Assembly: GCF_023701485.1 (NCBI RefSeq)
Contig: NZ_JAMQBK010000008.1
Coordinates: 62,001 to 126,000, forward strand
Length of the DNA: 64,000 bases
Direction: 5' to 3'
Source of the DNA: Aporhodopirellula aestuarii
Lineage (GTDB): Bacteria; Planctomycetota; Planctomycetia; Pirellulales; Pirellulaceae
This document shows positions 1 through 64,000 of the stretch, piece by piece; position 1 is the stretch's first letter, and every line of letters begins with the position of its first letter. The translations under genes and the position numbers were made by a program. The notes under the pieces are model-generated. The model was not told the origin of the DNA, searched no databases, and saw only the letters and a program-made list of their open reading frames with translations.

Positions 1-74
1 GGGTGAAAGCCATCTCTCAGAAAGTCGCTCGGTCGGGTAGAATCGAGGCTTCGAAAACAATTGGAAAGCGTGTG

Positions 75-1136
75 ATGAAAGACTGGAAGACACAGACTTG
101 GTTTGGGCACGACGTTGACGCCGGTACCCATCGGAACACCGAACTCGAGATCACCGAAAGCTACAGCGGTCGGAATATCACCATTCCCATTCGCGTGATA
201 CGTGGTGTTGAGCCTGGACCCACGGTGTTCGTGACGGGGGCTCTCCACGGCGATGAACTCAATGGAACCGGAGCGATTCGGTCCCTGCTCGCCAATCCCG
301 AATGGGGGCCGGTTCGGGGAAATGTGTTGGCGGTTCCGGTCTTGAATATCCTCGGATTTGAGCGACATTCCCGCTACCTCCCCGACCGCCGCGATCTCAA
401 TCGTTGCTTCCCCGGAAACGCGTCGGGCAGCATGGCGACGCGGATGGCGAAAGTGATCTTCGACGCCATCGTGTTGCAGTCGGACTATGGGATCGATTTG
501 CACACCGCTGCGGTGCGGCGGACCAACTACCCCAACGTCCGCTGCGATTTCAAAAATCAAGCATGCAAACGACTTGCCACGGCATTTGGTGCCGGAGTGG
601 TTCTCGACGGCCGTGGACCCAAAGGTGCCTTCCGACGGGAAGCGACCGCGGCCGGATGCCCAACGATTGTGGTCGAAGGTGGCGAAGTTTGGAAAGTCGA
701 GCCGTCCGTACTCGAATGCATGACCCGTGGGGTCGTGAACGTGCTGAAGGAACTCGACATGATGGATGGTGAACCGGAATTGCCGGAACATCAGGTTATG
801 CTGCGACAAACCAAATGGGTGCGTGCCGAACGAGGCGGGTTCATGGACATGCATGTGTCACCGGGTTCCACCGTCGTCGCCGGGCAACCGCTCGCCACCA
901 ACAGCAGTCTCGTTCATGAAGAGCACAACCGATTGGAGGCCCCCTTTGATGGCATCGTGATCGGCATGAGCACGTTGCCCGCCGTTCAACCCGGCGAACC
1001 CGTGATCCATCTCGGAAAACTGTCTAGCCCGCGCCGAGCGAAGTTCGTTGAAAAGCATACGCAGGCCGACGACATGCAACGAACCACTCAGGAACACTTG
1101 TCAACAAACATCCAAGTAACCGAACCGATGGACTGA
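75..1136 (+). CDS. Succinylglutamate desuccinylase/aspartoacylase-family zinc hydrolase
   Basis: This M14-like zinc hydrolase family removes acyl or amino-acid groups from small amides. The metal-binding HGDELNG (H58, E61), the DRRDLNRCFPG block and DLHT (H143) are all present, and VVEGGE supplies the probable catalytic Glu (E201). The C-terminal third is the usual beta-rich domain. I chose the ATG at 75 because a GGAAAG ribosome site lies 6 bases upstream; the frame is also open back to a GTG at position 3. The protein is 353 residues, normal for the family. Relatives often sit beside rimK-type ligases, but the upstream region is outside the window, so the substrate cannot be given. Confidence 0.85.
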   Translation: MKDWKTQTWFGHDVDAGTHRNTELEITESYSGRNITIPIRVIRGVEPGPTVFVTGALHGDELNGTGAIRSLLANPEWGPVRGNVLAVPVLNILGFERHSRYLPDRRDLNRCFPGNASGSMATRMAKVIFDAIVLQSDYGIDLHTAAVRRTNYPNVRCDFKNQACKRLATAFGAGVVLDGRGPKGAFRREATAAGCPTIVVEGGEVWKVEPSVLECMTRGVVNVLKELDMMDGEPELPEHQVMLRQTKWVRAERGGFMDMHVSPGSTVVAGQPLATNSSLVHEEHNRLEAPFDGIVIGMSTLPAVQPGEPVIHLGKLSSPRRAKFVEKHTQADDMQRTTQEHLSTNIQVTEPMD

Positions 1137-1169
1137 GTGAGGTTAGTCGAGCCGTTTCGTTGATCTTTC

Positions 1170-1272
1170 TAGCGGAACGGCGCAAGCCGTCCAGTGTCGG
1201 GTTACCGGACGGCTCGCGCCGTTCCGCTACTTTCAAACCCCGCAGTAACTAAATCGACGTCCGGAGAGACCG
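1170..1272. repeat. Palindromic intergenic repeat (family A) with conserved flank
   Basis: Positions 1170-1229 form a near-perfect inverted repeat whose arms begin TAGCGGAACGGC and end GCCGTTCCGCTA. It is followed by a conserved tail (CCCGCAGTAACTAAATCGAC). The same 60-bp palindrome with the same tail recurs at 38927-39018, and an inverted partial copy lies at 30134-30190. Single arms also form the core of the 102-bp tandem units near 41.6 kb. It carries no coding frame. Confidence 0.85.
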
Positions 1273-1299
1273 AGTTACGTGAAAAGTGACGCTGTCCTG

Positions 1300-1392
1300 C
1301 TAGAGCAGTTGTGTCTTTCATGTAGTGGTGGCTTCCAGCCGCCATCGGTTGTGCACTGGCGGCTGGAAGCCACCACTACTGAAATGCTCTAG
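1300..1392. repeat. MITE-like palindrome bounded by CTAGAGC termini
   Basis: A 93-bp element begins CTAGAGCA and ends TGCTCTAG. Internally it has long inverted arms (GTAGTGGTGGCTTCCAGCCG facing CGGCTGGAAGCCACCACTAC) around a short loop. An element with the same termini but a different core lies at 56494-56600. It sits in the gap between two converging genes (75-1136 plus, 1408-2070 minus), so it could also act as a bidirectional terminator hairpin. Confidence 0.8.
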
Positions 1393-1407
1393 AGACCAAA
1401 ACCTCAC

Positions 1408-2070
1408 CTAGCCGTCGGATTCGACTGGGCTGTCGGCTCGGATCTCTTCGATTCCGACACCTTCGCCACGATCAGGCGACAAGCGATAAACGCGATCGGC
1501 GTGACGGATGAAGTGATTGACATCGTGGTGGCTGATCATGAGGACTTGAAAGCCAAGTGCCGTGCCCGCTTCCTGAACGATCCGCGTGAGTTTGGGAACG
1601 AGGTCGGGGTGCAACCAGCAGTCTTGCTCATCGAGCACGAGGAACTTGCGGTGGCGTCGTTCGTCGAGTGTCGTGATCGCCAGCATTCGCAATCCGACCG
1701 AGACCACGTTGGCGACCGAGCCGCCTTGGCCTTTCATAATGTCTTCGCTGTTTTCACCACGAGAAATCGAAAATTCGACGCTGGCCGCTCCCCTCGCAAA
1801 CGAGGCACTGGCTTTGAACTCGATGTCCTGTTCGAGTACTTCCTGCAACGCCTTCGTCATCGTGTTTTCGATCAGCGTCAATTGTCGCTGGAACACGTCG
1901 TTGCCGAGCTGTTCGAGGGCGTTGGTGACATTGTCGGCGATCGCTAAGAACTGGTTCTCTTTCTCGAGCTGCGCGACGACCTTTTGTTGTCGAGACACGA
2001 GCTCATCACGCTTGCCCTCGATTCGATGGGCGCGGTTGCGAAGTTCAGCGAGATCGGGAAGCGTGGTCAA
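1408..2070 (-). CDS. C-terminal half of a split Rad50/SbcC-like ATPase
   Basis: A 220-residue protein that is only the second half of an SMC/Rad50-type ATPase. Residues 8-80 are charged and helical, as for a returning coiled coil. KGQGGS (113-118) is in the signature-motif position, FLVLDEQD (143-150) is Walker B, and ISHHD (179-183) is the H-loop. There is no Walker A; that motif is in the gene ending at 3898 in the same operon. The start is a TTG at 2070 with no clear ribosome site, and an in-frame TAG lies six codons upstream, so no longer start is possible. I infer that it pairs with the N-terminal half to complete the nucleotide-binding head. A RecF-like stand-alone role is less likely. 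Confidence 0.75.
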   Translation of the reverse strand: MTTLPDLAELRNRAHRIEGKRDELVSRQQKVVAQLEKENQFLAIADNVTNALEQLGNDVFQRQLTLIENTMTKALQEVLEQDIEFKASASFARGAASVEFSISRGENSEDIMKGQGGSVANVVSVGLRMLAITTLDERRHRKFLVLDEQDCWLHPDLVPKLTRIVQEAGTALGFQVLMISHHDVNHFIRHADRVYRLSPDRGEGVGIEEIRADSPVESDG

Positions 2071-2113
2071 GGGTTTGGCGTGGGGCTAGTGAAAGGGATC
2101 AACCAATAATTCG

Positions 2114-2370
2114 CCCTCCCCTCGTTTCGCTCGACCCTCCCAGAGGGAGGGTGATGAGATTTGGGGAAGGTTGTTTGGATAGTTTGTTTGGATGGAATCG
2201 GGGAAAAGATTATTTCACCCTCCCCTTGGGAGGGTCGGCTCGCTTCGGGCCGGGGAGGGTTGGGAGTCGGATTGAGTACTCGACCCTCCCCTCGCTTCGC
2301 TCGACCCTCCCGGAGGGAGGGTGATGAGATTTGGGGGAGGATATTGGGATGGTTTGTTTGGATGGAGTTA
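2114..2370. repeat. Two direct copies of a GGGAGGG-hairpin repeat
   Basis: Copies at about 2114-2200 and 2284-2370 share roughly 88 bp, each with the inverted arms CGACCCTCCC and GGGAGGGTGATGAG, then GATTTGGGG and a GTTTGTTTGGATGGA tail. A third CCCTCCCC/GGGAGGG hairpin lies between them. The block fills most of the 451-bp gap between the small coiled-coil gene and the Rad50 C-half gene, inside one operon. Confidence 0.85.
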
Positions 2371-2521
2371 GGGGCGATTGTTCCGGGTGTTGGCACCCCC
2401 GGCATTCATTGTACCGGGACTCCGTGCCTAGCCAGTTCCATCATCGCCGCAACCAATCTAACGAAATACACGCTTATCAAACGCGTCACTCCAAAGAACT
2501 GACGAGATGCGGTCGATTCGC

Positions 2522-2815
2522 TTATGCGTCGGCTGTTGTGTTTGCTGCGGTGGCCTTTTCGACTTCTGCCAGCTCACCGCTGATCTTGTCGAGCAACGTT
2601 TGGTATTCACTGCGACGCTGTTCGTTTTCGGTTTCCATTTTCTTGAGCATTTTTTTCAGCTCATCGACGTCGCTGGTGCCGAAGTCCTTGTCGGCTTCGG
2701 CTTGCAAGTTGGTCAGCTGCTTCTGAGCCTCTTGCAACTGCGTTTGCGCTTGGATCTTGCGCTCGTTGAGTTGTTCGTACTCGGACTTGAGCTGTTCGAT
2801 TGTGCGTGCGGTCAT
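2522..2815 (-). CDS. Small coiled-coil protein of the split Rad50/Mre11 operon
   Basis: A 97-residue, strongly charged protein with heptad-like Leu/Ile spacing over residues 5-85, consistent with one long coiled coil. It has no enzyme motif, signal or membrane segment. The ATG at 2815 is 27 bases after the stop of the Mre11-like gene. Placed between the two Rad50 halves and the nuclease, it could supply the missing part of the returning coiled-coil arm or act as an accessory subunit; this is inference from position and composition. I do not recognise it as a named family. Confidence 0.75.
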   Translation of the reverse strand: MTARTIEQLKSEYEQLNERKIQAQTQLQEAQKQLTNLQAEADKDFGTSDVDELKKMLKKMETENEQRRSEYQTLLDKISGELAEVEKATAANTTADA

Positions 2816-2842
2816 CGTGTCACTGGAAAAGGTATTTGGAAA

Positions 2843-3901
2843 TTATTGAGTGGAATGGGTCACTTCGGCCGCCAGTCGCATGATTTCGTCCGCGACTTCG
2901 GCATCGAACTGGGAAACGTTTTGTTCGAGGTAAGTTATCAGGCCCGCCCCGCTGTCGGTTTTTCGCTGCGTCAGTTCTCGCAGGTCAGCAATGAACGCGG
3001 AGCCATCGGCGGTTTCTTCTTCGGATGCGTCGCCGATCACTTCGGGATGGAATACATCGTCGAAAGGTTCATGGGGCACCCGCACCCAGCGCATCGACCA
3101 CGCCACACCGGCCTGCGATTCGAATTCAAACGCTTCGATCGCATCGTCCTTGACGACGCGGGTGTTGGTCGGAGGAACGACGCACACGACCGCGGGGATG
3201 TGAGCCCGCGACGCGTCACTGCGTGCCCGGCGGGTGATGTTGCCAGCCGTGATCCAGTTCGTGCCGTCTTTGCGGACCGGTTCCAACCGCCGATGGACGT
3301 GTCCGTTGACGATCAGGTCGATACCTGGAATTCGTTTGGGACGAATGCGGCCGGCTTCTTCGTATCCCGGAATCAAAATGTCGTGATGCGTGATCCAAGC
3401 GACGAGATCGGCATCCTCGCTTTCGTCGGCAAATAGTTGCCCGTTTTCAGGAGGACGCGAGACCCCGAGAAATTCTTTCGGCAGTCGTTCGCCCCAAACC
3501 GTTCCCCCCACAACGACGCGTCGCCCGTCGATCGTTCCGATCCAAGGTGCGTCTTCGGATAACAATCGAAGGTGGCCACCGGCAAACAGGATGCTGACCG
3601 AATCGTTCGGTTTACGCGTGTTTTCGCGAACGTCGTGGTTGCCGTGGATCGCGGGCAATCCCGCACCGTAGAAATCGGAAATCGTCTCGATGATCCGAGC
3701 CAGCAACCAGTTGGGGTTGTCTTGGGGCAGATGAAACAAATCGCCGAGCAGGATCGGTTGCAAGTTGTTGGTCCGCGCGTACTTCAAGCACCATGCGAAC
3801 TTGGCGACCGCGACTTGCGGGTAATCGTCTTTGCGGAAACCCGGGATGCGGGCCTCCAGGTGCGGGTCGCCGATGAAGAGTAGTCCGTCTTTCTCGATCA
3901 T
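2843..3901 (-). CDS. Mre11/SbcD-like metallophosphoesterase
   Basis: A calcineurin-type phosphoesterase of 352 residues. The dinuclear-metal motifs occur in order: GDPHL (D12, H14), GDLFH (D54), GNHD (N88, H89, D90), THHD and GHVH. Residues after about 265 form a short helical tail that may contact the ATPase. The ATG at 3901 overlaps the stop of the Rad50 N-half (ATGA), so translation is probably coupled. Mre11/SbcD nucleases process DNA ends with Rad50/SbcC. The operon context supports that role here, although family motifs alone would also fit another phosphodiesterase. Confidence 0.85.
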   Translation of the reverse strand: MIEKDGLLFIGDPHLEARIPGFRKDDYPQVAVAKFAWCLKYARTNNLQPILLGDLFHLPQDNPNWLLARIIETISDFYGAGLPAIHGNHDVRENTRKPNDSVSILFAGGHLRLLSEDAPWIGTIDGRRVVVGGTVWGERLPKEFLGVSRPPENGQLFADESEDADLVAWITHHDILIPGYEEAGRIRPKRIPGIDLIVNGHVHRRLEPVRKDGTNWITAGNITRRARSDASRAHIPAVVCVVPPTNTRVVKDDAIEAFEFESQAGVAWSMRWVRVPHEPFDDVFHPEVIGDASEEETADGSAFIADLRELTQRKTDSGAGLITYLEQNVSQFDAEVADEIMRLAAEVTHSTQ

Positions 3902-5526
3902 GCGGTCGACTCCTGCATCGCAACGCCATCGTCGTGATCGTGAGTCCCCGGAACGGTCGACATCAGCGTTTCCGGATCGATGCTGCCGCCGCACGTCGCG
4001 CACTTCGGATTCTTGCTCACGAAGTCGCGGATGAGTCGTTCGTGTTGTTGCAGCAAAGCTTGTGCATCGTCTGCCTTCGCCTGAGCTTGGGCGACTTCAG
4101 AGGAGGACCGCTTAATCCGTTCCAGCATCGTCTCGATCGGCTTGGGATCTTGGGGCGGTTCGGGCATCCGAAGCCCTTCCAGTTTGCTGGCCCGGTTCGC
4201 AATGCTCGCGTGTCGATCTTGTGCGCGGGTGAGCTCTCGAATGGTTTGCTCTAGCCGTTCGGTTGAAACAATCGTTGGCGGTGGCGTGAGTTCCTCGGTG
4301 ACCGCCAAACGGGATTTCATCGCCGCATGATTCGAGACGGCGTCGGATAACTGTTGGATCAGTTTCGAAATGCCGCGTGTGTCGTGTGAGGCCGGAGGCG
4401 ACGAGAGTTTTGACAACGTTTCGTCAGCACGCTTGGCGACCGCATGCGTGGTGATCGCTTCGGCGAGTCGACGTGCGGTTTGGCGGCACGCCTCGGCCGG
4501 TTGCATCGTTGGTGGAGGTACCAATGGGACGCAGCTTTTCGTGATCCGCTCAGCTGCGACGTGCCGACGATGCGCGTCACTGATTTTTTCGATCAACATT
4601 GCGAGGGCAGCCGCAGGGTGCTGCGCGGGCGGCGATTGCAGGCGTGAAAGGGTTTGGAATCGCGTCTTTTCACGATCACGGATTCCAGTCTGAACCGCGG
4701 CAGCGGAAAGCCACGAACGCAATTTTTCGCAATGCGTTTTGCTGGCGAGAAGCTTGTCCGGAGTCGTTTCGGCTTGGTCGAGCGTTTTGAGAATGGACAG
4801 CTCGTTTTGCCACCGTGTGACCTCGGCCGCGGACGATTGCAGGCGTTCGATCAGCGTGGTGAGGGTGCCCAGCCGCTGTTGTTGCAATTCGATCTGCGAA
4901 TGCAGTTTCTCAGCCAATTTGACCGATTCGCTGATCGAATCAATCGGTGTGAACGCGGCGAGTCGGGCGATGTTCTGTTCGCTTTCGCTGCTGAGTCGTT
5001 TCGCTTCGCTACGTGACTTGCTCGTTCGTGCACGATGGAGATGCTGCATCTCGACGAGTCTCGCCGCATCGGACGAGGACGCGAAGAACGCCGCCGCTCG
5101 GCTTCCGCTTTCATTGAGCAGAAACACCGGCGATTTTTGCTCGCCAAAGTGAATGTCATACTCGTTCTTTGTCGCACCATGTTCCGTCGTGACTTTGTCC
5201 AGACGCAAGACATCGTGGAGATTCTCTGGGATGCCTTGCCCAGTCCGATGAACGTCTTCGCCGTTGATGGTGTATTTGACGGTCGACTTTTTACGTTCCC
5301 AAACGATCGTTTGGTCGTCATCGGTTTCCACGGTGATGCGACAAACTTTGGATCCGTGACGCATCACGTGCGTTGTTCGGCCGTTGGACGCGATGATCTG
5401 CAGCGCCGAAACGAGCGCCGATTTGCCGCAGTTATTCGGTCCCGTGAGTACCGTCAATCCATCGGCGAGCTCGATCACAGTCGTGCCGTGAGACATGAAG
5501 TTTTCGAGCGTGATCTTTCGAATCAT
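3898..5526 (-). CDS. N-terminal half of a split Rad50/SbcC-like ATPase, ending at the zinc hook
   Basis: This 542-residue protein opens like Rad50/SbcC (MIRKITLENFMSHG) and has Walker A GPNNCGKS at 29-36. Residues about 170-500 are long charged helices, as in the outgoing coiled coil. Near the end comes CATCGG (C509, C512), the CxxC of a Rad50 zinc hook, and the protein stops 30 residues later. Signature, Walker B and H-loop motifs are absent; they are encoded separately at 1408-2070. Intact SbcC/Rad50 proteins are around 900-1300 residues and carry everything in one chain. The start overlaps the stop of the M32 peptidase gene (ATGA), and its own stop overlaps the Mre11-like start. Confidence 0.85.
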   Translation of the reverse strand: MIRKITLENFMSHGTTVIELADGLTVLTGPNNCGKSALVSALQIIASNGRTTHVMRHGSKVCRITVETDDDQTIVWERKKSTVKYTINGEDVHRTGQGIPENLHDVLRLDKVTTEHGATKNEYDIHFGEQKSPVFLLNESGSRAAAFFASSSDAARLVEMQHLHRARTSKSRSEAKRLSSESEQNIARLAAFTPIDSISESVKLAEKLHSQIELQQQRLGTLTTLIERLQSSAAEVTRWQNELSILKTLDQAETTPDKLLASKTHCEKLRSWLSAAAVQTGIRDREKTRFQTLSRLQSPPAQHPAAALAMLIEKISDAHRRHVAAERITKSCVPLVPPPTMQPAEACRQTARRLAEAITTHAVAKRADETLSKLSSPPASHDTRGISKLIQQLSDAVSNHAAMKSRLAVTEELTPPPTIVSTERLEQTIRELTRAQDRHASIANRASKLEGLRMPEPPQDPKPIETMLERIKRSSSEVAQAQAKADDAQALLQQHERLIRDFVSKNPKCATCGGSIDPETLMSTVPGTHDHDDGVAMQESTA

Positions 5527-7064
5527 AAAGACGAAGTGCAGGGGGAGGCAGAGCTCTCCACATCATAAACGAGTGAGTACCGTTCGCGAAGGCTCGCCAC
5601 GAGCGGCTCCGCCGAGAGTGCTCGCCCGGTCGCATTTTGCACGAGTTCGTCAGCCGAGTATTTTCGACCCAGGTTGTGGACATTTTCGCGCAGCCAGTTC
5701 AGCAGCGGCTCAAACTCGCCTCGCGAGATCATGCCGCTGAGGTCGCCGAGCGAGGATTGGGCGGTCGCATAGAGCTGGGCGGCGATCAGGTTGCCAAGCG
5801 TGTAGGTTGGGAAGTAACCAAACAATCCCGCACTCCAGTGGACGTCTTGCAGCACGCCGTTGGCATCCGACGGTGGAGTCACACCCAAAACGTTTGCGTA
5901 CCGTTCGTTCCAAACGCTAGGCAAATCGTCAGTCGATAATTCACCGCCAATCAACGCCTGCTCAAGTTCAAATCGAACGATGATGTGCAGGTTGTAAGTT
6001 GCTTCATCGGCTTCGACACGAATCAACGAAGGCGTGACGCGATTGAACGAAGCGTGCCACTGTTGGGCGGTTGCGTCTTCGTCAAACGTGTCCTTCATCA
6101 GCGGCGTGAAACACTGCCAGAATTCGAGCGATCGGCCGACCAAGTTCTCCCAAAGGCGTGATTGCGATTCGTGGATACCCAGTGACGCGTACGTCCCAGG
6201 TGGCAATCCGTACCAATCTTGCGGCAACCCTTGTTCATAGATCCCGTGGCCGGCTTCGTGCAGAGTTCCGAAGATGCTGCCGGGTAGCCACGCGTCGTCG
6301 TACCGAGTCAAAATTCGGCAATCCGAAGGGCCGAGGCTGGTGCAGAACGGATGCGATGTTTCGTCGAGTCGTCCGCGATTGAAGTCGAACCCGATCGCTT
6401 CGGCTAACTTGTGTGACAGCTTGCGCTGCGCATCGACGGGGTATTTCTTTTTCAGCAGCGTTTCGTCGACTTGGCGTGATGAGCCTTTGATCTCATCGAG
6501 CAGTTTGACGAGTTCGCCACGCAGGTTCGCGAACACGCTGGTCAGCTGATCGGCTTTGGCGTCGGGTTCGTATTGATCAAGTAACGCTTCGTATGTTGTC
6601 TGTCCCCCGGCGGCGAGACACTCACCGGCTTGACGTTGCAATGAGATCATTTCATCGAGGGCCGGTTGGAATTGCCGATAGTCATCGGCTTTCCGAGCCG
6701 CGTCCCAGCGACCTTGGCCACGCACGGTTGCCGACGCGATCGCTTCCACGAGGTCTTTGGGCAATCGTTTTTGCTTTTCGTAGTCCTTTCGAACTAGACG
6801 CACGGTCGCGCCGATGTCGCTGTGCGTGTCGCTGGCTTGCGACCAATCGCTGAGTTGGTCCAGCCACGATTCGATATCGGGGCTCGTCCGCATGTCGTGC
6901 ACCAATCCGCTGAGGTACGCGACCTGTTCGGCACGGTACTCACCCGCCCCGGCCGGCATCCCCGTGCGTTCGTCCCACCCCAATAACTCGGCGGCGGAGG
7001 ACACCAACGACGTCTTGTGCAAATGCTCTCGCAACGATTTGAAAACCTCTCCGTGATGCGTCAT
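5523..7064 (-). CDS. M32 family metallocarboxypeptidase (Taq type)
   Basis: A 513-residue cytoplasmic carboxypeptidase of family M32. The zinc motif HEAGH is at 269-273 and is followed by the family block ending YEQGLP. The ESQSRLWEN and RVEADEATYNLH blocks are also present, and the length matches the family (about 500). It releases single residues from peptide C-termini. Its stop overlaps the start of the split Rad50 N-half gene, making it the first gene of that operon. No functional link to DNA repair is evident from sequence. Confidence 0.95.
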   Translation of the reverse strand: MTHHGEVFKSLREHLHKTSLVSSAAELLGWDERTGMPAGAGEYRAEQVAYLSGLVHDMRTSPDIESWLDQLSDWSQASDTHSDIGATVRLVRKDYEKQKRLPKDLVEAIASATVRGQGRWDAARKADDYRQFQPALDEMISLQRQAGECLAAGGQTTYEALLDQYEPDAKADQLTSVFANLRGELVKLLDEIKGSSRQVDETLLKKKYPVDAQRKLSHKLAEAIGFDFNRGRLDETSHPFCTSLGPSDCRILTRYDDAWLPGSIFGTLHEAGHGIYEQGLPQDWYGLPPGTYASLGIHESQSRLWENLVGRSLEFWQCFTPLMKDTFDEDATAQQWHASFNRVTPSLIRVEADEATYNLHIIVRFELEQALIGGELSTDDLPSVWNERYANVLGVTPPSDANGVLQDVHWSAGLFGYFPTYTLGNLIAAQLYATAQSSLGDLSGMISRGEFEPLLNWLRENVHNLGRKYSADELVQNATGRALSAEPLVASLRERYSLVYDVESSASPCTSSL

Positions 7065-7536
7065 CTCGTCATTTACCCGATTTCAAGGTTGGGATTGATT
7101 GAATTTGATGGTCTTGGGATCTGCACCACATCATGTGCGGGATCGTGCCATCGGTGGAGCTTTTGATTGTTCGTTCGGCGTTGCCGTTGTCGATTGAGGT
7201 CCCGCGTTGGGAGCCAGAACGATACCGATTACGGTGTTCGTGTTCAACTAAACCGAATCCGTTTTATCCCCGGTCGCGTCAAGTTGACCTTATCGACTAC
7301 GATCCGAGAGTGCGTCCAACGCCAGCGATTTGGCCAGCGATTTGCGGTGTCGGGGGAGTTCTGTCGGGGGCTTCGATCGTGGTCACCGAGCATTGACGGG
7401 ATCGCATGGTATCCACGAGTCGGCATGGCTGAGTGTTGAGGGAGACGTAGATACGGAAGTGTCTGGTGTACCCCCCCGCGTGCGGCGTCCTTCAGTTCGG
7501 CGTCGTTGAATCGTTCGTAAATATCCATAAAGAGAG
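7065..7536. other. Intergenic region, no gene recognised
   Basis: This 472-bp gap lies between the divergently oriented M32 peptidase and exchanger genes, so it should hold both promoters. Open frames here are short with unconvincing composition, and I see no tRNA fold, terminator or family A-type palindrome. Confidence 0.5.
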
Positions 7537-8841
7537 ATGATGGGGATTTTGATTCCGCTCGGTTTGATTTTCTTCACTTGTCTTGTCATTTGGCGGGCGT
7601 GTGACGGATTCGAAATCGCGAGCGAATACATCGGGAGAAATCTCTCCGAAGGGGTGCGTGGCGGAACGATCAATGCGATCTCGTCGAGTGTGCCCGAGCT
7701 CTTCACGACTCTGATCGCTCTCTTTGTGCTCTCCGACCGCGATGGTTTTTCGGTCGGGATCGGAACGACCGCCGGCAGTGCGATCTTTAACGGGATGATC
7801 ATTCCCGCGGCTTGTATCTTGAGCGTGGTCGGCTTCGTGATCGCCGGCGTTCACGTGACGTCGGTAAACGTGTCGACCAAGGTGCTGCTTCGTGATGGGA
7901 TCTCTTTGATACTGTGCGAGTTTGTATTGATATTGTTGATCAATGGCGATCGGTTGCATTGGTGGCAAGGCCTGATTCTGATCGTGTTGTATCTCGTTTA
8001 CATGGTTTACATGCTGGCCTCGATGAAACGCGGTGATAGCGGCCAAGCCGGCGAAAATGAAGGTGAGCCAGACGCCGACGACCAAGAGGCCCGTGACGGA
8101 GAACCGGATGGCTTGATCGGGAAGTTGTTTTACTGGATGTCAGGCGGGCCGGTGCTCGATTTGGAACGTTGGTTCGTCAAAGATCACCACCGCGAACAGA
8201 TCGAAGAGGAATGCTGGAACGGTTGGGGGCTGCTGTTGACGTCGACCGCCGTGATCGGTGGGGCATGTTGGGCGTTGGTGACCGCTTGCGAGTGGTTGGG
8301 GACGGGGCCGGGGAACAGCGAACACCCGTCCTACACGCTGTTCGGGCAGACGTTTGAGGGTTTGGGGATGCCCGCCATGTTTGTGGCCGTGATCTTTGCG
8401 TCGATGGCGACGAGCGTCCCTGACACGGTGATCTCGATCCGCGACGCTCGGGACGGTGACTACGACGACGCCGTAGCGAACGCGTTGGGCAGCAATATCT
8501 TTGATATCTGTTTCGCGCTCGGATTTCCGCTGTTCCTATTCACTCTGATCCACGGCCCGATCGAATTGTCGCCCGACATTGCCGAGCAGAGCGGTGAGTT
8601 GCGGTTGTTGCTGCTGGGGATCACCGTGATCGGATTTTTCGTCTATTTCATCGGTCGCCGCGGGACCGGTCCCGGGGGTGCGCAGTATGTGGAAATGCGA
8701 AAAGGCAAGGCGGTGCTGCTGTTGCTGCTGTATTTCGGTTTCGTCGCCTATATTGTCGGCCGTAGCCAGGACGTGGTCGTGGCGGACCAGATCGGCGATT
8801 TCCTACGATCGATCCTCGACCGGATGCCCAAATTGGGGTGA
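7537..8841 (+). CDS. Sodium/calcium exchanger family membrane protein
   Basis: A 434-residue cation/Ca2+ antiporter with two inverted alpha-repeats. Repeat 1 contains SSVPELFTT (E54) and GSAIFNG; repeat 2 contains ATSVPDTVIS (D296) and LGSNIFDICF. The acidic residue in repeat 2 is Asp where many exchangers have Glu, a conservative change. An acidic cytoplasmic loop (about residues 168-190, rich in E and D) lies between the halves. The start is ATGATG with a purine-rich AAAGAGAG just upstream; either Met is possible. It is a single gene facing away from the M32 operon. Confidence 0.85.
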   Translation: MMGILIPLGLIFFTCLVIWRACDGFEIASEYIGRNLSEGVRGGTINAISSSVPELFTTLIALFVLSDRDGFSVGIGTTAGSAIFNGMIIPAACILSVVGFVIAGVHVTSVNVSTKVLLRDGISLILCEFVLILLINGDRLHWWQGLILIVLYLVYMVYMLASMKRGDSGQAGENEGEPDADDQEARDGEPDGLIGKLFYWMSGGPVLDLERWFVKDHHREQIEEECWNGWGLLLTSTAVIGGACWALVTACEWLGTGPGNSEHPSYTLFGQTFEGLGMPAMFVAVIFASMATSVPDTVISIRDARDGDYDDAVANALGSNIFDICFALGFPLFLFTLIHGPIELSPDIAEQSGELRLLLLGITVIGFFVYFIGRRGTGPGGAQYVEMRKGKAVLLLLLYFGFVAYIVGRSQDVVVADQIGDFLRSILDRMPKLG

Positions 8842-8976
8842 GACGAGTTATCCCGGTCGCCCCTCTTGACGCTCGGCAGGGGGCTGCCACCATATCGCTC
8901 ATCCTGAACGTCCAAGTCGATGGACGTGAACGGGCGGCGTAGACGTCGCCTCGCCTATCCCCTCTTTCAATGTTGA

Positions 8977-9936
<960 letters not shown>

Positions 9937-9961
9937 TCGACACTCTATCTTAAAACGTCAT

Positions 9962-9996
9962 GGAAAGCCCGACACGCGTCGGGCTTTCCTCGTTTA
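9962..9996 (+). terminator. Rho-independent terminator of mdh
   Basis: A perfect 12-bp stem, GGAAAGCCCGAC paired with GTCGGGCTTTCC, closes a 4-base loop (ACGC) and is followed by TCGTTT. It lies 25 bases after the mdh stop. It also faces the end of the convergent recQ gene and may serve both. Confidence 0.85.
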
Positions 9997-10038
9997 ATCG
10001 GCTCGCTATCTTCGTTCTGCGACGTTCTGTCTCGGTAC

Positions 10039-11478
10039 TCAGACACCGTCACCGAGAAAGTAATCATTCAGGAAGGCTTGCCGGTCCGCCTCGGAGGTTC
10101 TGGCGAATTCGACCATCGCGTAAAGACGTTGCTGGTCGCGACGGAGTTTGTCGGTGAGCTTTTCGTCGCCGAAGATTTTTGCGGACAGCTCTCCGATCAC
10201 CTGAAAGCATTCGGGCGGTCGTGGGCCAGCGATGACGCCGTGACGGTCGAGCATCGCGATCGCGGTTTCGAGTCGGTGGTCGTGTGGGCTGACGCGTTGC
10301 AATTGCTGGTTGAGCCAGTCGAGTCCGAACGCGTCGCAGCGATCGGCGTGCTGCGTCAACGCGTGCATGAGCCGGTCGTAGAAACCGGCGTCCGGGTTAG
10401 ACCATTCGATGAATTGCATCTGCGTCATCAGGTCGGCTTGATCGTAGAGCCACAAGCAGCGACTCGGTTGACCGTCGCGACCAGCCCGACCGATTTCCTG
10501 GTAGTAGGATTCGATCGAACCAGGGGTTTCGGCGTGAACGATCAAGCGAATGTCCTCTTTGTCGACGCCCATTCCAAATGCGGGCGTGGCGAGAACCGTG
10601 TCGACTTCACCACTCATGAACGCGTTCTGCATCGAGCGTCTTTGGCCGCGTGAGAGATCACCGTGGTAACAAACATGATCGATCCCGCTGCGTCGCAGCT
10701 TTTCGGCGAACCGCTCGAGCGTCTTAATCAAGGAGAAATAGACGATCGTCCCGCCCGGTTTTTCGCCCCGCTTACCCCAGATTATGGGATCGCCGAGAGC
10801 TTGAATCAGCTGATCGTACTTCTCGTCTTCATCGACGACGGACTCGACTTCCATCGACAAGTTTGGCCGGTCAATGCCTTCGTGGAACAGTTTGATATCG
10901 CTCGGAGCGATGTCCATTTGCCGATAGATATCCGCACGGCATTCCGCGGTCGCGGTGGCGGTGAGCGCGATCGTGGTCGGGGTGCCGAGCAGGCTGCGGA
11001 TTTCTGCAATGCGGCTGTAGTCGGGGCGGAAATCGTGTCCCCATTGGCTCACGCAGTGGGCCTCATCGATCGCCAAAAATCGAATGTTTCGCTGGCCGAT
11101 CGTTTCCAAGAACTCTTCTTTGCGAAACCGCTCCGGGGTCACGTAAAGCAAACGATATTTGCCCTCGGCGATCTCGCTTTGGCGTTCTAGACGAGTCGCA
11201 CGATCGAGCGACGAGTTGATCAAGGCCGCGTCGACACCGCGAGCCTGCAACGCGTCGACTTGATCCTGCATCAACGCAACGAGAGGTGAGAGTACCAGTG
11301 TCAGATCGCCATCTCCGGGCGTCGAGGTCAACGCCGGGATTTGAAAACAAAGCGATTTGCCACGCCCGGTCGGCATCACCACCATCGCATGTCGCCCTGA
11401 CATCACATGCTCGATAATTTCAGCCTGGCGAGGTCGAAACGAATCGTAGCCGAAATATTGTTTGAGCAAATCGTTCAT
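10039..11478 (-). CDS. RecQ-family DNA helicase, short form
   Basis: A 479-residue SF2 3'-5' helicase. Walker A MPTGRGKS is at 35-42, DEAH (138-141) lies in the RecQ block IDEAHCVSQWGHDFRPDY, and the motif VI block YYQEIGRAGRDG is present. The ATG at 11478 starts MNDLLKQYFGYDSFRPRQ, the classic RecQ opening; a frame extension upstream is not needed. The protein ends DYFLGDGV, exactly where the RecQ zinc domain would place its cysteine cluster, and it has no winged-helix or HRDC domain. The bases after the stop do not restore those cysteines in any frame I checked. It is therefore a natural short RecQ rather than an obvious frameshift. Confidence 0.9.
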   Translation of the reverse strand: MNDLLKQYFGYDSFRPRQAEIIEHVMSGRHAMVVMPTGRGKSLCFQIPALTSTPGDGDLTLVLSPLVALMQDQVDALQARGVDAALINSSLDRATRLERQSEIAEGKYRLLYVTPERFRKEEFLETIGQRNIRFLAIDEAHCVSQWGHDFRPDYSRIAEIRSLLGTPTTIALTATATAECRADIYRQMDIAPSDIKLFHEGIDRPNLSMEVESVVDEDEKYDQLIQALGDPIIWGKRGEKPGGTIVYFSLIKTLERFAEKLRRSGIDHVCYHGDLSRGQRRSMQNAFMSGEVDTVLATPAFGMGVDKEDIRLIVHAETPGSIESYYQEIGRAGRDGQPSRCLWLYDQADLMTQMQFIEWSNPDAGFYDRLMHALTQHADRCDAFGLDWLNQQLQRVSPHDHRLETAIAMLDRHGVIAGPRPPECFQVIGELSAKIFGDEKLTDKLRRDQQRLYAMVEFARTSEADRQAFLNDYFLGDGV

Positions 11479-11594
11479 GAAGGCAACGTCGCGTGGGTGG
11501 GACTGGTTACCGCATGATACAAAACGAGGCAAAGATTGTTATCCGGCCTTGTGATCACGCTCATCGTGGCCCTCCCGAGAAACATTGTTCACGT

Positions 11595-12368
11595 TTAGAG
11601 TCCGAAGAAACGCCGAGCGTTGGCGGTGGTGGTTTCCGCGAGTGCTTCGGCGGTAACGCCGCGAACTTTGGCGAGGCATCGCAGCGTGTGCTCGACGCGG
11701 GCGGGTTCGTTGGGGCGGCGACCTCGGAGGGGTTCGGGCGACAGGTAGGGCGAGTCCGTTTCGACCAGAATGCGATCTTCGGGGACCATCGCGGCGACCT
11801 CTCGCAGTTCGTCACTCTTTTTGAACGTCACCATTCCCGCGAAGCTGATCATCAACCCGAGATCGAGACACGCTTTGGCTTCGTCGAGACTCCCGGTATA
11901 GGAATGCATCACCGCGGGCGGCAGTTGCGATTGCGAGCGAAGCTGTTCGATGATCAACGAGCAGCTCTCACGCATGTGAATCACGACCGGCAAAGATGCC
12001 TTCACCGCGAAATCCAACTGACGCTGGAAAAAGTCATGCTGCATTTCGATCGGCGTGTCGTCCCAGTAACAATCCAATCCGGTTTCGCCGATACCGACGA
12101 CGCCCGGTAAACTGGCCAGTTCTTCGATGATGGCGAAGTCGCCCTCTGCTGCCTCGGCTGCCGAGTTGGGTTGGATGCCGACAACGGCGTGAAGGTATCC
12201 CGGGTATTTTGCAGCCAGTTCGCACGCCCGGCGGCTCGTTGCGACGTCGATGCCAATCACCGCGATTCCGTTGACACCAACCTCTTTCGCCCGCGCGACG
12301 GTTTCTTCCACAATCTCATGGAACGTGTCGCTATTTAGATGCGCGTGCGTGTCGAACAGATTTAACAA
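11595..12368 (-). CDS. TatD-family metal-dependent hydrolase
   Basis: A TIM-barrel hydrolase of the TatD DNase family, about 257 residues. The metal motifs are DTHAHLNSD at the start, GETGLDCYWD, HMRES, HSYTGS and ETDSPYLSP. The start is uncertain: there is no ATG before the HxH motif, and I chose the TTG at 12368 with a weak GAGAG upstream. An upstream TTG at 12452 in the same frame would add 28 residues lacking family similarity. It lies about 110 bp upstream of recQ on the same strand. TatD proteins act as 3'-5' exonucleases in repair and D-aminoacyl hydrolysis; which one applies here is not decidable. Confidence 0.88.
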   Translation of the reverse strand: MLNLFDTHAHLNSDTFHEIVEETVARAKEVGVNGIAVIGIDVATSRRACELAAKYPGYLHAVVGIQPNSAAEAAEGDFAIIEELASLPGVVGIGETGLDCYWDDTPIEMQHDFFQRQLDFAVKASLPVVIHMRESCSLIIEQLRSQSQLPPAVMHSYTGSLDEAKACLDLGLMISFAGMVTFKKSDELREVAAMVPEDRILVETDSPYLSPEPLRGRRPNEPARVEHTLRCLAKVRGVTAEALAETTTANARRFFGL

Positions 12369-12665
12369 AACGTTGGCTCTCGGGCGGTGGAAAATGAGTT
12401 GCGAGTTGACGGCCTGATAGACCGCAAACACTCGTCCGCCACAGGATAACAATGCGATTTTGCTTGTAAATCTGACTGGCTAGGACAATCCCGTCCGGTT
12501 ACCCGCTGCTACGAATCCACCACACTGCCCCATCAGCGTCGGTTAACATTGAGGGCTCGCGAATTGGCCGCAGTGCAATTGATTGGGTCCGGAGTTTGTT
12601 GGAACGGCACAACCCGGTCTCGTGGTCACTTCCTAATGGTTCCCCAAATCATTGAGTCCTGCGCC

Positions 12666-14507
12666 ATGTCGATCCGTTTTCAGTGTCCCAAGTGCGAGAA
12701 AGTGCTCCGAGTCGGCGACGAACACGCGGGGAAGGTGGCCAAGTGCAGTGGTTGTCAAACCAAATTGCGGGTTCCTGCGGCCAAGTCGAAGACGGTCAAG
12801 CCAAAATCAAGCCAGACGAAGCATTCTCCCGAGCAACAACCGGCCGAGGGGGATTCGCTCTTTTCGGAGCTCCCCGAATTCCAAACCTTTGATCAGCCCG
12901 TCGAAAAACCTCGAGGTGTCGATGACGATTTCCGGGACGCTCTCGCGGCCGGAACTCAAACACATTTCTCGGGCGAGACGTCCCCGCTCCGCCCGTCCGC
13001 TACGGGTTTCGCCAATTCGAACTCGCCAGCTGCCGCGGGATCCACGAATTTTGTTGCACCCGCCGCTGGCGTGACGCCCCCGACGCCGAATAACGCGGGA
13101 TTAGACGATATCGGCGATGTCCTGGGGGCGATGCAAGCGACGGTTGCGTCGGCGGTGCAACAGCAGCGTCGGACGAATGCGTTGTCGAACGCACCCAAGA
13201 CGACGGTTGAGCAAGTCAAGCAAGCGTTTGACGGCGAACTGCAAGATTTCGATCGTAGCGAAGGCGTGAAGGCTCAGGCGTTTTTTGTCGCGATCTCAAT
13301 GGTGTTGCTGCCGATTGCGTTTGTCACGTTTGTGTTGGTGTTCACTGCCGCCATGATTGCGCTGCCGATGAACGCACTCCCAATCAGTTTTGCAACCTTC
13401 ATGACCTATGGCGGATTGATTCTCTACCCGCTGATGTGGGTGCTATTGTTCGCTTTGTGGATACCGGTCTTTAGTCTCATCGGTGCTGTCATTTCGATGG
13501 TGTTCTCGGGAGCCGCTGACGATGACCAGACCAGGGTGTTGACCCGCGAAGACCAGCCGGTGATGTATGAGTTTGTCTCGCAGATTTGTGAGAAAGTCGG
13601 CGCGCCGACCCCGGCTCGAATCGATCTCGACTCCAACTTCAATGCCTCGGCGTCGTTTCGTAATGGATGGATGAGTTTTGGCAAAAACGAGCTCGTTCTC
13701 AAGCTCGGTGTCCCCTTAATCGCGAGCCAAAGCGCCGAGCAACTCGGTTCCGTCATCGCCCACGAGTTTGGACACTTTCGTCAAGGATCGGCGATGCGAA
13801 GCACTTATCTCGTCCGAAGTCTGACAGGCTGGTTTTTCGAAAAAGCATTCCTCGGCCAACTTCGCGCGGACCTGATCGAGTACTACCAGGATGCCGAAGA
13901 GAGCAACGACTCATTCCTCGCCGTGATTTCCTTCATCGGTTGGTTGGGACGCAAAATCATGTTGTGTTTTGGATACACCGGTCACGCCTTGGCGGGCTCG
14001 TTATCGCGCGAGATGGAGTTCGACGCCGACCGGCATGCCGTGCATCTTGCTGGTACAAAGAGCTTTATCCAATCGATGGCAAACGTTGAACGTTTTGGTG
14101 TCGCCCATGGGGTGACAATCGAAAATCTACGAATGTTGTATCTGTCATCGGGGGTGCTGGTCGACAATATTCCGCGATTCATGATCTACATCGGCGAAAC
14201 GATGTCCAACGGCGTCATTCAGCGAATCGCTCAGGAGAAGCAACGGGAAAAGCAGGAGCGTTTTGACACGCACCCGCCAACGCGAGAGCGGGTGGCGGCG
14301 GCCAAAGAGATCAATCAGGCCGGTTTGCTCCACATGCAGCGTCCGGCCTCAGACCTGGTGCGAAATTGGCAGTCGGTGTGCGAGTTGACCACGCTCGATT
14401 TTTATGGCCAAGTGATCGGGAAACCGGTCGAAAAGAGTCAAACGACGAAGCTCGAAAACGTGCTCAAAGCCGAGCATAAACTGTTGCTCGATCGCAAAAA
14501 GGCGTAG
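12666..14507 (+). CDS. M48-family membrane metalloprotease with N-terminal zinc ribbon
   Basis: A 613-residue protein. A zinc ribbon (C7, C10, C27, C30) opens the chain, followed by a Ser/Thr/Ala-rich linker of about 150 residues. Two hydrophobic stretches follow (roughly 205-235 and 240-280). The M48 domain has HEFGH at 366-370 and the third ligand in EMEFD (E449, D453). M48 proteases (HtpX/Ste24 type) cleave membrane or misfolded proteins. The ribbon resembles that of the partial gene at 63372. I chose the ATG at 12666 because it starts directly at the ribbon (MSIRFQCPKC). Confidence 0.88.
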   Translation: MSIRFQCPKCEKVLRVGDEHAGKVAKCSGCQTKLRVPAAKSKTVKPKSSQTKHSPEQQPAEGDSLFSELPEFQTFDQPVEKPRGVDDDFRDALAAGTQTHFSGETSPLRPSATGFANSNSPAAAGSTNFVAPAAGVTPPTPNNAGLDDIGDVLGAMQATVASAVQQQRRTNALSNAPKTTVEQVKQAFDGELQDFDRSEGVKAQAFFVAISMVLLPIAFVTFVLVFTAAMIALPMNALPISFATFMTYGGLILYPLMWVLLFALWIPVFSLIGAVISMVFSGAADDDQTRVLTREDQPVMYEFVSQICEKVGAPTPARIDLDSNFNASASFRNGWMSFGKNELVLKLGVPLIASQSAEQLGSVIAHEFGHFRQGSAMRSTYLVRSLTGWFFEKAFLGQLRADLIEYYQDAEESNDSFLAVISFIGWLGRKIMLCFGYTGHALAGSLSREMEFDADRHAVHLAGTKSFIQSMANVERFGVAHGVTIENLRMLYLSSGVLVDNIPRFMIYIGETMSNGVIQRIAQEKQREKQERFDTHPPTRERVAAAKEINQAGLLHMQRPASDLVRNWQSVCELTTLDFYGQVIGKPVEKSQTTKLENVLKAEHKLLLDRKKA

Positions 14508-14597
14508 CGGATCGTAAAAACCGCTCCCGCCAGCATCGCTTGTTTTTCGCCGCCTGAGGCTCACCACGGGATGGGCCACCCGTGTCAGCGTCGAAGG

Positions 14598-16430
14598 TTA
14601 TTCCACGTCAGCGTCCGCGGGTTCTTCGTCGTCGACGCCCACGATCTTGTCGAGCAAGCGGGCACGGAGTCGGTTGCCGTGATCGGAAACGTTGCGGTCG
14701 GTTTTGAGCGTTGCGATCGCGGATTTGATGTCGCCAAAACCTTCGCTCGCTCGGGCCGAGTTGTAGACGGCGGCGTCTTCCCAATACGAACGCTGGTCTT
14801 CGTCGAGAACCCGTTTGGTGAACCAATTGTGAGCGGTTTCGAACCGGCCGTCGTCGTATTGAACGAGTGCCATCCAGTACGTTGCCGTCCGCTTGCCCAT
14901 TCGCATGAAGCCTTGCATCTGTTGGAGCTGGGCATCGTATTGAGCAGGTTCCACACCGAGTTCACGACGCAGGCCGTATTGCTTCTGTAACTCGACGTTG
15001 ATCCGCAAGTCGTCGATCTCGTACTCGGGAGCACGTTGTTCGAGGTAACGGGTTCTGGCGCCGCTCTCGCCTTCGATTTCGTCATCGACGAAATTGCCGA
15101 TCAGGTGCTGCCAACGTCCTTTGGCGAGATTATTCGCCGACGAATCGTTGGACTCCATCACCGCGAACCGCGACCGGTGCCAAAACGCGAACGCAGGATC
15201 ACGCTCGGCGATCATGTCCATCCCTCGGGCGTAGATTTCCGTGATCGTGGGGATTTCCCACAAACGAACGCCCGCGATTCCAGGGACAGCGTCGAACTTC
15301 GTGGCCCAATCTTCGGCGTCGACCCACAGCGTCATCCGTCGATCGCCGGTTAAGCCCGACTCGAGCAATCTCATTCGGGGAGCCAGCGTCTCGATGTTCA
15401 AATTCAACAACGCGACGCTTTGACTGACGTCGGATCGCGAGAGCGGGTAGTCAAAATATCCGGCGACATCCAATCGACGCATCACCGAGGCATCTTTGCG
15501 CGCCTGAGCGAGCGTCGCGATGCCGGTTTGGTCCGGTCCCGGGATCGGTAGGCCGAGGCGTGGTTCAAACAGATAGATCTCTTTGCCGATCAGAACGCCG
15601 ACGCACCACGGTGTCCGTCCACCGGTTTCGTCGGACTGCGTCGCCAGGACTGCAGCCGGGATGCCGGCTTGAACGCACAACTGAGTGAATACCCCACAAC
15701 GTTGGAGCCAGTCGCCGCGGCCACGCCACAATGTTTGGTAGTCCGATTGACGAAAACCCGGGCCTTCAAAAGGAATTCCCGGCGGCATCGGGGGCAATTG
15801 CAAACCCTGCGGGGTTGGCAGTTGATCGGGTTCCAAGGCGACATTGCGAACCGTCCAATCGAATAAACGCATCGCGGTTTGCAGACGGTCGATTTGCATC
15901 GTCGTCAAAGCGTCCGAATTCTTGTCGCCTTTTGCCGCCGCGGCTCGAAGTCCGGCTAACCAATCAGCGAACAGGATGTCATCGCGAACGGGCGAATCGA
16001 TCCATGCAACGACGTGTCGAAAGGTGTTGGCGTTACGCAGCAACGGAACGTCATCGGTCGTGAATTCCGAACGCAGAATTTTGTCCTGCAGTTGATCCGG
16101 TTCGATAAGCCCATCAAGAGACTTGGCGATTTCCGGAACCGTCGGCTCGGCATCGTCGTTCGATCCGGATGCCTTTTTACGGTCCGCGTTCTCACGCAGC
16201 CACTGGTTAGCATGATAGGCGATTTGGCGACGCGCTTTTTGTTCGTTTAAGACGACGTATTGGTTGAGCAGCGAGACGGTTTCGCCCAGATGGTCCTGGC
16301 GAGTTTTCTCCTGCAACGCGACCTGACGCTGAGCCATGATCCGTTCCATCTCGTTCGAATCGTCTCGGCAACCGAGTGCGGACGACAAGAGGACGGCCAT
16401 CGCACAACAGGAAAATACGGTCGATCGCAT
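14598..16430 (-). CDS. Predicted lipoprotein with a transglutaminase-like segment
   Basis: A 610-residue protein with a lipoprotein signal (LLSSALGC, lipidated Cys at 21) and a helical, charged segment after it. Around residues 235-265, WLQRCGVFTQLCVQAGIPA resembles the Cys-helix core of bacterial transglutaminase-like domains. The expected His and Asp partners are not clear, so an inactive or divergent domain is possible. The C-terminal 120 residues look like a TPR-type helical repeat (FETAHNWFTKRVLDEDQ). It follows kdsA by 39 bp on the same strand, which suggests cotranscription and an envelope role. I do not recognise a named family. Confidence 0.7.
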   Translation of the reverse strand: MRSTVFSCCAMAVLLSSALGCRDDSNEMERIMAQRQVALQEKTRQDHLGETVSLLNQYVVLNEQKARRQIAYHANQWLRENADRKKASGSNDDAEPTVPEIAKSLDGLIEPDQLQDKILRSEFTTDDVPLLRNANTFRHVVAWIDSPVRDDILFADWLAGLRAAAAKGDKNSDALTTMQIDRLQTAMRLFDWTVRNVALEPDQLPTPQGLQLPPMPPGIPFEGPGFRQSDYQTLWRGRGDWLQRCGVFTQLCVQAGIPAAVLATQSDETGGRTPWCVGVLIGKEIYLFEPRLGLPIPGPDQTGIATLAQARKDASVMRRLDVAGYFDYPLSRSDVSQSVALLNLNIETLAPRMRLLESGLTGDRRMTLWVDAEDWATKFDAVPGIAGVRLWEIPTITEIYARGMDMIAERDPAFAFWHRSRFAVMESNDSSANNLAKGRWQHLIGNFVDDEIEGESGARTRYLEQRAPEYEIDDLRINVELQKQYGLRRELGVEPAQYDAQLQQMQGFMRMGKRTATYWMALVQYDDGRFETAHNWFTKRVLDEDQRSYWEDAAVYNSARASEGFGDIKSAIATLKTDRNVSDHGNRLRARLLDKIVGVDDEEPADADVE

Positions 16431-16469
16431 CGGTGGGGTCTATTCAGGGAACGGTTGGTAAACGGTTGT

Positions 16470-17336
16470 TTAGAGTCCTTCGACAGTTTCTCGCAGACGC
16501 AGCAAGCGGTCGACGAGCCCCGCGAATTGATCCAAATAGATCATATTGGCCCCGTCGCTGGGCGAGGTTTCCGGTTGCGGATGAGTTTCGAAGAACAACG
16601 CGTCACATCCGATCGCTACGGCTGCGCGGGCCAATGGTTCGACCATTTCCCGATTTCCGCCCGTCGCTCCCCCCAATCCGCCGGGTTGCTGAACGCTGTG
16701 TGTCGCGTCGAAGACGACCGGGGCACCGAGCGACCGCATGATCGGGATCGATTGCATGTCGTTGACGAGACGCCCGTAACCAAAAAACGTGCCGCGTTCG
16801 CACACCAGGACTTTGCCGGGCACCGGTTCGTCGTCTTCGACAGGATTCGAAATCGTATCGGAAACGGGAAAACTGCCGCGGAGTTTGTCGATCGCGTAAC
16901 GCATGTCGGTGGGGGCCATGAATTGTCCCTTTTTGACGTTCACCGCCCGTCCGGTATTCGCCGCAGCGACAAGCAGATCGGTTTGCCGGGCCAAAAACGC
17001 GGGAATCTGCAGCAATTCACAAACTTCAGCGGCCGGGGCGGCTTGTTCGGGCAAGTGGATGTCAGTCGTCACCGGCAATCCGCTGTCGGCACCGACCGCT
17101 TCGAGCAATCGCAGACCGGCGTCGATCCCGGGTCCCCGTTTCGCCGCCAAACTCGTACGATTTGCCTTGTCAAAGGAAGCCTTGAAGACCACATTCACGT
17201 CGGGACGTTCGTTGATCTGGGCCAGCGTTTCACCGATCTCCATTGCGAGTTCACGCGTCTGCAACACGCACGGACCGGCGATCAAAAGCAACGGTTGGCC
17301 ATCGCCACACAAATAATTTCCGACGCGAGCAAGCAT
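16470..17336 (-). CDS. kdsA: 3-deoxy-8-phosphooctulonate synthase (KDO-8-P synthase)
   Basis: A 288-residue enzyme that condenses phosphoenolpyruvate with arabinose 5-phosphate, the first committed step to KDO of lipopolysaccharide. Diagnostic blocks are [68 protein letters not shown] and a late H in [14 protein letters not shown]. The N-less form (no Asn before the IAGPCV Cys) could indicate either metal-dependent or independent type; I did not resolve this. It implies that this organism makes a Gram-negative LPS core. Confidence 0.95.
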
Positions 17337-17537
17337 ACTGGGGAGGGCTCAGGAATGAGGGCATAGGAATGGGAGACACGCTTGGACCGTGATCTTAAAC
17401 GTCCTCCCCCGCTCCGTCCTCCCCCCCTCGTTCATCGTGTCATTTTCTGGTCGACCTGGCACGTGTCCGGGACGGTCGATCTAAAACGGCCTTCGCGGTC
17501 TGTCGTTTTCCTTTCTCGCCAATAGCCTGTCGAAATT

Positions 17538-19001
17538 TTGCCTCCTGTTCTCACACCGTCGACGCATTTGCATTTCGTGACCGGGCGACTCGCCGAAGTC
17601 GCGCTGCGGACGAATGCTGCCCAAGCGGCGACAAGCCATGGGGTCGCGCACAGTGTTCAGGTCGCGCCGATCACCGTGGCAGCGCTGATCACGCCCAAAT
17701 GGCTGACGCGGCATCTCGATGTGCCTTCCGAAGCAACAGACGTGATCTTGCCCGGTTACTGCGATTCGGCACTCGATGACGCGGTCGATCCGGAGTCGCC
17801 CCGAACGACTTGGCGGATGCGTCTGGCCGAAATCGCCGGACTCGCTCCCGAAAAAATTGTGTGTGGCCCCAACGATTGCCGCGACCTCGACGCGTGGCTC
17901 GGCGGAAAAATTCGCGAAGTGGATCTGACGGATCACTCGATCGAGATCATCGCCGAAATCAATCACGCGCCTCGATTAAGTATCGACGAAGTCGTCCGGA
18001 TAGCCGAAAATTTGCGGGCCGATGGAGCCGACCGAATCGACTTCGGTTGCGATCCGTCGCGGAGGTGCGACCGCGTCGGTGACTATGTGAAGGCCCTCAT
18101 TGCCGCTGGTCACCGCGTCAGTATCGATACGTTTGATCCGCACGAAACACGCGCCGCCGTCGATGTCGGAGCGTCGCTGGTGCTGTCGGTGAATTCGTCC
18201 AACCGTGAATCGGCGGCCGATTGGGGATGCGAAGTCGTCGCGATCCCAGACACGCCCGACGATCTCGATTCGCTTGAGTCTACGATCGAGTTCCTGAGTC
18301 GTCACAACGTGCCGATGCGTCTCGACCCGATTCTCGAGCCGATCGGATTCGGATTCGGCGCATCGTTGCTTCGCTACGTAGAAACGCGTCGTCGCTATCC
18401 CGAGTTGGCGATGATGATGGGGATCGGCAATTTGACCGAACTCACCGATGTGGATTCCGCTGGCGTTAACATGCTCTTGCTCGCCCTCTGCGAAGAATTT
18501 GGTGTCGGCAGCGTGTTGACAACCCAAGTGATCAATTGGGCGCGGTCGTCGATCAAAGAATGTGACATTGCCCGCCGGATGGTTCACTACAGTTTGAAGG
18601 AAGGTGTGCCGCCCAAACGCGTGTCTGACCAGTTGATCTCATTGCGTGATCCCAAATTGCGACCCTATTCACCGGAGGCGTTGGAATCGCTCGCTTCAGG
18701 AATTCGCGATAACAACTACCGCATCATCGCCCAAGACGGAGTCGTTCATCTGATCAGCGCCGGCGTTCATCTATGTGGTGACGAGCCCTTTGCGATGATG
18801 AGCGAATTGCTGTCGATGCCACAGTCCAGTAACGTGGACGTGTCGCATGCGTTTTACCTCGGATTCGAACTCGCCAAAGCCAAGATTGCGGCGCAATTGG
18901 GCAAGCAATACGAGCAAGATCAAGCATTGCAGTGGGGGCATCTCACAGTCGAAGAAGAACGCCACCGAATCCCCCGCCAATCACGCCACCGAAAAGACTA
19001 A
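17538..19001 (+). CDS. Dihydropteroate synthase-like protein of the methanopterin C1 pathway
   Basis: A 487-residue protein with a DHPS-type TIM-barrel core. EIIAEINHAP, GADRIDFGCDPS and HRVSIDTFDPHE correspond to the DHPS blocks, but the sequence is much more divergent than the true folP at 56696. It has a long N-terminal domain (LHFVTGRLAE onward) and a C-terminal extension. Such proteins occur in archaea and in bacteria with tetrahydromethanopterin-linked formaldehyde oxidation, including planctomycetes. I infer a role in that cofactor's synthesis. The start is a TTG at 17538; no ATG precedes the conserved region. Confidence 0.8.
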   Translation: MPPVLTPSTHLHFVTGRLAEVALRTNAAQAATSHGVAHSVQVAPITVAALITPKWLTRHLDVPSEATDVILPGYCDSALDDAVDPESPRTTWRMRLAEIAGLAPEKIVCGPNDCRDLDAWLGGKIREVDLTDHSIEIIAEINHAPRLSIDEVVRIAENLRADGADRIDFGCDPSRRCDRVGDYVKALIAAGHRVSIDTFDPHETRAAVDVGASLVLSVNSSNRESAADWGCEVVAIPDTPDDLDSLESTIEFLSRHNVPMRLDPILEPIGFGFGASLLRYVETRRRYPELAMMMGIGNLTELTDVDSAGVNMLLLALCEEFGVGSVLTTQVINWARSSIKECDIARRMVHYSLKEGVPPKRVSDQLISLRDPKLRPYSPEALESLASGIRDNNYRIIAQDGVVHLISAGVHLCGDEPFAMMSELLSMPQSSNVDVSHAFYLGFELAKAKIAAQLGKQYEQDQALQWGHLTVEEERHRIPRQSRHRKD

Positions 19002-19027
19002 CGAGCGAGCCTGTTCTTCCGTACAAA

Positions 19028-19317
19028 TGTAGAACAGTTGTCCCAACTGTTCATGGCGTACCGTGGTCGGTTTTGTTGTGAGTGAACAATTGGGGACAAT
19101 TGTTCTACACTGAATTTGGGTATGCGAATCGAATGTAGAACAGTTGTCCCAACTGTTCATGCGTCGGGGCGGTTATTCGTTGTGAATGAACAATTGGGGA
19201 CAATTGTTCTACAAAGTTCAGGATACGAACCAAATGTAGAACAGTTGTCCCAACTGTTCACGGCCTACCGTGATCGCTTTTTGTTGGGAACGAACCATCG
19301 GGGACAATTGTTCTGCA
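19028..19317. repeat. Three tandem double-hairpin repeats
   Basis: Three copies start at 19028, 19134 and 19235 (about 101-106 bp apart). Each has a left arm TGTAGAACAGTTGTCCCAAC and a right arm ending GGGACAATTGTTCTACA that pair with each other. Each arm is also a small hairpin by itself (GAACAGTTG-TCC-CAACTGTTC; GAACAATTG-GGGA-CAATTGTTC). The array could extrude as stacked cruciforms. It sits between convergent genes, and the third copy supplies the last codons of pncA. Confidence 0.9.
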
Positions 19318-19914
19318 TTCTTCAATCTCAACCCCCGCGTTCTGCATGTCATCAATCGCCCGCTGGCAATCTCCCGCTTTGATTTCCACTCCGCGACATG
19401 CATCTGCGATCAAGAATGTCTTAAACCCGAGTCTTGCCGCGTCGATCGCGGTCGCTCGGACGCAGTAGTCGGTAGCCAAACCCATGACATGCACCGTGTC
19501 AATGCCGGTGGCGTGCAAATAGCGTCCGAGACCGGTCGCGTGACGTCCCCCGTTGTCGAAGAATCCGCTGTAACTATCACGCTCCGGATCGGTCCCTTTG
19601 TGAATGACTTTAGAAATCTTTTCGGTTTCCAAGGACGCAGGAAAATCGCTGCCGGGTGTGTCTTGAACGCAGTGGTCTGGCCAGAGGACTTGGGGCAGCC
19701 CTTCGATTTCAATCACATCACCGACGCGTTTGCCAGGATGCTGGCTCGCGAAGCTGCAGTGATTTCGTGGGTGCCAATCCTTCGTCGCGACGACGGTGTC
19801 GAACGACGACTGCAAACGGTTGGCGATCGGGATGAGTTCGTCACCGTGCGGTACCGCGAGCGCTCCGCCGGGTAAGAAGTCGTTTTGCAGGTCAACGATG
19901 ATCAATGCATTCAT
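19258..19914 (-). CDS. pncA: Nicotinamidase / isochorismatase-family amidase
   Basis: A 218-residue enzyme that hydrolyses nicotinamide to nicotinate. The catalytic triad is D8 (IIVDLQNDF), K106 (VIHKGTD) and C151 (TDYCV); metal ligands D46, H48 and H52 lie in KDWHPRNH. The gene overlaps the pncB stop by 4 bp (ATGA), giving a nicotinate salvage operon. The last 20 or so residues after about 198 are encoded by an arm of the palindromic repeat array, so this tail is probably not conserved. Confidence 0.93.
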   Translation of the reverse strand: MNALIIVDLQNDFLPGGALAVPHGDELIPIANRLQSSFDTVVATKDWHPRNHCSFASQHPGKRVGDVIEIEGLPQVLWPDHCVQDTPGSDFPASLETEKISKVIHKGTDPERDSYSGFFDNGGRHATGLGRYLHATGIDTVHVMGLATDYCVRATAIDAARLGFKTFLIADACRGVEIKAGDCQRAIDDMQNAGVEIEECRTIVPDGSFPTKSDHGRP

Positions 19915-21407
19915 GAGTGCTCCCGAGCGTCGCGTATCATTTTCGATTTCAAATCGTGCAACCCCTGTTCCAACCCGACCGGGTATTCGTGGGGGTATTC
20001 GAATCGCTGCACCGCTGCTGGCGTGCGATTCAAGTTTTCACGCACACGTTCACGGATCGAATCGAGTGACGGAGGGGAATAGACGAGTTCTCCGCCGCGT
20101 AAGATTTCGACCAACAAGTCTTTCGACGGCGTGTCAGCGGAAAATCGTTTTCGTCGATGCGAATCAGCCGGATCCACCATGTTCGCGTTATCGCCTGGTT
20201 TCCAATCCAAAAGTTCATCGTAGATCATGTCACCGCGATGCTCGGAATCGTTCTCGAATCGTCGTACTTGCAACATTCCTGGGTTGCTGACTTTAATGGT
20301 CTGCTCAGACAATTTGATACGATGCTGCCACTGGCCGTTTTCGTTTTGGATTGCCCCGAGTTTGTAGACGCCCCCGAGTGCCGGTTGGTCGAACGCGGTG
20401 ACCAGTTTCGTGCCGACGCCCCAAGTGTCGATTCGCGCGCCTTGAGTTTTCAGACTGGCGATCAGCCGCTCATCGAGGTCATTGCTCGCCACGATTCTCG
20501 CGTTGAGGAATCCGCCATCGTCGAGGACCCGTCTCGCCTCGATGCTGAGCCACGCGAGGTCACCGGAGTCCAATCGCACGCCAAGCATTTCGTGACCGGA
20601 CTGGCGCAGCCGCCGCCCGACCTCAACGGCGTTGCGAACTCCCTCAAGCGTGTCGTAGGTGTCGACTAAGAAAACACAGTTGTTTGGCATCGCATCGGCG
20701 TAGCGGTCGAACGCTTCCCGCTCGGTCGGAAACGTCATCACCCAACTGTGAGCATGCGTGCCGACAACCGGGATTCCCATCAATTGTCCCGCCAACACGT
20801 TTGACGTTCCGGAACAACCACCGATGTAGCTCGCTCGGGACGCTGCCAACGCGCCGTCGACACCTTGGGCACGACGCAACCCGAATTCGATTACGCGATC
20901 GTGTGGCGTGTCGGAGGCGTACACACCTGCCGCCGAACAGACGCGGGCTGATTTGGTTGCGATCAACGTTTGAAAATTGATCAGGTTCAGCAGTGGTGTT
21001 TCCACGAGTTGGCACTGCAAGATCGGACCACGTACCCGAACCAACGGTTCGTGTGGGTAAACCGTGGTACCTTCGGGAATTGCGTCGACATCGAGCGAGA
21101 ACTTCAGACCACCGAGATAATCAAGAAATTCTTCGTCGAACAGCGGACGTGAATCCGCTCCGGTCAGCGTGCCGAGATAGCTCGTGTCTTCGCTGGTCAA
21201 TCGCAGTTTGTCGAGATATTCGATCGCCGTTTGCAATCCGCAAGCGATCGAGTAGCCGCCGTCAAACGGATTGTTGCGGAAAAACAGATGAAAGACAGCC
21301 GATCGCTCGGCCAGTCCATTCTTCCAATAGCCGTACGCCATCGTCAGTTGGTAGAGGTCCGTCAGGAGCGATAAAGACGGGCGGTATAGCTCGGCCAGCA
21401 AATTCAT
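19911..21407 (-). CDS. pncB: Nicotinate phosphoribosyltransferase
   Basis: A 498-residue enzyme that makes nicotinate mononucleotide from nicotinate and PRPP in the Preiss-Handler NAD salvage route. Recognisable blocks are LLTDLYQLTMAYGYWKNG, FFRNNPFDGGY, EFGLRRAQGVDGALAASRA, GTHAHSWVM, VRLDSGDL and WGVGTKLVTAFDQPALGGVY. It is the first gene of the pncB-pncA pair. Confidence 0.95.
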   Translation of the reverse strand: MNLLAELYRPSLSLLTDLYQLTMAYGYWKNGLAERSAVFHLFFRNNPFDGGYSIACGLQTAIEYLDKLRLTSEDTSYLGTLTGADSRPLFDEEFLDYLGGLKFSLDVDAIPEGTTVYPHEPLVRVRGPILQCQLVETPLLNLINFQTLIATKSARVCSAAGVYASDTPHDRVIEFGLRRAQGVDGALAASRASYIGGCSGTSNVLAGQLMGIPVVGTHAHSWVMTFPTEREAFDRYADAMPNNCVFLVDTYDTLEGVRNAVEVGRRLRQSGHEMLGVRLDSGDLAWLSIEARRVLDDGGFLNARIVASNDLDERLIASLKTQGARIDTWGVGTKLVTAFDQPALGGVYKLGAIQNENGQWQHRIKLSEQTIKVSNPGMLQVRRFENDSEHRGDMIYDELLDWKPGDNANMVDPADSHRRKRFSADTPSKDLLVEILRGGELVYSPPSLDSIRERVRENLNRTPAAVQRFEYPHEYPVGLEQGLHDLKSKMIRDAREHS

Positions 21408-21489
21408 CGCGAACTCCGATGCGAAAGAGGCTGTCTCTAAAACGACAGCTTATCGCAACGAGGGTTCGCGGTGTATGCAATCCACCTGT

Positions 21490-23514
21490 TTAACTCTTGA
21501 CGAGTTCCGCGGCGGTCTGGCTCTTTTTCAATACGCTGGAGTCGACGTTTGGCGTGAACGCATCGATTCGCGCGACTTGAACGTTCTCGACCGTGAACGT
21601 CAAACGGTGGTCCGGTTGAACTTCTCGGGCCAAGTAATCGACTATCGTTTGGCTTTGCTCTTTGGTCACGATCACTTCAAAGCGGATACGCGGTTTCGAT
21701 TGGCCGCCTTCGGAATTGATCTCGTGCCGTCCCGCACCGCTGCACGGGAACGACGTGTAACCGCTGACGCCGAGTCGCACGAATGCGGTTTGCAGTATCT
21801 CTTCGATGGAAGGATCCGTCGTGATCGTAAACAGCTTGGCCGAGAAAACGCCTTTGCGTCTCGCCGAATGAGCGTGCTCAGTGAACGCTTGGTGCGATTC
21901 CAGCCCGACGGTCGTGAATGAGAGACCTTGTTGCTCGAAATCGCTTTCGACTTCGTGCAGTTTGTCCATCACCGTATGGTCAATCAATTGGACATCTGAC
22001 AGGTCGAGCACGACGTTGCGTCGGTCAACGAGGCCGATCCGTTCAATTTGGCGACGCATCGGAATCCAGTTGCTAAACACCGCCGATTGACGTGCGGTCA
22101 AGCGAACCGTGTTGCCATCGTCTTCGGTCAATTCGATTTCCGGCTTGAAGAGCGACCGAACCGGCACACCGTTGGAGATGTGAATGACGACTTTGGTGGC
22201 GATCCCGATCGCAATCCCGATCAGCAAGTCCGTCGCCAGAACACTGACCAACGTCACGACAAAGATCACCAACTGCTCACGTCCGATCTTCCAAACGTTC
22301 ATGAACTCCTTGGGGTGAGCCAATCGGAAACCGGTGTAGATCAGCATCGCGGCTAGGGCGGCCATCGGAATCCGGTGCAAGACCATCGGGATCAACGCGA
22401 CGCACACCAAGAGGAACACGCCATGCCATAAATCGGCGAACCGTGTGCGGGCTCCGTTGTCGATGTTCGCTTTGCTCCGCACGATTTCCGAAATCATCGG
22501 TAAGCCACCAACCAACGCACAGCACAGGTTTCCGGCGCCGACGGCGACCATGTCGCGATCCATGTTGGACTTGCGTTTCCAGGGATCGAGCAAATCAATC
22601 GCCTTGGCACTGAGCAGCGATTCGAGACTTCCGATGATGAAGAACATCAGCACCCATGGCCACGCCCGTGGTTCACGTAACGCCGCGAAGTTCGGATGCG
22701 TCAACTCGTCGAACATCCCGAAAACTCGATCGGGCATCGTCACGAGGTAGTTTTCACCGAGTTGGTATTCGTGGTTTTGCAAAACATAAGAATGTTTGTG
22801 CATCAAATCGAAGCCCATACCCATCGGGATCGCCACGATCAAGACAATCAACGGCGAGGGGAGGACCTTGAGGAATTCAGCTTTCTGTTGAGCGAACGGC
22901 CATAAAAACATGATTAACACACTGACGACGCCGATCGCTGCGATGGCCGGGTTGGCATCTGCGATGAAGTGTGGGATCTGCTTGAGTAGTTCGAGCGGAC
23001 CACCCGACGCGCTCACTCCGAGAGCAACGGGGATCTGTTTCGCGATGATGATAACGCCGATCGCGGCGAGCATTCCATGAACGGCCGAAATGGGAAAGAA
23101 TTCACCGAGAATACCCGCCCGAAAGAACCCAAAACAGATCTGCAGAATCGCCGCTGCCACCCCCACAGCGAGGGCGGCCTGGTACGCCGCCGTGTCCGCT
23201 TCCGTCCAACCGCCGACCATCCCGTCGCCACCGAACGCGCCGATGCAACCGATCGCGATCACGATCAGACCTGCCGCCGGACCCTTGATCGTCAATTCCG
23301 AGTCGCTCAAGAACGTCGCGACAAACGATCCGATGATCGCGGTGAAGATACCCGCGATCGCCGGATAACCGCTGGCGATCGAAATCCCCAAACATAAGGG
23401 CAACGCGATCAGGAAGACGAGAAGCCCCGAGATGAGATCGTACTTAAGATATTTGGTGAATCCTTCCAGGTTGCCGCGAGGCACTTCCTTTTGGTTTTCG
23501 ACAGTGGTGCTCAT
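21490..23514 (-). CDS. SulP-family anion (probably bicarbonate) transporter with STAS and PII-like domains
   Basis: A 674-residue protein. Residues about 20-430 are the SulP membrane domain with many transmembrane helices (opening [20 protein letters not shown]). Roughly 465-555 is a STAS domain ([19 protein letters not shown]). From about 560, [35 protein letters not shown] and [11 protein letters not shown] match the PII (GlnB) fold pattern. SulP proteins move sulfate or bicarbonate; the neighbouring DAB genes favour bicarbonate. A fused PII-like domain suggests built-in control by adenylates or bicarbonate, as separate PII-like proteins do in cyanobacterial SbtA/SbtB. It is the last gene of the operon. 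Confidence 0.85.
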
Positions 23515-23600
23515 GTTCTTTGGTGGGAATGGGGGTGAGTGAGAAGGAGATATGGGAAAAGGGGACGCAGTAAAAAATGTTGTTTGGAAACGTTCGCTGG

Positions 23601-25055
23601 TTATTCGGTTTCGACAACGATCGCATCGGCTTCATCAACGCTGTGTTCGCCCGCGTCTTCGGGACCGAGCAAACGAGTCCGTTGGTTGGTGAGTTCTTTC
23701 GCAGCGTGATACCGTGACGCCACTCCGGGTTGAGGAACCAATCCGCCCCCAACGATCAAAAGTGTCAACATCAATACTGCGAACCGTTCTGTCGGCCGGG
23801 CATTCATCGGGACCATCGTCCGATTGCCGTGACCGGTGAAGATGCGGAAGTAGGTCATCAACACCGTGATGCCACACAAGGCTGCGGCGAGAACCACGAG
23901 CGTTCCAACCATGGGGTAGATGTCGACGGCCCCTTGAACAAGCAATTCCATCCCGACGAAACCGACCGTGGCGGGGAAGCCGATCGCGGCGAGGCCGGTG
24001 AGCAGGAAGAAGCCCGCCATCATCGGCATCTGCCGATACATGCCGTGATAATCAGCTAGCGACACGCGGGAGATCCGAGCTTCGATGCTTCGCAGCGTGA
24101 TGCCGAAACCGGTCAACGATAAACCGACCGACAACCACACGCACAACGCGCCGGCGAGCCCGATCGGAGTAACCAGTTCCAAACCGACCAGGACGAGTGA
24201 CGATTGGCTGAGCAAGAGAAAGCAAAACATCCGGCGTGCTTCTTGCTGGACGAGCGCCATCGAACCCGCGTAAACGGCCGTGATCAACGACAGCACCGCG
24301 ATGCTTTGCAAACCCCAGGAAGGCGCGATCGGCAGCACCAACCGCATTACCGCGTAAGCACCCACCAACGGCGTTGTGAACAAAATCGCGGTCCCGAACG
24401 TGCCTTTCTCGAACAGATCCGTCATCCACAGATGCAGCGGAAAAATCCCCGCACGCAGGAGTGCCGCCGCCGTCAGCAACGCACCGGCAATCAGCCCCGC
24501 CGTCGAGCCGACATCAACGAGTGACTGCCAGGCGTAGCCGGCGATCAACAAAACCGCAAACACGCCCATGTGGAGAGCATAGATGCGAGTGCATCGTTTT
24601 CGCTGTTTGAGTTCGATGTACGGTGGGATCGTGGCGGAGATCAATAGCCAAATCAACGCCCATGAGGCCCGGCAACTGAATGTCGCCAAAACCAACGTCT
24701 CGGATATCAAGGCGAGTTTCAGCGAAAAACGCGGTGCCTTGGTCCGCAGCGTCGACATCACGACGACCAAGAAGATCAACGCCGAGAGGGGAATCAAGAA
24801 CGCGCTGAGCTCATCGATCACAAAGAACCGAGGGTTGAAAATCCAACTCAATAATCGCCCATGGTCATGGGCCTCAAACGTATCCATATAGAGGAAGTCG
24901 AGCAATTCCCCAATCGTCAACAACAGCGTTGCGACGCAGATCACGATTGCGTGCGTCAGGATGTTTTCCCGATCGCCGAACATGTGAACCCACAACGCAC
25001 CGATCATCGGTACGAGTATGGAGATTTCAATCCAAGGGAAATGTAGTTCAGGCAT
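23601..25055 (-). CDS. NuoM-like membrane subunit, lacking key proton-channel residues
   Basis: A 484-residue protein with about 13-14 hydrophobic segments, in the antiporter-like family of complex I subunits. [15 protein letters not shown] matches the NuoM/L block around the conserved lysine, but the Lys is replaced by Arg. The conserved Glu of the fifth helix also appears to be missing ([15 protein letters not shown]). It is therefore probably a degenerate or structural module. No other complex I genes are nearby. It lies 105 bp downstream of the DabB-like gene and 86 bp upstream of the SulP gene. Confidence 0.8.
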
Positions 25056-25161
25056 TGGGTTCGACGACGAAGTTGTTTCTAAAACGATTGAAGTGTATGA
25101 CTGTTCTTATTCGCTCGCCGGATGGCCGAAGCCCGCCGACGAGCGAACGCTTTGTTGCGGG

Positions 25162-26556
25162 CTACGCCGCTCGGCCGATCTCTTCGGGATGGTGTTCGAT
25201 GTCTTCGGATTCTCGCGATGGTTCTCGGGAGATCCAATCGGTGATGCGCAGCTCCTGCCGATCAAACCATCTCATCAATCCGACAAATGGGCGAACGATG
25301 AATCGGTCCAGCGAGATGTCCATGAATCCGCGGTCGAATCCGAACCGATAGCACCAACGCTGCACGGGCGCGGGCAAGAATCGGGCACCCGCCCATTCCT
25401 CGTGCTGCAACCGGGTTCCGGTTTTGTTTTCGAGATCTTGGTAATCACGCAGCAACGTCGGGGCACGCAACAACTGCATCGTCCGCAAACAGGCGTGACC
25501 GATGATGTGAATCAATGCGAGGTAGTGCAGCCCCAAACCGATTTCGACAACGATGATGCCGACCTGCGTCAGCGACGCGTAGGCGAGTGACACCTTGATA
25601 TCGCTCTGCACTCGCGACATCACCGCACCACATCCCGCCGAGACGACTCCAAGTGTGATGACCATGATTTCGAGCGTTTGAGAGGCCGCAATGATGGGGC
25701 TCAAACGCAGCAACAGGTACGCACCGAGGTGGACCGACAACGCACCGTAGAAAATTGCACTCGAAGGAGTCGGTCCCTCCATCGCTCGTGGCAGCCATCC
25801 GCTAAACGGAAAGAGACCTGACTTGCCCGCCGCGGCGACCAACAACAGTGAGCCGACTAACAACGCCTGGCCCGGTTCAATCATTGCGGTCGCATCCGGC
25901 CAAACACCGCTGCTCATCAGTCCACCGAAGTCGCCTTCGCCGGTCATGTGGTGCATCGTGATCGCCGCGATCAGGAACGCCGCATCGGAAAGACGGTAGA
26001 CCGACCAAACACGCTGTCCGTTTCGGACCGGATTGACGCGTTCGTGAAAGTACGCGACCAGCAACGCGGACGAGAGTCCGACCAATTCCCAGCCCACGAA
26101 CAATGTTTCGATCGTGCTCGCCAGCGACGAGAGGACCATCCCGCAAAAGAACAATGCGTAAAACAGGAAGAACCGCGAGTAACCGTCTTCGCGGTGCAGA
26201 TATCGACGCGTGAACTCAGCGACCACGCCACAGAGGACACAACTCAAGATCAGGAATGGGATACTCAGCCGGTCGAACGCGAACTTGAGGTTGAAGTGAA
26301 AGTCCTGTTCCGGGATTGCGACCCAGTTACCGAGTTCGACGGGCACGTAGCGAATCCCTGTCGCCAGCATCAGGATCAATATCCCGATGGCGGGCAAGAG
26401 AGAGAACAGCACCGACGCTTGAGTCAAACGCGAAATCGTTCCTTCGCTCAGCGGCCGATTAATCAGCCCCGACAACCCGAGGATCGCCAGCAAAATCAGC
26501 GGGCTGACGATGACCATCGTGCCGAGTAGTTGAAACGTGCTATCGAGAGAAAACAT
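25162..26556 (-). CDS. dabB: DabB-like (NuoL-family) cation-translocating subunit
   Basis: A 464-residue antiporter-like protein. The Glu of [13 protein letters not shown] and the Lys of [20 protein letters not shown] match the proton-channel residues of NuoL. Close to the C-terminus is [13 protein letters not shown], characteristic of the short NuoL relatives paired with DabA. DabB couples cation flow to DabA, which turns CO2 into bicarbonate inside the cell. It is immediately downstream of dabA (100 bp) on the same strand. The name follows from the pairing with dabA and was not checked by alignment. Confidence 0.85.
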
Positions 26557-26656
26557 TTTTGGAGAACAGTGAGTGAAGTGCGTGGTGCTCTCCCCCGGGA
26601 CGTTTCGGGCTTAAACACGTGCCCGAGGGAGAGCGGCTATGGGCGATGGATTCGAG

Positions 26657-29600
26657 TTAAACTTCGGACGCTTCGTTGATCGATGCGAAGCCCAAGTGAT
26701 CGCGGTTGCCGCGATACCAATCCGTGGAGGAGTCGACCGTAGGGATCTCGGTCGTCTCAGGGGCGTAGGGTTCAAAACGCCCATTGCGGTATCGCAAGAT
26801 GGACGAGGTTTGGGGATCGATTAATGCGATGTGCACCCAGCTACCCCGTACCAACTTGGCGATGCCCGGGTTGGCAGCGAGGATGTTTTCGAAGGTCTCG
26901 GGAACCGTTTCGATCACGAACAACATTCGCATCGGCTCGTGGATTTCGATCATTTGTTGCGACAGTCCGGGACGCAGGTCGCTGGCTGCCCCCGTCATCA
27001 CGCCTAACATGGACGCCACGTTGTGCGGCAACTTCGAACCGCATCCGTATCCCTCGACGTCAACCGACGAGAAGTAATATTCCAAACTGATCCCCGCACA
27101 AACCGGGATCGCCGCTTGCAAAATGCGAGTCAGAACGCTGGCGTTTTCGTCGTCGACCGACGGATCATATTCGGTGAGAAACGCGCGTCGATCCAGGAAC
27201 AGTCCACGTGTCCAATCGCGACGTCCGACGGTGGTGATCGCGTTGGTCGCGTGGTTGTATTCGGGACGAGCCTGCGAAAGGTCTTCGGCGCGTTGCTCGA
27301 CATGATCGAGTGCTTCAGCGAAAGTCAGATCCAGTGGCGCGGATTCAAACCGTCGTGCCCGTTCGTGAGCGTTTCGTGCCCGTGTTGCGTTCACGCTTTT
27401 TTCGATTCGGCGAAACAACTCGCGATGCGTTCTCGGCAGGAGGTCGAGGTCGTAGTACTCGACGTCGTCGCTACACGTGTTGTGATAGGCACCGACAAAT
27501 CGCACGTCATCGGGGATTTCGACTCCACGTTGCAGTGTTAAACGACGCACGCGACGATCGTTTGCCATCATCGCGAACGCACGTGCGTTTGGTCCGCCTC
27601 GCCCACCGCTGCACGCGCCACAGTTGTAAGCCGACTCGTGGGGATTGTTTAAGCTGCCGCTGCCGTGACCGAAGAAAATGACGATCGGCGGAAAGTCTTT
27701 CACGCAACCGATGTCTTGCAGAATGCGAACGACAATGTCGGCCATCTCTTCCAGGCTGTACCCCAACGCGTCGAAGTCTTGGCCTGGGTCAGATGCGATC
27801 CGTTCGAGATGCAGTTCGGTGGACGGCGGTCTGACAAAAGAACCCATCGCGTCGCGAAAACGGGATGTCAATCGTGGAGAAAAAATCCGTGCGACCATTG
27901 GGAATGTCGCGATCGCACCAAAAATTCCCGTAAACCAACCACCGACGAGTGTTCTCGAATGGGCGTGAACTTGGTGAGTGAACCAGCCGATTCGCCGGCG
28001 GCGTTCGGCACGTTTCTCGCTGACATTCACCGCCGAAAACGTCGGCTCCTCACACACGTAATGTCGTGGCGTCACGATCGCGGGACACAGCGGCCGGTAA
28101 TGAGCGTGGTCGGCACCACGATAGTACATCGCGACGGCAAAAAATCCTGCCGCCGACGCGGTCCGGCACTCCGGATCGATCTCTTCCAAATGGCGGCGAA
28201 AGGACTCTTCGCGGTCGTCGATGCAAAAGATGGCTAAGTAAGCGGGATCCCTGGGAAACCGGTCCGCGTTCTCACGTCGACGGGTGGAATGAATCGAGAT
28301 CGCGTCGAGTGCAGACACCTCGTAATGGCGTTCATACGCGAGGTGAAACATCCGGCGTCGTTCGAGTGAATCAAACGATTCGATTTCGTTGACGACCCGT
28401 GACCACTGGGCACTCGACATGCCGATTAATTGTTCCGGTGTCCATCCTCCCGCTTGGGCGAGTTGGAAGATGACGTAGGTCCGTTCATCCGTCGACGGTC
28501 CTCGTCGAACAAACTTTTCACCCGAGCGGCGGATGTGGCGTCGCAATTCGGCATTGACCTCCTTGCGAATCTCGCCCATGTCGCGAGTCCTATATCGACG
28601 CTGGCCCAACTCGGCGATCGCATGCCGTTGCAAAAGAAAACGGATCGCCAAATATTCGGTCAACGATCCGCTCGGGATCGGATGGGGCAGGTGTGGTGAG
28701 TTTGATTCGGTTTGCCAGATCATGCCCGCCCAACCACGCAGGGCCAACATCGTTGAGGTGATCTCTTCTTCGACCGTTTCCGGGTCGGTCTCGTCGTTGA
28801 TCCCCAACGCTGCCAATGATTCAGCGATCGATGCGAGCGGATCGAAAGGCTCGTCGAGAATCCGTTTCAGTTCTCCACGCAGATGCGTCATCCATGAAGG
28901 TAAAACGGCGAGGCGGCGCAGATACAAGTTGGCGAAGGACTTTGCAAACCCTGAGCCGCGTTCGGGAAGCGACCAATCCGCGAATCCTTGATCGAGATAG
29001 CTGCCGCAAAATCGAATGAGAATCTCGTTGACCGTGACGTTGACGTCTTCACCTGTCACCTCCAACAACAATCCCTGCAGGCTTTCATTCTCGCGTTGGT
29101 ACTCACGCGGCAGATTGGCTGCCTCCACTCCGTCATGACAAACTTGCCACAGCAGCTTCAACGTGAACGATTCCCATGCGTCGTCGCTCCATGCTGCGAG
29201 CGGCTTGTTGGGTTGGTTTTGGATTACCGATTCGACGACCGGCGGCAATTTTCCGGTATCGCGGCACCGCATGATCCAACTGCGCGTCGCCGCAATGACT
29301 TGTTCGCGACGTGGCAACGAAACTTGCGACTGAAACTTCTTCAGCAACTTGGTTTCGGCCAACATCCACTGCAGTTCCGCGTCTGGCGCGGCGTGCAGCG
29401 TCATCTGCATCATCGCCAATCGCAGCGAATAGCGAGTCCCGAAACTCGCGATCAATTCATCGGCGGACGCGTCGAGGTCGTCCATCAGAACTTGGCGGAT
29501 GTCGTCGATCGAGATCCGGCCGCGAGTCAGTTCATTGTGATAGCGTTCTTCGGAAAGGTACGGTTCACAACCGTAACGCGCGCCACCGGCAATCACCGCT

Positions 29601-29785
29601 TCTTCGAACGGCAAGTCTTCGAATGAGTGCAAAGTGTTGTGGTGCACGAAGATCGAGATCGGCCCCTGCGATGGCAGGTAGTGTTTGGCGTGTTCGATGA
29701 TCGAAATGAGATCGCGACCGTGGGTCGTGGGAACTGCTTCAACCGGTGCAGCGGAAAGGAGGCTGCCCGAAGGTGCATCTTGCAT
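26657..29785 (-). CDS. dabA: DabA (DUF2309) inorganic-carbon transport subunit
   Basis: A 1042-residue member of the UPF0753/DUF2309 family, the carbonic-anhydrase-like subunit of the DAB bicarbonate-accumulating complex. The zinc site is intact: C521 and D523 in FCIDDREES, H707 in FFGHGSG and C722 in NCGACSGG. The 15-residue spacing from His to Cys equals that of the studied Halothiobacillus protein. I chose the ATG at 29785 (MQDAPSG); a TTG at 29908 would add 41 unlikely residues. DabA is a peripheral membrane protein working with DabB, encoded next in the operon. Confidence 0.95.
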   Translation of the reverse strand: MQDAPSGSLLSAAPVEAVPTTHGRDLISIIEHAKHYLPSQGPISIFVHHNTLHSFEDLPFEEAVIAGGARYGCEPYLSEERYHNELTRGRISIDDIRQVLMDDLDASADELIASFGTRYSLRLAMMQMTLHAAPDAELQWMLAETKLLKKFQSQVSLPRREQVIAATRSWIMRCRDTGKLPPVVESVIQNQPNKPLAAWSDDAWESFTLKLLWQVCHDGVEAANLPREYQRENESLQGLLLEVTGEDVNVTVNEILIRFCGSYLDQGFADWSLPERGSGFAKSFANLYLRRLAVLPSWMTHLRGELKRILDEPFDPLASIAESLAALGINDETDPETVEEEITSTMLALRGWAGMIWQTESNSPHLPHPIPSGSLTEYLAIRFLLQRHAIAELGQRRYRTRDMGEIRKEVNAELRRHIRRSGEKFVRRGPSTDERTYVIFQLAQAGGWTPEQLIGMSSAQWSRVVNEIESFDSLERRRMFHLAYERHYEVSALDAISIHSTRRRENADRFPRDPAYLAIFCIDDREESFRRHLEEIDPECRTASAAGFFAVAMYYRGADHAHYRPLCPAIVTPRHYVCEEPTFSAVNVSEKRAERRRRIGWFTHQVHAHSRTLVGGWFTGIFGAIATFPMVARIFSPRLTSRFRDAMGSFVRPPSTELHLERIASDPGQDFDALGYSLEEMADIVVRILQDIGCVKDFPPIVIFFGHGSGSLNNPHESAYNCGACSGGRGGPNARAFAMMANDRRVRRLTLQRGVEIPDDVRFVGAYHNTCSDDVEYYDLDLLPRTHRELFRRIEKSVNATRARNAHERARRFESAPLDLTFAEALDHVEQRAEDLSQARPEYNHATNAITTVGRRDWTRGLFLDRRAFLTEYDPSVDDENASVLTRILQAAIPVCAGISLEYYFSSVDVEGYGCGSKLPHNVASMLGVMTGAASDLRPGLSQQMIEIHEPMRMLFVIETVPETFENILAANPGIAKLVRGSWVHIALIDPQTSSILRYRNGRFEPYAPETTEIPTVDSSTDWYRGNRDHLGFASINEASEV

Positions 29786-29908
29786 GGTGAACGCGACAGA
29801 GTTGAGAAAGAACAGGATTGAAATCGCAGATGCACAACCCGTACCAACGCGCGCGGCGTGATCGCAGTTGCATCCGCAAATGTGCGGTTGGTGGCGGAAA
29901 AGACGCAA

Positions 29909-30539
29909 ATGCGACTCTTAGATTCTCATCCGACGTTGCTGGGAACTCGCGTTGAGTTGCAAAAACCTGCGAAATGCATGCAGGAACCTGCACCGATCTG
30001 CAAGGTTTTGCATGCCTGAATCTTGAGGCCACCACAGGCTTGCTCAAAAAGGTGGCAGACAACTCATCGGATGACGCTTGATTTCGCACCTCCAACTCGA
30101 CTGCGCCACTGATCGTGTAGCTCGGTCTCTCGGGACGTCGATTGAGTTACTGCGGGATTAAAAAAGTAGTGGAACGGCGCGAGCGGACTGTTGAGTTAGT
30201 CGTTTCGCAAACATGAGTGAGCCGACAGCGCTAGCTGCGAGCGTCCCATGCGCGCATCGTAGCCGTAAGGCCCGCGGCTAGCGCCGACGGCTCACTAAAT
30301 CAACAGCCAGCAAGCCGTCCGGTTCCACACCGAATTGAAGTATTGAAAAAACACTCAACGTGCACAGACTTCCAGACGTCACGTGACAACCGACGAGCTG
30401 CCACAGATTTCGCTTAAATCGCGTTGATAAGGAACCACACTCCATGATAAAAGCGTCAAGCGGAGTTCCCCGATTGACGCTTTCGTAACGGCCGACTTGG
30501 TGCATCGGCGAAAAACGGCGAAGGTCTGCGTTTTGCAGA
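29909..30539. other. Intergenic region with palindromic repeats
   Basis: This 631-bp gap upstream of the DAB operon and downstream of the porin gene has no convincing gene. It holds an inverted partial family A repeat (30134-30190), the hairpin at 30216-30296 and a stray family A arm near 30305. The DAB promoter should lie in its first part, but I cannot identify it. Confidence 0.6.
30216..30296. repeat. 81-bp palindromic repeat (AGTGAGCCGAC arms)
   Basis: The arms AGTGAGCCGACAGCGCTAGC and GCTAGCGCCGACGGCTCACT pair around a GC-rich core that contains CATGCGCGCATCG. It is non-coding, between two minus-strand genes, and could form a stable hairpin in RNA. Confidence 0.8.
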
Positions 30540-31997
30540 TCAGAAATCGACTTGGGCTCGCATCGCATAGATTCCCGCCTCGCTGTCGCCGACCCCTGCG
30601 GCGGAGACTGGGACGGGGCCCGCGCCCGCTTGTGCGTTTAGCATCGAGTAGATGTAGTTGAACTGAAATTTGGTGTGAGGATTGAGGTACCAGTTCAATC
30701 CGGCCGTGATGTTGTTTAACCGTCCGCCGTTGATGTTCTTGTCGCTGAGGTCGACGTGGGAATAGCGAGTCGCAACTTCCCATGCTCCAATGCCGCCCTC
30801 TTTGCCAACGCTTTTGGTAGGCGTCACGGTTCCGAAAACGCCCGCCTTCCCGTTGTAGGGGCGTTTCTCGCCCGTCAAGAAGTATCCGCAGTAAGCGTAC
30901 GCGCCGGAAAACGATAACATCGGACCAGCCAATTGATCCACCTGTGCATAGATCGCTTCGGATTGGGCGTAGAAGGAACCGCAGGACCCGGCGAGTTCAG
31001 CACTGAACAAACTCGCGTTTCTGGCATCAATTTCACCAGTGTCGGCGAACGGTGCCAATTTCGGATTCGTGCCCGCGAGCACGCCGCCGCCGTCTTCACC
31101 GACGAAGACCTCGGGTTGGTTTCGGAATTGAAATTTGTCATTAGCCGGGTCAATGAAACTGAAACCTCCGCCGACGTGCACCAGTCCATTGCCGTCGTCA
31201 TTGTTAATCATCAGTCCGGTCAGACGTGTTGCCATTCCGTACCCGCCGTTGTCGCCGACGTTGCCACCATAGACGTCGGTCGGATAACGAAAAGCCGAAA
31301 TCGCCCAAGTCGCGAGTTCGTCCTTATGGTTTCCGTACAACGCTGCACCGATCTGGCGAAACGGCAGGAACGCGAAGGGCAACCCGCGTTCGAGGAACGT
31401 CATCTCCTTGACACTAGTCAAACCGTCCATGCCAAACGGTTGGCGAAACTGGCCGATCCGCAGATTATTCGAGCCGATGACATCGTCCACGTCCAACCAC
31501 ACGTCCATGAAGTTCGGACGACCGGGAAAAGCGAAGTCCATTTCCAGTTGGTAGCTGACGTTGTCCCATGCTTGGCCGACCGCGGCCAATCGGGCCCGGC
31601 GGAAGTCAGCTCCGTCCTGAGCGTCGCCGACTGCGGCGATGTTGGTGGCATCTTGATCAAAGTAAACCGCGTCCGCTTGGAAGAATCCCGTCAAACGGAC
31701 CGTCGGAAACTTTGGTTTCTCCGGTTTCGGCTCACAATGGGGCATGGGCGCGAAATCGTAGATCGGCGCTGGTGCCGCAGAGACGTTTTTCAGCTCATCG
31801 ATCTGCTGCTGCATCCGCGCCAGTTGTGAGTAAAGGTCGGCTTCGATGCGTGTTGGTTGAGTATCGGATGCCGGAACGTCTGGCGGTTGTGCAACCGCCG
31901 GTGAGTAAACGACGACCGCGGCGGCCAAGCCAACGGCGAATCGTAAACACGATACGAACTTGCAGAGCTGCACCCAGCTGGGGAGTTGGCAATCCAT
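30540..31997 (-). CDS. Phosphate-selective (OprP/OprO-type) porin
   Basis: A 485-residue outer-membrane protein. A signal peptide is followed by a short coiled coil (LYSQLARMQQQIDELKN), then a beta-rich barrel beginning PTVRLTGFFQADAVYFD. The block FRRARLAAVGQAWDNVSYQ and IGQFRQPFGMDGLTS are typical of the OprO/P family, and the chain ends in a terminal aromatic (QVDF). The ATG at 31997 was chosen because the signal peptide starts there. It may admit phosphate or other anions; its position beside the DAB locus leaves bicarbonate possible. Confidence 0.88.
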   Translation of the reverse strand: MDCQLPSWVQLCKFVSCLRFAVGLAAAVVVYSPAVAQPPDVPASDTQPTRIEADLYSQLARMQQQIDELKNVSAAPAPIYDFAPMPHCEPKPEKPKFPTVRLTGFFQADAVYFDQDATNIAAVGDAQDGADFRRARLAAVGQAWDNVSYQLEMDFAFPGRPNFMDVWLDVDDVIGSNNLRIGQFRQPFGMDGLTSVKEMTFLERGLPFAFLPFRQIGAALYGNHKDELATWAISAFRYPTDVYGGNVGDNGGYGMATRLTGLMINNDDGNGLVHVGGGFSFIDPANDKFQFRNQPEVFVGEDGGGVLAGTNPKLAPFADTGEIDARNASLFSAELAGSCGSFYAQSEAIYAQVDQLAGPMLSFSGAYAYCGYFLTGEKRPYNGKAGVFGTVTPTKSVGKEGGIGAWEVATRYSHVDLSDKNINGGRLNNITAGLNWYLNPHTKFQFNYIYSMLNAQAGAGPVPVSAAGVGDSEAGIYAMRAQVDF

Positions 31998-32476
31998 TGC
32001 AACAAATTCCAAAGTAGAGCGGTCGTTCGAGAAATCGCTGCGGTTGCTTCTTCGCAACCGCGACGCCCCGTCTTCATCGGCCGCAAACGCAGAGAAACCC
32101 CGGACGCGAATCGGCAGGCCGCACAATTCCACGCGAAGGTCTGCAATCGGCAATAATATTCACTCGGGAGTGCAACAAGATTCACGTGCCTGTGCAATGC
32201 GTTGCAGGTTTGGCGCATCGCGGGCTCGTTGGAATGACGACTGCGGGCTAAATTAGCGGAAAGGAACGACTCATCCCGACCCGCAAAATCCCTGTGATTT
32301 GCCTCTCGAACGGGATCATCGCTGATGTCGCGGACGTCTTGAGGTGTCCTAACGGTCCGGGATCTGCTGACGGTCCCGAGTTGTGCTTCCCCCTCGATGG
32401 TTGCCGTGTTTGGCGACGTTATCCATCCGCTCGCCGCCCCATCTCATCCGAAATTCGCAAGAACCTTTGCCGCGAT
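31998..32476. promoter_or_regulatory. Divergent intergenic region between porin and NtrC-type regulator
   Basis: A 479-bp gap separates the minus-strand porin start and the plus-strand regulator start, so promoters for both must lie here. I found no exact sigma-54 -24/-12 site. A weak GG/GC-spaced candidate (TGGCGCATCGCGGGC, near 32210) departs from the consensus at the -12 element. No gene is evident in the gap. Confidence 0.4.
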
Positions 32477-33841
32477 ATGCCTGATCTCGATCCATTTGGC
32501 GTCCTCATCGTTGACGACGAACCGAACATCCGCAGCGGGCTGGCCCGTGGACTCGCCGAAGACGCCGACGTGATCGAGACCGCAGGCGACGCACAAGAAG
32601 CGATCGCGAAGATGGAAAAAGGCGAGTTTCCGCTGGTCATTGTCGACGTGCGTTTGAACTGCGACATGACCGGGATCCAATTGCTCGAGCATATTCTCGC
32701 CGCACGTCCGCAAACCGCCGTGATCGTCATCACCGCCCATGGGACGGTGGAAACCGCGGTCGACGCGATGCGAGCCGGAGCGTTCGACTTCGTTCTCAAA
32801 CCGCTCGACCTCAACCTTGTCCGTCAACAAGTCCGCAAGGCTCGAGAACACTACCAGCTCCGCATCGAAAACCAGCATCTGCGAAGCCGGCTTGCCGACT
32901 CGGGCGAAATTTCAAACATCGTTGCCGGCGGTGCTGCCATGCAGGATGTCTTTCGGCAGATTCGCCAAGTCGCCGCAACCGACGCGACGGTGATGATCCA
33001 CGGCGAGAGTGGCACGGGAAAGGAACTCATCGCCCGGGCGCTGCATGAACTCAGCGAACGCAGCGGAGCTCCTTTCATCGCCGTCAACCTCGGTGCCTTG
33101 CCCGAAACGTTGCTCGAAAGCGAACTGTTCGGGCACGAGCGTGGCGCGTTCAGTGGCGCTAGTCGCCAGAAACCGGGCTGTTTCGAGCAAGCGTCGTCAG
33201 GAACGTTGTTTCTCGACGAAGTCACCGAGATGTCGGCCAAGAGCCAAGTCGATTTGTTACGGGTGCTCGAATCTCGTCAGTTCACCCGTGTCGGCGGCGA
33301 GCAGGTTCTGCAGTCCGATGCCCGCGTGATTTCAGCAACGAATCGTTCGGTCCAAGACCTGATCGATGACGGCACGTTTCGCGAAGACCTTTACTACCGA
33401 CTCAACATCATTCCGATCGAAGTCCCGCCGCTGCGTGGCCGACGTGAAGACATTCCGCTGCTCGTCGAACACTTTCTCGAGCAATTCTGTACGCGGCACC
33501 GGCGCGATATCAAACGACTGTCCGCCGAAGCCATGCAGACGATGGTGGCGGCGGCATGGCCGGGGAACGTCCGACAATTGCGAAACGTGATCGAACGCAT
33601 GGTGATCACGGCGGCAGGTGACGTGATCCACGAAAACGAGTTACCATCGGAGCTGCGAAAACCGACCGGTGCAAGTGGAACGGTTGTCAGCACGCTCGCC
33701 GAAGCCGTCGAGGCGTGTGAGCGGCAAACGATCGAGGCCGCTTTGGAATCGTGTGGAATGCACCGGGAGAAGACCGCCAAGACGCTCGGCGTGAGCGTGC
33801 GGACGTTGCATTACAAGATGGGCCGATTCGGACTGCACTAA
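32477..33841 (+). CDS. Sigma-54-dependent response regulator (NtrC family)
   Basis: A 454-residue regulator. The receiver domain (1-120) has phosphoacceptor D57. The AAA+ domain has Walker A GESGTGKE (176-183) and the sigma-54 contact loop GAFSGA (223-228), a Ser variant of GAFTGA. A Fis-type helix-turn-helix (TAKTLGVSVRTLHYKM) ends the protein. The ATG at 32477 begins MPDLDPFGVLIVDDE. The sensor kinase starts at the base following its stop, so the pair is one operon. Its target is unknown; the divergent porin is a natural candidate. Confidence 0.93.
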   Translation: MPDLDPFGVLIVDDEPNIRSGLARGLAEDADVIETAGDAQEAIAKMEKGEFPLVIVDVRLNCDMTGIQLLEHILAARPQTAVIVITAHGTVETAVDAMRAGAFDFVLKPLDLNLVRQQVRKAREHYQLRIENQHLRSRLADSGEISNIVAGGAAMQDVFRQIRQVAATDATVMIHGESGTGKELIARALHELSERSGAPFIAVNLGALPETLLESELFGHERGAFSGASRQKPGCFEQASSGTLFLDEVTEMSAKSQVDLLRVLESRQFTRVGGEQVLQSDARVISATNRSVQDLIDDGTFREDLYYRLNIIPIEVPPLRGRREDIPLLVEHFLEQFCTRHRRDIKRLSAEAMQTMVAAAWPGNVRQLRNVIERMVITAAGDVIHENELPSELRKPTGASGTVVSTLAEAVEACERQTIEAALESCGMHREKTAKTLGVSVRTLHYKMGRFGLH

Positions 33842-35212
33842 ATGATTGAACCACCCGGTGAACGCGGCGTTCGGCGGATCGCCATCGGGCTGGCCCTGCT
33901 GAGTTTTTTGTCTCTCGCGGTCACCGCCTGGGTTCTGCTCACGGTTCGCCACGAGCAGGAAATTCTGAACAAGATTATCAAACACCTCCCAGCCAGTGAT
34001 CTGAAGAGTGCCAACGAGCTGTCAGGTGATCTGAGTTTGCAAAGCAGTCTGCTGGTGTTGCTCGTGCTCAACGTGATGGCTACCGGCGTGGCGTTCGTTT
34101 TTGTCATCCGAGCTTACTTTTCCAGTGAAAAATCGCTCGCAGACGTCAAAGTTCTCTCGTCTGATATCCTCGCCAGCATGGACGCGGGAGTGATCACGAC
34201 TGACGAAAACGACATCATCACCAGCATCAACACGAGCGGCCGGACGCTGCTCGGTCTCGGCGAAGATGGCGAAGCAGGAATGTCGTCGGGAATCGGCCGC
34301 AACATCGCCGACGTCTCGACAGATCACTCGCTGTTGTCCGAGATCTGCGATGAGAGTCGGCGGACCAATCACCCGATTCGAGACCGCGATTATCGCGTCG
34401 TGCGTGACGGACACGTGCAAACGTTGCGTGCCGGTTGCACCCGTCTTCACAACCGCAGTGGCCGACAAATCGGATTGGTGATTCACGTTCGAGACGTGAC
34501 GCAAAAGACGCTGATGGAAGAACGTCTGCGACGGATGGAGCGTTATACCGGACTCGGATCACTCGCCGCCGGGCTGCAACACGAAATCAAAAACCCGCTC
34601 AGTGCCCTCGCTCTCCACGTGCAACTGCTCTGTGAACGATTGGCTAAAGGAACCGACGACCCCGAGGTCAACGAGTCACTCGATATCATCAACACGGAAG
34701 TCAAACGGATCGGCGCGGTGCTGGATGGTTTTCGCAATTACGCGTCGATCAACGAGATCGGTCTCACGCCCGTCGATGTGACCTTGCTGGTCGAAAAGCT
34801 GATCCGTTTGCTGCGGCCCCAAGCCGAAAAGCAAAACGTCAAAATCCGCGTGGAACCCGCCCGAGAGATGTTGGGACTAATCCAAGCCGACTCGGTACGT
34901 CTCGAACAAGTTCTTTTAAATTTAGCAATCAACGCGATCGCATCGATGCCCAACGGCGGCGTACTGCGGTTCGTGATCACGGGTGAAGACTCGTCGATCC
35001 GGATTGATGTCATCGACAACGGAAACGGAATCCCCGACGACATCCAAACAAAAATCTTTGACCCCTATTTCACCACCCGCAGCGATGGAACGGGCATGGG
35101 GCTCGCGCTCTGTGACAAGATTATTCGCCAACACAACGGCAATCTGGATTTCGAAACCAGCCCCGAAGGCACCACGTTCACAGTCATGCTGCCTAAAAAC
35201 TCAGGTGAGTAA
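33842..35212 (+). CDS. NtrB-type sensor histidine kinase
   Basis: A 456-residue membrane kinase with two transmembrane segments (about 10-36 and 65-95), a PAS-like domain (about 105-225), the H-box GLQHEIKNPLS with H247, and a HATPase domain with N and G boxes (NLAINAI, DNGNGIPDD, GTGMGLAL). The short loop between the membrane segments suggests that signals are sensed in or near the membrane or by the PAS domain. It directly follows the NtrC-type regulator gene with no gap. Confidence 0.93.
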   Translation: MIEPPGERGVRRIAIGLALLSFLSLAVTAWVLLTVRHEQEILNKIIKHLPASDLKSANELSGDLSLQSSLLVLLVLNVMATGVAFVFVIRAYFSSEKSLADVKVLSSDILASMDAGVITTDENDIITSINTSGRTLLGLGEDGEAGMSSGIGRNIADVSTDHSLLSEICDESRRTNHPIRDRDYRVVRDGHVQTLRAGCTRLHNRSGRQIGLVIHVRDVTQKTLMEERLRRMERYTGLGSLAAGLQHEIKNPLSALALHVQLLCERLAKGTDDPEVNESLDIINTEVKRIGAVLDGFRNYASINEIGLTPVDVTLLVEKLIRLLRPQAEKQNVKIRVEPAREMLGLIQADSVRLEQVLLNLAINAIASMPNGGVLRFVITGEDSSIRIDVIDNGNGIPDDIQTKIFDPYFTTRSDGTGMGLALCDKIIRQHNGNLDFETSPEGTTFTVMLPKNSGE

Positions 35213-35287
35213 GTCGTGGCTGAAAAACAATCGTCGACGTTGGTTCGAGCGAACCGGTAACTCGCCGGGCACTCAAGCCGGCGTCGT

Positions 35288-36247
35288 TCACTCGGCCGTC
35301 TCGTCAGTCTGGTTTGCTTGATCGTTGCGGCTGACGCGACTCTGGTAAACTTTCATGTCGATCGTGTCACTGAGAAATTCGATCGATCCGTCGCCTAACG
35401 CCACAAACGCGCCGCCGGCATGCAGGCTGGCGAGTCCGCCGACGAACGCCGGGTCGTGATAGGCTTCGTCGGCAATGGGTTCGTTGATGGGCGTGCCCGC
35501 GTTACGCAAACTGCTCCTGGTTCCACTCATCCAACCGAGGTCAAACTGCTGCGGCGAGAGTTTTTCACCGAGCAAGATCGTGTATGCCATCCCGTCGGGC
35601 ACATCGTCTGGGAAGAGCCAACGGTTCAGCGTCAGCATCCCGTCATTTTTGATCCCGATGGGGCGTGCATCGCTCGCGTGCAGCCCCACGTAACTACTGG
35701 TGTTGAGTTTCTGACGTTCTGCCGACGAGGGGCACCGCAAGAACGGGATGTCGGCGTCGCGGGTCACCGCGTTCTGAGGGGCGTAAACGCCCACGTCGAA
35801 ATGAATCGATTGATACATGCCCTCGCGGTCGCAGTACGGCAACAGCGATGAGATCCAGTTGTGATGGTATCCTTTGGGCAGACTCGCGATGGTCAGATAA
35901 GCATCCGGCTGGGCATTTTCACCGCCCGAACGCGGCGGCCCTGCAAGCTCCGGCATCGACTCGCCGTTGAGCACGTTTGCCGATCCGGTGAACGTTCCGC
36001 TTGGTAGATGAAGATGATCCACCGAGTACGCTTGGCTAGCCAGCGTCAGCCGGATCAGGTTTTGTTCACAATTGCTCCGCCGGGCCAGCGTCCGCATGTC
36101 GCGCAGCACCGGGATCGAAATCGCCAGCAAGATCGCCAGAATCCCGAGCACCACGACAATTTCCAAAAGCGAAAATCCGCGACTCCCCCGTGGGCGTACC
36201 CACGAGCGATCGAGATGGGGGAACTGCAACAACGAAAACGACTTCAT
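35288..36247 (-). CDS. DUF1559 prepilin-like secreted protein
   Basis: A 319-residue protein of the planctomycete-expanded DUF1559 family. A type IV prepilin cleavage site (RG-FSLLE, G24/F25, with E29 at +5) leads a hydrophobic helix. The C-terminal H-X9-DG motif is visible as HAGGAFVALGDGS. Such proteins are thought to form pseudopilin-like surface structures, but their function is unknown. It converges with the sensor kinase gene and diverges from the EEP hydrolase gene. Confidence 0.93.
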   Translation of the reverse strand: MKSFSLLQFPHLDRSWVRPRGSRGFSLLEIVVVLGILAILLAISIPVLRDMRTLARRSNCEQNLIRLTLASQAYSVDHLHLPSGTFTGSANVLNGESMPELAGPPRSGGENAQPDAYLTIASLPKGYHHNWISSLLPYCDREGMYQSIHFDVGVYAPQNAVTRDADIPFLRCPSSAERQKLNTSSYVGLHASDARPIGIKNDGMLTLNRWLFPDDVPDGMAYTILLGEKLSPQQFDLGWMSGTRSSLRNAGTPINEPIADEAYHDPAFVGGLASLHAGGAFVALGDGSIEFLSDTIDMKVYQSRVSRNDQANQTDETAE

Positions 36248-36351
36248 AGAAACCTCACTACCTTACAAATTCGGCGAATGCGTCTATCGTAGCGGTTTCG
36301 CAAAAATCATTCCCCCCGTCATCCGAGCCTTTTCGGTACGTGACCGCGTCC

Positions 36352-37410
36352 ATGAAAATTCCCGTTCCCTCTTTTGCGGCGATTGCGTTGCTATTGACCG
36401 TTTCGGGAGTGTGCTCTCACGCGGTGGAGCCCGTCGCTCAAACAACACGTCGGGCCGACGAGGGACAAATCGCATTTTCAGTCATGACTTGGAATCTCGA
36501 ATGGTTTTTTGACGATTCCAAAAAAGACAACTACAGCAAACTCGCCTTAGAAAAAGCGAGCCCGAGTCGCGGGCATTGGAATTGGCGACGCGATGCGGTT
36601 GCCAAATCGATCGCGGAAGTCCAACCTTCCGTCGTCGCTCTGCAAGAAATCGAAGGCCAGCGGGTGCTTTGGTATCTCACCCAAGCTCTCGAGCGAGAGC
36701 ACGATTTGGAATATGACCAGTACGCGATCGAGGGAAACGACCGGTTTACTGAGCAAGATGTCGGTTTATTGACGAGACGTCCTGTCGACGTGCTTTCGAC
36801 CATGCGCGGCCACGTAACTTCACGGATGCAAAGCGAAGGCGAGTTCGGCAGCGTCTCCAAACATCTCGCGGCGATTTTAGAGATCCCGGTCGGTGGCGAT
36901 GTCGAAACCGTATTGATTGTCAACGTGCATCTCCGCAGCGGCGAAGCGGGGGCGGCGATTCGAGCGAAGCAGGCCGCGAGTTTGGTCCGTTGGCTCAGCG
37001 TTTGGGAGAAAACGCCCATGCACATCGTGGTGTTGGGGGACTTCAACACCGAAGAACCCGCGGGTGCGATAGCACGCGGCAGTGAGTTGGCGGTGCTGAT
37101 GACGCGGTTGACCGCAGACCCAAGTGATGACCTCGTGGATGTTCTCGAAAAGACGCCAGCGTCCCGTCGGCAAACGCATCTGCTCAAGGGAAAGCAATTC
37201 GACCGGATCCTCGTCAGCAAATCGTTGCTCGAAGACGATCCGGGACGAGCTGACTTGTGTTTGGGTGGCGTGAGTGTACGTCGCGATCTGGCGATTCGCG
37301 GCGGTGTCGACACTACCGAAGACCATTGGGAACGCTACTGGGAAATGAGCGACGCCGAACGAGATTTAAGTGATCATTATCCCGTGATCGCGGAGTTTGA
37401 AATCCGATGA
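36352..37410 (+). CDS. Secreted endonuclease/exonuclease/phosphatase (EEP) family protein
   Basis: A 352-residue protein with a signal peptide (MKIPVPSFAAIALLLTVSG) and the EEP fold motifs MTWNLEWF, VALQEIEG, VLGDFNTEE and SDHYPVIAEF. EEP enzymes cleave phosphodiester or phosphate esters of nucleic acids or lipids; an exported form would act in the periplasm. I chose the ATG at 36352 over an upstream GTG because it begins the signal peptide. The next gene overlaps by 4 bp (ATGA). Confidence 0.85.
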   Translation: MKIPVPSFAAIALLLTVSGVCSHAVEPVAQTTRRADEGQIAFSVMTWNLEWFFDDSKKDNYSKLALEKASPSRGHWNWRRDAVAKSIAEVQPSVVALQEIEGQRVLWYLTQALEREHDLEYDQYAIEGNDRFTEQDVGLLTRRPVDVLSTMRGHVTSRMQSEGEFGSVSKHLAAILEIPVGGDVETVLIVNVHLRSGEAGAAIRAKQAASLVRWLSVWEKTPMHIVVLGDFNTEEPAGAIARGSELAVLMTRLTADPSDDLVDVLEKTPASRRQTHLLKGKQFDRILVSKSLLEDDPGRADLCLGGVSVRRDLAIRGGVDTTEDHWERYWEMSDAERDLSDHYPVIAEFEIR

Positions 37411-37646
37411 GTGAACCCGAAATGAACCAAAAAACACCTGATTCGCGGCCGATGATCCGACTCGACGATTTCCTCAAAGCGGCCGGGGTGGTTGGCACGG
37501 GAGGCGAAGCCAAGGTGCGCATCCAGGCTGGCGAGGTCCTCGTCAACGACGAAGTCGAAACACGCCGCCGCCGACAGCTCTTCACCGGCGACGAAGTGAA
37601 CTGGAATAGCCAAGTTTGGGTTGTCGAAGTAACCGAGGACGATTGA
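37407..37646 (+). CDS. S4-domain RNA-binding protein (YbcJ-like)
   Basis: A 79-residue protein that is essentially one S4 fold: RLDDFLKAAGVVGTGGEAK, then IQAGEVLVNDEVETRRRRQL and GDEV. The S4 domain binds structured RNA, commonly in ribosome or rRNA metabolism. It is translationally coupled to the EEP-family gene. The methyltransferase gene downstream may act on rRNA too, but is 115 bp away. Confidence 0.9.
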   Translation: MSEPEMNQKTPDSRPMIRLDDFLKAAGVVGTGGEAKVRIQAGEVLVNDEVETRRRRQLFTGDEVNWNSQVWVVEVTEDD

Positions 37647-37761
37647 GCGAATTGCGTCACGTTGGCTGATGACCAAGCTTTTAGAACCGTACTCTTTCTC
37701 ATTTCGCACGCCTCCATTTCGCCGACATTTGGCGGAATATGGCTAGACCGGCTTCCCGTTT

Positions 37762-38817
37762 ATGTCGATTCCCCAATCGCTGCCACCGCTACCGAGTGAG
37801 CAATTGCTGATCGAAGCGATCGACAATTGTGCGTTTGCAAATTGTCTCGTTGTTTCTCCTGGACGCGGGCAATCGGGATGGCACGCCAAGTCGCTGTGTC
37901 CGTCGGGGAAAGTCTCGCTGTGGTATGTCGACTCATTTCGGGCCGCTCAGAGCCGCGTCACGGCAGTCAGTGCGGATGTCGATGTCGAAGTTCTTTGTTC
38001 AGCCGATCTGCCCCAAGATCCGATTCAACTCGCGCTGATTCCGGTGCTGCAACGCGGCGAGGCGGAAATGACTCGCGACGTCTTGCAACAGGCGCACGAG
38101 CGGTTGGAAATTGGCGGCGTGATGATGTCGAGCGTGAACAATCCCAAGGACCGATGGCTTCGAGAGCAGATGCAAGCGTTGTTCGACAAAGTCAATTGCA
38201 AGCAGACGCCTAGCGGTTGGGTTTACACCGCAACCAAACGTCGAGCACTCAAGAAACATCGAAACTTTGACGCCGAGTTTACGTTTCGTGAACAAGATCG
38301 ACTGATAACCGTTTTCTCTCGACCCAGTGTCTTTTCTCATCGCTCGTTGGATCTGGCCGCGCGACGGTTGATTTCGAATAGCGAAGTTCGCCCCGGTGAT
38401 CGCGTGCTCGATTTCGGGTGCGGCAGCGGAGCGGTAGGACTTGCCTCGGCAATCCGATCGGAATCCGGTGACGTGTTTGCGGTGGATTGCAACGCACGCG
38501 CGATTGAGTGTGTACGTCGCGGCGCCGAGCGGAATGAGATCTCGAATCTGACCGCGACACTCAACCACGACGGACAGCTACCGCAAATCATGGGATGCGA
38601 TCTTGCGCTGTTGAATCCTCCTTATTACGGTGATTTTGCGATCGCGGAGCACTTCCTCCGCACGGCGACGAAACTGATCGTCGATGGCGGTCGAGCTCTC
38701 GTCGTCACAAAGATGCGTGATGAATACCATTCGCGACCGTGGCCAAACCTGTGGTTAGAAAGCGAAACGGAAGCCAGCGGATATCAACTGCTCACGTATC
38801 GAAAACACGACTTCTAA
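37762..38817 (+). CDS. Class I SAM-dependent methyltransferase, RsmC/RlmG type
   Basis: A 351-residue protein with a degenerate N-terminal methyltransferase-like half and an active C-terminal half. The latter has the SAM motif VLDFGCGSGAVG and the catalytic NPPYY typical of base N-methyltransferases. This two-domain layout is that of RsmC (16S rRNA m2G1207) and RlmG (23S rRNA m2G1835). I cannot tell which guanine is the target. Confidence 0.87.
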   Translation: MSIPQSLPPLPSEQLLIEAIDNCAFANCLVVSPGRGQSGWHAKSLCPSGKVSLWYVDSFRAAQSRVTAVSADVDVEVLCSADLPQDPIQLALIPVLQRGEAEMTRDVLQQAHERLEIGGVMMSSVNNPKDRWLREQMQALFDKVNCKQTPSGWVYTATKRRALKKHRNFDAEFTFREQDRLITVFSRPSVFSHRSLDLAARRLISNSEVRPGDRVLDFGCGSGAVGLASAIRSESGDVFAVDCNARAIECVRRGAERNEISNLTATLNHDGQLPQIMGCDLALLNPPYYGDFAIAEHFLRTATKLIVDGGRALVVTKMRDEYHSRPWPNLWLESETEASGYQLLTYRKHDF

Positions 38818-39099
38818 CAAACACCCAGTAGCTGTGGCTGCCAGCCGCAGCAATGACATCAACTACGGAGCCGATGATTCTCGAACCGCAAGAAAAGAGG
38901 GACAAAGATGTTTTTAGTTCTCTTTTTAGCGGAACGGCGCAAGCCGTCCGGTCCGACGTTACCGGACGGTTTGCGCCGTTCTGCTATATTTGAAATCCCG
39001 CAATAGTTAAATCGACGTCGCTAGTGACGACTTGCTACCGCCACGGACATGTGTCCGTGGCGTGCTACCCTTCTGCGGCTAGAAGCCACAGCTACGAGA
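38818..39099. repeat. Repeat-filled intergenic region (family A and other palindromes)
   Basis: The gap between convergent genes holds a GTAGCTGTGGCTGCCAGCCG motif (about 38829), a family A palindrome with its conserved tail (38927-39018), a perfect 22-bp palindrome at 39040-39061 (CCACGGACAT/GTGTCCGTGG core), and GGCTAGAAGCCACAGCTAC (39078-39096), which also recurs at 41913-41931. It has no gene. Confidence 0.8.
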
Positions 39100-41523
39100 C
39101 TAGTTCCCATCCCACGTAAAAGATTCACCCTTGGCGGGGCGGGACGTTTGAGTGTTGTCGCCGTAACGGACCGCGAGTGGTGTCCCGTTCAGCGAACGGA
39201 TGGTTGCGTTGGTCAGTTTTCCGTCCGCCCACGCAATATCGACTTCGAAGCCGCCGCGTGCACGTAAACCCTGGACCGATCCGTCGGGCCAAGCCGAAGG
39301 GAGGGCGGGCAGGAGCTGTAGCAATTGGCTTCCGTCGTCCGTGCGCAGATGGCTTTGCAAAAGCATTTCAGCGATACCGGCGGCGGCACCGAAATTGGCG
39401 TCGATCTGGTAAACGCTTCCCTTGTTGAGCAAATTGTGTGTGAAGCGTGGCAGAACGTGACCGCTGAGAACTTCGTGTGCATGATCACCGTCACCCAGGC
39501 GTGCCCACAGGCAGACTCGCCATCCGCCAGGCCATCCGCCGCTGTCGCCGCGTTGGATCAGTGACGTTTGGGCTGCTCGAAACAATTCCGGCGTATCTCG
39601 CCAATTGATTTGGCTGCTCGGAAACAATCCATACATGTGCGAAACATGGCTGTGTTTGTCGTTCGGATTATCCCAATCTTCGAGCCATTCTTGAAGTTGT
39701 CCTGTGCGTCCGATCTGCATCGGCTGTAAACGCGACCGCGTGCTTGATAACTGTGTTCGGAACGCTTCGTCGGTGTCCAGAATCTCCGATGCATCGATGC
39801 AATTTGCGAACAGATCTCTTAGGATTTGGAGGTCCATGGTCGGTCCAGCACAAAGTGACGTGCCACTGCGTCCGACGCTGAGCCCATCTTTTGTTCCGCC
39901 GCCATGACCGTGCTCGGGCGAGATCGATGGCGAAGTGATCAGATAGCCGTCTTCGTTTTCAACGAGGGTGTCCAAGAAGAATTCGGTCGCTCCCTTGATG
40001 ATCGGATACGAGCGTTTCAGAAACTCGATGTCGCCCGTGTAAAGGTAGTGTTCCCAAAGATGCTGGCACAGCCACGCGCCGCCCGTTGGCCAGATACCCC
40101 ATTGTGCACCGTCAACTGGCGCCGTTCCTCGCCAAATGTCCGTGTTGTGGTGGGTGACCCAACCGCCAGCCTTGTAATGGACGTGGGCGGTGCTCCTTCC
40201 CGGTTCTTGCAACTCGCCGACCATCCGCAATAGCGGCTCATGGCAATCGCTGAGATTGCAGACCTCGGCGACCCAGTAGTTCATCTGGATGTTAATGTTG
40301 ATCGTGTACTTGCTCCCCCAAGGCGGATTGATTTCACTGTTCCAGATGCCTTGCAGATTGAGCGGCTGAGTTCCAGGGCGTGATCCCGAAATCATCAAAT
40401 AGCGAGAAAACTGAAATACTTGCTCCGCCAAACGCGGATCTTTGTGACCGTCCTTCGCTCGTTGAATCCGTTCGTCCGTTGGCAGGCTTTCGTCGGTGTC
40501 GTTGCCACCGAGATCGATCGCCACCCGTCCGAACAGTTTGGAGTAGTCATCCACGTGCTGCCGGTAGAGCTGCTCGTAGGGCGTGTCGCCAACACTCGCG
40601 ATGGTGTCGTCGACGCGTTTTACCGCATCTGCACTCACGTCTTGATAATTGACGTAGCTGGTCGCTGCCACATAAACAACCGTCACGGCGTCGGAATCGC
40701 GAACCGAGATGCGGTCGTCTTGCGTCGCCACCGTTCCGCCATCGGATGTGACTCTCACCTTCGCGGCGAACTTCATGCCTGCGCTTTCCCAGGGGCCGAT
40801 CAAAGCCCGTGATCCGCTCGCACGCTTGTCCGACCCGCGAACCACTTCACCAGTCATGAGCAGCCCGTTGATACTGGTTGGCCGAGACTGATATTCATGT
40901 GGACTTGTCATCGACAAGTCAAAGCTGATCCGTCCTGGTCGATCGCACTCAAGACGCATGACAATCGCTTGATCGGGATTTGATGCGAAGACCGTTCGTG
41001 TAAAGCGTGCGTCGTCGATACGGTAGCTAACCGTGCTGACCGCATTTTGCAAATCGAGTTCGCGGTGGTATTCGCTCGGTGATTGGTCGTTTGGGAAATC
41101 GAGAAAGAGATCACCAAGTGGCATGTACGCTTGTTGGTACTTGGGGATTCCCAACATGTTCTGGGCAACGTCTTCGGCCTTGGCATAGTCACCTTGGTCG
41201 AGCAGTTTGCGCACCGTGGCGAGGTGCGAGTAGGCCTCTGGATTGTCGTACGAGTGCGGTCCACCACTCCACAGCGTGTCTTCGTTTAGCTGCAAGCGTT
41301 CTTGTTGGACCCCACCGTAGACCATTGCTCCGAGTCGTCCGTTTCCAATCGGCAGTGCTTCCGCCCATTCTGAAGCGGGTTGGGTGTACCAAAGCGTCAA
41401 GGAATCGGAGGCGTCCGCGTGCAAAGGAGCTGTCTGCATGCTCAGCAGCAGCAAACACAGTGCCTGTAATGGTGGCAACCATCCGCGGCCGAAAGAAACA
41501 GCAGTGTTGTTCAAACGTTTCAT
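39100..41523 (-). CDS. GH95 family alpha-L-fucosidase-like glycoside hydrolase, copy 1
   Basis: An 807-residue exported enzyme (signal peptide ending near LHADAS). The GH95 order is visible: [39 protein letters not shown], then the catalytic-centre [11 protein letters not shown] asparagines, SPSISPEH with the acid Glu and [17 protein letters not shown] with the activating Asp. GH95 enzymes hydrolyse alpha-1,2-L-fucosyl or L-galactosyl linkages, as in algal polysaccharides. A paralogue lies directly upstream on the same strand. I chose the ATG at 41523; the codon before it is a TTG. Confidence 0.92.
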
Positions 41524-41526
41524 CAA

Positions 41527-41940
41527 TGCACCAAGTCTTCCCGAAAATGCGGCTTCGAGTCGAAAAATGTTTGTGGGGGTGAGTGCTTTGTCGAGTCTGT
41601 AGCGCTAAAAGTCTTAGCGGAACGGCGCGAGCCGTCCGGTGTCACCCCTACATTTGAATGCGGACAAAGCACGAGGTCAGTGCCACAACTATCCGTAGCT
41701 GTAACGCTAAAAGTCTTAGCGGAACGGCGCAAGCCGTCCGGTGTCACCTTTAAATTTGAGTGCCGACAAAGCACGAGGTCAGTAACACAACTATCCGTAG
41801 CTGTAGCGTTGAAAGTCTTAGCGGAACGGCGCGAGCCGTCCGGTGTTACCCCTAAATTTGAATGCCGACAAAACACGAGGTCAGTGACACAGCTACATCG
41901 ATCACAAACTGCGGCTAGAAGCCACAGCTACTTTGATTCG
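41527..41940. repeat. Three 102-bp tandem direct repeats between the GH95 genes
   Basis: Units containing TAGCGGAACGGCGCRAGCCG begin at about 41615, 41717 and 41819. They are 102 bp apart and about 90% identical, each with CGACAAARCACGAGGTCAGT and, except the last, CACAACTATCCGTAGCTGTA. The core is one arm of the family A palindrome. After the last unit is GGCTAGAAGCCACAGCTAC, also found near 39.1 kb. Since 102 is a multiple of three, spurious frames with 34-residue repeats stay open across it on both strands. Confidence 0.92.
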
Positions 41941-44322
41941 CTAGGTCGCGTTTGCGTTCCACGTAAAGCTTTCGCCTTTGGTGAGGTCTTGCTCGCGAGT
42001 TTCGTTTCCGTAGCGAACCTTCAACGGGTTGCCGTTGAGCGAACGAATCGTGGCGCTCGACAACTTGCCGTCTTTCCACTCCATGTCGACTTCAAATCCG
42101 CCACGGGCACGCAGCCCTTTTACCGAACCATCTTTCCAAACGCTCGGCAAAGCGGGCAGGAGATGCACTTCGCCATCGTGGCTTTGCAAAAGCATCTCCG
42201 CGATCGCTGCCGTACCACCAAAATTGCCGTCGATCTGGAACGGCGGGTGGGTGTCGAACAGGTTCGTCAGCGTCATCTTGCTAAGCAGATTGTTCAGCAG
42301 ATCGTGAGCGCGATCACCGTTATGGAATCGGGCCCAGAAGTTGATCTTCCACGCCATCGACCAGCCTTTGCCGCCATCCCCGCGGGCCTCCAGTGACTTC
42401 CGCGCCGCTTCGTACAACTCGGGCGTCGCATTCTTAGTGATCTGCTTGCCCGGGTGAAGTCCGAACAAGTGAGAGGTGTGGCGATGACGTGGATCTTTTT
42501 CCTTGTAATCTTCAATCCATTCCTGCAAGCGGCCTGTCTCGGGACTGATCTGCAGCGGTTGCAGTTTGGCTAACGTCGTTTCGAGCTCGGTTCGGAATTG
42601 CTTGTCAAAATTGCCCGTTGGGTCGATTGCCTCGTTCGCTTCGATGAGCCCTGTAAACAGATCATGAATGATTTGCAGATCCATCGTGGCCGCATAGGTG
42701 AAGACGGATTCCGTTCCGTCGGCCTTGATGAACGAGTTTTCTGGCGAGTGGGATGGGTTCGTGACCAATCGACCAGCCGCCGGCGTGCCCGCTGGGGCCT
42801 CAACCAAGAAGTCGAGGATGAACTCGGCAGCGCCCTTCATCATCGGATACGCACGCTCAGTTAGGAATTCCTTGTCGCCAGTAAAGCGGTAGTGTTCCAT
42901 CAAGCCGCGGCTCGCCCAAGCGGCGCCCATTGGCCAGATGCCGTGGACCCCGTCCGCCGGTGCGGTCATGCCGAAGATGTCCGAAAGGTGATGCAGCGTC
43001 CAACCGTCGGCGCCGTAGTGCACCTTGGCTGTTTTCTCGCCAAACGGGATCAGGCTTTCCACGTAGTCGAAATACGGATGGTGGCATTCAGACAGGTTGG
43101 TGGTCTGTGCCGGCCAGTAGTTCATTTGAAAGTTGATGTTGAAGTGGTAGTCACTATTCCAAGCCGCGTTGTATTGCTGCGCCCACTTGCCCTGCAGGTT
43201 GGCGGGCAGGTAACCGGGACGCGAGCTGCTGATCAACAGGTAACGTCCGAACTGAAAGTACAAGACTTCGAACTGCGGGTCATACGACCCTTTCTTGATC
43301 GCTCGCAGTCGCTCGTCAGTCGGACTGTTGACCGCGTCGGTTGTTTCCAGATCCAACTGCACACGATTGAAGAGCTTTTGATGGTCGGCAACGTGCGCGT
43401 GTCGCATCTCCTCGAATGACTTATCACCGATCGCTTGGAGGTAGGCCTCGCAGCGTTCGGTGGCATCGCCGGAAATGTCCGTGGCACTGTTGTAGCTCGT
43501 TGCTCCCACGACAAGCAGCGTGACTTCATCAGCATCCGCGACCTTCAGTACTCCGTCGGCGGAACTGACACTGCCGCCACTGACAAAGGGGCGGAGCTGT
43601 GCTTCGTAGTCCACCCCGAGTTTGCCACGCAAGATCAAGCGGTGATCCGACGTGGATTCTTTGGTCGCATGGTCACGCGAAAATCGAGCGGTGAAGTTGA
43701 TCGATCCAGGTTTGCTAGCCGTGAGGTGGATGACGATCGCCTGATCCGGTGAACTGACGAAAACTTCACGCGTGTACTCGATCCCGTCCACGCTGTAATT
43801 CGTGCGGCTGATTGCCGTCGTGAGATCCAAGTCACGCCGGTAACCGGAGACTTTGTCGGTGTCGGGGAAGTCGAGGAACAGGTCGCCGAGGGTCTGATAC
43901 GATTTGACCTTGTACGGACTGCCCATCATCGTCTTTCCGGCCAGCCGGGTCGCTTCGGCGTTCTTGCCTTCAAATAAGAGCCGGCGGACTTCGGGAAGCG
44001 CTTCCAAAGCACCCGGGTTGGTGTAATCCGTGGGCACGCCGTCCCAGACGGTTTCTTCGTTGAACTGGATCCGCTCGTTGTTCACGCCGCCGAAAACCAT
44101 CGCGGCCATCCGGCCATTTCCGATCGGTAACGCCTCGGTTTCCCATTTGGTCGCCGGTTTGCGATACCAAAGCGTCAGCGGCTCTTCGGGTGCCGAGGCT
44201 TCGTTGGTGTACGTTTGGTTTGCTTTCGGATTGTTGCTTTCGTCCACGTCGTGACGCGCCGCCAGGGATGTCTCCACGGCAACCAAGCCAACTATCACGA
44301 GTGCAATTAGGACTCGGGGCAT
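41941..44322 (-). CDS. GH95 family alpha-L-fucosidase-like glycoside hydrolase, copy 2
   Basis: A 793-residue paralogue of the neighbouring GH95 enzyme with a signal peptide ([20 protein letters not shown]). It keeps [21 protein letters not shown] and [17 protein letters not shown], hence the same catalytic Asn, Glu and Asp. The ATG at 44322 is preceded by an excellent ribosome site (GGAAGGAAG). Blocks differ enough from copy 1 (for example [14 protein letters not shown] against [14 protein letters not shown]) to suggest an old duplication with a different linkage or substrate preference. Confidence 0.92.
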
Positions 44323-44364
44323 TATGCTTCCTTCCAGGTGATTCAATTTGTCATGTCTGCTCAA

Positions 44365-44686
44365 TAGACTTGCAGCGGCAATGATACCTGAAACGCATCA
44401 CGTGTTGGGGGTAAGGTGAAATTCGGCGGAAATTCTCAGGAAGCGATTGTTTCGGAGGCCACCCCCGCGTCACTCGTGACACACCACGCAGTTTTCACCA
44501 GCATCCATCACCACCGCGTGGATACAATCGACCTCCGCGAGCCGTCCCTTCCAGTTGCAGATGACGGAGCTACCACGCACCAGGAACACGCGAGATGGCT
44601 GACCGGGCTAGTTGGGGCTGCCAAGCTATTTGCCGATGGACGAAGCCTCTCACGGACGCACCAAGACACTGAGGTTCAGGTCGCGA
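44365..44686. other. Intergenic region, no gene recognised
   Basis: About 320 bp upstream of GH95 copy 2 carry a plus-strand open frame (from 44416) without a ribosome site or recognisable composition. I do not call it a gene. No repeat or RNA fold stood out. Confidence 0.4.
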
Positions 44687-44818
44687 TCAGTTTGCGTCGG
44701 GTAGCTGCGTTTCGAAATAATCCAACAGCAAATGCGGTCCGCCTACTTTTCCAGCAGCTCGTATTGGTTTCATACCCCATGCAATCTCTCTGTGCGTCCA
44801 TGCCACTGTGAGAATCAT
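44687..44818 (-). CDS. Possible small protein or remnant, 43 residues
   Basis: The frame starts at an ATG at 44818 and reads MILTVAWTHREIAWGMKP, then a GKVGGP block and LLLDYFETQLPDAN. Its composition is protein-like. The ATG overlaps a TGA (44815-44817) that would end an alternative frame of the gene upstream, giving an ATGA junction typical of coupled genes. It may be a real small gene or the tail of a decayed one. No family recognised. Confidence 0.4.
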   Translation of the reverse strand: MILTVAWTHREIAWGMKPIRAAGKVGGPHLLLDYFETQLPDAN

Positions 44819-44851
44819 CGGAAATTCAACGGTTCGGCGATTTCTGCGTCG

Positions 44852-45373
44852 TCATTGGTCAAGTCGACGAGCCAAGACGTATTCACAGTAGTTGAACCTG
44901 AATTTTTCGTCCCCGTGATAGACTTGCAAGCGAAACGGGCAGTACAAGTAGCCGTCTTCCATTGTTTCCGATTGCCCGAAATCGGAGAAGTTGATACTCA
45001 GCAATGCTTCGGCAGCCTCGACAAGCAAACGGTGGTATACGAGATCGCTAGGGGATGAAGTGTACATTGCGATTTCATCTTCAATGTTCGTTCCGTTGGG
45101 ATCGACGCATTCGTAGTTTGCCCAAGACGGTGGATCCGTCGGATCATCATCGCGGAGTTGAATGGCAATTGATGAATGTTCGTGCCACGGTAGAAACTCA
45201 TACATCAGTCCGCAGATACCGGGGTTTTGCCACAATTCAGGTTCGACTTCGTCGCACATCTGCGTGATCTCTCGAGCGAAGTTCTCTCGCACCGTGGGGA
45301 TGAACGCAATCCACTCTGCGTTCGTTGGCGGCTTTGGCTTAGGTGGTTGAACGCCTTTTCGTTTTGCCATCAT
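44852..45373 (-). CDS. Hypothetical protein, possibly frameshifted at its end
   Basis: A 173-residue acidic protein with a basic, Pro-rich start (MMAKRKGVQPPKPKPPTNAE) and no signal or membrane segment. It has a Trp/Tyr-rich middle (SWANYECVDPNG) and ends YVLARRLDQ. In the other frame, the bases after about 44870 read LVDLTNDDAEIAEPLNFR before a TGA that overlaps the next small frame; that looks like a more natural C-terminus. A one-base insertion near 44868-44875 would explain this. Function unknown. Confidence 0.6.
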   Translation of the reverse strand: MMAKRKGVQPPKPKPPTNAEWIAFIPTVRENFAREITQMCDEVEPELWQNPGICGLMYEFLPWHEHSSIAIQLRDDDPTDPPSWANYECVDPNGTNIEDEIAMYTSSPSDLVYHRLLVEAAEALLSINFSDFGQSETMEDGYLYCPFRLQVYHGDEKFRFNYCEYVLARRLDQ

Positions 45374-45502
45374 ATTTCTTTCGAATCTATTTTATGCGTC
45401 TGGCCTTTCAAAACAACGGCCGCGATCACAAAGCGGGCGGCAACTGATATTCCGTGTTTATCAGGCATGTTCGCGTCTGAAAGGGAACGCATGATTCGCC
45501 AT

Positions 45503-45937
45503 TCAGCATAACGCCTTGGTAAGCCGGTTGAACGTGACTTGGTCGCGAAAGTAAAATCGCAAAACAAAATCGACAGCAACGGTGAGGTCGGCAAAAGTCT
45601 CACGGAAGCTACCAGGATTGCGAAGCGGATCATGTGAACCGCCGTCGTGCACCACGAGGTGCTCAACGACCCAGTGATCGATAGCCGAGTAGACGGTCAA
45701 TACTGGCCCATCAAAACAGATTCCGCCCCAGGTTTCGTGATCTTCACAAGCGACGACGGATGTTTCGTAATGAGGGACAGCGTGTCCCGAAGTTGATTTC
45801 GGTTTACCCACAGCGAAACGTATCACGTCTTCGCCTGTGGGGGTGACAGAAAGGCCAGCAAGAATGAGGGATGCTGCCGATGGACTCGCCAGAAAAGAAG
45901 CGAGCGTTGATGCTGCGTCACTTGGCATTCCGGTCAT
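45503..45937 (-). CDS. Hypothetical protein
   Basis: A 144-residue protein beginning MTGMPSDAASTLASFLASPS. The central part has several Trp, His and Asp residues (CEDHETWGGICF, YSAIDHWVVEHLVVHDGG). No membrane span or signal peptide is evident, and I do not recognise a family. It shares direction with its neighbours but not close spacing. The length and composition make a real gene likely. Confidence 0.55.
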   Translation of the reverse strand: MTGMPSDAASTLASFLASPSAASLILAGLSVTPTGEDVIRFAVGKPKSTSGHAVPHYETSVVACEDHETWGGICFDGPVLTVYSAIDHWVVEHLVVHDGGSHDPLRNPGSFRETFADLTVAVDFVLRFYFRDQVTFNRLTKALC

Positions 45938-46160
45938 AGATCACGTCTCGCTGATGGGTTTGACATTTCGCAAAAGTCATTTCTCTTGATCGCCGGCCGG
46001 GTCGGTTCGTTGGCTATGATCGAGCGTCGCTTGGCCAAAAGACCCTCGAACGCTCGGCTCGTATCCATTGGCTCATCAGCAGTGGAGCGGCGAGAGGACG
46101 AGCATTGCCATTCGTATCCAGCATTGGAGTTTATCATGAACGCAAGCGTGGGCATGTGTG

Positions 46161-46634
46161 CTAGAGACTTGTGTTGGCTGAAGCGTTTGTTCGATGCCAA
46201 GCTCTCAGTTTGTGCATTTGCTCATCGAGTGCAGAGGCTACCGCTTCGCTTTCCCCCGCATTCTGAAACGGCCACTTCACAGTTTGGTGAACCACCTCCG
46301 TTTTGAAGTCAGTCGTACCGGATATAACGTGAACGTAGTGCTCGATTCCGCCGTGCTCTCCCAGGAACCAGAATTCGCGTCGTTCTGGAACTGGAAACGT
46401 CATTTCGGGCTGTGTGCAAGCCGTATAGCCGTTCGCTTCCAGCCACAACTTGAATCGAGCAAGGGCATCTCCGTTAGCAATCGTAGTTGATTGATCCAAT
46501 TCAAATCCCGGCCTACACGATGATTCCGAGTACTGGAAATACCAACTGAGGCTCGCAAAACCTATGATCGCAGCCAATGGTAGCAACAGCAGCGTTCTCA
46601 GCGAAAACTGATGGAAGTTTCTCGTTGAAGTCAT
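46161..46634 (-). CDS. Small single-span membrane protein (FSLRTLL type)
   Basis: A 157-residue protein that opens with MTSTRNFHQFSLRTLLLLP, a leader seen repeatedly in planctomycete orphan proteins, followed by one transmembrane helix to about residue 32. The rest is soluble and probably outside the cytoplasm. The ATG at 46634 was preferred over an upstream start in a region without the leader. Function unknown. Confidence 0.65.
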   Translation of the reverse strand: MTSTRNFHQFSLRTLLLLPLAAIIGFASLSWYFQYSESSCRPGFELDQSTTIANGDALARFKLWLEANGYTACTQPEMTFPVPERREFWFLGEHGGIEHYVHVISGTTDFKTEVVHQTVKWPFQNAGESEAVASALDEQMHKLRAWHRTNASANTSL

Positions 46635-46752
46635 GGTCCGTCCAGTTAGCTTGCGTCCGCGATTGCCGGAGATTGTGATTGAGGCGGAGGCATGCACGCC
46701 GAAGTAATCACCGAAGTTGAGGCCGCACTACTCCGGTGCATCGCAATGGTGT

Positions 46753-47139
46753 TCAGCTGTTTTGTTGCCGAGGTGGGGCGTGACCGGTCGACGCCAGATT
46801 TTCGATCTTATCCCAGTCCGTTGTGGTTTCGATGACAGGCCATAGGCGTCGGCGGGCCATGCAGAGCCCAAACAGTGACGATGTGTAGCCGATTGATAAG
46901 CCAATCGCGACCGACACTGAAATCCATAGCAGGCTCGGGTGCCCGCCAAGCAAAAGGGGCAGAATCGCAGTGCCAGTAAAAAGTATGTGGGCGAGAAGTA
47001 CTGGTCGCCAGTGTGCGGCAAATAAACGAACGCTAGATGGGTTTCGCCGAAAGCTAACCATCGTCTGTGCGTACAGCCGTTGCTGTGAAGTTGGAGACGC
47101 GATGTCATTAGCGGGCGGACTGTACGGAGAGGCGGCCAT
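46753..47139 (-). CDS. Small membrane protein with NPYxxP-like start
   Basis: A 128-residue protein starting MAASPYSPPAND, like the NPYxxP leader of many planctomycete membrane proteins. It has two hydrophobic stretches (about 45-66 and 69-92) and then a hydrophilic tail. A longer overlapping frame on the same strand (46728-47231) lacks this pattern, so I prefer this one. Function unknown. Confidence 0.6.
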   Translation of the reverse strand: MAASPYSPPANDIASPTSQQRLYAQTMVSFRRNPSSVRLFAAHWRPVLLAHILFTGTAILPLLLGGHPSLLWISVSVAIGLSIGYTSSLFGLCMARRRLWPVIETTTDWDKIENLASTGHAPPRQQNS

Positions 47140-47883
47140 GTGTGTCTGGGAGTCTTATTCGGGGAACCATAGAGATCATGCGGGTGGGCGAAGGACGTGT
47201 AAGCAGTCCAGTATTCGCGACTCCCGTCCATAAGTGCATTTCATGGTTGCACATTCTACACGGCAACGTGCAGTCGGGGCAAAGAGTGAAACACGAAGAG
47301 CACGAAGGAAAAAGGCTCAACGTTGAATTTCCGTCGAGGAGTTGATGCGTGTCAGCAATACTTCGTCATGAACGCCCGACAGTTTGTCCGCGCACATGAA
47401 TTCGAGAATCCAAACACCCTCGATCAGTCCAACAAGGCGGTTTGAGGTCGTGGCGGGATCCCGGGGCGCTCCCCAACCTTGCGATCGTCGCAACGGTGGA
47501 AGTAGTTGGCCACCGAGGCCACCGAGAAGTTGATTGACAGGATTCTCTGTGACCACTGAGGCATATTCAACCACGAAGTCTTTTAACCCAACTTCCGGGA
47601 TCCGCCGTACGAGGAACCTCAATCGCACATCCAATCACACGGTGCGGCAGCCCACCAAATGCTTTCCTTCGTGGTGGCCAAATCACAGAAACTGAAACGA
47701 CTCCAGAACTCGACTTCAAAATCAAGCCGTTTTCGAGTCGATCCGAGCTCAACGGTCGGCGACTCGGCGTGCAAGAAGTCCTGGCACCCGTTTTGACGGT
47801 CTTTCACAGACGCCCTCTGCTTTTTCAGCGTCCTTATCGATTTCGAGACCCTACCCACCATTGGGCGGGCTGTATTCGGTACA
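47140..47883. other. Intergenic region with degenerate repeats
   Basis: This 744-bp region upstream of the hybrid kinase has no gene I can support. It holds CACATTCTACACG (about 47256), an AACACGAAGAGCACGAAGG stretch (47290) and a CGGTGCGGCAG...AAATCA block (47638-47690). All three have counterparts at 53.9-54.2 kb, which suggests a dispersed, decayed repeat. A 105-residue minus frame at 47317-47634 is not convincing. Confidence 0.45.
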
Positions 47884-50800
47884 ATGGCGGGAATCGGGAT
47901 GCCGACTCCATGTACCAACAAGCGGGTTATGGATGCTAAGTCAACTCCACCGTCAGGCCGACCAATGCATCGAAGTGTTGCGTTGCAGTTGGCCCTCTTC
48001 ACTTCACTGCTGCTGATCGTAACCGGCGGCTTGTTGAGCTTTGTTGGATACAACGTCGCTCAGCGAATGATTCGCGACCAGATCCACAACCGATTGAAAT
48101 CGTTGGCCGACGACCGACGTGCGATGATTCAAGAGTATGTTGATCGCCAAAAAGAACGGGTAGCGTTGGTGGCGAGTCGCACCCGTTTGCGGACTCTGAT
48201 CGATGACTTCCTGCAGGGGAAGGTCAATCAAGCTGAGATGCGTTCGGATACCCAAGGGATCCTTCTCGACGCATTGGCCAGTACCAAAGACTTTCGGGTG
48301 ATTGCGATTGTCGGTACGGACGGCCGCGTACTGACCACCACCGACACCCAGCACGAGCATTTCGACTTTTCGGCATTACCCGCGTTCCAACATTGCCTCA
48401 CGCACTCGACCGGGCTCCTCAGTGAACCGTTTATCGAAGATGGAAGACTGTTAGCTCACCTCTCTGCACCCACAACCAATCGAGACGGTTCTTTGCTGGG
48501 GGTACTGATTGTCATCCTTGACGTCGAACAACTCGAATCGATCTTGGTCAACGTGGCTCGAGATGAGCACTTCGGAACTACAAGCGAACTGCTGCTCGGG
48601 CGACGTGATAAGGATCAAATTCATTATCTGTTGCCCTCTCGCCGTCAGTATAAGCGAACGGCGGAGGCGATGGCGGTGCCGGGAATGGTCGACGCGATCG
48701 AGGGTAAAAGTGGATTCGGGTTGGTCAATTACGACAACGTTCCGGTCCTACTACGCTACGAACCCGTCGAGTTTCAACCGGGCTATCGCTCCTGGGGGTT
48801 GGTGGCAAAGATTGACGTTGCCGAAGCCTATACGCCGCTAGTTCAACTGCGAATCACCCTGTTGGCGTTGCAGGCCGGACTACTGGGGGTCGGATTGCTG
48901 GCGACCTTTTGGTTGGCTCGACGCTTAACTACTCCGGTCCTGAAACTCAATGAGGCAGCCGGCGCACTTTCGACGGGTGACCTGTCCCGTCGTGTTGACG
49001 TCAAGCGTTCGGATGAATTGGGCCAGTTAGCGGATTCGTTCAACCGGATGGCAGCGAACCTGCAGGAGCTGAACTCTGAATTGGAGCGAAAGGTTGCTGA
49101 CCGAACACAAGAATTGAAATCAGCCCATGATCAGGCCCAATTGGCGAATCGGGCCAAAGGTGACTTCCTGGCAAACATGAGTCACGAGATTCGAACACCG
49201 CTCAATGCGATCATCGGACTTACCGAAGTGGTGATGCGGACGGATCTTGATGAAACCCAACGTGATTATCTAGGGACGGTCGTGGATTCCGCCGAGTCGC
49301 TGTTGGGAATCATCAATGACATTCTCGACTTCTCCAAGATTGAAGCAGGCAAGCTGCACTTGGAGCATGTGCCGTTTAATTTGCACGACACGGTCGGCGA
49401 CACGCTTAAGTCGCTTGCCGTCCGGGCACAAAAAACAGGAATTGAGTTGGTCTGTTTTGTCGACCCCGAGATTCCCTCGGTGTTGCTCGGTGACCCAACA
49501 CGATTGCGACAAATCATCACCAACCTTGTTGCCAACGCGATCAAGTTCACCCATGACGGCGAAGTTGTGGTCAGGGTTGTCGCCGATCCGATAGCGGACC
49601 TGAATGACAATGAGGGCACTGATCACGGCCGAGATTCGAGCGTCGGCCCGGAGAACGACCGTCGCACGATGCAACGTGTTCTGTTCTCGGTTCGCGACAC
49701 CGGCATCGGGATCGCGCCGGACAAAGTCGAGCGACTGTTTGAGGCCTTTGAACAAGGCGATGCGTCGACAGCCCGTCAGTTTGGTGGAACCGGACTCGGC
49801 TTGAGCATTTGCATGAGATTGGTTAAGTCGATGCAGGGCCAGATCAGAGTCGAAAGCACACGCGGTCAAGGCAGCACGTTCTCGTTTACGGCATGTTTTG
49901 GCGTGCCCGAATCGGCGCCCGACAAGCCACGCAAGTTGGGGCTTCCACTGGAACAGATGCGCGTTCTGATTGTCGACGACAACGAGACGAATCGGAAAAT
50001 TCTACAAGAGGTCACGTTGGCCAAGCGGATGCGACCCGTCTTGGCAGATTCGGCGCAGGCGGCGATCGCGGTCATGCAACAGGCGTGGGACCAGAACGAT
50101 CCAATTCGTTTGGTTCTCTCCGATGTCATGATGCCCGGTAGCGACGGCTTCGATTTGGCTCAGATGATTCGTCGCGACGCACGCTTTGACGACGTCGAAA
50201 TCATCTTTTTGACATCCGCTGGTCACCGCGGGGATCTCGCCCGCTGCAAAAATCTCCGCGTTGCCGCGAGATTGATGAAGCCGGTCAAGCAGTCGGAATT
50301 GTATGAGGTCATGGTGCGCACGCTCGGAATCGATTTCGATAGCTTGGAAGGGAGAATTCAGCTTGTACCAGAGTCGATTCCGGAACTGCGTCCGCTTCGT
50401 ATTTTGCTGGCCGAAGACAGCGTCGCAAACCAGAAAGTCGCTCTTGCGATCTTAAACGAACGTGGCCACACCGTGGTGACCGCTGGCAATGGGCGTCACG
50501 CCATCGAATTGTTGGACGCGCAAGATTTCGATGTTGTTTTGATGGACGTGCAGATGCCAGAGATGGATGGATTGCAGGCCACCGCCGAGATTCGCAGGAG
50601 TGAAGAGGGCACGGGGCATCACCAACAGATCATCGCGATGACAGCGGAAGCGATGATGGGTGATCGCGAAAAATGTCTGGCGGCCGGCATGGACGATTAC
50701 GTGACGAAACCGGTGCGCAAGACGGAACTCTTCGCGGCGTTGCAACGTGTCGTCGAAGTAGCTCCTCGCTGCGTTCTCCCTCATGATCAACAGCCGCAAT

Positions 50801-51270
50801 CAACGCTGGTTACCGCAAGCGAGAAGCTTTCGGCTGCAAACGTCCCGGAATCTACAGTTTCAGCAGATCAGGAAACACAACGCGTGGACTGGTCGTGGAC
50901 GTTGAAACAGGTGAACGATAATCATGAAGTTCTTCACGAAATCGTTGAGTCGTATGTGGAGGAGATACGCGACAATCTGAGCGAGCTGCCACAATGCATC
51001 GCGGCAGAACAGACTGTGGAAGTCAAACGGCGAGCACACATGCTAGCTGGAGCGATGCGGATGTTCGGTGCCGACGACCAATTTCGGCTGGCGCGAGAAC
51101 TAGAAAGCCTGGCAGCCGGTGGAGTGCTCACGGGAGCCGAGACTCTGTGCAGCGAAGTCGATGATTCGATTCAGTTGGTCCTACCTGAACTAGAAGGTTT
51201 TCTAGCCAGAGGAATCATTGCCGCCGCAGATGCCGAATCTAGGAAGGAAACATGTGATTCCGATGTTTGA
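47884..51270 (+). CDS. Hybrid sensor histidine kinase with two receivers and an HPt domain
   Basis: A 1128-residue BarA-like phosphorelay protein. Order: transmembrane helix (about 33-54), large extracellular sensor of the double-Cache kind, second helix (about 325-345), HAMP, kinase H-box (SHEIRTPLNA, H434), HATPase (GTGLGLSI), receiver 1 (D747 in SDVMMPG), receiver 2 (D888 in MDVQMPEMDG), and HPt with H1052 (RRAHMLAGAM). All four phosphotransfer sites are intact, so phosphate could travel within the protein and on to a partner regulator. The start may be the ATG at 47884 or one of the Mets at 47929/47965. The receiver-phosphatase gene follows by 60 bp. Confidence 0.93.
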   Translation: MAGIGMPTPCTNKRVMDAKSTPPSGRPMHRSVALQLALFTSLLLIVTGGLLSFVGYNVAQRMIRDQIHNRLKSLADDRRAMIQEYVDRQKERVALVASRTRLRTLIDDFLQGKVNQAEMRSDTQGILLDALASTKDFRVIAIVGTDGRVLTTTDTQHEHFDFSALPAFQHCLTHSTGLLSEPFIEDGRLLAHLSAPTTNRDGSLLGVLIVILDVEQLESILVNVARDEHFGTTSELLLGRRDKDQIHYLLPSRRQYKRTAEAMAVPGMVDAIEGKSGFGLVNYDNVPVLLRYEPVEFQPGYRSWGLVAKIDVAEAYTPLVQLRITLLALQAGLLGVGLLATFWLARRLTTPVLKLNEAAGALSTGDLSRRVDVKRSDELGQLADSFNRMAANLQELNSELERKVADRTQELKSAHDQAQLANRAKGDFLANMSHEIRTPLNAIIGLTEVVMRTDLDETQRDYLGTVVDSAESLLGIINDILDFSKIEAGKLHLEHVPFNLHDTVGDTLKSLAVRAQKTGIELVCFVDPEIPSVLLGDPTRLRQIITNLVANAIKFTHDGEVVVRVVADPIADLNDNEGTDHGRDSSVGPENDRRTMQRVLFSVRDTGIGIAPDKVERLFEAFEQGDASTARQFGGTGLGLSICMRLVKSMQGQIRVESTRGQGSTFSFTACFGVPESAPDKPRKLGLPLEQMRVLIVDDNETNRKILQEVTLAKRMRPVLADSAQAAIAVMQQAWDQNDPIRLVLSDVMMPGSDGFDLAQMIRRDARFDDVEIIFLTSAGHRGDLARCKNLRVAARLMKPVKQSELYEVMVRTLGIDFDSLEGRIQLVPESIPELRPLRILLAEDSVANQKVALAILNERGHTVVTAGNGRHAIELLDAQDFDVVLMDVQMPEMDGLQATAEIRRSEEGTGHHQQIIAMTAEAMMGDREKCLAAGMDDYVTKPVRKTELFAALQRVVEVAPRCVLPHDQQPQSTLVTASEKLSAANVPESTVSADQETQRVDWSWTLKQVNDNHEVLHEIVESYVEEIRDNLSELPQCIAAEQTVEVKRRAHMLAGAMRMFGADDQFRLARELESLAAGGVLTGAETLCSEVDDSIQLVLPELEGFLARGIIAAADAESRKETCDSDV

Positions 51271-51330
51271 CTGAAGCCAACGATCCGGACTGAGACTAGA
51301 TTCGTAACACCCACCCTGGGGGACAAGAAG

Positions 51331-52482
51331 ATGGTGACAAAAATGCGGGAGCAACAAGAAGCACCCCTGGAGGTCTTGGTCGTTGAAGACAGCATTGCGT
51401 TTGCAAAATTGGTGATCGCGCTGCTCCGTAACGGACTCTCAACGCCGCACAACGTCCGCCATGTCGAAAGGGTCGCTCACGGCGTGGACGTGCTTCATGA
51501 ATTCAACCAAGACCTCGTAATTCTCGACATGCACCTGCCCGACGCGAGTGGGCTGGATACATTCGAAGCCATCTACGGGGCCGGCCCTGATGTCCCGATT
51601 GTGATTCTCAGCAGCGACGATACCGAAGAATTGGCGATGGAGGCCGTCCGCCGCGGCGCGCAAGATTACTTGATCAAAGGTGCGGATGACCCCAGCAAGC
51701 TGATGCGATCGATCCGATTTGCGATCGAACGAAAGAAGCGGCTGCACGCCGAAAGTGAATTGGAAGCGGCCCGACAAATTCAACAATCACTGCTGCCCAA
51801 TAGCAGTCCGGTGATGAAGGGGTTCGATACCCACGGAGCGATGTTTCCCGCCGTGGAGACGTCTGGCGACTACTTCGACTTTATTGTTCCCTTGCCTTCC
51901 ATCCCCGGAGATGTCAATGGCATCGCGGTGGGAGACGTTTCCGGACACGGGCTGGGGGCTGCGATGATGATGGCCCAGACCCGAGGCTGCTTGCACTCCT
52001 TTGCGATGGTGGAATCGGATCTTGGTCGAGTCTTGGAATTGACCAACGAGGTGTTAGTGCGAAATCGCAATGAGCACTTGGTAACGTTGCTTTTCGGCTA
52101 CATCGATCCAGAAAGCAATCGCTTTACTTATGCATCGGCGGGCCATCAAGGCTGGCATTTTTCGCCCGCGAATGGATTCACCGAGTTGGAGAGCACCGGG
52201 ATGCTTTTGGGGGCGGAACGGCCGGGCAAGTGGGGGACCGAGTACTCGCCTGAGTTACAGGTGGGCGATTTTCTAATCATCATGACCGACGGGATTACCG
52301 AGGCGATGTCGCCGACAGGCGAAATGTTTGGCGAGGAGCGTTTCGCAGAGTTCATCCGCGAGCATCGAGATCGCTCGGCGGAACAAATTGTCAATCTTTT
52401 ACGAAAGCATCTCTACAGCTTCACCGAAGGTCACAGCCAACAAGACGACATGACGATGGTGATCATCAAGGTCACTCGGTGA
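51331..52482 (+). CDS. Receiver-domain SpoIIE/RsbU-type serine phosphatase
   Basis: A 383-residue protein. Residues about 13-125 are a receiver (VVEDS, D in LVILDMHLPD, K in YLIKG), followed by a short helical linker (ESELEAARQIQQSLLP) and a PP2C/SpoIIE domain (ETSGDYFDF, VGDVSGHGLGAAM, MTDGITEA, SQQDDMTMV). It is the layout of RsbU-like phosphatases that dephosphorylate anti-anti-sigma proteins. Lying 60 bp after the hybrid kinase, it is the natural output, with the HPt domain able to pass phosphate to this receiver. Confidence 0.93.
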   Translation: MVTKMREQQEAPLEVLVVEDSIAFAKLVIALLRNGLSTPHNVRHVERVAHGVDVLHEFNQDLVILDMHLPDASGLDTFEAIYGAGPDVPIVILSSDDTEELAMEAVRRGAQDYLIKGADDPSKLMRSIRFAIERKKRLHAESELEAARQIQQSLLPNSSPVMKGFDTHGAMFPAVETSGDYFDFIVPLPSIPGDVNGIAVGDVSGHGLGAAMMMAQTRGCLHSFAMVESDLGRVLELTNEVLVRNRNEHLVTLLFGYIDPESNRFTYASAGHQGWHFSPANGFTELESTGMLLGAERPGKWGTEYSPELQVGDFLIIMTDGITEAMSPTGEMFGEERFAEFIREHRDRSAEQIVNLLRKHLYSFTEGHSQQDDMTMVIIKVTR

Positions 52483-52577
52483 GGCGAACTGTTCGGCAGA
52501 AACGTGGCGCGGCAACTGCGTACTGAAGTAAAATCGTCTTGCTCGTTATCCGCAGTTTTGCCGCGGATGGAAATTTG

Positions 52578-52896
52578 TCAATCAGATTCGTTCCGTGAGT
52601 CCGTTCGAGGCGTTCTCGACGCGATGAGCAGGGAAACGCCGCAGAGAAACGCGAGGATCCCGAATCCGCCGAGCAAGTAGATTCAATTTAACGCGATTTG
52701 CGCAAGAGTGGCGGGCTTCGTGTTCACGTTCGCGGATTCGAAAAGTTCGGGGCCGACGATTTTTTGTCAATGGCATCGAATCGGCAGATTGCCCTGCCGT
52801 CGGGGGCGCCGCCGTACGAAGTTCGAAATAAGCCAACGCGGCGAACACCGTCATTGCCAAGCCCAACAACAACGCCAACGCTCCCAGAATCTTCAT
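52578..52896 (-). pseudogene. Decayed two-helix membrane protein gene
   Basis: The frame from the ATG at 52896 starts MKILGALALLLGLAMTVFAA, a good membrane helix, but turns to Arg-rich residues after an A6 run near 52767. In the other frame the same DNA reads VGPELFESANVNTKPATLAQ, then ALN, a TGA where Trp would fit, and YLLGGFGILAFLCGVSLLI, a second membrane helix ending NESD. One extra A plus one Trp-to-stop change would restore a roughly 105-residue two-helix protein. I read it as a pseudogene; sequencing error at the A run is an alternative for the first change. Confidence 0.6.
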
Positions 52897-53367
52897 CGCA
52901 ATTTAGTTCGGTAGTGTGCCGGACACGAGTGGGTAGTCGTCAACAAGTGTCGACTTCACGGAATGTTTGGGCCGGATAAAGTCCACGGTGAGCGAATCGC
53001 GACGACGCATTATTGTCTGTAACGATTGACTGCCCCCTTCGGTGAAACGCATGGTTTGCAGCGATTTCAACTCGGAAGGAAGTCGAGAAAAACGGTGCTG
53101 TCGACGACCAATCATCTCAGATCACGCCCGCTTGAGCGGAGACAGCCGCGATGATGCCTCGAACAAAACAGGAGCGTTGGCAATAACGGGGACGATCGTG
53201 AGGTTTGATATTGGCGGTTCGTAACCATTGGTCCTAAATCGGTGCTCCGAACGCGAATCAAAATCAAGCCGGAGAACGACTGCCGAAGGCGGGCGACGGT
53301 GAAGAATTGCCCATTGCAAATCTTCCCGATCTTCGCCACCCCTTGTTACGGCTTCAGTTATCCAACG
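52897..53367. other. Intergenic region, no gene recognised
   Basis: About 470 bp between two minus-strand genes hold only short frames (for example 70 residues at 52903-53115) without signal, motif or convincing composition. No repeat recognised. Confidence 0.4.
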
Positions 53368-53799
53368 TCATTGGTCGGCGCCACGCTCCCGAAGAAGTGC
53401 GATTTCAGCTTGTAATCGTGAGGCTTTGGCAAGCAAAGCGTCCTGCTGAAGTGCGGTGCCATCGCCGACACGCTGACGCGTCCAGTCCTCGATCCGCTTC
53501 ATGTTGGAAACAACTTTTTCCAAAATTGCGATGCGATCAGCAGGTTGATTTGACATTTCAAGCTCAGCGTCAAGCAAGTCATTTTCGGCGGCAATGACGA
53601 GGCCTATTTCCGTATTCCCGACTTTGTAGGATGCTTCGATGGCCGCAAGACGCTGCCGCAGTGCGTCACGTCTTTCGGTTAGTAGTTCGCGAAGTTTGCT
53701 ATCAGGAGCCACCGCGTTGGTATCAGCTTTCGTGAAGGCGGTCAGCCCGATGCATGCGGCCAAAATAACGAAAGCGGTGACTAACATTCGGATCGACAT
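53368..53799 (-). CDS. Secreted small coiled-coil protein
   Basis: A 143-residue protein with an N-terminal signal or anchor (MLVTAFVILAACIGLTAF) followed by almost continuous amphipathic helix (LRELLTERRDALRQRLAAIE, then LLDAELEMSN and LQAEIALLRERG). The pattern resembles isolated helical-hairpin fragments of TolC-like proteins that are common as orphans in planctomycetes. Predicted to act in the periplasm; function unknown. Confidence 0.65.
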   Translation of the reverse strand: MSIRMLVTAFVILAACIGLTAFTKADTNAVAPDSKLRELLTERRDALRQRLAAIEASYKVGNTEIGLVIAAENDLLDAELEMSNQPADRIAILEKVVSNMKRIEDWTRQRVGDGTALQQDALLAKASRLQAEIALLRERGADQ

Positions 53800-54249
53800 A
53801 AGAGTTTCCTGGTGAGATTCTGTAATTCAGACGCAAAGGGTGCCAATCACCGAAGCCGCACGCATGACTCGGACCCGAACCGACTGACCGGACCACCATC
53901 CTTCGTGTGCATGTTACAGTTCCACATTCTACACGTCTTCGTGCTCTCTTGGAGTCAATCGATCGCGCAACATCGCTCCAGGGAAGAATCAGCCACAGAG
54001 GACACGGAGAGCACCGAGTTGAGGTGGGACAGGAGTCTCTGTGCCCTCGGTGGCAAAATCAGCCTCGCCCAATTTCAGCGGGAGTACCGCAAACCCACAC
54101 TCAAAAACACGATGAACGTCGATCGTCCATCCGATCATGCGGTGCGACAGTTCATCTCATTCCGGCCTTTGTGCTCTTCGCGGTTGTCAAATCAAAGAAC
54201 GGTAGATGGTATCGATCGCCGATCGGCTGCATCCCTGCGATTGCCGTGA
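53800..54249. other. Intergenic region with a degenerate hairpin
   Basis: The region contains GCCACAGAGGACACGGAGAG (about 53992) and CTCTGTGCCCTCGGTGGC (about 54036), which pair as an imperfect hairpin, plus the blocks shared with 47.2-47.7 kb. Frames on the plus strand reflect the repeat and are not called. Confidence 0.45.
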
Positions 54250-54732
54250 CTAGTTGTCAAAGGGCTGGCTTGTCGACGCGTCAGCAGAATCGGTCGAGTT
54301 CTTAGGTTTGGCTTTCTTTGACGGAAGCTTGACGATGAGATACTGCGTCGAGTTCGTGCCCAGCACCTTGATGTCGGCAGCGACTGGATCGAGTCCTTCG
54401 ATTGCAAATGTCAGTTGATGCTTCCCCTCAGGAAGAACGAATACGGGCTTGATGTCCCACGTGCCAACCATCGCATGCCCAACAAACTCGCCATCAATGG
54501 AAATGCGGATTGGGCGTATATCGTCCGCTGGACCAACAATGTCACCGATACGAATCATCGGCGATTGCGAGCGGCCCATGCCTCCCATGCCGCCACCCAT
54601 CATTTGGTGCGAATGAGGCGTGATGAAGACGATATGAAGAGTCGAATGTCCAGTCGGAACAGGATCGTCGGCAAGACCCATGACAGGGAGGAATGCCAAA
54701 AATGCAAGACAGGCGGGAAGGGAGCGAATCAT
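54250..54732 (-). CDS. Secreted hypothetical protein
   Basis: A 160-residue protein with a signal peptide (MIRSLPACLAFLAFLPVMGLADD). A Met/Gly-rich stretch (HSHQMMGGGMGGMGRSQ) might bind metal. The rest looks like a beta-rich PEGA-like fold (IRISIDGEFVGHAMVG then VLPEGKHQLTFAIEG) and a Lys/Ser-rich tail. The ATG at 54732 starts the signal peptide. Function unknown. Confidence 0.65.
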   Translation of the reverse strand: MIRSLPACLAFLAFLPVMGLADDPVPTGHSTLHIVFITPHSHQMMGGGMGGMGRSQSPMIRIGDIVGPADDIRPIRISIDGEFVGHAMVGTWDIKPVFVLPEGKHQLTFAIEGLDPVAADIKVLGTNSTQYLIVKLPSKKAKPKNSTDSADASTSQPFDN

Positions 54733-54852
54733 AGCGTCTCCATATTCGGTGTCAGTCGAGGTCGGATTACAGTCGCTTAATGGTAGCAATTACGGGGAGG
54801 CGACGAGAGATTTTGATTGTCAAAACGGCCGCAAGCTCGCAGCGGAGGCATG

Positions 54853-55341
54853 TCAAGGTTGAGAGCTGTCGTCTCCCCGTTCGGGTAAAACGGCAACGTG
54901 GTGACGAGTGGTCCATGCAACCCAACCAACATAGACGCCGATTGCGACAAATAGAAACACCGACCAAAAGTAGGCGGACGGCAAACGGTCGGTGAAAGCA
55001 TTGGAGACAACCGGAACAGTCCCAATCCAAGCAATTTTTGCCGCGTTGATCGCGGCAGTTGCGAAAAACATCATCGTTGCACTCGCAAGAAGCCTTGGTG
55101 ACGGGCGCCAAAGATACAACAGCAAGAAATTTGCGGGAAACAGAGCCAGTCCGGCCGTCCAACCGAATCGTGGCATAAACCACAATCGGACTGAAGGCAC
55201 GGCAGTGGCTGCCAACGAAACGAGAAAGAGAACGCAAAGCGAGGAGGCAATCGCCGCAATATCGAGGCGTCGAACACAGACTTGCGTGATGTCCGAAGCC
55301 TCGAGTGCGACGCGAGGATGCTCGTACGGATTCGGAGTCAT
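54853..55341 (-). CDS. Small integral membrane protein with NPYxxP start
   Basis: A 162-residue protein opening MTPNPYEHPRVALEASD, the planctomycete NPYxxP leader, with four hydrophobic segments (roughly 30-50, 60-80, 85-105 and 120-145). The ATG at 55341 begins the leader; a longer frame upstream lacks it. Function unknown. Confidence 0.7.
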   Translation of the reverse strand: MTPNPYEHPRVALEASDITQVCVRRLDIAAIASSLCVLFLVSLAATAVPSVRLWFMPRFGWTAGLALFPANFLLLYLWRPSPRLLASATMMFFATAAINAAKIAWIGTVPVVSNAFTDRLPSAYFWSVFLFVAIGVYVGWVAWTTRHHVAVLPERGDDSSQP

Positions 55342-55533
55342 AGGTTTCAATCGGAGGACGGTAGCGATGCGCGTGCAGCGGCGGTTGACGTGGGAGCTGA
55401 CGAAAACTGCGACCACCTCAACCCGCGTCAGCGGGCGGCGGGCGTTAGGCTTCCAATTGCAAGCATGACTTTACCGCCGTTCCCTTGCATGCGAATTCTA
55501 TCCGCCGTCTGGAAGCGAGTGATCAGGTATGAT

Positions 55534-55950
55534 TCAGCGGTTGTCCGCGACGTTTCCCCCACGCATTGGAGTGTACCCGACAAGCCAGTAGTTCATCAGA
55601 TCACCGGGTCGAATGTCGGCGTCGGGTGAAGCGGGAAACAGGATGGTGAACCGCATTGTTTCGTGCTTTTTTGCCCGATTCAGTGAGGCGGTGTCGATCT
55701 TGCCATAATATCGCTCCACTTCGAGCTTCAGGAGGCGTGTGTCGCTCAAAACCTCAACCGGTGTGACGGACACGATACGGAGGCGAATGTTGTGAGCATG
55801 TGAGGCTTGGTTCGGAACACCGGGAACAACTCTCGGTGTGGATTCAGTGTGCGAGTCTGTGGGAGGCGTGCCCCAAGCAACGTATCCGACGGGGACAAGA
55901 AGGATGGCAAGCGAAAGCGAAGCTTGATAAAGGCTCTTGCGTAAAGTCAT
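55534..55950 (-). CDS. Small exported hypothetical protein
   Basis: A 138-residue protein with an N-terminal hydrophobic helix (SLYQASLSLAILLVPVGYVAWG) and a soluble, probably beta-rich domain (RLRIVSVTPVEVLSDTRLL, then YYGKIDTASL and RPGDLMNYWLVGY). The ATG at 55950 was chosen for the signal. It lies 26 bp downstream of the small zinc-binding gene and may be cotranscribed. Confidence 0.6.
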   Translation of the reverse strand: MTLRKSLYQASLSLAILLVPVGYVAWGTPPTDSHTESTPRVVPGVPNQASHAHNIRLRIVSVTPVEVLSDTRLLKLEVERYYGKIDTASLNRAKKHETMRFTILFPASPDADIRPGDLMNYWLVGYTPMRGGNVADNR

Positions 55951-55976
55951 GACTATTCTTTCGTCGATTGAATCTT

Positions 55977-56192
55977 TCAATAGGTTTTTTGATGCTCAGG
56001 CGTGCATTTGCCACACCATGAAGCGTCTTGGACGGTGATTCCCGTGTTGGACCCGCCATCGAAAATTGCGCTAGGTGTCTTCTTGCCGTATCCCAGAAAC
56101 AGAACGTGACACTTACGGTGAGCCAGGCAGATTGCACGTCCACAGAACTTGCACACGGCTCGAGCGTCATCGTCGCACGTAAAGCACTTCAT
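55977..56192 (-). CDS. Small zinc-finger protein (B-box/DUF2180-like)
   Basis: A 71-residue protein with MKCFTCDDDARAVCKFCGRA, then CLAHRKCH, and a late pair CGKC. These Cys and His residues would bind two zinc ions in the manner of B-box-like cytoplasmic zinc fingers. It has no membrane helix. It is followed at 26 bp by the exported protein above. Confidence 0.7.
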   Translation of the reverse strand: MKCFTCDDDARAVCKFCGRAICLAHRKCHVLFLGYGKKTPSAIFDGGSNTGITVQDASWCGKCTPEHQKTY

Positions 56193-56695
56193 GGAGTCGC
56201 CGAGGGGGAAATGGGAATGGATTTCAATCGGATGTCCAAGAAAATCTCACCGGTTGGCGGCGGTGCTAGGTTGATACCCGTGGTGCGATAGCACCTCGTT
56301 TGCCATCACCAGCGACGTCTATTAGAGAGGGTGGGCGAGGCGATGTCCAATTTCGTTGTTGTGCTCGGCGTTCGTTATGGGGCCAGCGGGCGGGAGCTGC
56401 TTTTGAATAGGGAGCGGAAAAGCGGGCACGATTGCTGTTCGAAACCGAATCGCGAACCAACTTGAAACTGTGCCGTTCCCAAACCCGTTTCCGCTAGAGC
56501 ATTTCCATTTTTGTCGTAGCCACCGTCGCCCGACGGTGGACCACGTTCTGGCGAACGTAGCTACCTTTGAAAACCTACGTCATTTACAGAAACGCTCTAG
56601 CCAGTCGGCGACGTGGCTCGAAAGAACCCTGACCCGTTCGATTGATCCGTCGTGATGCATGGATCAATGCCATGCAGCCGGCACTATCGCGAACG
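56193..56695. other. Intergenic region with a MITE-like element
   Basis: About 500 bp between two minus-strand genes. The first 300 bp show nothing I can name (a CTGTTCGAAACC stretch near 56440 is not part of a tRNA fold). The CTAGAGC-bounded element at 56494-56600 occupies much of the rest. Confidence 0.5.
56494..56600. repeat. MITE-like element bounded by CTAGAGC termini, second copy
   Basis: A 107-bp element starts CTAGAGCATTTC and ends GAAACGCTCTAG. Its inner part contains GTAGCCACCGTCGCCCGACG, then a GTGG arm. It shares termini, but not core sequence, with the element at 1300-1392. Confidence 0.75.
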
Positions 56696-57613
56696 CTAAC
56701 TTTGTCGAGGTATCGCGCCGCAGGCTTGGAACATTTCAAGGGCTTGGGTGGTTTCGGCGACATCATGGACGCGGAGCAGGTGTGCTCCGGCGGCGGCCGC
56801 GGCGAGAGAGACGGCGAGTGTTCCTGCCAGCGGATTGAACTGATGCGAAGACGTCCCGGCGGCTGAAGCTTCGGCGAGTGACGCGAGTTGTTTGCGGATA
56901 AAACCCTTCCGCGAATGTCCGATGAGGCAGACGCAGCCCAGGTCGATGAAACGCGGGATTCCGCGGACGAGTTCGAGGTTGTGAGCGTGTGTTTTGCCAA
57001 AACCGATGCCTGGGTCGAGGCAGATGTTTGCTTGTTCGATGCCCGACGCCAAACACGCATCACGACGAGCGATCAGATAGTCGCGGATTTCTTCGACAAC
57101 GTTTTGGTAGGTCGGAGCGTCTTGCATCGTCTGTGGCGTGCCTTGCATGTGCATGACGCAAACGCCGACTCCGGTTCGTTTGACGAGATCGGCCATTTCC
57201 GGATCGCCTTCGAGGCCTGTGATGTCGTTGACAATCTCGGCTCCCGCGGAAATCGCCGCCTCCGCCACAATCGCTTTGCTGGAATCGATGCTGATCGGGA
57301 TCGTGAGTTGCTGTGCGAGTTTCTCGATCACCGGTACGACACGCGCCGACTCAGTCGCTGCGTCGACAGGAGTGCTGTACGGACGCGTGCTTTCACCACC
57401 GATGTCGATGATGTCGGCCCCGTCAGCTTGCATTTGCAGCCCGGCGGAGACCGCGGCGTTGATCCTCGGTTGGTCGTCGTCGGATTCCTGGTCATAGAAT
57501 CTTCCGCCATCGGAAAAGCTATCGGGGGTGACATTGAGGATCCCCATCACCCGCGGGCGGTCGCCGATGGTGATCGTGCGGCGGGAGGTTTTCCAAACAA
57601 GAGGAGACGACAT
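56696..57613 (-). CDS. folP: Dihydropteroate synthase
   Basis: A 305-residue enzyme of folate synthesis that joins p-aminobenzoate to hydroxymethyldihydropterin diphosphate. The diagnostic motifs ILNVTPDSFSDGG, GADIIDIGGESTRP, PISIDSSKA, EIVNDITG, DPGIGFGKTHAHN and IGHSRKGF are all present. The ATG at 57613 precedes VWKTSRRTITIGDRPRVMG. It is a different, canonical form compared with the divergent DHPS-like protein at 17538. Confidence 0.96.
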   Translation of the reverse strand: MSSPLVWKTSRRTITIGDRPRVMGILNVTPDSFSDGGRFYDQESDDDQPRINAAVSAGLQMQADGADIIDIGGESTRPYSTPVDAATESARVVPVIEKLAQQLTIPISIDSSKAIVAEAAISAGAEIVNDITGLEGDPEMADLVKRTGVGVCVMHMQGTPQTMQDAPTYQNVVEEIRDYLIARRDACLASGIEQANICLDPGIGFGKTHAHNLELVRGIPRFIDLGCVCLIGHSRKGFIRKQLASLAEASAAGTSSHQFNPLAGTLAVSLAAAAAGAHLLRVHDVAETTQALEMFQACGAIPRQS

Positions 57614-57898
57614 GACGGAGTATTGGATGGTGGTTGGTAAGGATTGCGTTGGATATCCGAGGCAATTTTGTCGCTGAGGGGCGGAATATTACGGATAGGT
57701 GAAGAATAAGCGGGAGTTCCGAACAGGGTAATTTGTAACGGATGGGGCGTGTTGGGGTCTGCGGGGGAGCTGGACTAAGCCGGCAGGGCTCAAGTGTCGA
57801 TTCCAGCGGTGTGGGTTGAACGGATTAACCCTTCATACGGCTGCCGGATCGGAACCGCACCGCAAGTAATACGTATCTGTAGAAGGATCTCAATCGTG

Positions 57899-58462
57899 AT
57901 GGCTGTGACTCTCTTTCGAAAACCGACCATCTGGATCTTTCTACTGATGGTCGGGTTCACTTCGACGGCATCCGCAGACTTTGGCACCTGGTTGCACAAC
58001 AAGAAGATGGCATTCTATCGCAACGCGGCGTGGCCAGATCCGTTCAACGAAGTCGACGCACTTCAAACGGTTGCCCCGTTTGAAGTCATGAAGACCAACG
58101 GTTGGCGATTGCACAACACGATTGGGCATGAGTTGTTCCGTGCGGGCGACGGTGCGTTGCTGGCCGCGGGCCACAACCGGGTGCGCTGGATCGCGACGCA
58201 GGCGCCTTTGGCTCGTCGTGAAATCTATGTGCTCGAAGGTGCCAACCCGAATGAAACGGGTGCCCGAGTTGCCGCCGTTCGTGACGCGGTTGCTGGTCTA
58301 GCCGTCGACGGGGTATCGCCGCAAATTTTGGTCACACATTCGGTTCCTGCGACGACGCCGGGCAGCATGGCGACCAAGATCAACCGCGATCGTTTCGAAA
58401 ATATTCCTGTTCCTAAGTTGCCGACGACGACGGCATCGGGTCAACAAGGCGCTGCGGAGTAG
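57899..58462 (+). CDS. Secreted planctomycete hypothetical protein
   Basis: A 187-residue exported protein with a signal peptide (MAVTLFRKPTIWIFLLMVGF, cleavage after TASA). The mature part has WLHNKKMAFYRNAAWPDPF, NGWRLHNTIGHELFR and ARREIYVLEG, then a disordered Thr/Ser tail. I do not recognise a domain, but the composition is typical of an exported planctomycete orphan. AGAAGGA lies 8 bases before a GTG (57896) and 12 before the ATG (57899). A strong terminator follows at 58511. Confidence 0.7.
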   Translation: MAVTLFRKPTIWIFLLMVGFTSTASADFGTWLHNKKMAFYRNAAWPDPFNEVDALQTVAPFEVMKTNGWRLHNTIGHELFRAGDGALLAAGHNRVRWIATQAPLARREIYVLEGANPNETGARVAAVRDAVAGLAVDGVSPQILVTHSVPATTPGSMATKINRDRFENIPVPKLPTTTASGQQGAAE

Positions 58463-58510
58463 GCAGCGAGGGAAGCACGGGCCGGTTCTCGCCGGCCAGG
58501 GGTGGAGAGC

Positions 58511-58537
58511 GGCCGGTGTGAACCGGCCTTTCTTTTT
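58511..58537 (+). terminator. Rho-independent terminator
   Basis: The stem GGCCGGT/ACCGGCC closes the loop GTGA and is followed directly by TTTCTTTTT. It lies 48 bases after the secreted-protein stop. Confidence 0.88.
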
Positions 58538-58709
58538 GCAGGTGTGTGTAGAAACGACGAAAAGCCCGAAGGGCCTGCCGAAGCGGACCGATCGAGCTAG
58601 TCGTGGGAGTGTCGTCGTTGATCCGGGCGCGTACCCGGCGACAACTACTCAAGCCTCCGCCCCTACACGGAAAAAGCAATGTCTGGTTTAGGGAAGGTTT
58701 GATTCACGC

Positions 58710-61187
58710 TTATTGTGGAATCGCCTTCCGTCGCACGGGTGCCGGAACGTATTCCGTCGGTGCCGAGTCTTCGAACATGACCTGTCGGACGGTCGCGTTG
58801 CGGTCGACGTGACGAGCGGATTGCCATCGGCTGGCACCGCCGGTCGAACTGGTATCGAGCTGTCCTTGCGGTGTCGGGATCACGCTCGGTGAGTTGTTGA
58901 TCTGAGGAGCCGGCGTCGGTACTCCGCCTTCGAGCAAGCGGTTTCCAGCCGGTGCGGGGCTGAGCAGTTCCGCGGGGCTGTCACCCAGTTCACTCAAAGG
59001 TCGATCGTTGACTTCGACCGGGTTGCGGTATGGATCAAGGTTGATCCCCAGCGGATCGTTGCCCGGGGTGTTGAACTCGCCGCTGAGGCCTGGCTCGTTG
59101 AGCATCATCGATTCAGGCGACAGGGTTTGTCCGTGAGTCATCGTTCCGCTACCGATGATGTCGGCGGCCGAGGCTGCGTCACGAAGCGGTCCGGTGCGGA
59201 CGACTCCCGGTCGGCTCACGCCGTAGACCAGTTCTTTACCGGCACTGCGTTCGCGAGCCCGTTCGAGGGCGTCCCAATAGGCTTTCTTGTTCCACGGTCC
59301 TTCACGCAGCACGATGTTGTTGTTGGCGAGCATGGTGCCTTTGAGGTAGTCGACGTAGTTCAACGATTTGTTGTATTCACCGAGTGCCCGGTAGTAATCG
59401 ATTTGTGCTTGGGCCTTGCGTTGTTGACTCTGCAACACCACGTTGACCGGGCTACGACCGTTCTTGAATTCGGCCAAACGGGCCTCCACTTCTTGCTCAG
59501 CCGCTTGCCAACGTTGGGCGTTGGTTTGGACGAGTTGATAGTGTGTGGCGACTTTGGCGTCGGCGTCCGACAAACGGCTCACGAGCAAACGTTCTTTCTC
59601 TTGCAGGTTCGCTTTCTCACGAGCGAGACGGAGTTTGGCACCTCGGATCCGTGTCAGTTCGCGACGGGCACCGAATGCCGAAGGAGTGATTTCCAAACGA
59701 ACGGCACCTTCTTGGTAATTTCCATCAGTGAGGCTTTCGAGTGCACTGCTGCCCGGGGCGGGGAAGTCGACATCCGAACCGCTTGGCGGGCCGAGGGTGT
59801 CGCCGACACCGACGTAGCGGTAGAGCAACGAAAGGTTCACTTCTGGCAAGATCTGGTTTTTGGCCGAAATGAGTTCGAGTTCTTGTTGTTTGATGCGGGT
59901 CTTGGTTTGGCGAAGTTCAGGCGACAGGTACAACGCCTGAGCGACCGCTTCGTTCCAGTCGTGTTCAACACGAGCGATGGTTGGTTCGTCGATGGGGCGG
60001 ATCAAACGTCCGTCGGTCGGTGAGATGCCGAGCATTTCACGCAGTCGACGTTCGGCACCGTAGACACCCTGACGATCCGAGCCGGGAAGGTTTGAGCCGG
60101 CGATGGCGGACTCGAGCAATCCACGGAATTGGTAGTACTGTTCAACCGCTTGGGCGAGTTCTTGACGCGTTCCGGTACCGTTCTCGAGTGCGAGGCGGGC
60201 GAATTGAGCGGTGGCGATCGCACTGTTACGACCGATGATCGCGGTCGCCACGCCGCGATAAGCGACATACAGATCCCAGTAAGCGTTCTCGACGTCACGG
60301 ACGAGGTTGCGGACTTGGATTTCGTATTCAGCGATCGAAACGTCTTCGTTCAGGCTCGCCAGGACGACGGGGATGCGGTTGACCAACGTGCCACGATTAC
60401 GCATCAAAGGCTGTTGCACTTGGGCTTCCATCGTCACGGTGTAATCGCTCGAAACGATGCGTGATGCGGAGTTGATTGACCCCAGAGGCAGGTTGTTGCT
60501 TCCGTAGACGAGCTGATTGCGGATGGTGGCGACGCCGCCGGTTGCGAGTCGCTTGCTGATCGCGGCTTGTGCGGTGACGTCGTCGGATTGAAAGTCGGAT
60601 CGCGAGACGCTGCTGTTGCCCGAGTTACGAGGACGGTCGGTATTGCTGTAGTTCAGGAAGCCACTGGCTTGAGCATCGAATTCGGCCAACGCGTCTTCGA
60701 CACCGCCGACTTGGTTGGCACGCAGGACGCCTCGTGGCAAGACTCGGTTGCCGTTGCTATCAACGGTCAACGGAACCGACTGGGTGGTCGATTGGCTGAT
60801 GGCGACATCGTAGATGCTGCCGAACTGATCGGACGTGCCACTGATGAATTGATCGGCGACGTTTTGACGAGTTTCGGCGATGCCGCTCGTCGTGATGAAG
60901 AACTTCGCATTGCCAAGCGCGATCGAGACTGCTTCTTCGAGTTGCAGGTTCCAGAACTCATAGTCGTGGTTGCCGACCGTCAAAGGGCGCAGTGTCTGCG
61001 TTGTGTCGGGTAGACTTTCCACTTCCACGTCGGGATATTCAATCTGCGTCGCGGTTTGAAGGTAATACTTCAAATCGGGCGATTCGTTAAGAAAGAACGG
61101 CTGAGTAGGTGCACAACCGCTGGCAAGCAGGAGCGCGAGCCCGAGTTGCAAGTAAGCAGTGTAGCGGTATAGCAGCGAGCGATTCAT
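58710..61187 (-). CDS. TolC-family outer-membrane lipoprotein (efflux or secretion channel)
   Basis: An 825-residue protein. Lipoprotein signal: LALLLASGC with C24 or nearby as the lipidation site. The central part is two OEP repeats of long amphipathic helices (IRVRNLVRDVENAYWDLYVAYR-type blocks; LRQTKTRIKQQELELISAK). The C-terminal 150 residues are a Pro/Asn/Ser-rich extension not found in ordinary TolC. The ATG at 61187 begins MNRSLLYRYTAYLQ. It should span the outer membrane as a trimer; no inner-membrane partners are adjacent. Confidence 0.88.
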   Translation of the reverse strand: MNRSLLYRYTAYLQLGLALLLASGCAPTQPFFLNESPDLKYYLQTATQIEYPDVEVESLPDTTQTLRPLTVGNHDYEFWNLQLEEAVSIALGNAKFFITTSGIAETRQNVADQFISGTSDQFGSIYDVAISQSTTQSVPLTVDSNGNRVLPRGVLRANQVGGVEDALAEFDAQASGFLNYSNTDRPRNSGNSSVSRSDFQSDDVTAQAAISKRLATGGVATIRNQLVYGSNNLPLGSINSASRIVSSDYTVTMEAQVQQPLMRNRGTLVNRIPVVLASLNEDVSIAEYEIQVRNLVRDVENAYWDLYVAYRGVATAIIGRNSAIATAQFARLALENGTGTRQELAQAVEQYYQFRGLLESAIAGSNLPGSDRQGVYGAERRLREMLGISPTDGRLIRPIDEPTIARVEHDWNEAVAQALYLSPELRQTKTRIKQQELELISAKNQILPEVNLSLLYRYVGVGDTLGPPSGSDVDFPAPGSSALESLTDGNYQEGAVRLEITPSAFGARRELTRIRGAKLRLAREKANLQEKERLLVSRLSDADAKVATHYQLVQTNAQRWQAAEQEVEARLAEFKNGRSPVNVVLQSQQRKAQAQIDYYRALGEYNKSLNYVDYLKGTMLANNNIVLREGPWNKKAYWDALERARERSAGKELVYGVSRPGVVRTGPLRDAASAADIIGSGTMTHGQTLSPESMMLNEPGLSGEFNTPGNDPLGINLDPYRNPVEVNDRPLSELGDSPAELLSPAPAGNRLLEGGVPTPAPQINNSPSVIPTPQGQLDTSSTGGASRWQSARHVDRNATVRQVMFEDSAPTEYVPAPVRRKAIPQ

Positions 61188-61455
61188 GCCCTGGACTTCC
61201 CTGGATCGGCGGTTCCCGTGAAACCCACGACTGCTAGTGCCACAAGGCACTTCAGTCACGGACATCCGTGTAAACCGTTGAATTGGAAAGCCCCCCTACA
61301 AAAATCTCACGCCGTACGCTCCACCGAGCGACATGAGATCTCTGTCCGAGAAAGGTATCGGCCAGGGCTCCTGGTAGACTTTGACGATTCCGAAGAAAAA
61401 GACGATTATTCCGATTCAACCGCCCCGCCTCCTGCGGGGACAGCCTGAGTAGCCA

Positions 61456-63258
61456 ATGACGAAGCGACGAAACCGATCGAAAAAGCCACAAACGCCGCAA
61501 AATCGACCTGTCCAGGATGGTGCGGCGAATCGACCGCGTGAAACCAACTCTGGTGAAACTGGCGGCGATGATGCTCGCGTTGACGCTCACGATGAAGATG
61601 TCGGCGTTGAATGTTCAGGCGACGGCGGAATCGACGGCGCAGGAGGTGCGGGGCTGGAGTCGCTCGGCACGGGCAAGCCGTCGTTCTTCAAGAAAACTGC
61701 AGCCGCGTTTGGAAAGCCGAGCGAAACGGTGGAGGCTGCTGCCACGTCAGTTGTCCCACGCAAACAGATTCTGTTTCCCCAGTTGCCCTCGCTTTCGCGG
61801 ATCATGTCGGTGGTGATGTTGGTGATCGGGATCCTGGCCGTCGGGGTGCTGTTCTATCAGGTGATGGTGGGGTTTTTTGTTCCGTTGTTCTTGGCCGCAT
61901 TGTTGGTCGTGATCTTTCGGCCCGTGTACCTGTGGTTTCTGCTGAAGACGGGGCGTCGCAAGAGGTTGGCGGCCGGAATGACGACCGGATTGGTTCTGTT
62001 CATCGTGCTGTTGCCCTTAGTGATGTTGGTTTCGGTTGCGACGACCCAGTTCACAGTGTTGTTGTCGCGGATGAATGGCAGTGCATCGGTGGCGATGGAC
62101 CGGGTTCGCGGCCAACTAGGTTTGGACCTCATGCACGCGGATCACTTTCGCGAGCTCGATCGGATCGTTGACACGATGGGTATCGCGGGGCCAGGAATTG
62201 CCGCGGCGGAGGATCTGACGCCAGGAAAATACGACTTTGCCGCCAAGGCGGCTGAGTTGGACAAGGCGGCCGCGATCATTGAGTACTTGCAGAATGATGT
62301 GCCGGGGCCGGTTTCGGCGGACGAAGCGGCTGAGCGTGCGATCGCGAATACGAAGGAATTTGCCGACCAACTCCGCTCGGCCGAGCGAAAGAATATTGAT
62401 GATGAGTCCGAGGGCATTCTCAATCCGCTGCTGCGGCTCAATGTTTCGGAACAATTCGAACAGATGGCGGTTTTCACGGCCGCGTCAATTCGGACTTGGA
62501 TGCATCTGAAACTTGGCGGAGCGTTGCAGAGCCAATTGAAGTTGTTGGCTAACCCGGATGAAGCCGATTTTAGCCGGTTGATTCGAGGGGCCCGGGAATC
62601 ATTGCAGCCTCGGTTCGTGCGGCTGACCAGTGCCACGGGCAGCTTGCTCGCTCAGGTTTTGTTCGGGATGGTGATCTTGGTGATCTCGGTCTATTTCTTT
62701 TTGATCGATGGACCCAAGATGATCGCGACGTTGATGCGATTGTCTCCGATGGACGATGAGTACGAACATCAATTGTTGATGGAGTTTGACCGGACGAGCC
62801 GGGCGGTCGTGTTGGCAAGCGTGGCCAGCGCGATCGTTCAGGGGATTCTGGCGACGATCGGATTTTGGATCTGCGGTTTTGAGCAAATCGTGTTGTTGCT
62901 TTTCTTAACCAGTCTGATGGCCTTGGTGCCGTTTCTCGGGGCGGCGTCGGTGTGGGTGCCGTGTGCACTCTGGCTCGGCGTGGTCGATCAGCGGTGGCTC
63001 GCGGCAGCGTTGTTGGCACTTTGGGGGGCCGGCGTGGTGTCGTCGATCGACAACGTGATCAAGGTATATGTGTTGCATGGCCGCAGCCAATTGCACCCGC
63101 TTTTTGCGTTGCTGAGCGTGATCGGCGGGGTTTCTGTTTTCGGGCCGATCGGGATCTTGGTCGGGCCGATGGTCGTCGTGTTTTTGCAGACGCTACTAGA
63201 AATCCTCAACCACGAGATCCGGAATGAGGACGAGCAGCCGAAGCCGGATCAAGCCTAG
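61456..63258 (+). CDS. AI-2E (PerM/YdiK) family permease
   Basis: A 600-residue membrane protein with an unusual 100-residue acidic, disordered N-terminus (GGDDARVDAHDEDVGVE). The first pair of helices follows (IMSVVMLVIGILAVGVLF, FFVPLFLAALLVVIF), then a long soluble loop, then the conserved C-terminal group of helices (GVVSSIDNVIKVYVLHGRS, GGVSVFGPIGILVGPMVVVF). The family includes AI-2 exporters and PerM-type proteins of uncertain role, so the substrate should not be assumed. Confidence 0.88.
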   Translation: MTKRRNRSKKPQTPQNRPVQDGAANRPRETNSGETGGDDARVDAHDEDVGVECSGDGGIDGAGGAGLESLGTGKPSFFKKTAAAFGKPSETVEAAATSVVPRKQILFPQLPSLSRIMSVVMLVIGILAVGVLFYQVMVGFFVPLFLAALLVVIFRPVYLWFLLKTGRRKRLAAGMTTGLVLFIVLLPLVMLVSVATTQFTVLLSRMNGSASVAMDRVRGQLGLDLMHADHFRELDRIVDTMGIAGPGIAAAEDLTPGKYDFAAKAAELDKAAAIIEYLQNDVPGPVSADEAAERAIANTKEFADQLRSAERKNIDDESEGILNPLLRLNVSEQFEQMAVFTAASIRTWMHLKLGGALQSQLKLLANPDEADFSRLIRGARESLQPRFVRLTSATGSLLAQVLFGMVILVISVYFFLIDGPKMIATLMRLSPMDDEYEHQLLMEFDRTSRAVVLASVASAIVQGILATIGFWICGFEQIVLLLFLTSLMALVPFLGAASVWVPCALWLGVVDQRWLAAALLALWGAGVVSSIDNVIKVYVLHGRSQLHPLFALLSVIGGVSVFGPIGILVGPMVVVFLQTLLEILNHEIRNEDEQPKPDQA

Positions 63259-63371
63259 TGGCGACCGGTGAACGCATTTCGAGCGGAGGGGCTGAATATT
63301 GAATGCGGGGCAGTTATACTGCGCACGCCTTCTGATCATTTTAATAACTCTGCAAATACTCGGTCCTACTC

Positions 63372-64000
63372 ATGTTGGTTACGAAGTGCCCTCGCTGTCA
63401 CGAATCCGTACGGGTGCCGGACGCACTTTTAGCCGCTGGCGGTGCTGCTCAGTCCGTTCAAGCGAAGTGCCCGTGGTGTCAAGAGACGCTCAGCGGGAAA
63501 GAAATCAACGCCATCATGCCACCGGCGTTAGTGATCATCGGCGATGAAGCCGCGTTGGCATCCGAGGGCAATGTGGGCGGCGAATGGGGAAATGACAGTT
63601 GGTCGGGTGACACAAGTACCCCCATTCGGACCGCTGCCTCGGCCCCCGCCGCTAGCCTCGGCAGCGCAGCATCGGTGGCGGGCGGCAACGTCGTCAGCCC
63701 GGCTGCGAGCGTTGGCGCCGGCGCAATGAGCATGGCGGGCTTGGATCTGAACGATCCCGGCGAATTGGAGCCCGTGTCCGAATCATCTGCCACGACCGTT
63801 CGCGACACCGACTTTGCACAATTGGAAACGGTCGAGGAAGTCGACACCGTTCACTTGGAAGAGCAACCGACCGAAATCGAGGATGTGGCCGTGGACTCGG
63901 AGTCGGCAAAATCCGAGGCGGACGAGCTAGACTTCATCGACGAGATCGAAGCCGACGTCGACGATGGTGATTTGGGCATAACATCAGAGGCCGAAGACGA
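63372..64000 (+). CDS. Zinc-ribbon protein with acidic low-complexity tail (cut by window end)
   Basis: The frame starts at an ATG at 63372 (MLVTKCPRCHESVRVPDALL) and remains open through the last base of the window, at least 209 codons. The CPRC and CPWC pairs form a zinc ribbon similar in layout to that of the M48 protein. After it comes an Ala/Gly/Ser-rich stretch and then an acidic Glu/Asp/Val region. The gene continues beyond the window; such leaders often precede membrane domains in this group. Function unknown. Confidence 0.75.
   Translation, partial: MLVTKCPRCHESVRVPDALLAAGGAAQSVQAKCPWCQETLSGKEINAIMPPALVIIGDEAALASEGNVGGEWGNDSWSGDTSTPIRTAASAPAASLGSAASVAGGNVVSPAASVGAGAMSMAGLDLNDPGELEPVSESSATTVRDTDFAQLETVEEVDTVHLEEQPTEIEDVAVDSESAKSEADELDFIDEIEADVDDGDLGITSEAED

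Follow-up and report, generated by a model that had tools for sequence, protein, structure and literature searches.

A probable two-chain Mre11-Rad50-type complex shared by bacteria and large phages

In a 64,000-nucleotide stretch of Aporhodopirellula aestuarii DNA (the window), a Rad50-type ATPase is divided between two genes, and the locus very probably encodes an old two-chain complex of the Mre11-Rad50 type. Neither chain has a full ATPase site by sequence, since Walker A and the Q-loop lie on one gene product (the N-half) and the signature, Walker B and H-loop on the other (the C-half). The sequence also shows a genetic link of both halves to an Mre11-type nuclease and to a small coiled-coil protein. 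Because this four-part set is found again in other bacteria and in large phages, the split is best read as old and working rather than as a recent break. All four open reading frames were found on the minus strand, and the features of the locus are as follows.

3898..5526, minus strand: N-half, Rad50-type ATPase (542 aa; P0001), with N-lobe, repeat arm and terminal zinc knuckle; Rad50 matches by sequence, profile and fold
5419..5442, minus strand: Walker A GPNNCGKS, aa 29-36 of the N-half; G29, N31, N32, G34, K35 and S36 invariant in 14 rows
4144..4632, minus strand: N-arm repeats of proline-broken helix, 38-40 aa apart; modelled as helices by AF2
3991..4002, minus strand: CATC zinc-knuckle motif, aa 509-512 of the N-half, 30 residues ahead of the stop
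2843..3901, minus strand: Mre11/SbcD-like metallophosphoesterase (352 aa); metal-ligand motifs intact, Mre11 by profile
2522..2815, minus strand: small helical-hairpin coiled-coil protein (97 aa), the conserved fourth component
2071..2521, no strand: spacer of 451 bp; contains a GC-rich direct repeat of 90 nt, with copies at 2114-2203 and 2284-2373
1408..2070, minus strand: C-half, Rad50-type ATPase (220 aa), short coil and C-lobe; TTG start
1717..1731, minus strand: ABC signature variant GQGGS, aa 114-118 of the C-half; invariant in 19/19 rows
1627..1644, minus strand: Walker B FLVLDE, aa 143-148 of the C-half; D147 and E148 invariant
1525..1533, minus strand: H-loop SHH, aa 180-182 of the C-half, from the C-half alignment

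This layout is the one that the initial annotation had described, with Walker A and CxxC on one chain, signature, Walker B and H-loop on another, and an Mre11-like gene and a 97-residue coiled coil between them. The ATGA overlap that it had reported at the N-half/phosphoesterase junction spans 4 bases, and a further ATGA is shared by the start of the N-half and the stop codon of the gene before it. No Walker A was found in the C-half. Q130 of the N-half, at the Q-loop position, is invariant in alignment A1, as are phosphoesterase residues D12, H14, D54, N88, H89, H173, H201 and H203 across the 15 rows of alignment A3. The C-terminal segment of the phosphoesterase is also conserved in A3. Chance open reading frames were ruled out, since the order of the locus recurs and the catalytic residues are invariant.

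Searches against the PDB placed the halves with Rad50. The window N-half matched Rad50 only (9/9 sequences at E<=0.01, best 1e-4), and a phage N-half profile ranked Rad50 3qf7_A/3tho_A first. A phage-seeded C-half profile gave Rad50 C-terminal chains 3qkr_B and 1ii8_B first, with ABC transporters close behind; the bacterial C-half profile alone was weak, its best match being an SMC/cohesin chain at 0.001. For the phosphoesterase profile, Mre11 3auz/4tug/3av0 came first. In fold searches at E<=0.001, Rad50 accounted for 8/11 and 4/5 matches, with low TM-scores. The Rad50 heads solved by crystallography (1f2t, 1ii8, 3qkr) also consist of separate N and C chains, to which the halves match as chains A and B respectively; those chains were prepared for structural work, whereas the genes described here are separate in nature.

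Compared with Mre11-Rad50, SbcCD and T4 gp46-gp47, the split set has the Rad50 N-lobe with Walker A and Q-loop, the C-lobe with signature, Walker B and H-loop, a CxxC, and a similar gene neighbourhood in which an Mre11-type phosphoesterase with its metal ligands is encoded by the adjacent gene. It differs in that the lobes are not joined on one chain through coil, hook and coil, but lie on two chains or are fused in reverse order. The CxxC is terminal on the N-half rather than at the apex of two matched arms, the arms are of unequal length, and the N-arm is built of ~39-residue proline-broken units. A small coiled-coil protein is added, and the signature reads GQGG/xGG in place of the usual ABC signature, LSGG. 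YhaO-YhaN, an AAA_27 ATPase with an SbcD-like phosphoesterase, is another bacterial Mre11-Rad50-like pair, but its ATPase is a single chain of ~1,200 aa, and P0001, at 542 aa, scores 23.1 bits against AAA_27 (cut-off 22).

In the literature searched, including the available portions of PMC7824862, PMC8066314 and PMC3175470, we found no description of a split or circularly permuted Rad50. The excerpted text of PMC3175470 reports Mre11/Rad50 fusion proteins in viruses and bacteria, with one P-loop segment not observed in two members; there the fusion joins Mre11 to Rad50, whereas in the present set it is Rad50 that is divided or circularly permuted. The part of PMC7824862 available to us describes jumbo phages whose DNA polymerase III and RNA polymerase are split, and mentions SbcC without any split.

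The four-gene order proposed as a check in relatives proved to be conserved. The order N-half, Mre11, coiled coil, C-half was complete in 22/29 bacterial loci from Planctomycetota and Desulfobacterota (two of the 29, L011 and L092, apparently lie on the same contig, so that one is counted twice). Six of the 7 incomplete loci are cut by contig ends; L015 has a C-half alone, with the other three genes absent within 7 kb on either side. CxxC is present in 13/14 bacterial N-halves, the exception being that of L025. The window's flanking genes recur in just 2/27 loci, some of which are short, and the distribution of the split set across genera is patchy. The case that would have counted against a split complex, single-chain orthologues in close relatives, appeared in none of the loci examined.

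Large phages carry the set as well. N-half profiles found viral relatives (the best 80 of 82 kept in one scan), giving 64 distinct viral N-half ORFs, none of which runs on into a C-lobe; all 61 that contig ends leave whole have their stop no more than 30 residues from a CxxC. Magritte gp155 lacks CxxC. Nine of 12 unfused viral contigs chosen by their N-half carry a C-half elsewhere (2 of the nine have identical N-half match figures and may be near-identical), and the 3 without one are 60-83 kb long. Both phage isolates chosen by their C-half (2/2) carry an N-half. A search with the bacterial C-half profile brought up no relative in viruses, and from the phage C-half alignment no pattern fit for scanning viruses could be derived. 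For the coiled coil, the bacterial profile picked up no copy in phages, a phage-seeded one matched 31 ORFs, and the link between the bacterial and phage coiled coils is modest (hhalign probability 77). Neighbouring genes in phage L106 encode UvsX/RecA, a PD-(D/E)XK nuclease and a processivity factor, and the phage copy in Tunturi_5 is also near a UvsX-like recombinase, a likeness to the T4 and SbcCD systems. In two related phage contigs the halves are fused in reverse order into proteins of 651 and 604 aa that are 39% identical. The N-half and C-half trees mirror each other, with a distance correlation of 0.88 that was reached in 0/500 permutations within viruses or within bacteria. The fusions and mirrored trees ruled out that the halves are unrelated ATPases.

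Genomes with the split set seldom carry another system of this kind. Among 198 Planctomycetia, YhaN-like/SbcD genes were present in 2/21 split-set genomes vs 127/177 others (Fisher p 3.6e-8, uncorrected for kinship and inflated because 10/21 split genomes belong to one genus). Here another Mre11-Rad50 system was defined as AAA_27 at E<=1e-30 or SbcD over cut-off, thresholds picked after the tables had been viewed; with SbcD-like E<=1e-7 instead, the counts were 2/21 vs 143/177 (a hand count, two unmatched genomes being unnamed in the table). Left out of the 21 were weak C-half matches (13/22 and 4/25; E 1e-3 to 1e-5, in larger frames), which were taken as chance or distant ABC proteins. The two genomes with both systems are G291 and G368, and 50/177 genomes without the split set also lacked YhaN-like and SbcD genes at the thresholds used. 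A strong AAA_27 match occurred in 92/198 genomes and in 1/21 of those with the split set. The AAA_27 gene adjoins a phosphoesterase in 3/4 loci examined, and from AAA_27 and this adjacency we take the pair to be YhaNO. In the window's own genome no SbcC passed the cut-off (3 of 47 first-look candidates scored), and the best AAA_27 match was 1.5e-13 (14 of 59 scored). Since only the best candidates per genome were scored, absence of SbcC, AAA_27 or the C-half does not amount to proof.

In the initial annotation, zinc site and coiled coil were taken to bring the halves together as one split Rad50/Mre11 machine. One Rad50-type ATPase with an Mre11-type partner stood, on gene order, phage pairing, mirrored trees, fusions and PDB profiles; the proposed joint did not. 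If an ordinary Rad50 had been cut at the hook, with matched antiparallel arms rejoining at the zinc site, then the two arms should correspond. The CxxC does sit at the end of the N-half, where the hook would be, and a Foldseek match to the long Rad50 chains 7zr1 spans 613 columns (rmsd 55). However, the distance from GKS to CxxC is 345-475 residues in 13 bacterial N-halves, the differences consisting of 39-column blocks and one 47-column block, whereas the C-half signature lies 101-122 residues from the start (19 bacterial rows). The viral values are 321-460 (85 ORFs) vs 111-119 (34 ORFs). The N-arm thus exceeds the C-half coil several-fold in length and changes mostly in steps of 39 residues, against a nearly constant C-half; CxxC is supplied by the N-half alone, and the reverse-order fusions also lack a hook connection. 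Lengths that behave in this way make it unlikely that a Rad50 was simply severed at its hook to leave two matched arms, and we rejected the canonical hook as the likely geometry. For the same reason, a long, unit-variable N-arm against a short, constant coil, the two chains most likely meet at the head and not via the hook. An AF2 model of the window N-half (pTM 0.27) left the arm unsettled; that of a natural fusion (pTM 0.50) is weak support because the C-half rows of its alignment, A9, were misplaced onto the N-half region.

Three further explanations were weighed against a two-chain complex. Had an ordinary SbcC gene recently been frameshifted or decayed, the lack of SbcC among the few candidates scored in the window's genome would fit, but the same break, order and motifs are shared by two bacterial phyla and by phages, the halves are separated by other conserved genes, and the catalytic residues are invariant; we rejected a recent break, the split being conserved, and give it a vanishingly small chance. 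A defence role against phages, with an SMC/Rad50-like sensor in the manner of Lamassu, is improbable. The N-half does score with AriA (2.6e-13), LmuB (2.1e-10, matched 2-505) and GajA profiles, and the distribution across genera is patchy; yet none of the four proteins matched LmuA/LmuC among the matches listed (for the N-half, the best 25 of 74 families), the set is near-exclusive with YhaN-like/SbcD genes, and phages themselves carry it, with UvsX-like, nuclease and clamp-like genes as its neighbours in L106. Finally, the two ATPase parts might act separately rather than as one head. Their genes are indeed far apart in some phages (N-half at 44.7 kb, C-half at 369 kb in phage G387), but neither part has a complete set of ATPase motifs, and their co-occurrence, mirrored trees and fusions make separate action highly improbable.

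For the two-chain complex we infer a role in DNA-end processing. One N-half and one C-half would form one head through lobe-lobe contact, with the bases of their coils paired, and two heads with two Mre11 subunits would bind ATP as well as DNA ends and so control the nuclease. The N-arm, built of repeats, would project, its CxxC able to pair with another N-arm through zinc, and the small coiled coil may stand in for the missing return strand by pairing with that arm. In bacteria the split set probably fills the role of SbcCD or YhaNO, and in phages that of T4 gp46/47 in recombination and replication.

More tentatively, the set may represent a separate old Mre11-Rad50 lineage of four obligatory subunits, with a heterodimer head, an open arm made of a stack of ~39-residue proline-broken helices, a hook on one chain, and the small coiled coil as a new obligatory substitute for the return strand. 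This lineage would have passed between large phages and bacterial chromosomes, displacing SbcCD/YhaNO. Repeat number could then change freely because there is no return arm to match. In the standard view, the Rad50 chain goes out to the hook and back, letting tip and head signal each other. A natural Rad50 without the chain link, and with an arm that changes in unit steps, would allow the purpose of hook and return arm to be tested directly, by asking whether signalling through ATP, DNA and zinc depends on an unbroken chain. The locus also draws attention to a small conserved subunit and offers a candidate for the system that serves some planctomycetes instead of SbcCD/YhaNO. Two phage families can be given a name as well: phrog_16465 ('exonuclease') matches the N-half, phrog_15167 ('ATPase') matches the C-half, and both match the fusion. 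They are listed as two PHROGs families, with no link stated in the descriptions shown, and these orphans would be halves of one enzyme.

The four genes at 5526-1408 of the window lie on the minus strand, and all four ORFs were found as the initial annotation had described them: a Rad50-type ATPase split over two genes, with an Mre11-like phosphoesterase gene and a coiled-coil gene between. The first encodes the N-half of the ATPase (542 aa), in which Walker A occupies residues 29-36, Q130 is invariant, and a CATC motif at 509-512 is followed 30 residues later by the stop. Next come the phosphoesterase gene (352 aa), whose start overlaps the end of the N-half gene by 4 bases, and then the genes for the coiled-coil protein (97 aa) and the C-half (220 aa). 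In the C-half the GQGGS, Walker B and H-loop motifs are present and Walker A is absent; its start codon is TTG, and the aligned position is ATG in the orthologue at locus L009. Pfam assigned the N-half to AAA_15/AAA_23 and the phosphoesterase to Metallophos, while the best PHROGs matches were phrog_16465 (N-half) and phrog_15167 (C-half). The spacer before the C-half gene holds a repeat whose core pattern is confined to that spacer within the window:

2114-2373: GC-rich direct repeat pair, 90 nt each, 89% alike, with dyads

Against the PDB, the window N-half matched Rad50 only (9 of 9 sequences, best 1e-4), and neither the window C-half nor the phosphoesterase gave a convincing match as a lone sequence. 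Used as profiles, the phosphoesterase matched Mre11 (3auz, 1.3e-6), the phage N-half matched Rad50 (3qf7_A, 1e-6), and the phage-seeded C-half placed Rad50 C-terminal chains at the top (3qkr_B at 1.7e-7, 1ii8_B) with ABC transporters close after them; the bacterial C-half profile gave weak matches. The bacterial and phage C-half profiles align with one another (hhalign 99.6) and, judged by this comparison, are homologous. Rad50 also led the Foldseek searches: at E<=0.001 it made up 4 of the 5 matches to a model of the window N-half and 8 of the 11 to a model of a natural fusion of the halves. TM-scores were low in both (0.14-0.21 by query length).

One scan of an 84,980-species collection with the C-half as query gave 21 loci, and 8 further stretches taken around C-half matches (4 more were for comparison) brought the total to 29. 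The order N-half, phosphoesterase, coil, C-half recurred in 22 of these 29 (tblastn, self-queries excluded), or in 21 of 28 distinct loci, as L011 and L092 are apparently the same contig; contig ends cut L010, L018, L019, L022, L028 and L029. The four genes appear to move together as a unit, since, of 27 loci tested (several being short), only the two from Rhodopirellula had the window's two flanking genes, which we take to be carboxypeptidase-like and deacylase-like. A strong C-half (E below 1e-60) occurred in 9 of 199 genomes of the window's phylum, with weak matches only in 13, and a strong C-half occurred in 6 of 148 genomes of the phylum to which the L017 genome belongs, that genome included. 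A lone C-half at L015:7001-7633 is a real exception, the other three genes being absent within 7 kb on each side (14.6 kb). The N-half frame at L098:6751-9021 (genome G368), at 756 aa, is far longer than the others.

Viral scans gave at least 92 loci (13 + 2 + 77 further, some contigs repeated, the last scan covering the best 80 of 82) with 64 distinct N-half ORFs. A stop falls within 30 residues of the CxxC in all 61 distinct N-half ORFs uncut by a contig end, both fusions included. The fetched viral stretches held the phosphoesterase in 63 loci and a separate C-half in 32. Searching whole records for 17 handles located a C-half in 14, namely the L017 genome, phages Magritte and Tunturi_5, the two contigs with fusions and 9 of a further 12 viral contigs; it was not found in the other three of those 12, which are 60-83 kb. 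At least 90 kb lies between the halves in Magritte, Tunturi_5 and record G387. In Bacillus phage vB_BboS-125, gp32 ends near CPLC, gp34 is a 78-aa helical protein and gp35 is the C-half. Single-sequence tblastn with any query used matched 8 of 50,697 phage records, and this scarcity may explain why the split pattern was missed. Some phage reading frames showed further features: an intein-like insert in Walker A of the N-half at L190:4609-6729 (Hint below cut-off, LAGLIDADG matches), LAGLIDADG-type matches in the phosphoesterase frames of L172 (below cut-off) and L184, and one in-frame TGA in the C-half of L197 (G385:C1:88665-89279), which is recoding, a frameshift or a sequencing error.

Two phage contigs encode the halves in reverse order in one chain, C-half then N-half: 3300026484_000007 (651-aa ORF) and 3300028534_000514 (604-aa ORF). 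The chains end near CPLC or CQTC, and the 651-aa protein matches phrog_15167 and then phrog_16465, in the same C-half-first order. The two are 39% identical and are sisters in both the N-half and the C-half tree, so a single fusion event is likely. These fusions are natural evidence that the halves act jointly and, if they work, a connection at the hook would be unnecessary. Across 14 bacterial and 26 viral paired sets (40 in all), the correlation between N-half and C-half tree distances was 0.88; for viruses by themselves it was 0.85 and for bacteria 0.78. In either group 0 of 500 permutations reached the observed value, though much of this correlation can arise from the common ancestry of the genomes. 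Bacterial members were monophyletic in both midpoint-rooted trees.

The initial annotation had the halves joining through zinc site and coiled coil. That proposal was not supported. The window N-arm has proline pairs at 299, 337, 377, 415 and 455, and AF2 predicted, at low overall confidence, helices some 30 residues long separated by the proline breaks; orthologous N-arms differ by blocks of 39 columns and a single block of 47. The spacing from Walker A to CxxC is 345-475 in 13 bacterial N-halves and 321-460 in 85 viral ones, whereas the position of the C-half signature shifts little, lying at 101-122 in 19 bacterial and 111-119 in 34 viral C-halves. Because the N-arm varies by blocks and the C-half signature is steady, matched arms in the Rad50 style are unlikely. 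Small coiled-coil ORFs from viral loci and from L055 form one family of 31; of the 32 loci where phosphoesterase and C-half are separate genes, 27 have such an ORF between the two. Kinship of this family to the 97-aa family is suggested by where its members sit, by their shape and by a profile score that is modest, coiled coils scoring easily.

In contrast to Rad50 with its matched arms, the split set has two chains, with a long and variable N-arm and a short C-half coil. No split or circularly permuted Rad50 was found in the literature searched, whose scope left out most subscription papers and bioRxiv preprints. The Mre11-Rad50 kind is already known; the two-chain form, the unit-length arm, the fourth component and the reverse-order fusion together make this form of it new.

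Among 198 Planctomycetia genomes, the split set (E below 1e-90) was called in 21, from 10 genera, 10 of the 21 belonging to one genus. YhaN-like AAA_27 (E<=1e-30) or SbcD (over cut-off) was called in 2 of these 21 (AAA_27 in G291, SbcD in G368) versus 127 of the 177 others (Fisher p 3.6e-8, genomes counted without kinship correction); by these thresholds 50 of the 177 had none of the three. Genera g167 and g218 each include a species that has the split set but no strong AAA_27 gene, and a second species with the opposite pattern. Neighbours at phage locus L106 include a RecA/UvsX-like recombinase, a PD-(D/E)XK nuclease and a processivity-factor-like protein. From this near-exclusion and these neighbours we infer, by analogy, a role in DNA-end processing that would resemble SbcCD or T4 gp46/47, the T4 biology being drawn partly from PMC3175470. 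An SbcC search of the window's own genome, in which the best 3 of 47 candidates were scored, gave no more than a match of 25 bits, in a frame of 1226 aa. That genome has two more large AAA_23 proteins, L001 (G000:C91, a 1226-aa frame), which may be an SMC, and L002 (G000:C103, a 1385-aa frame).
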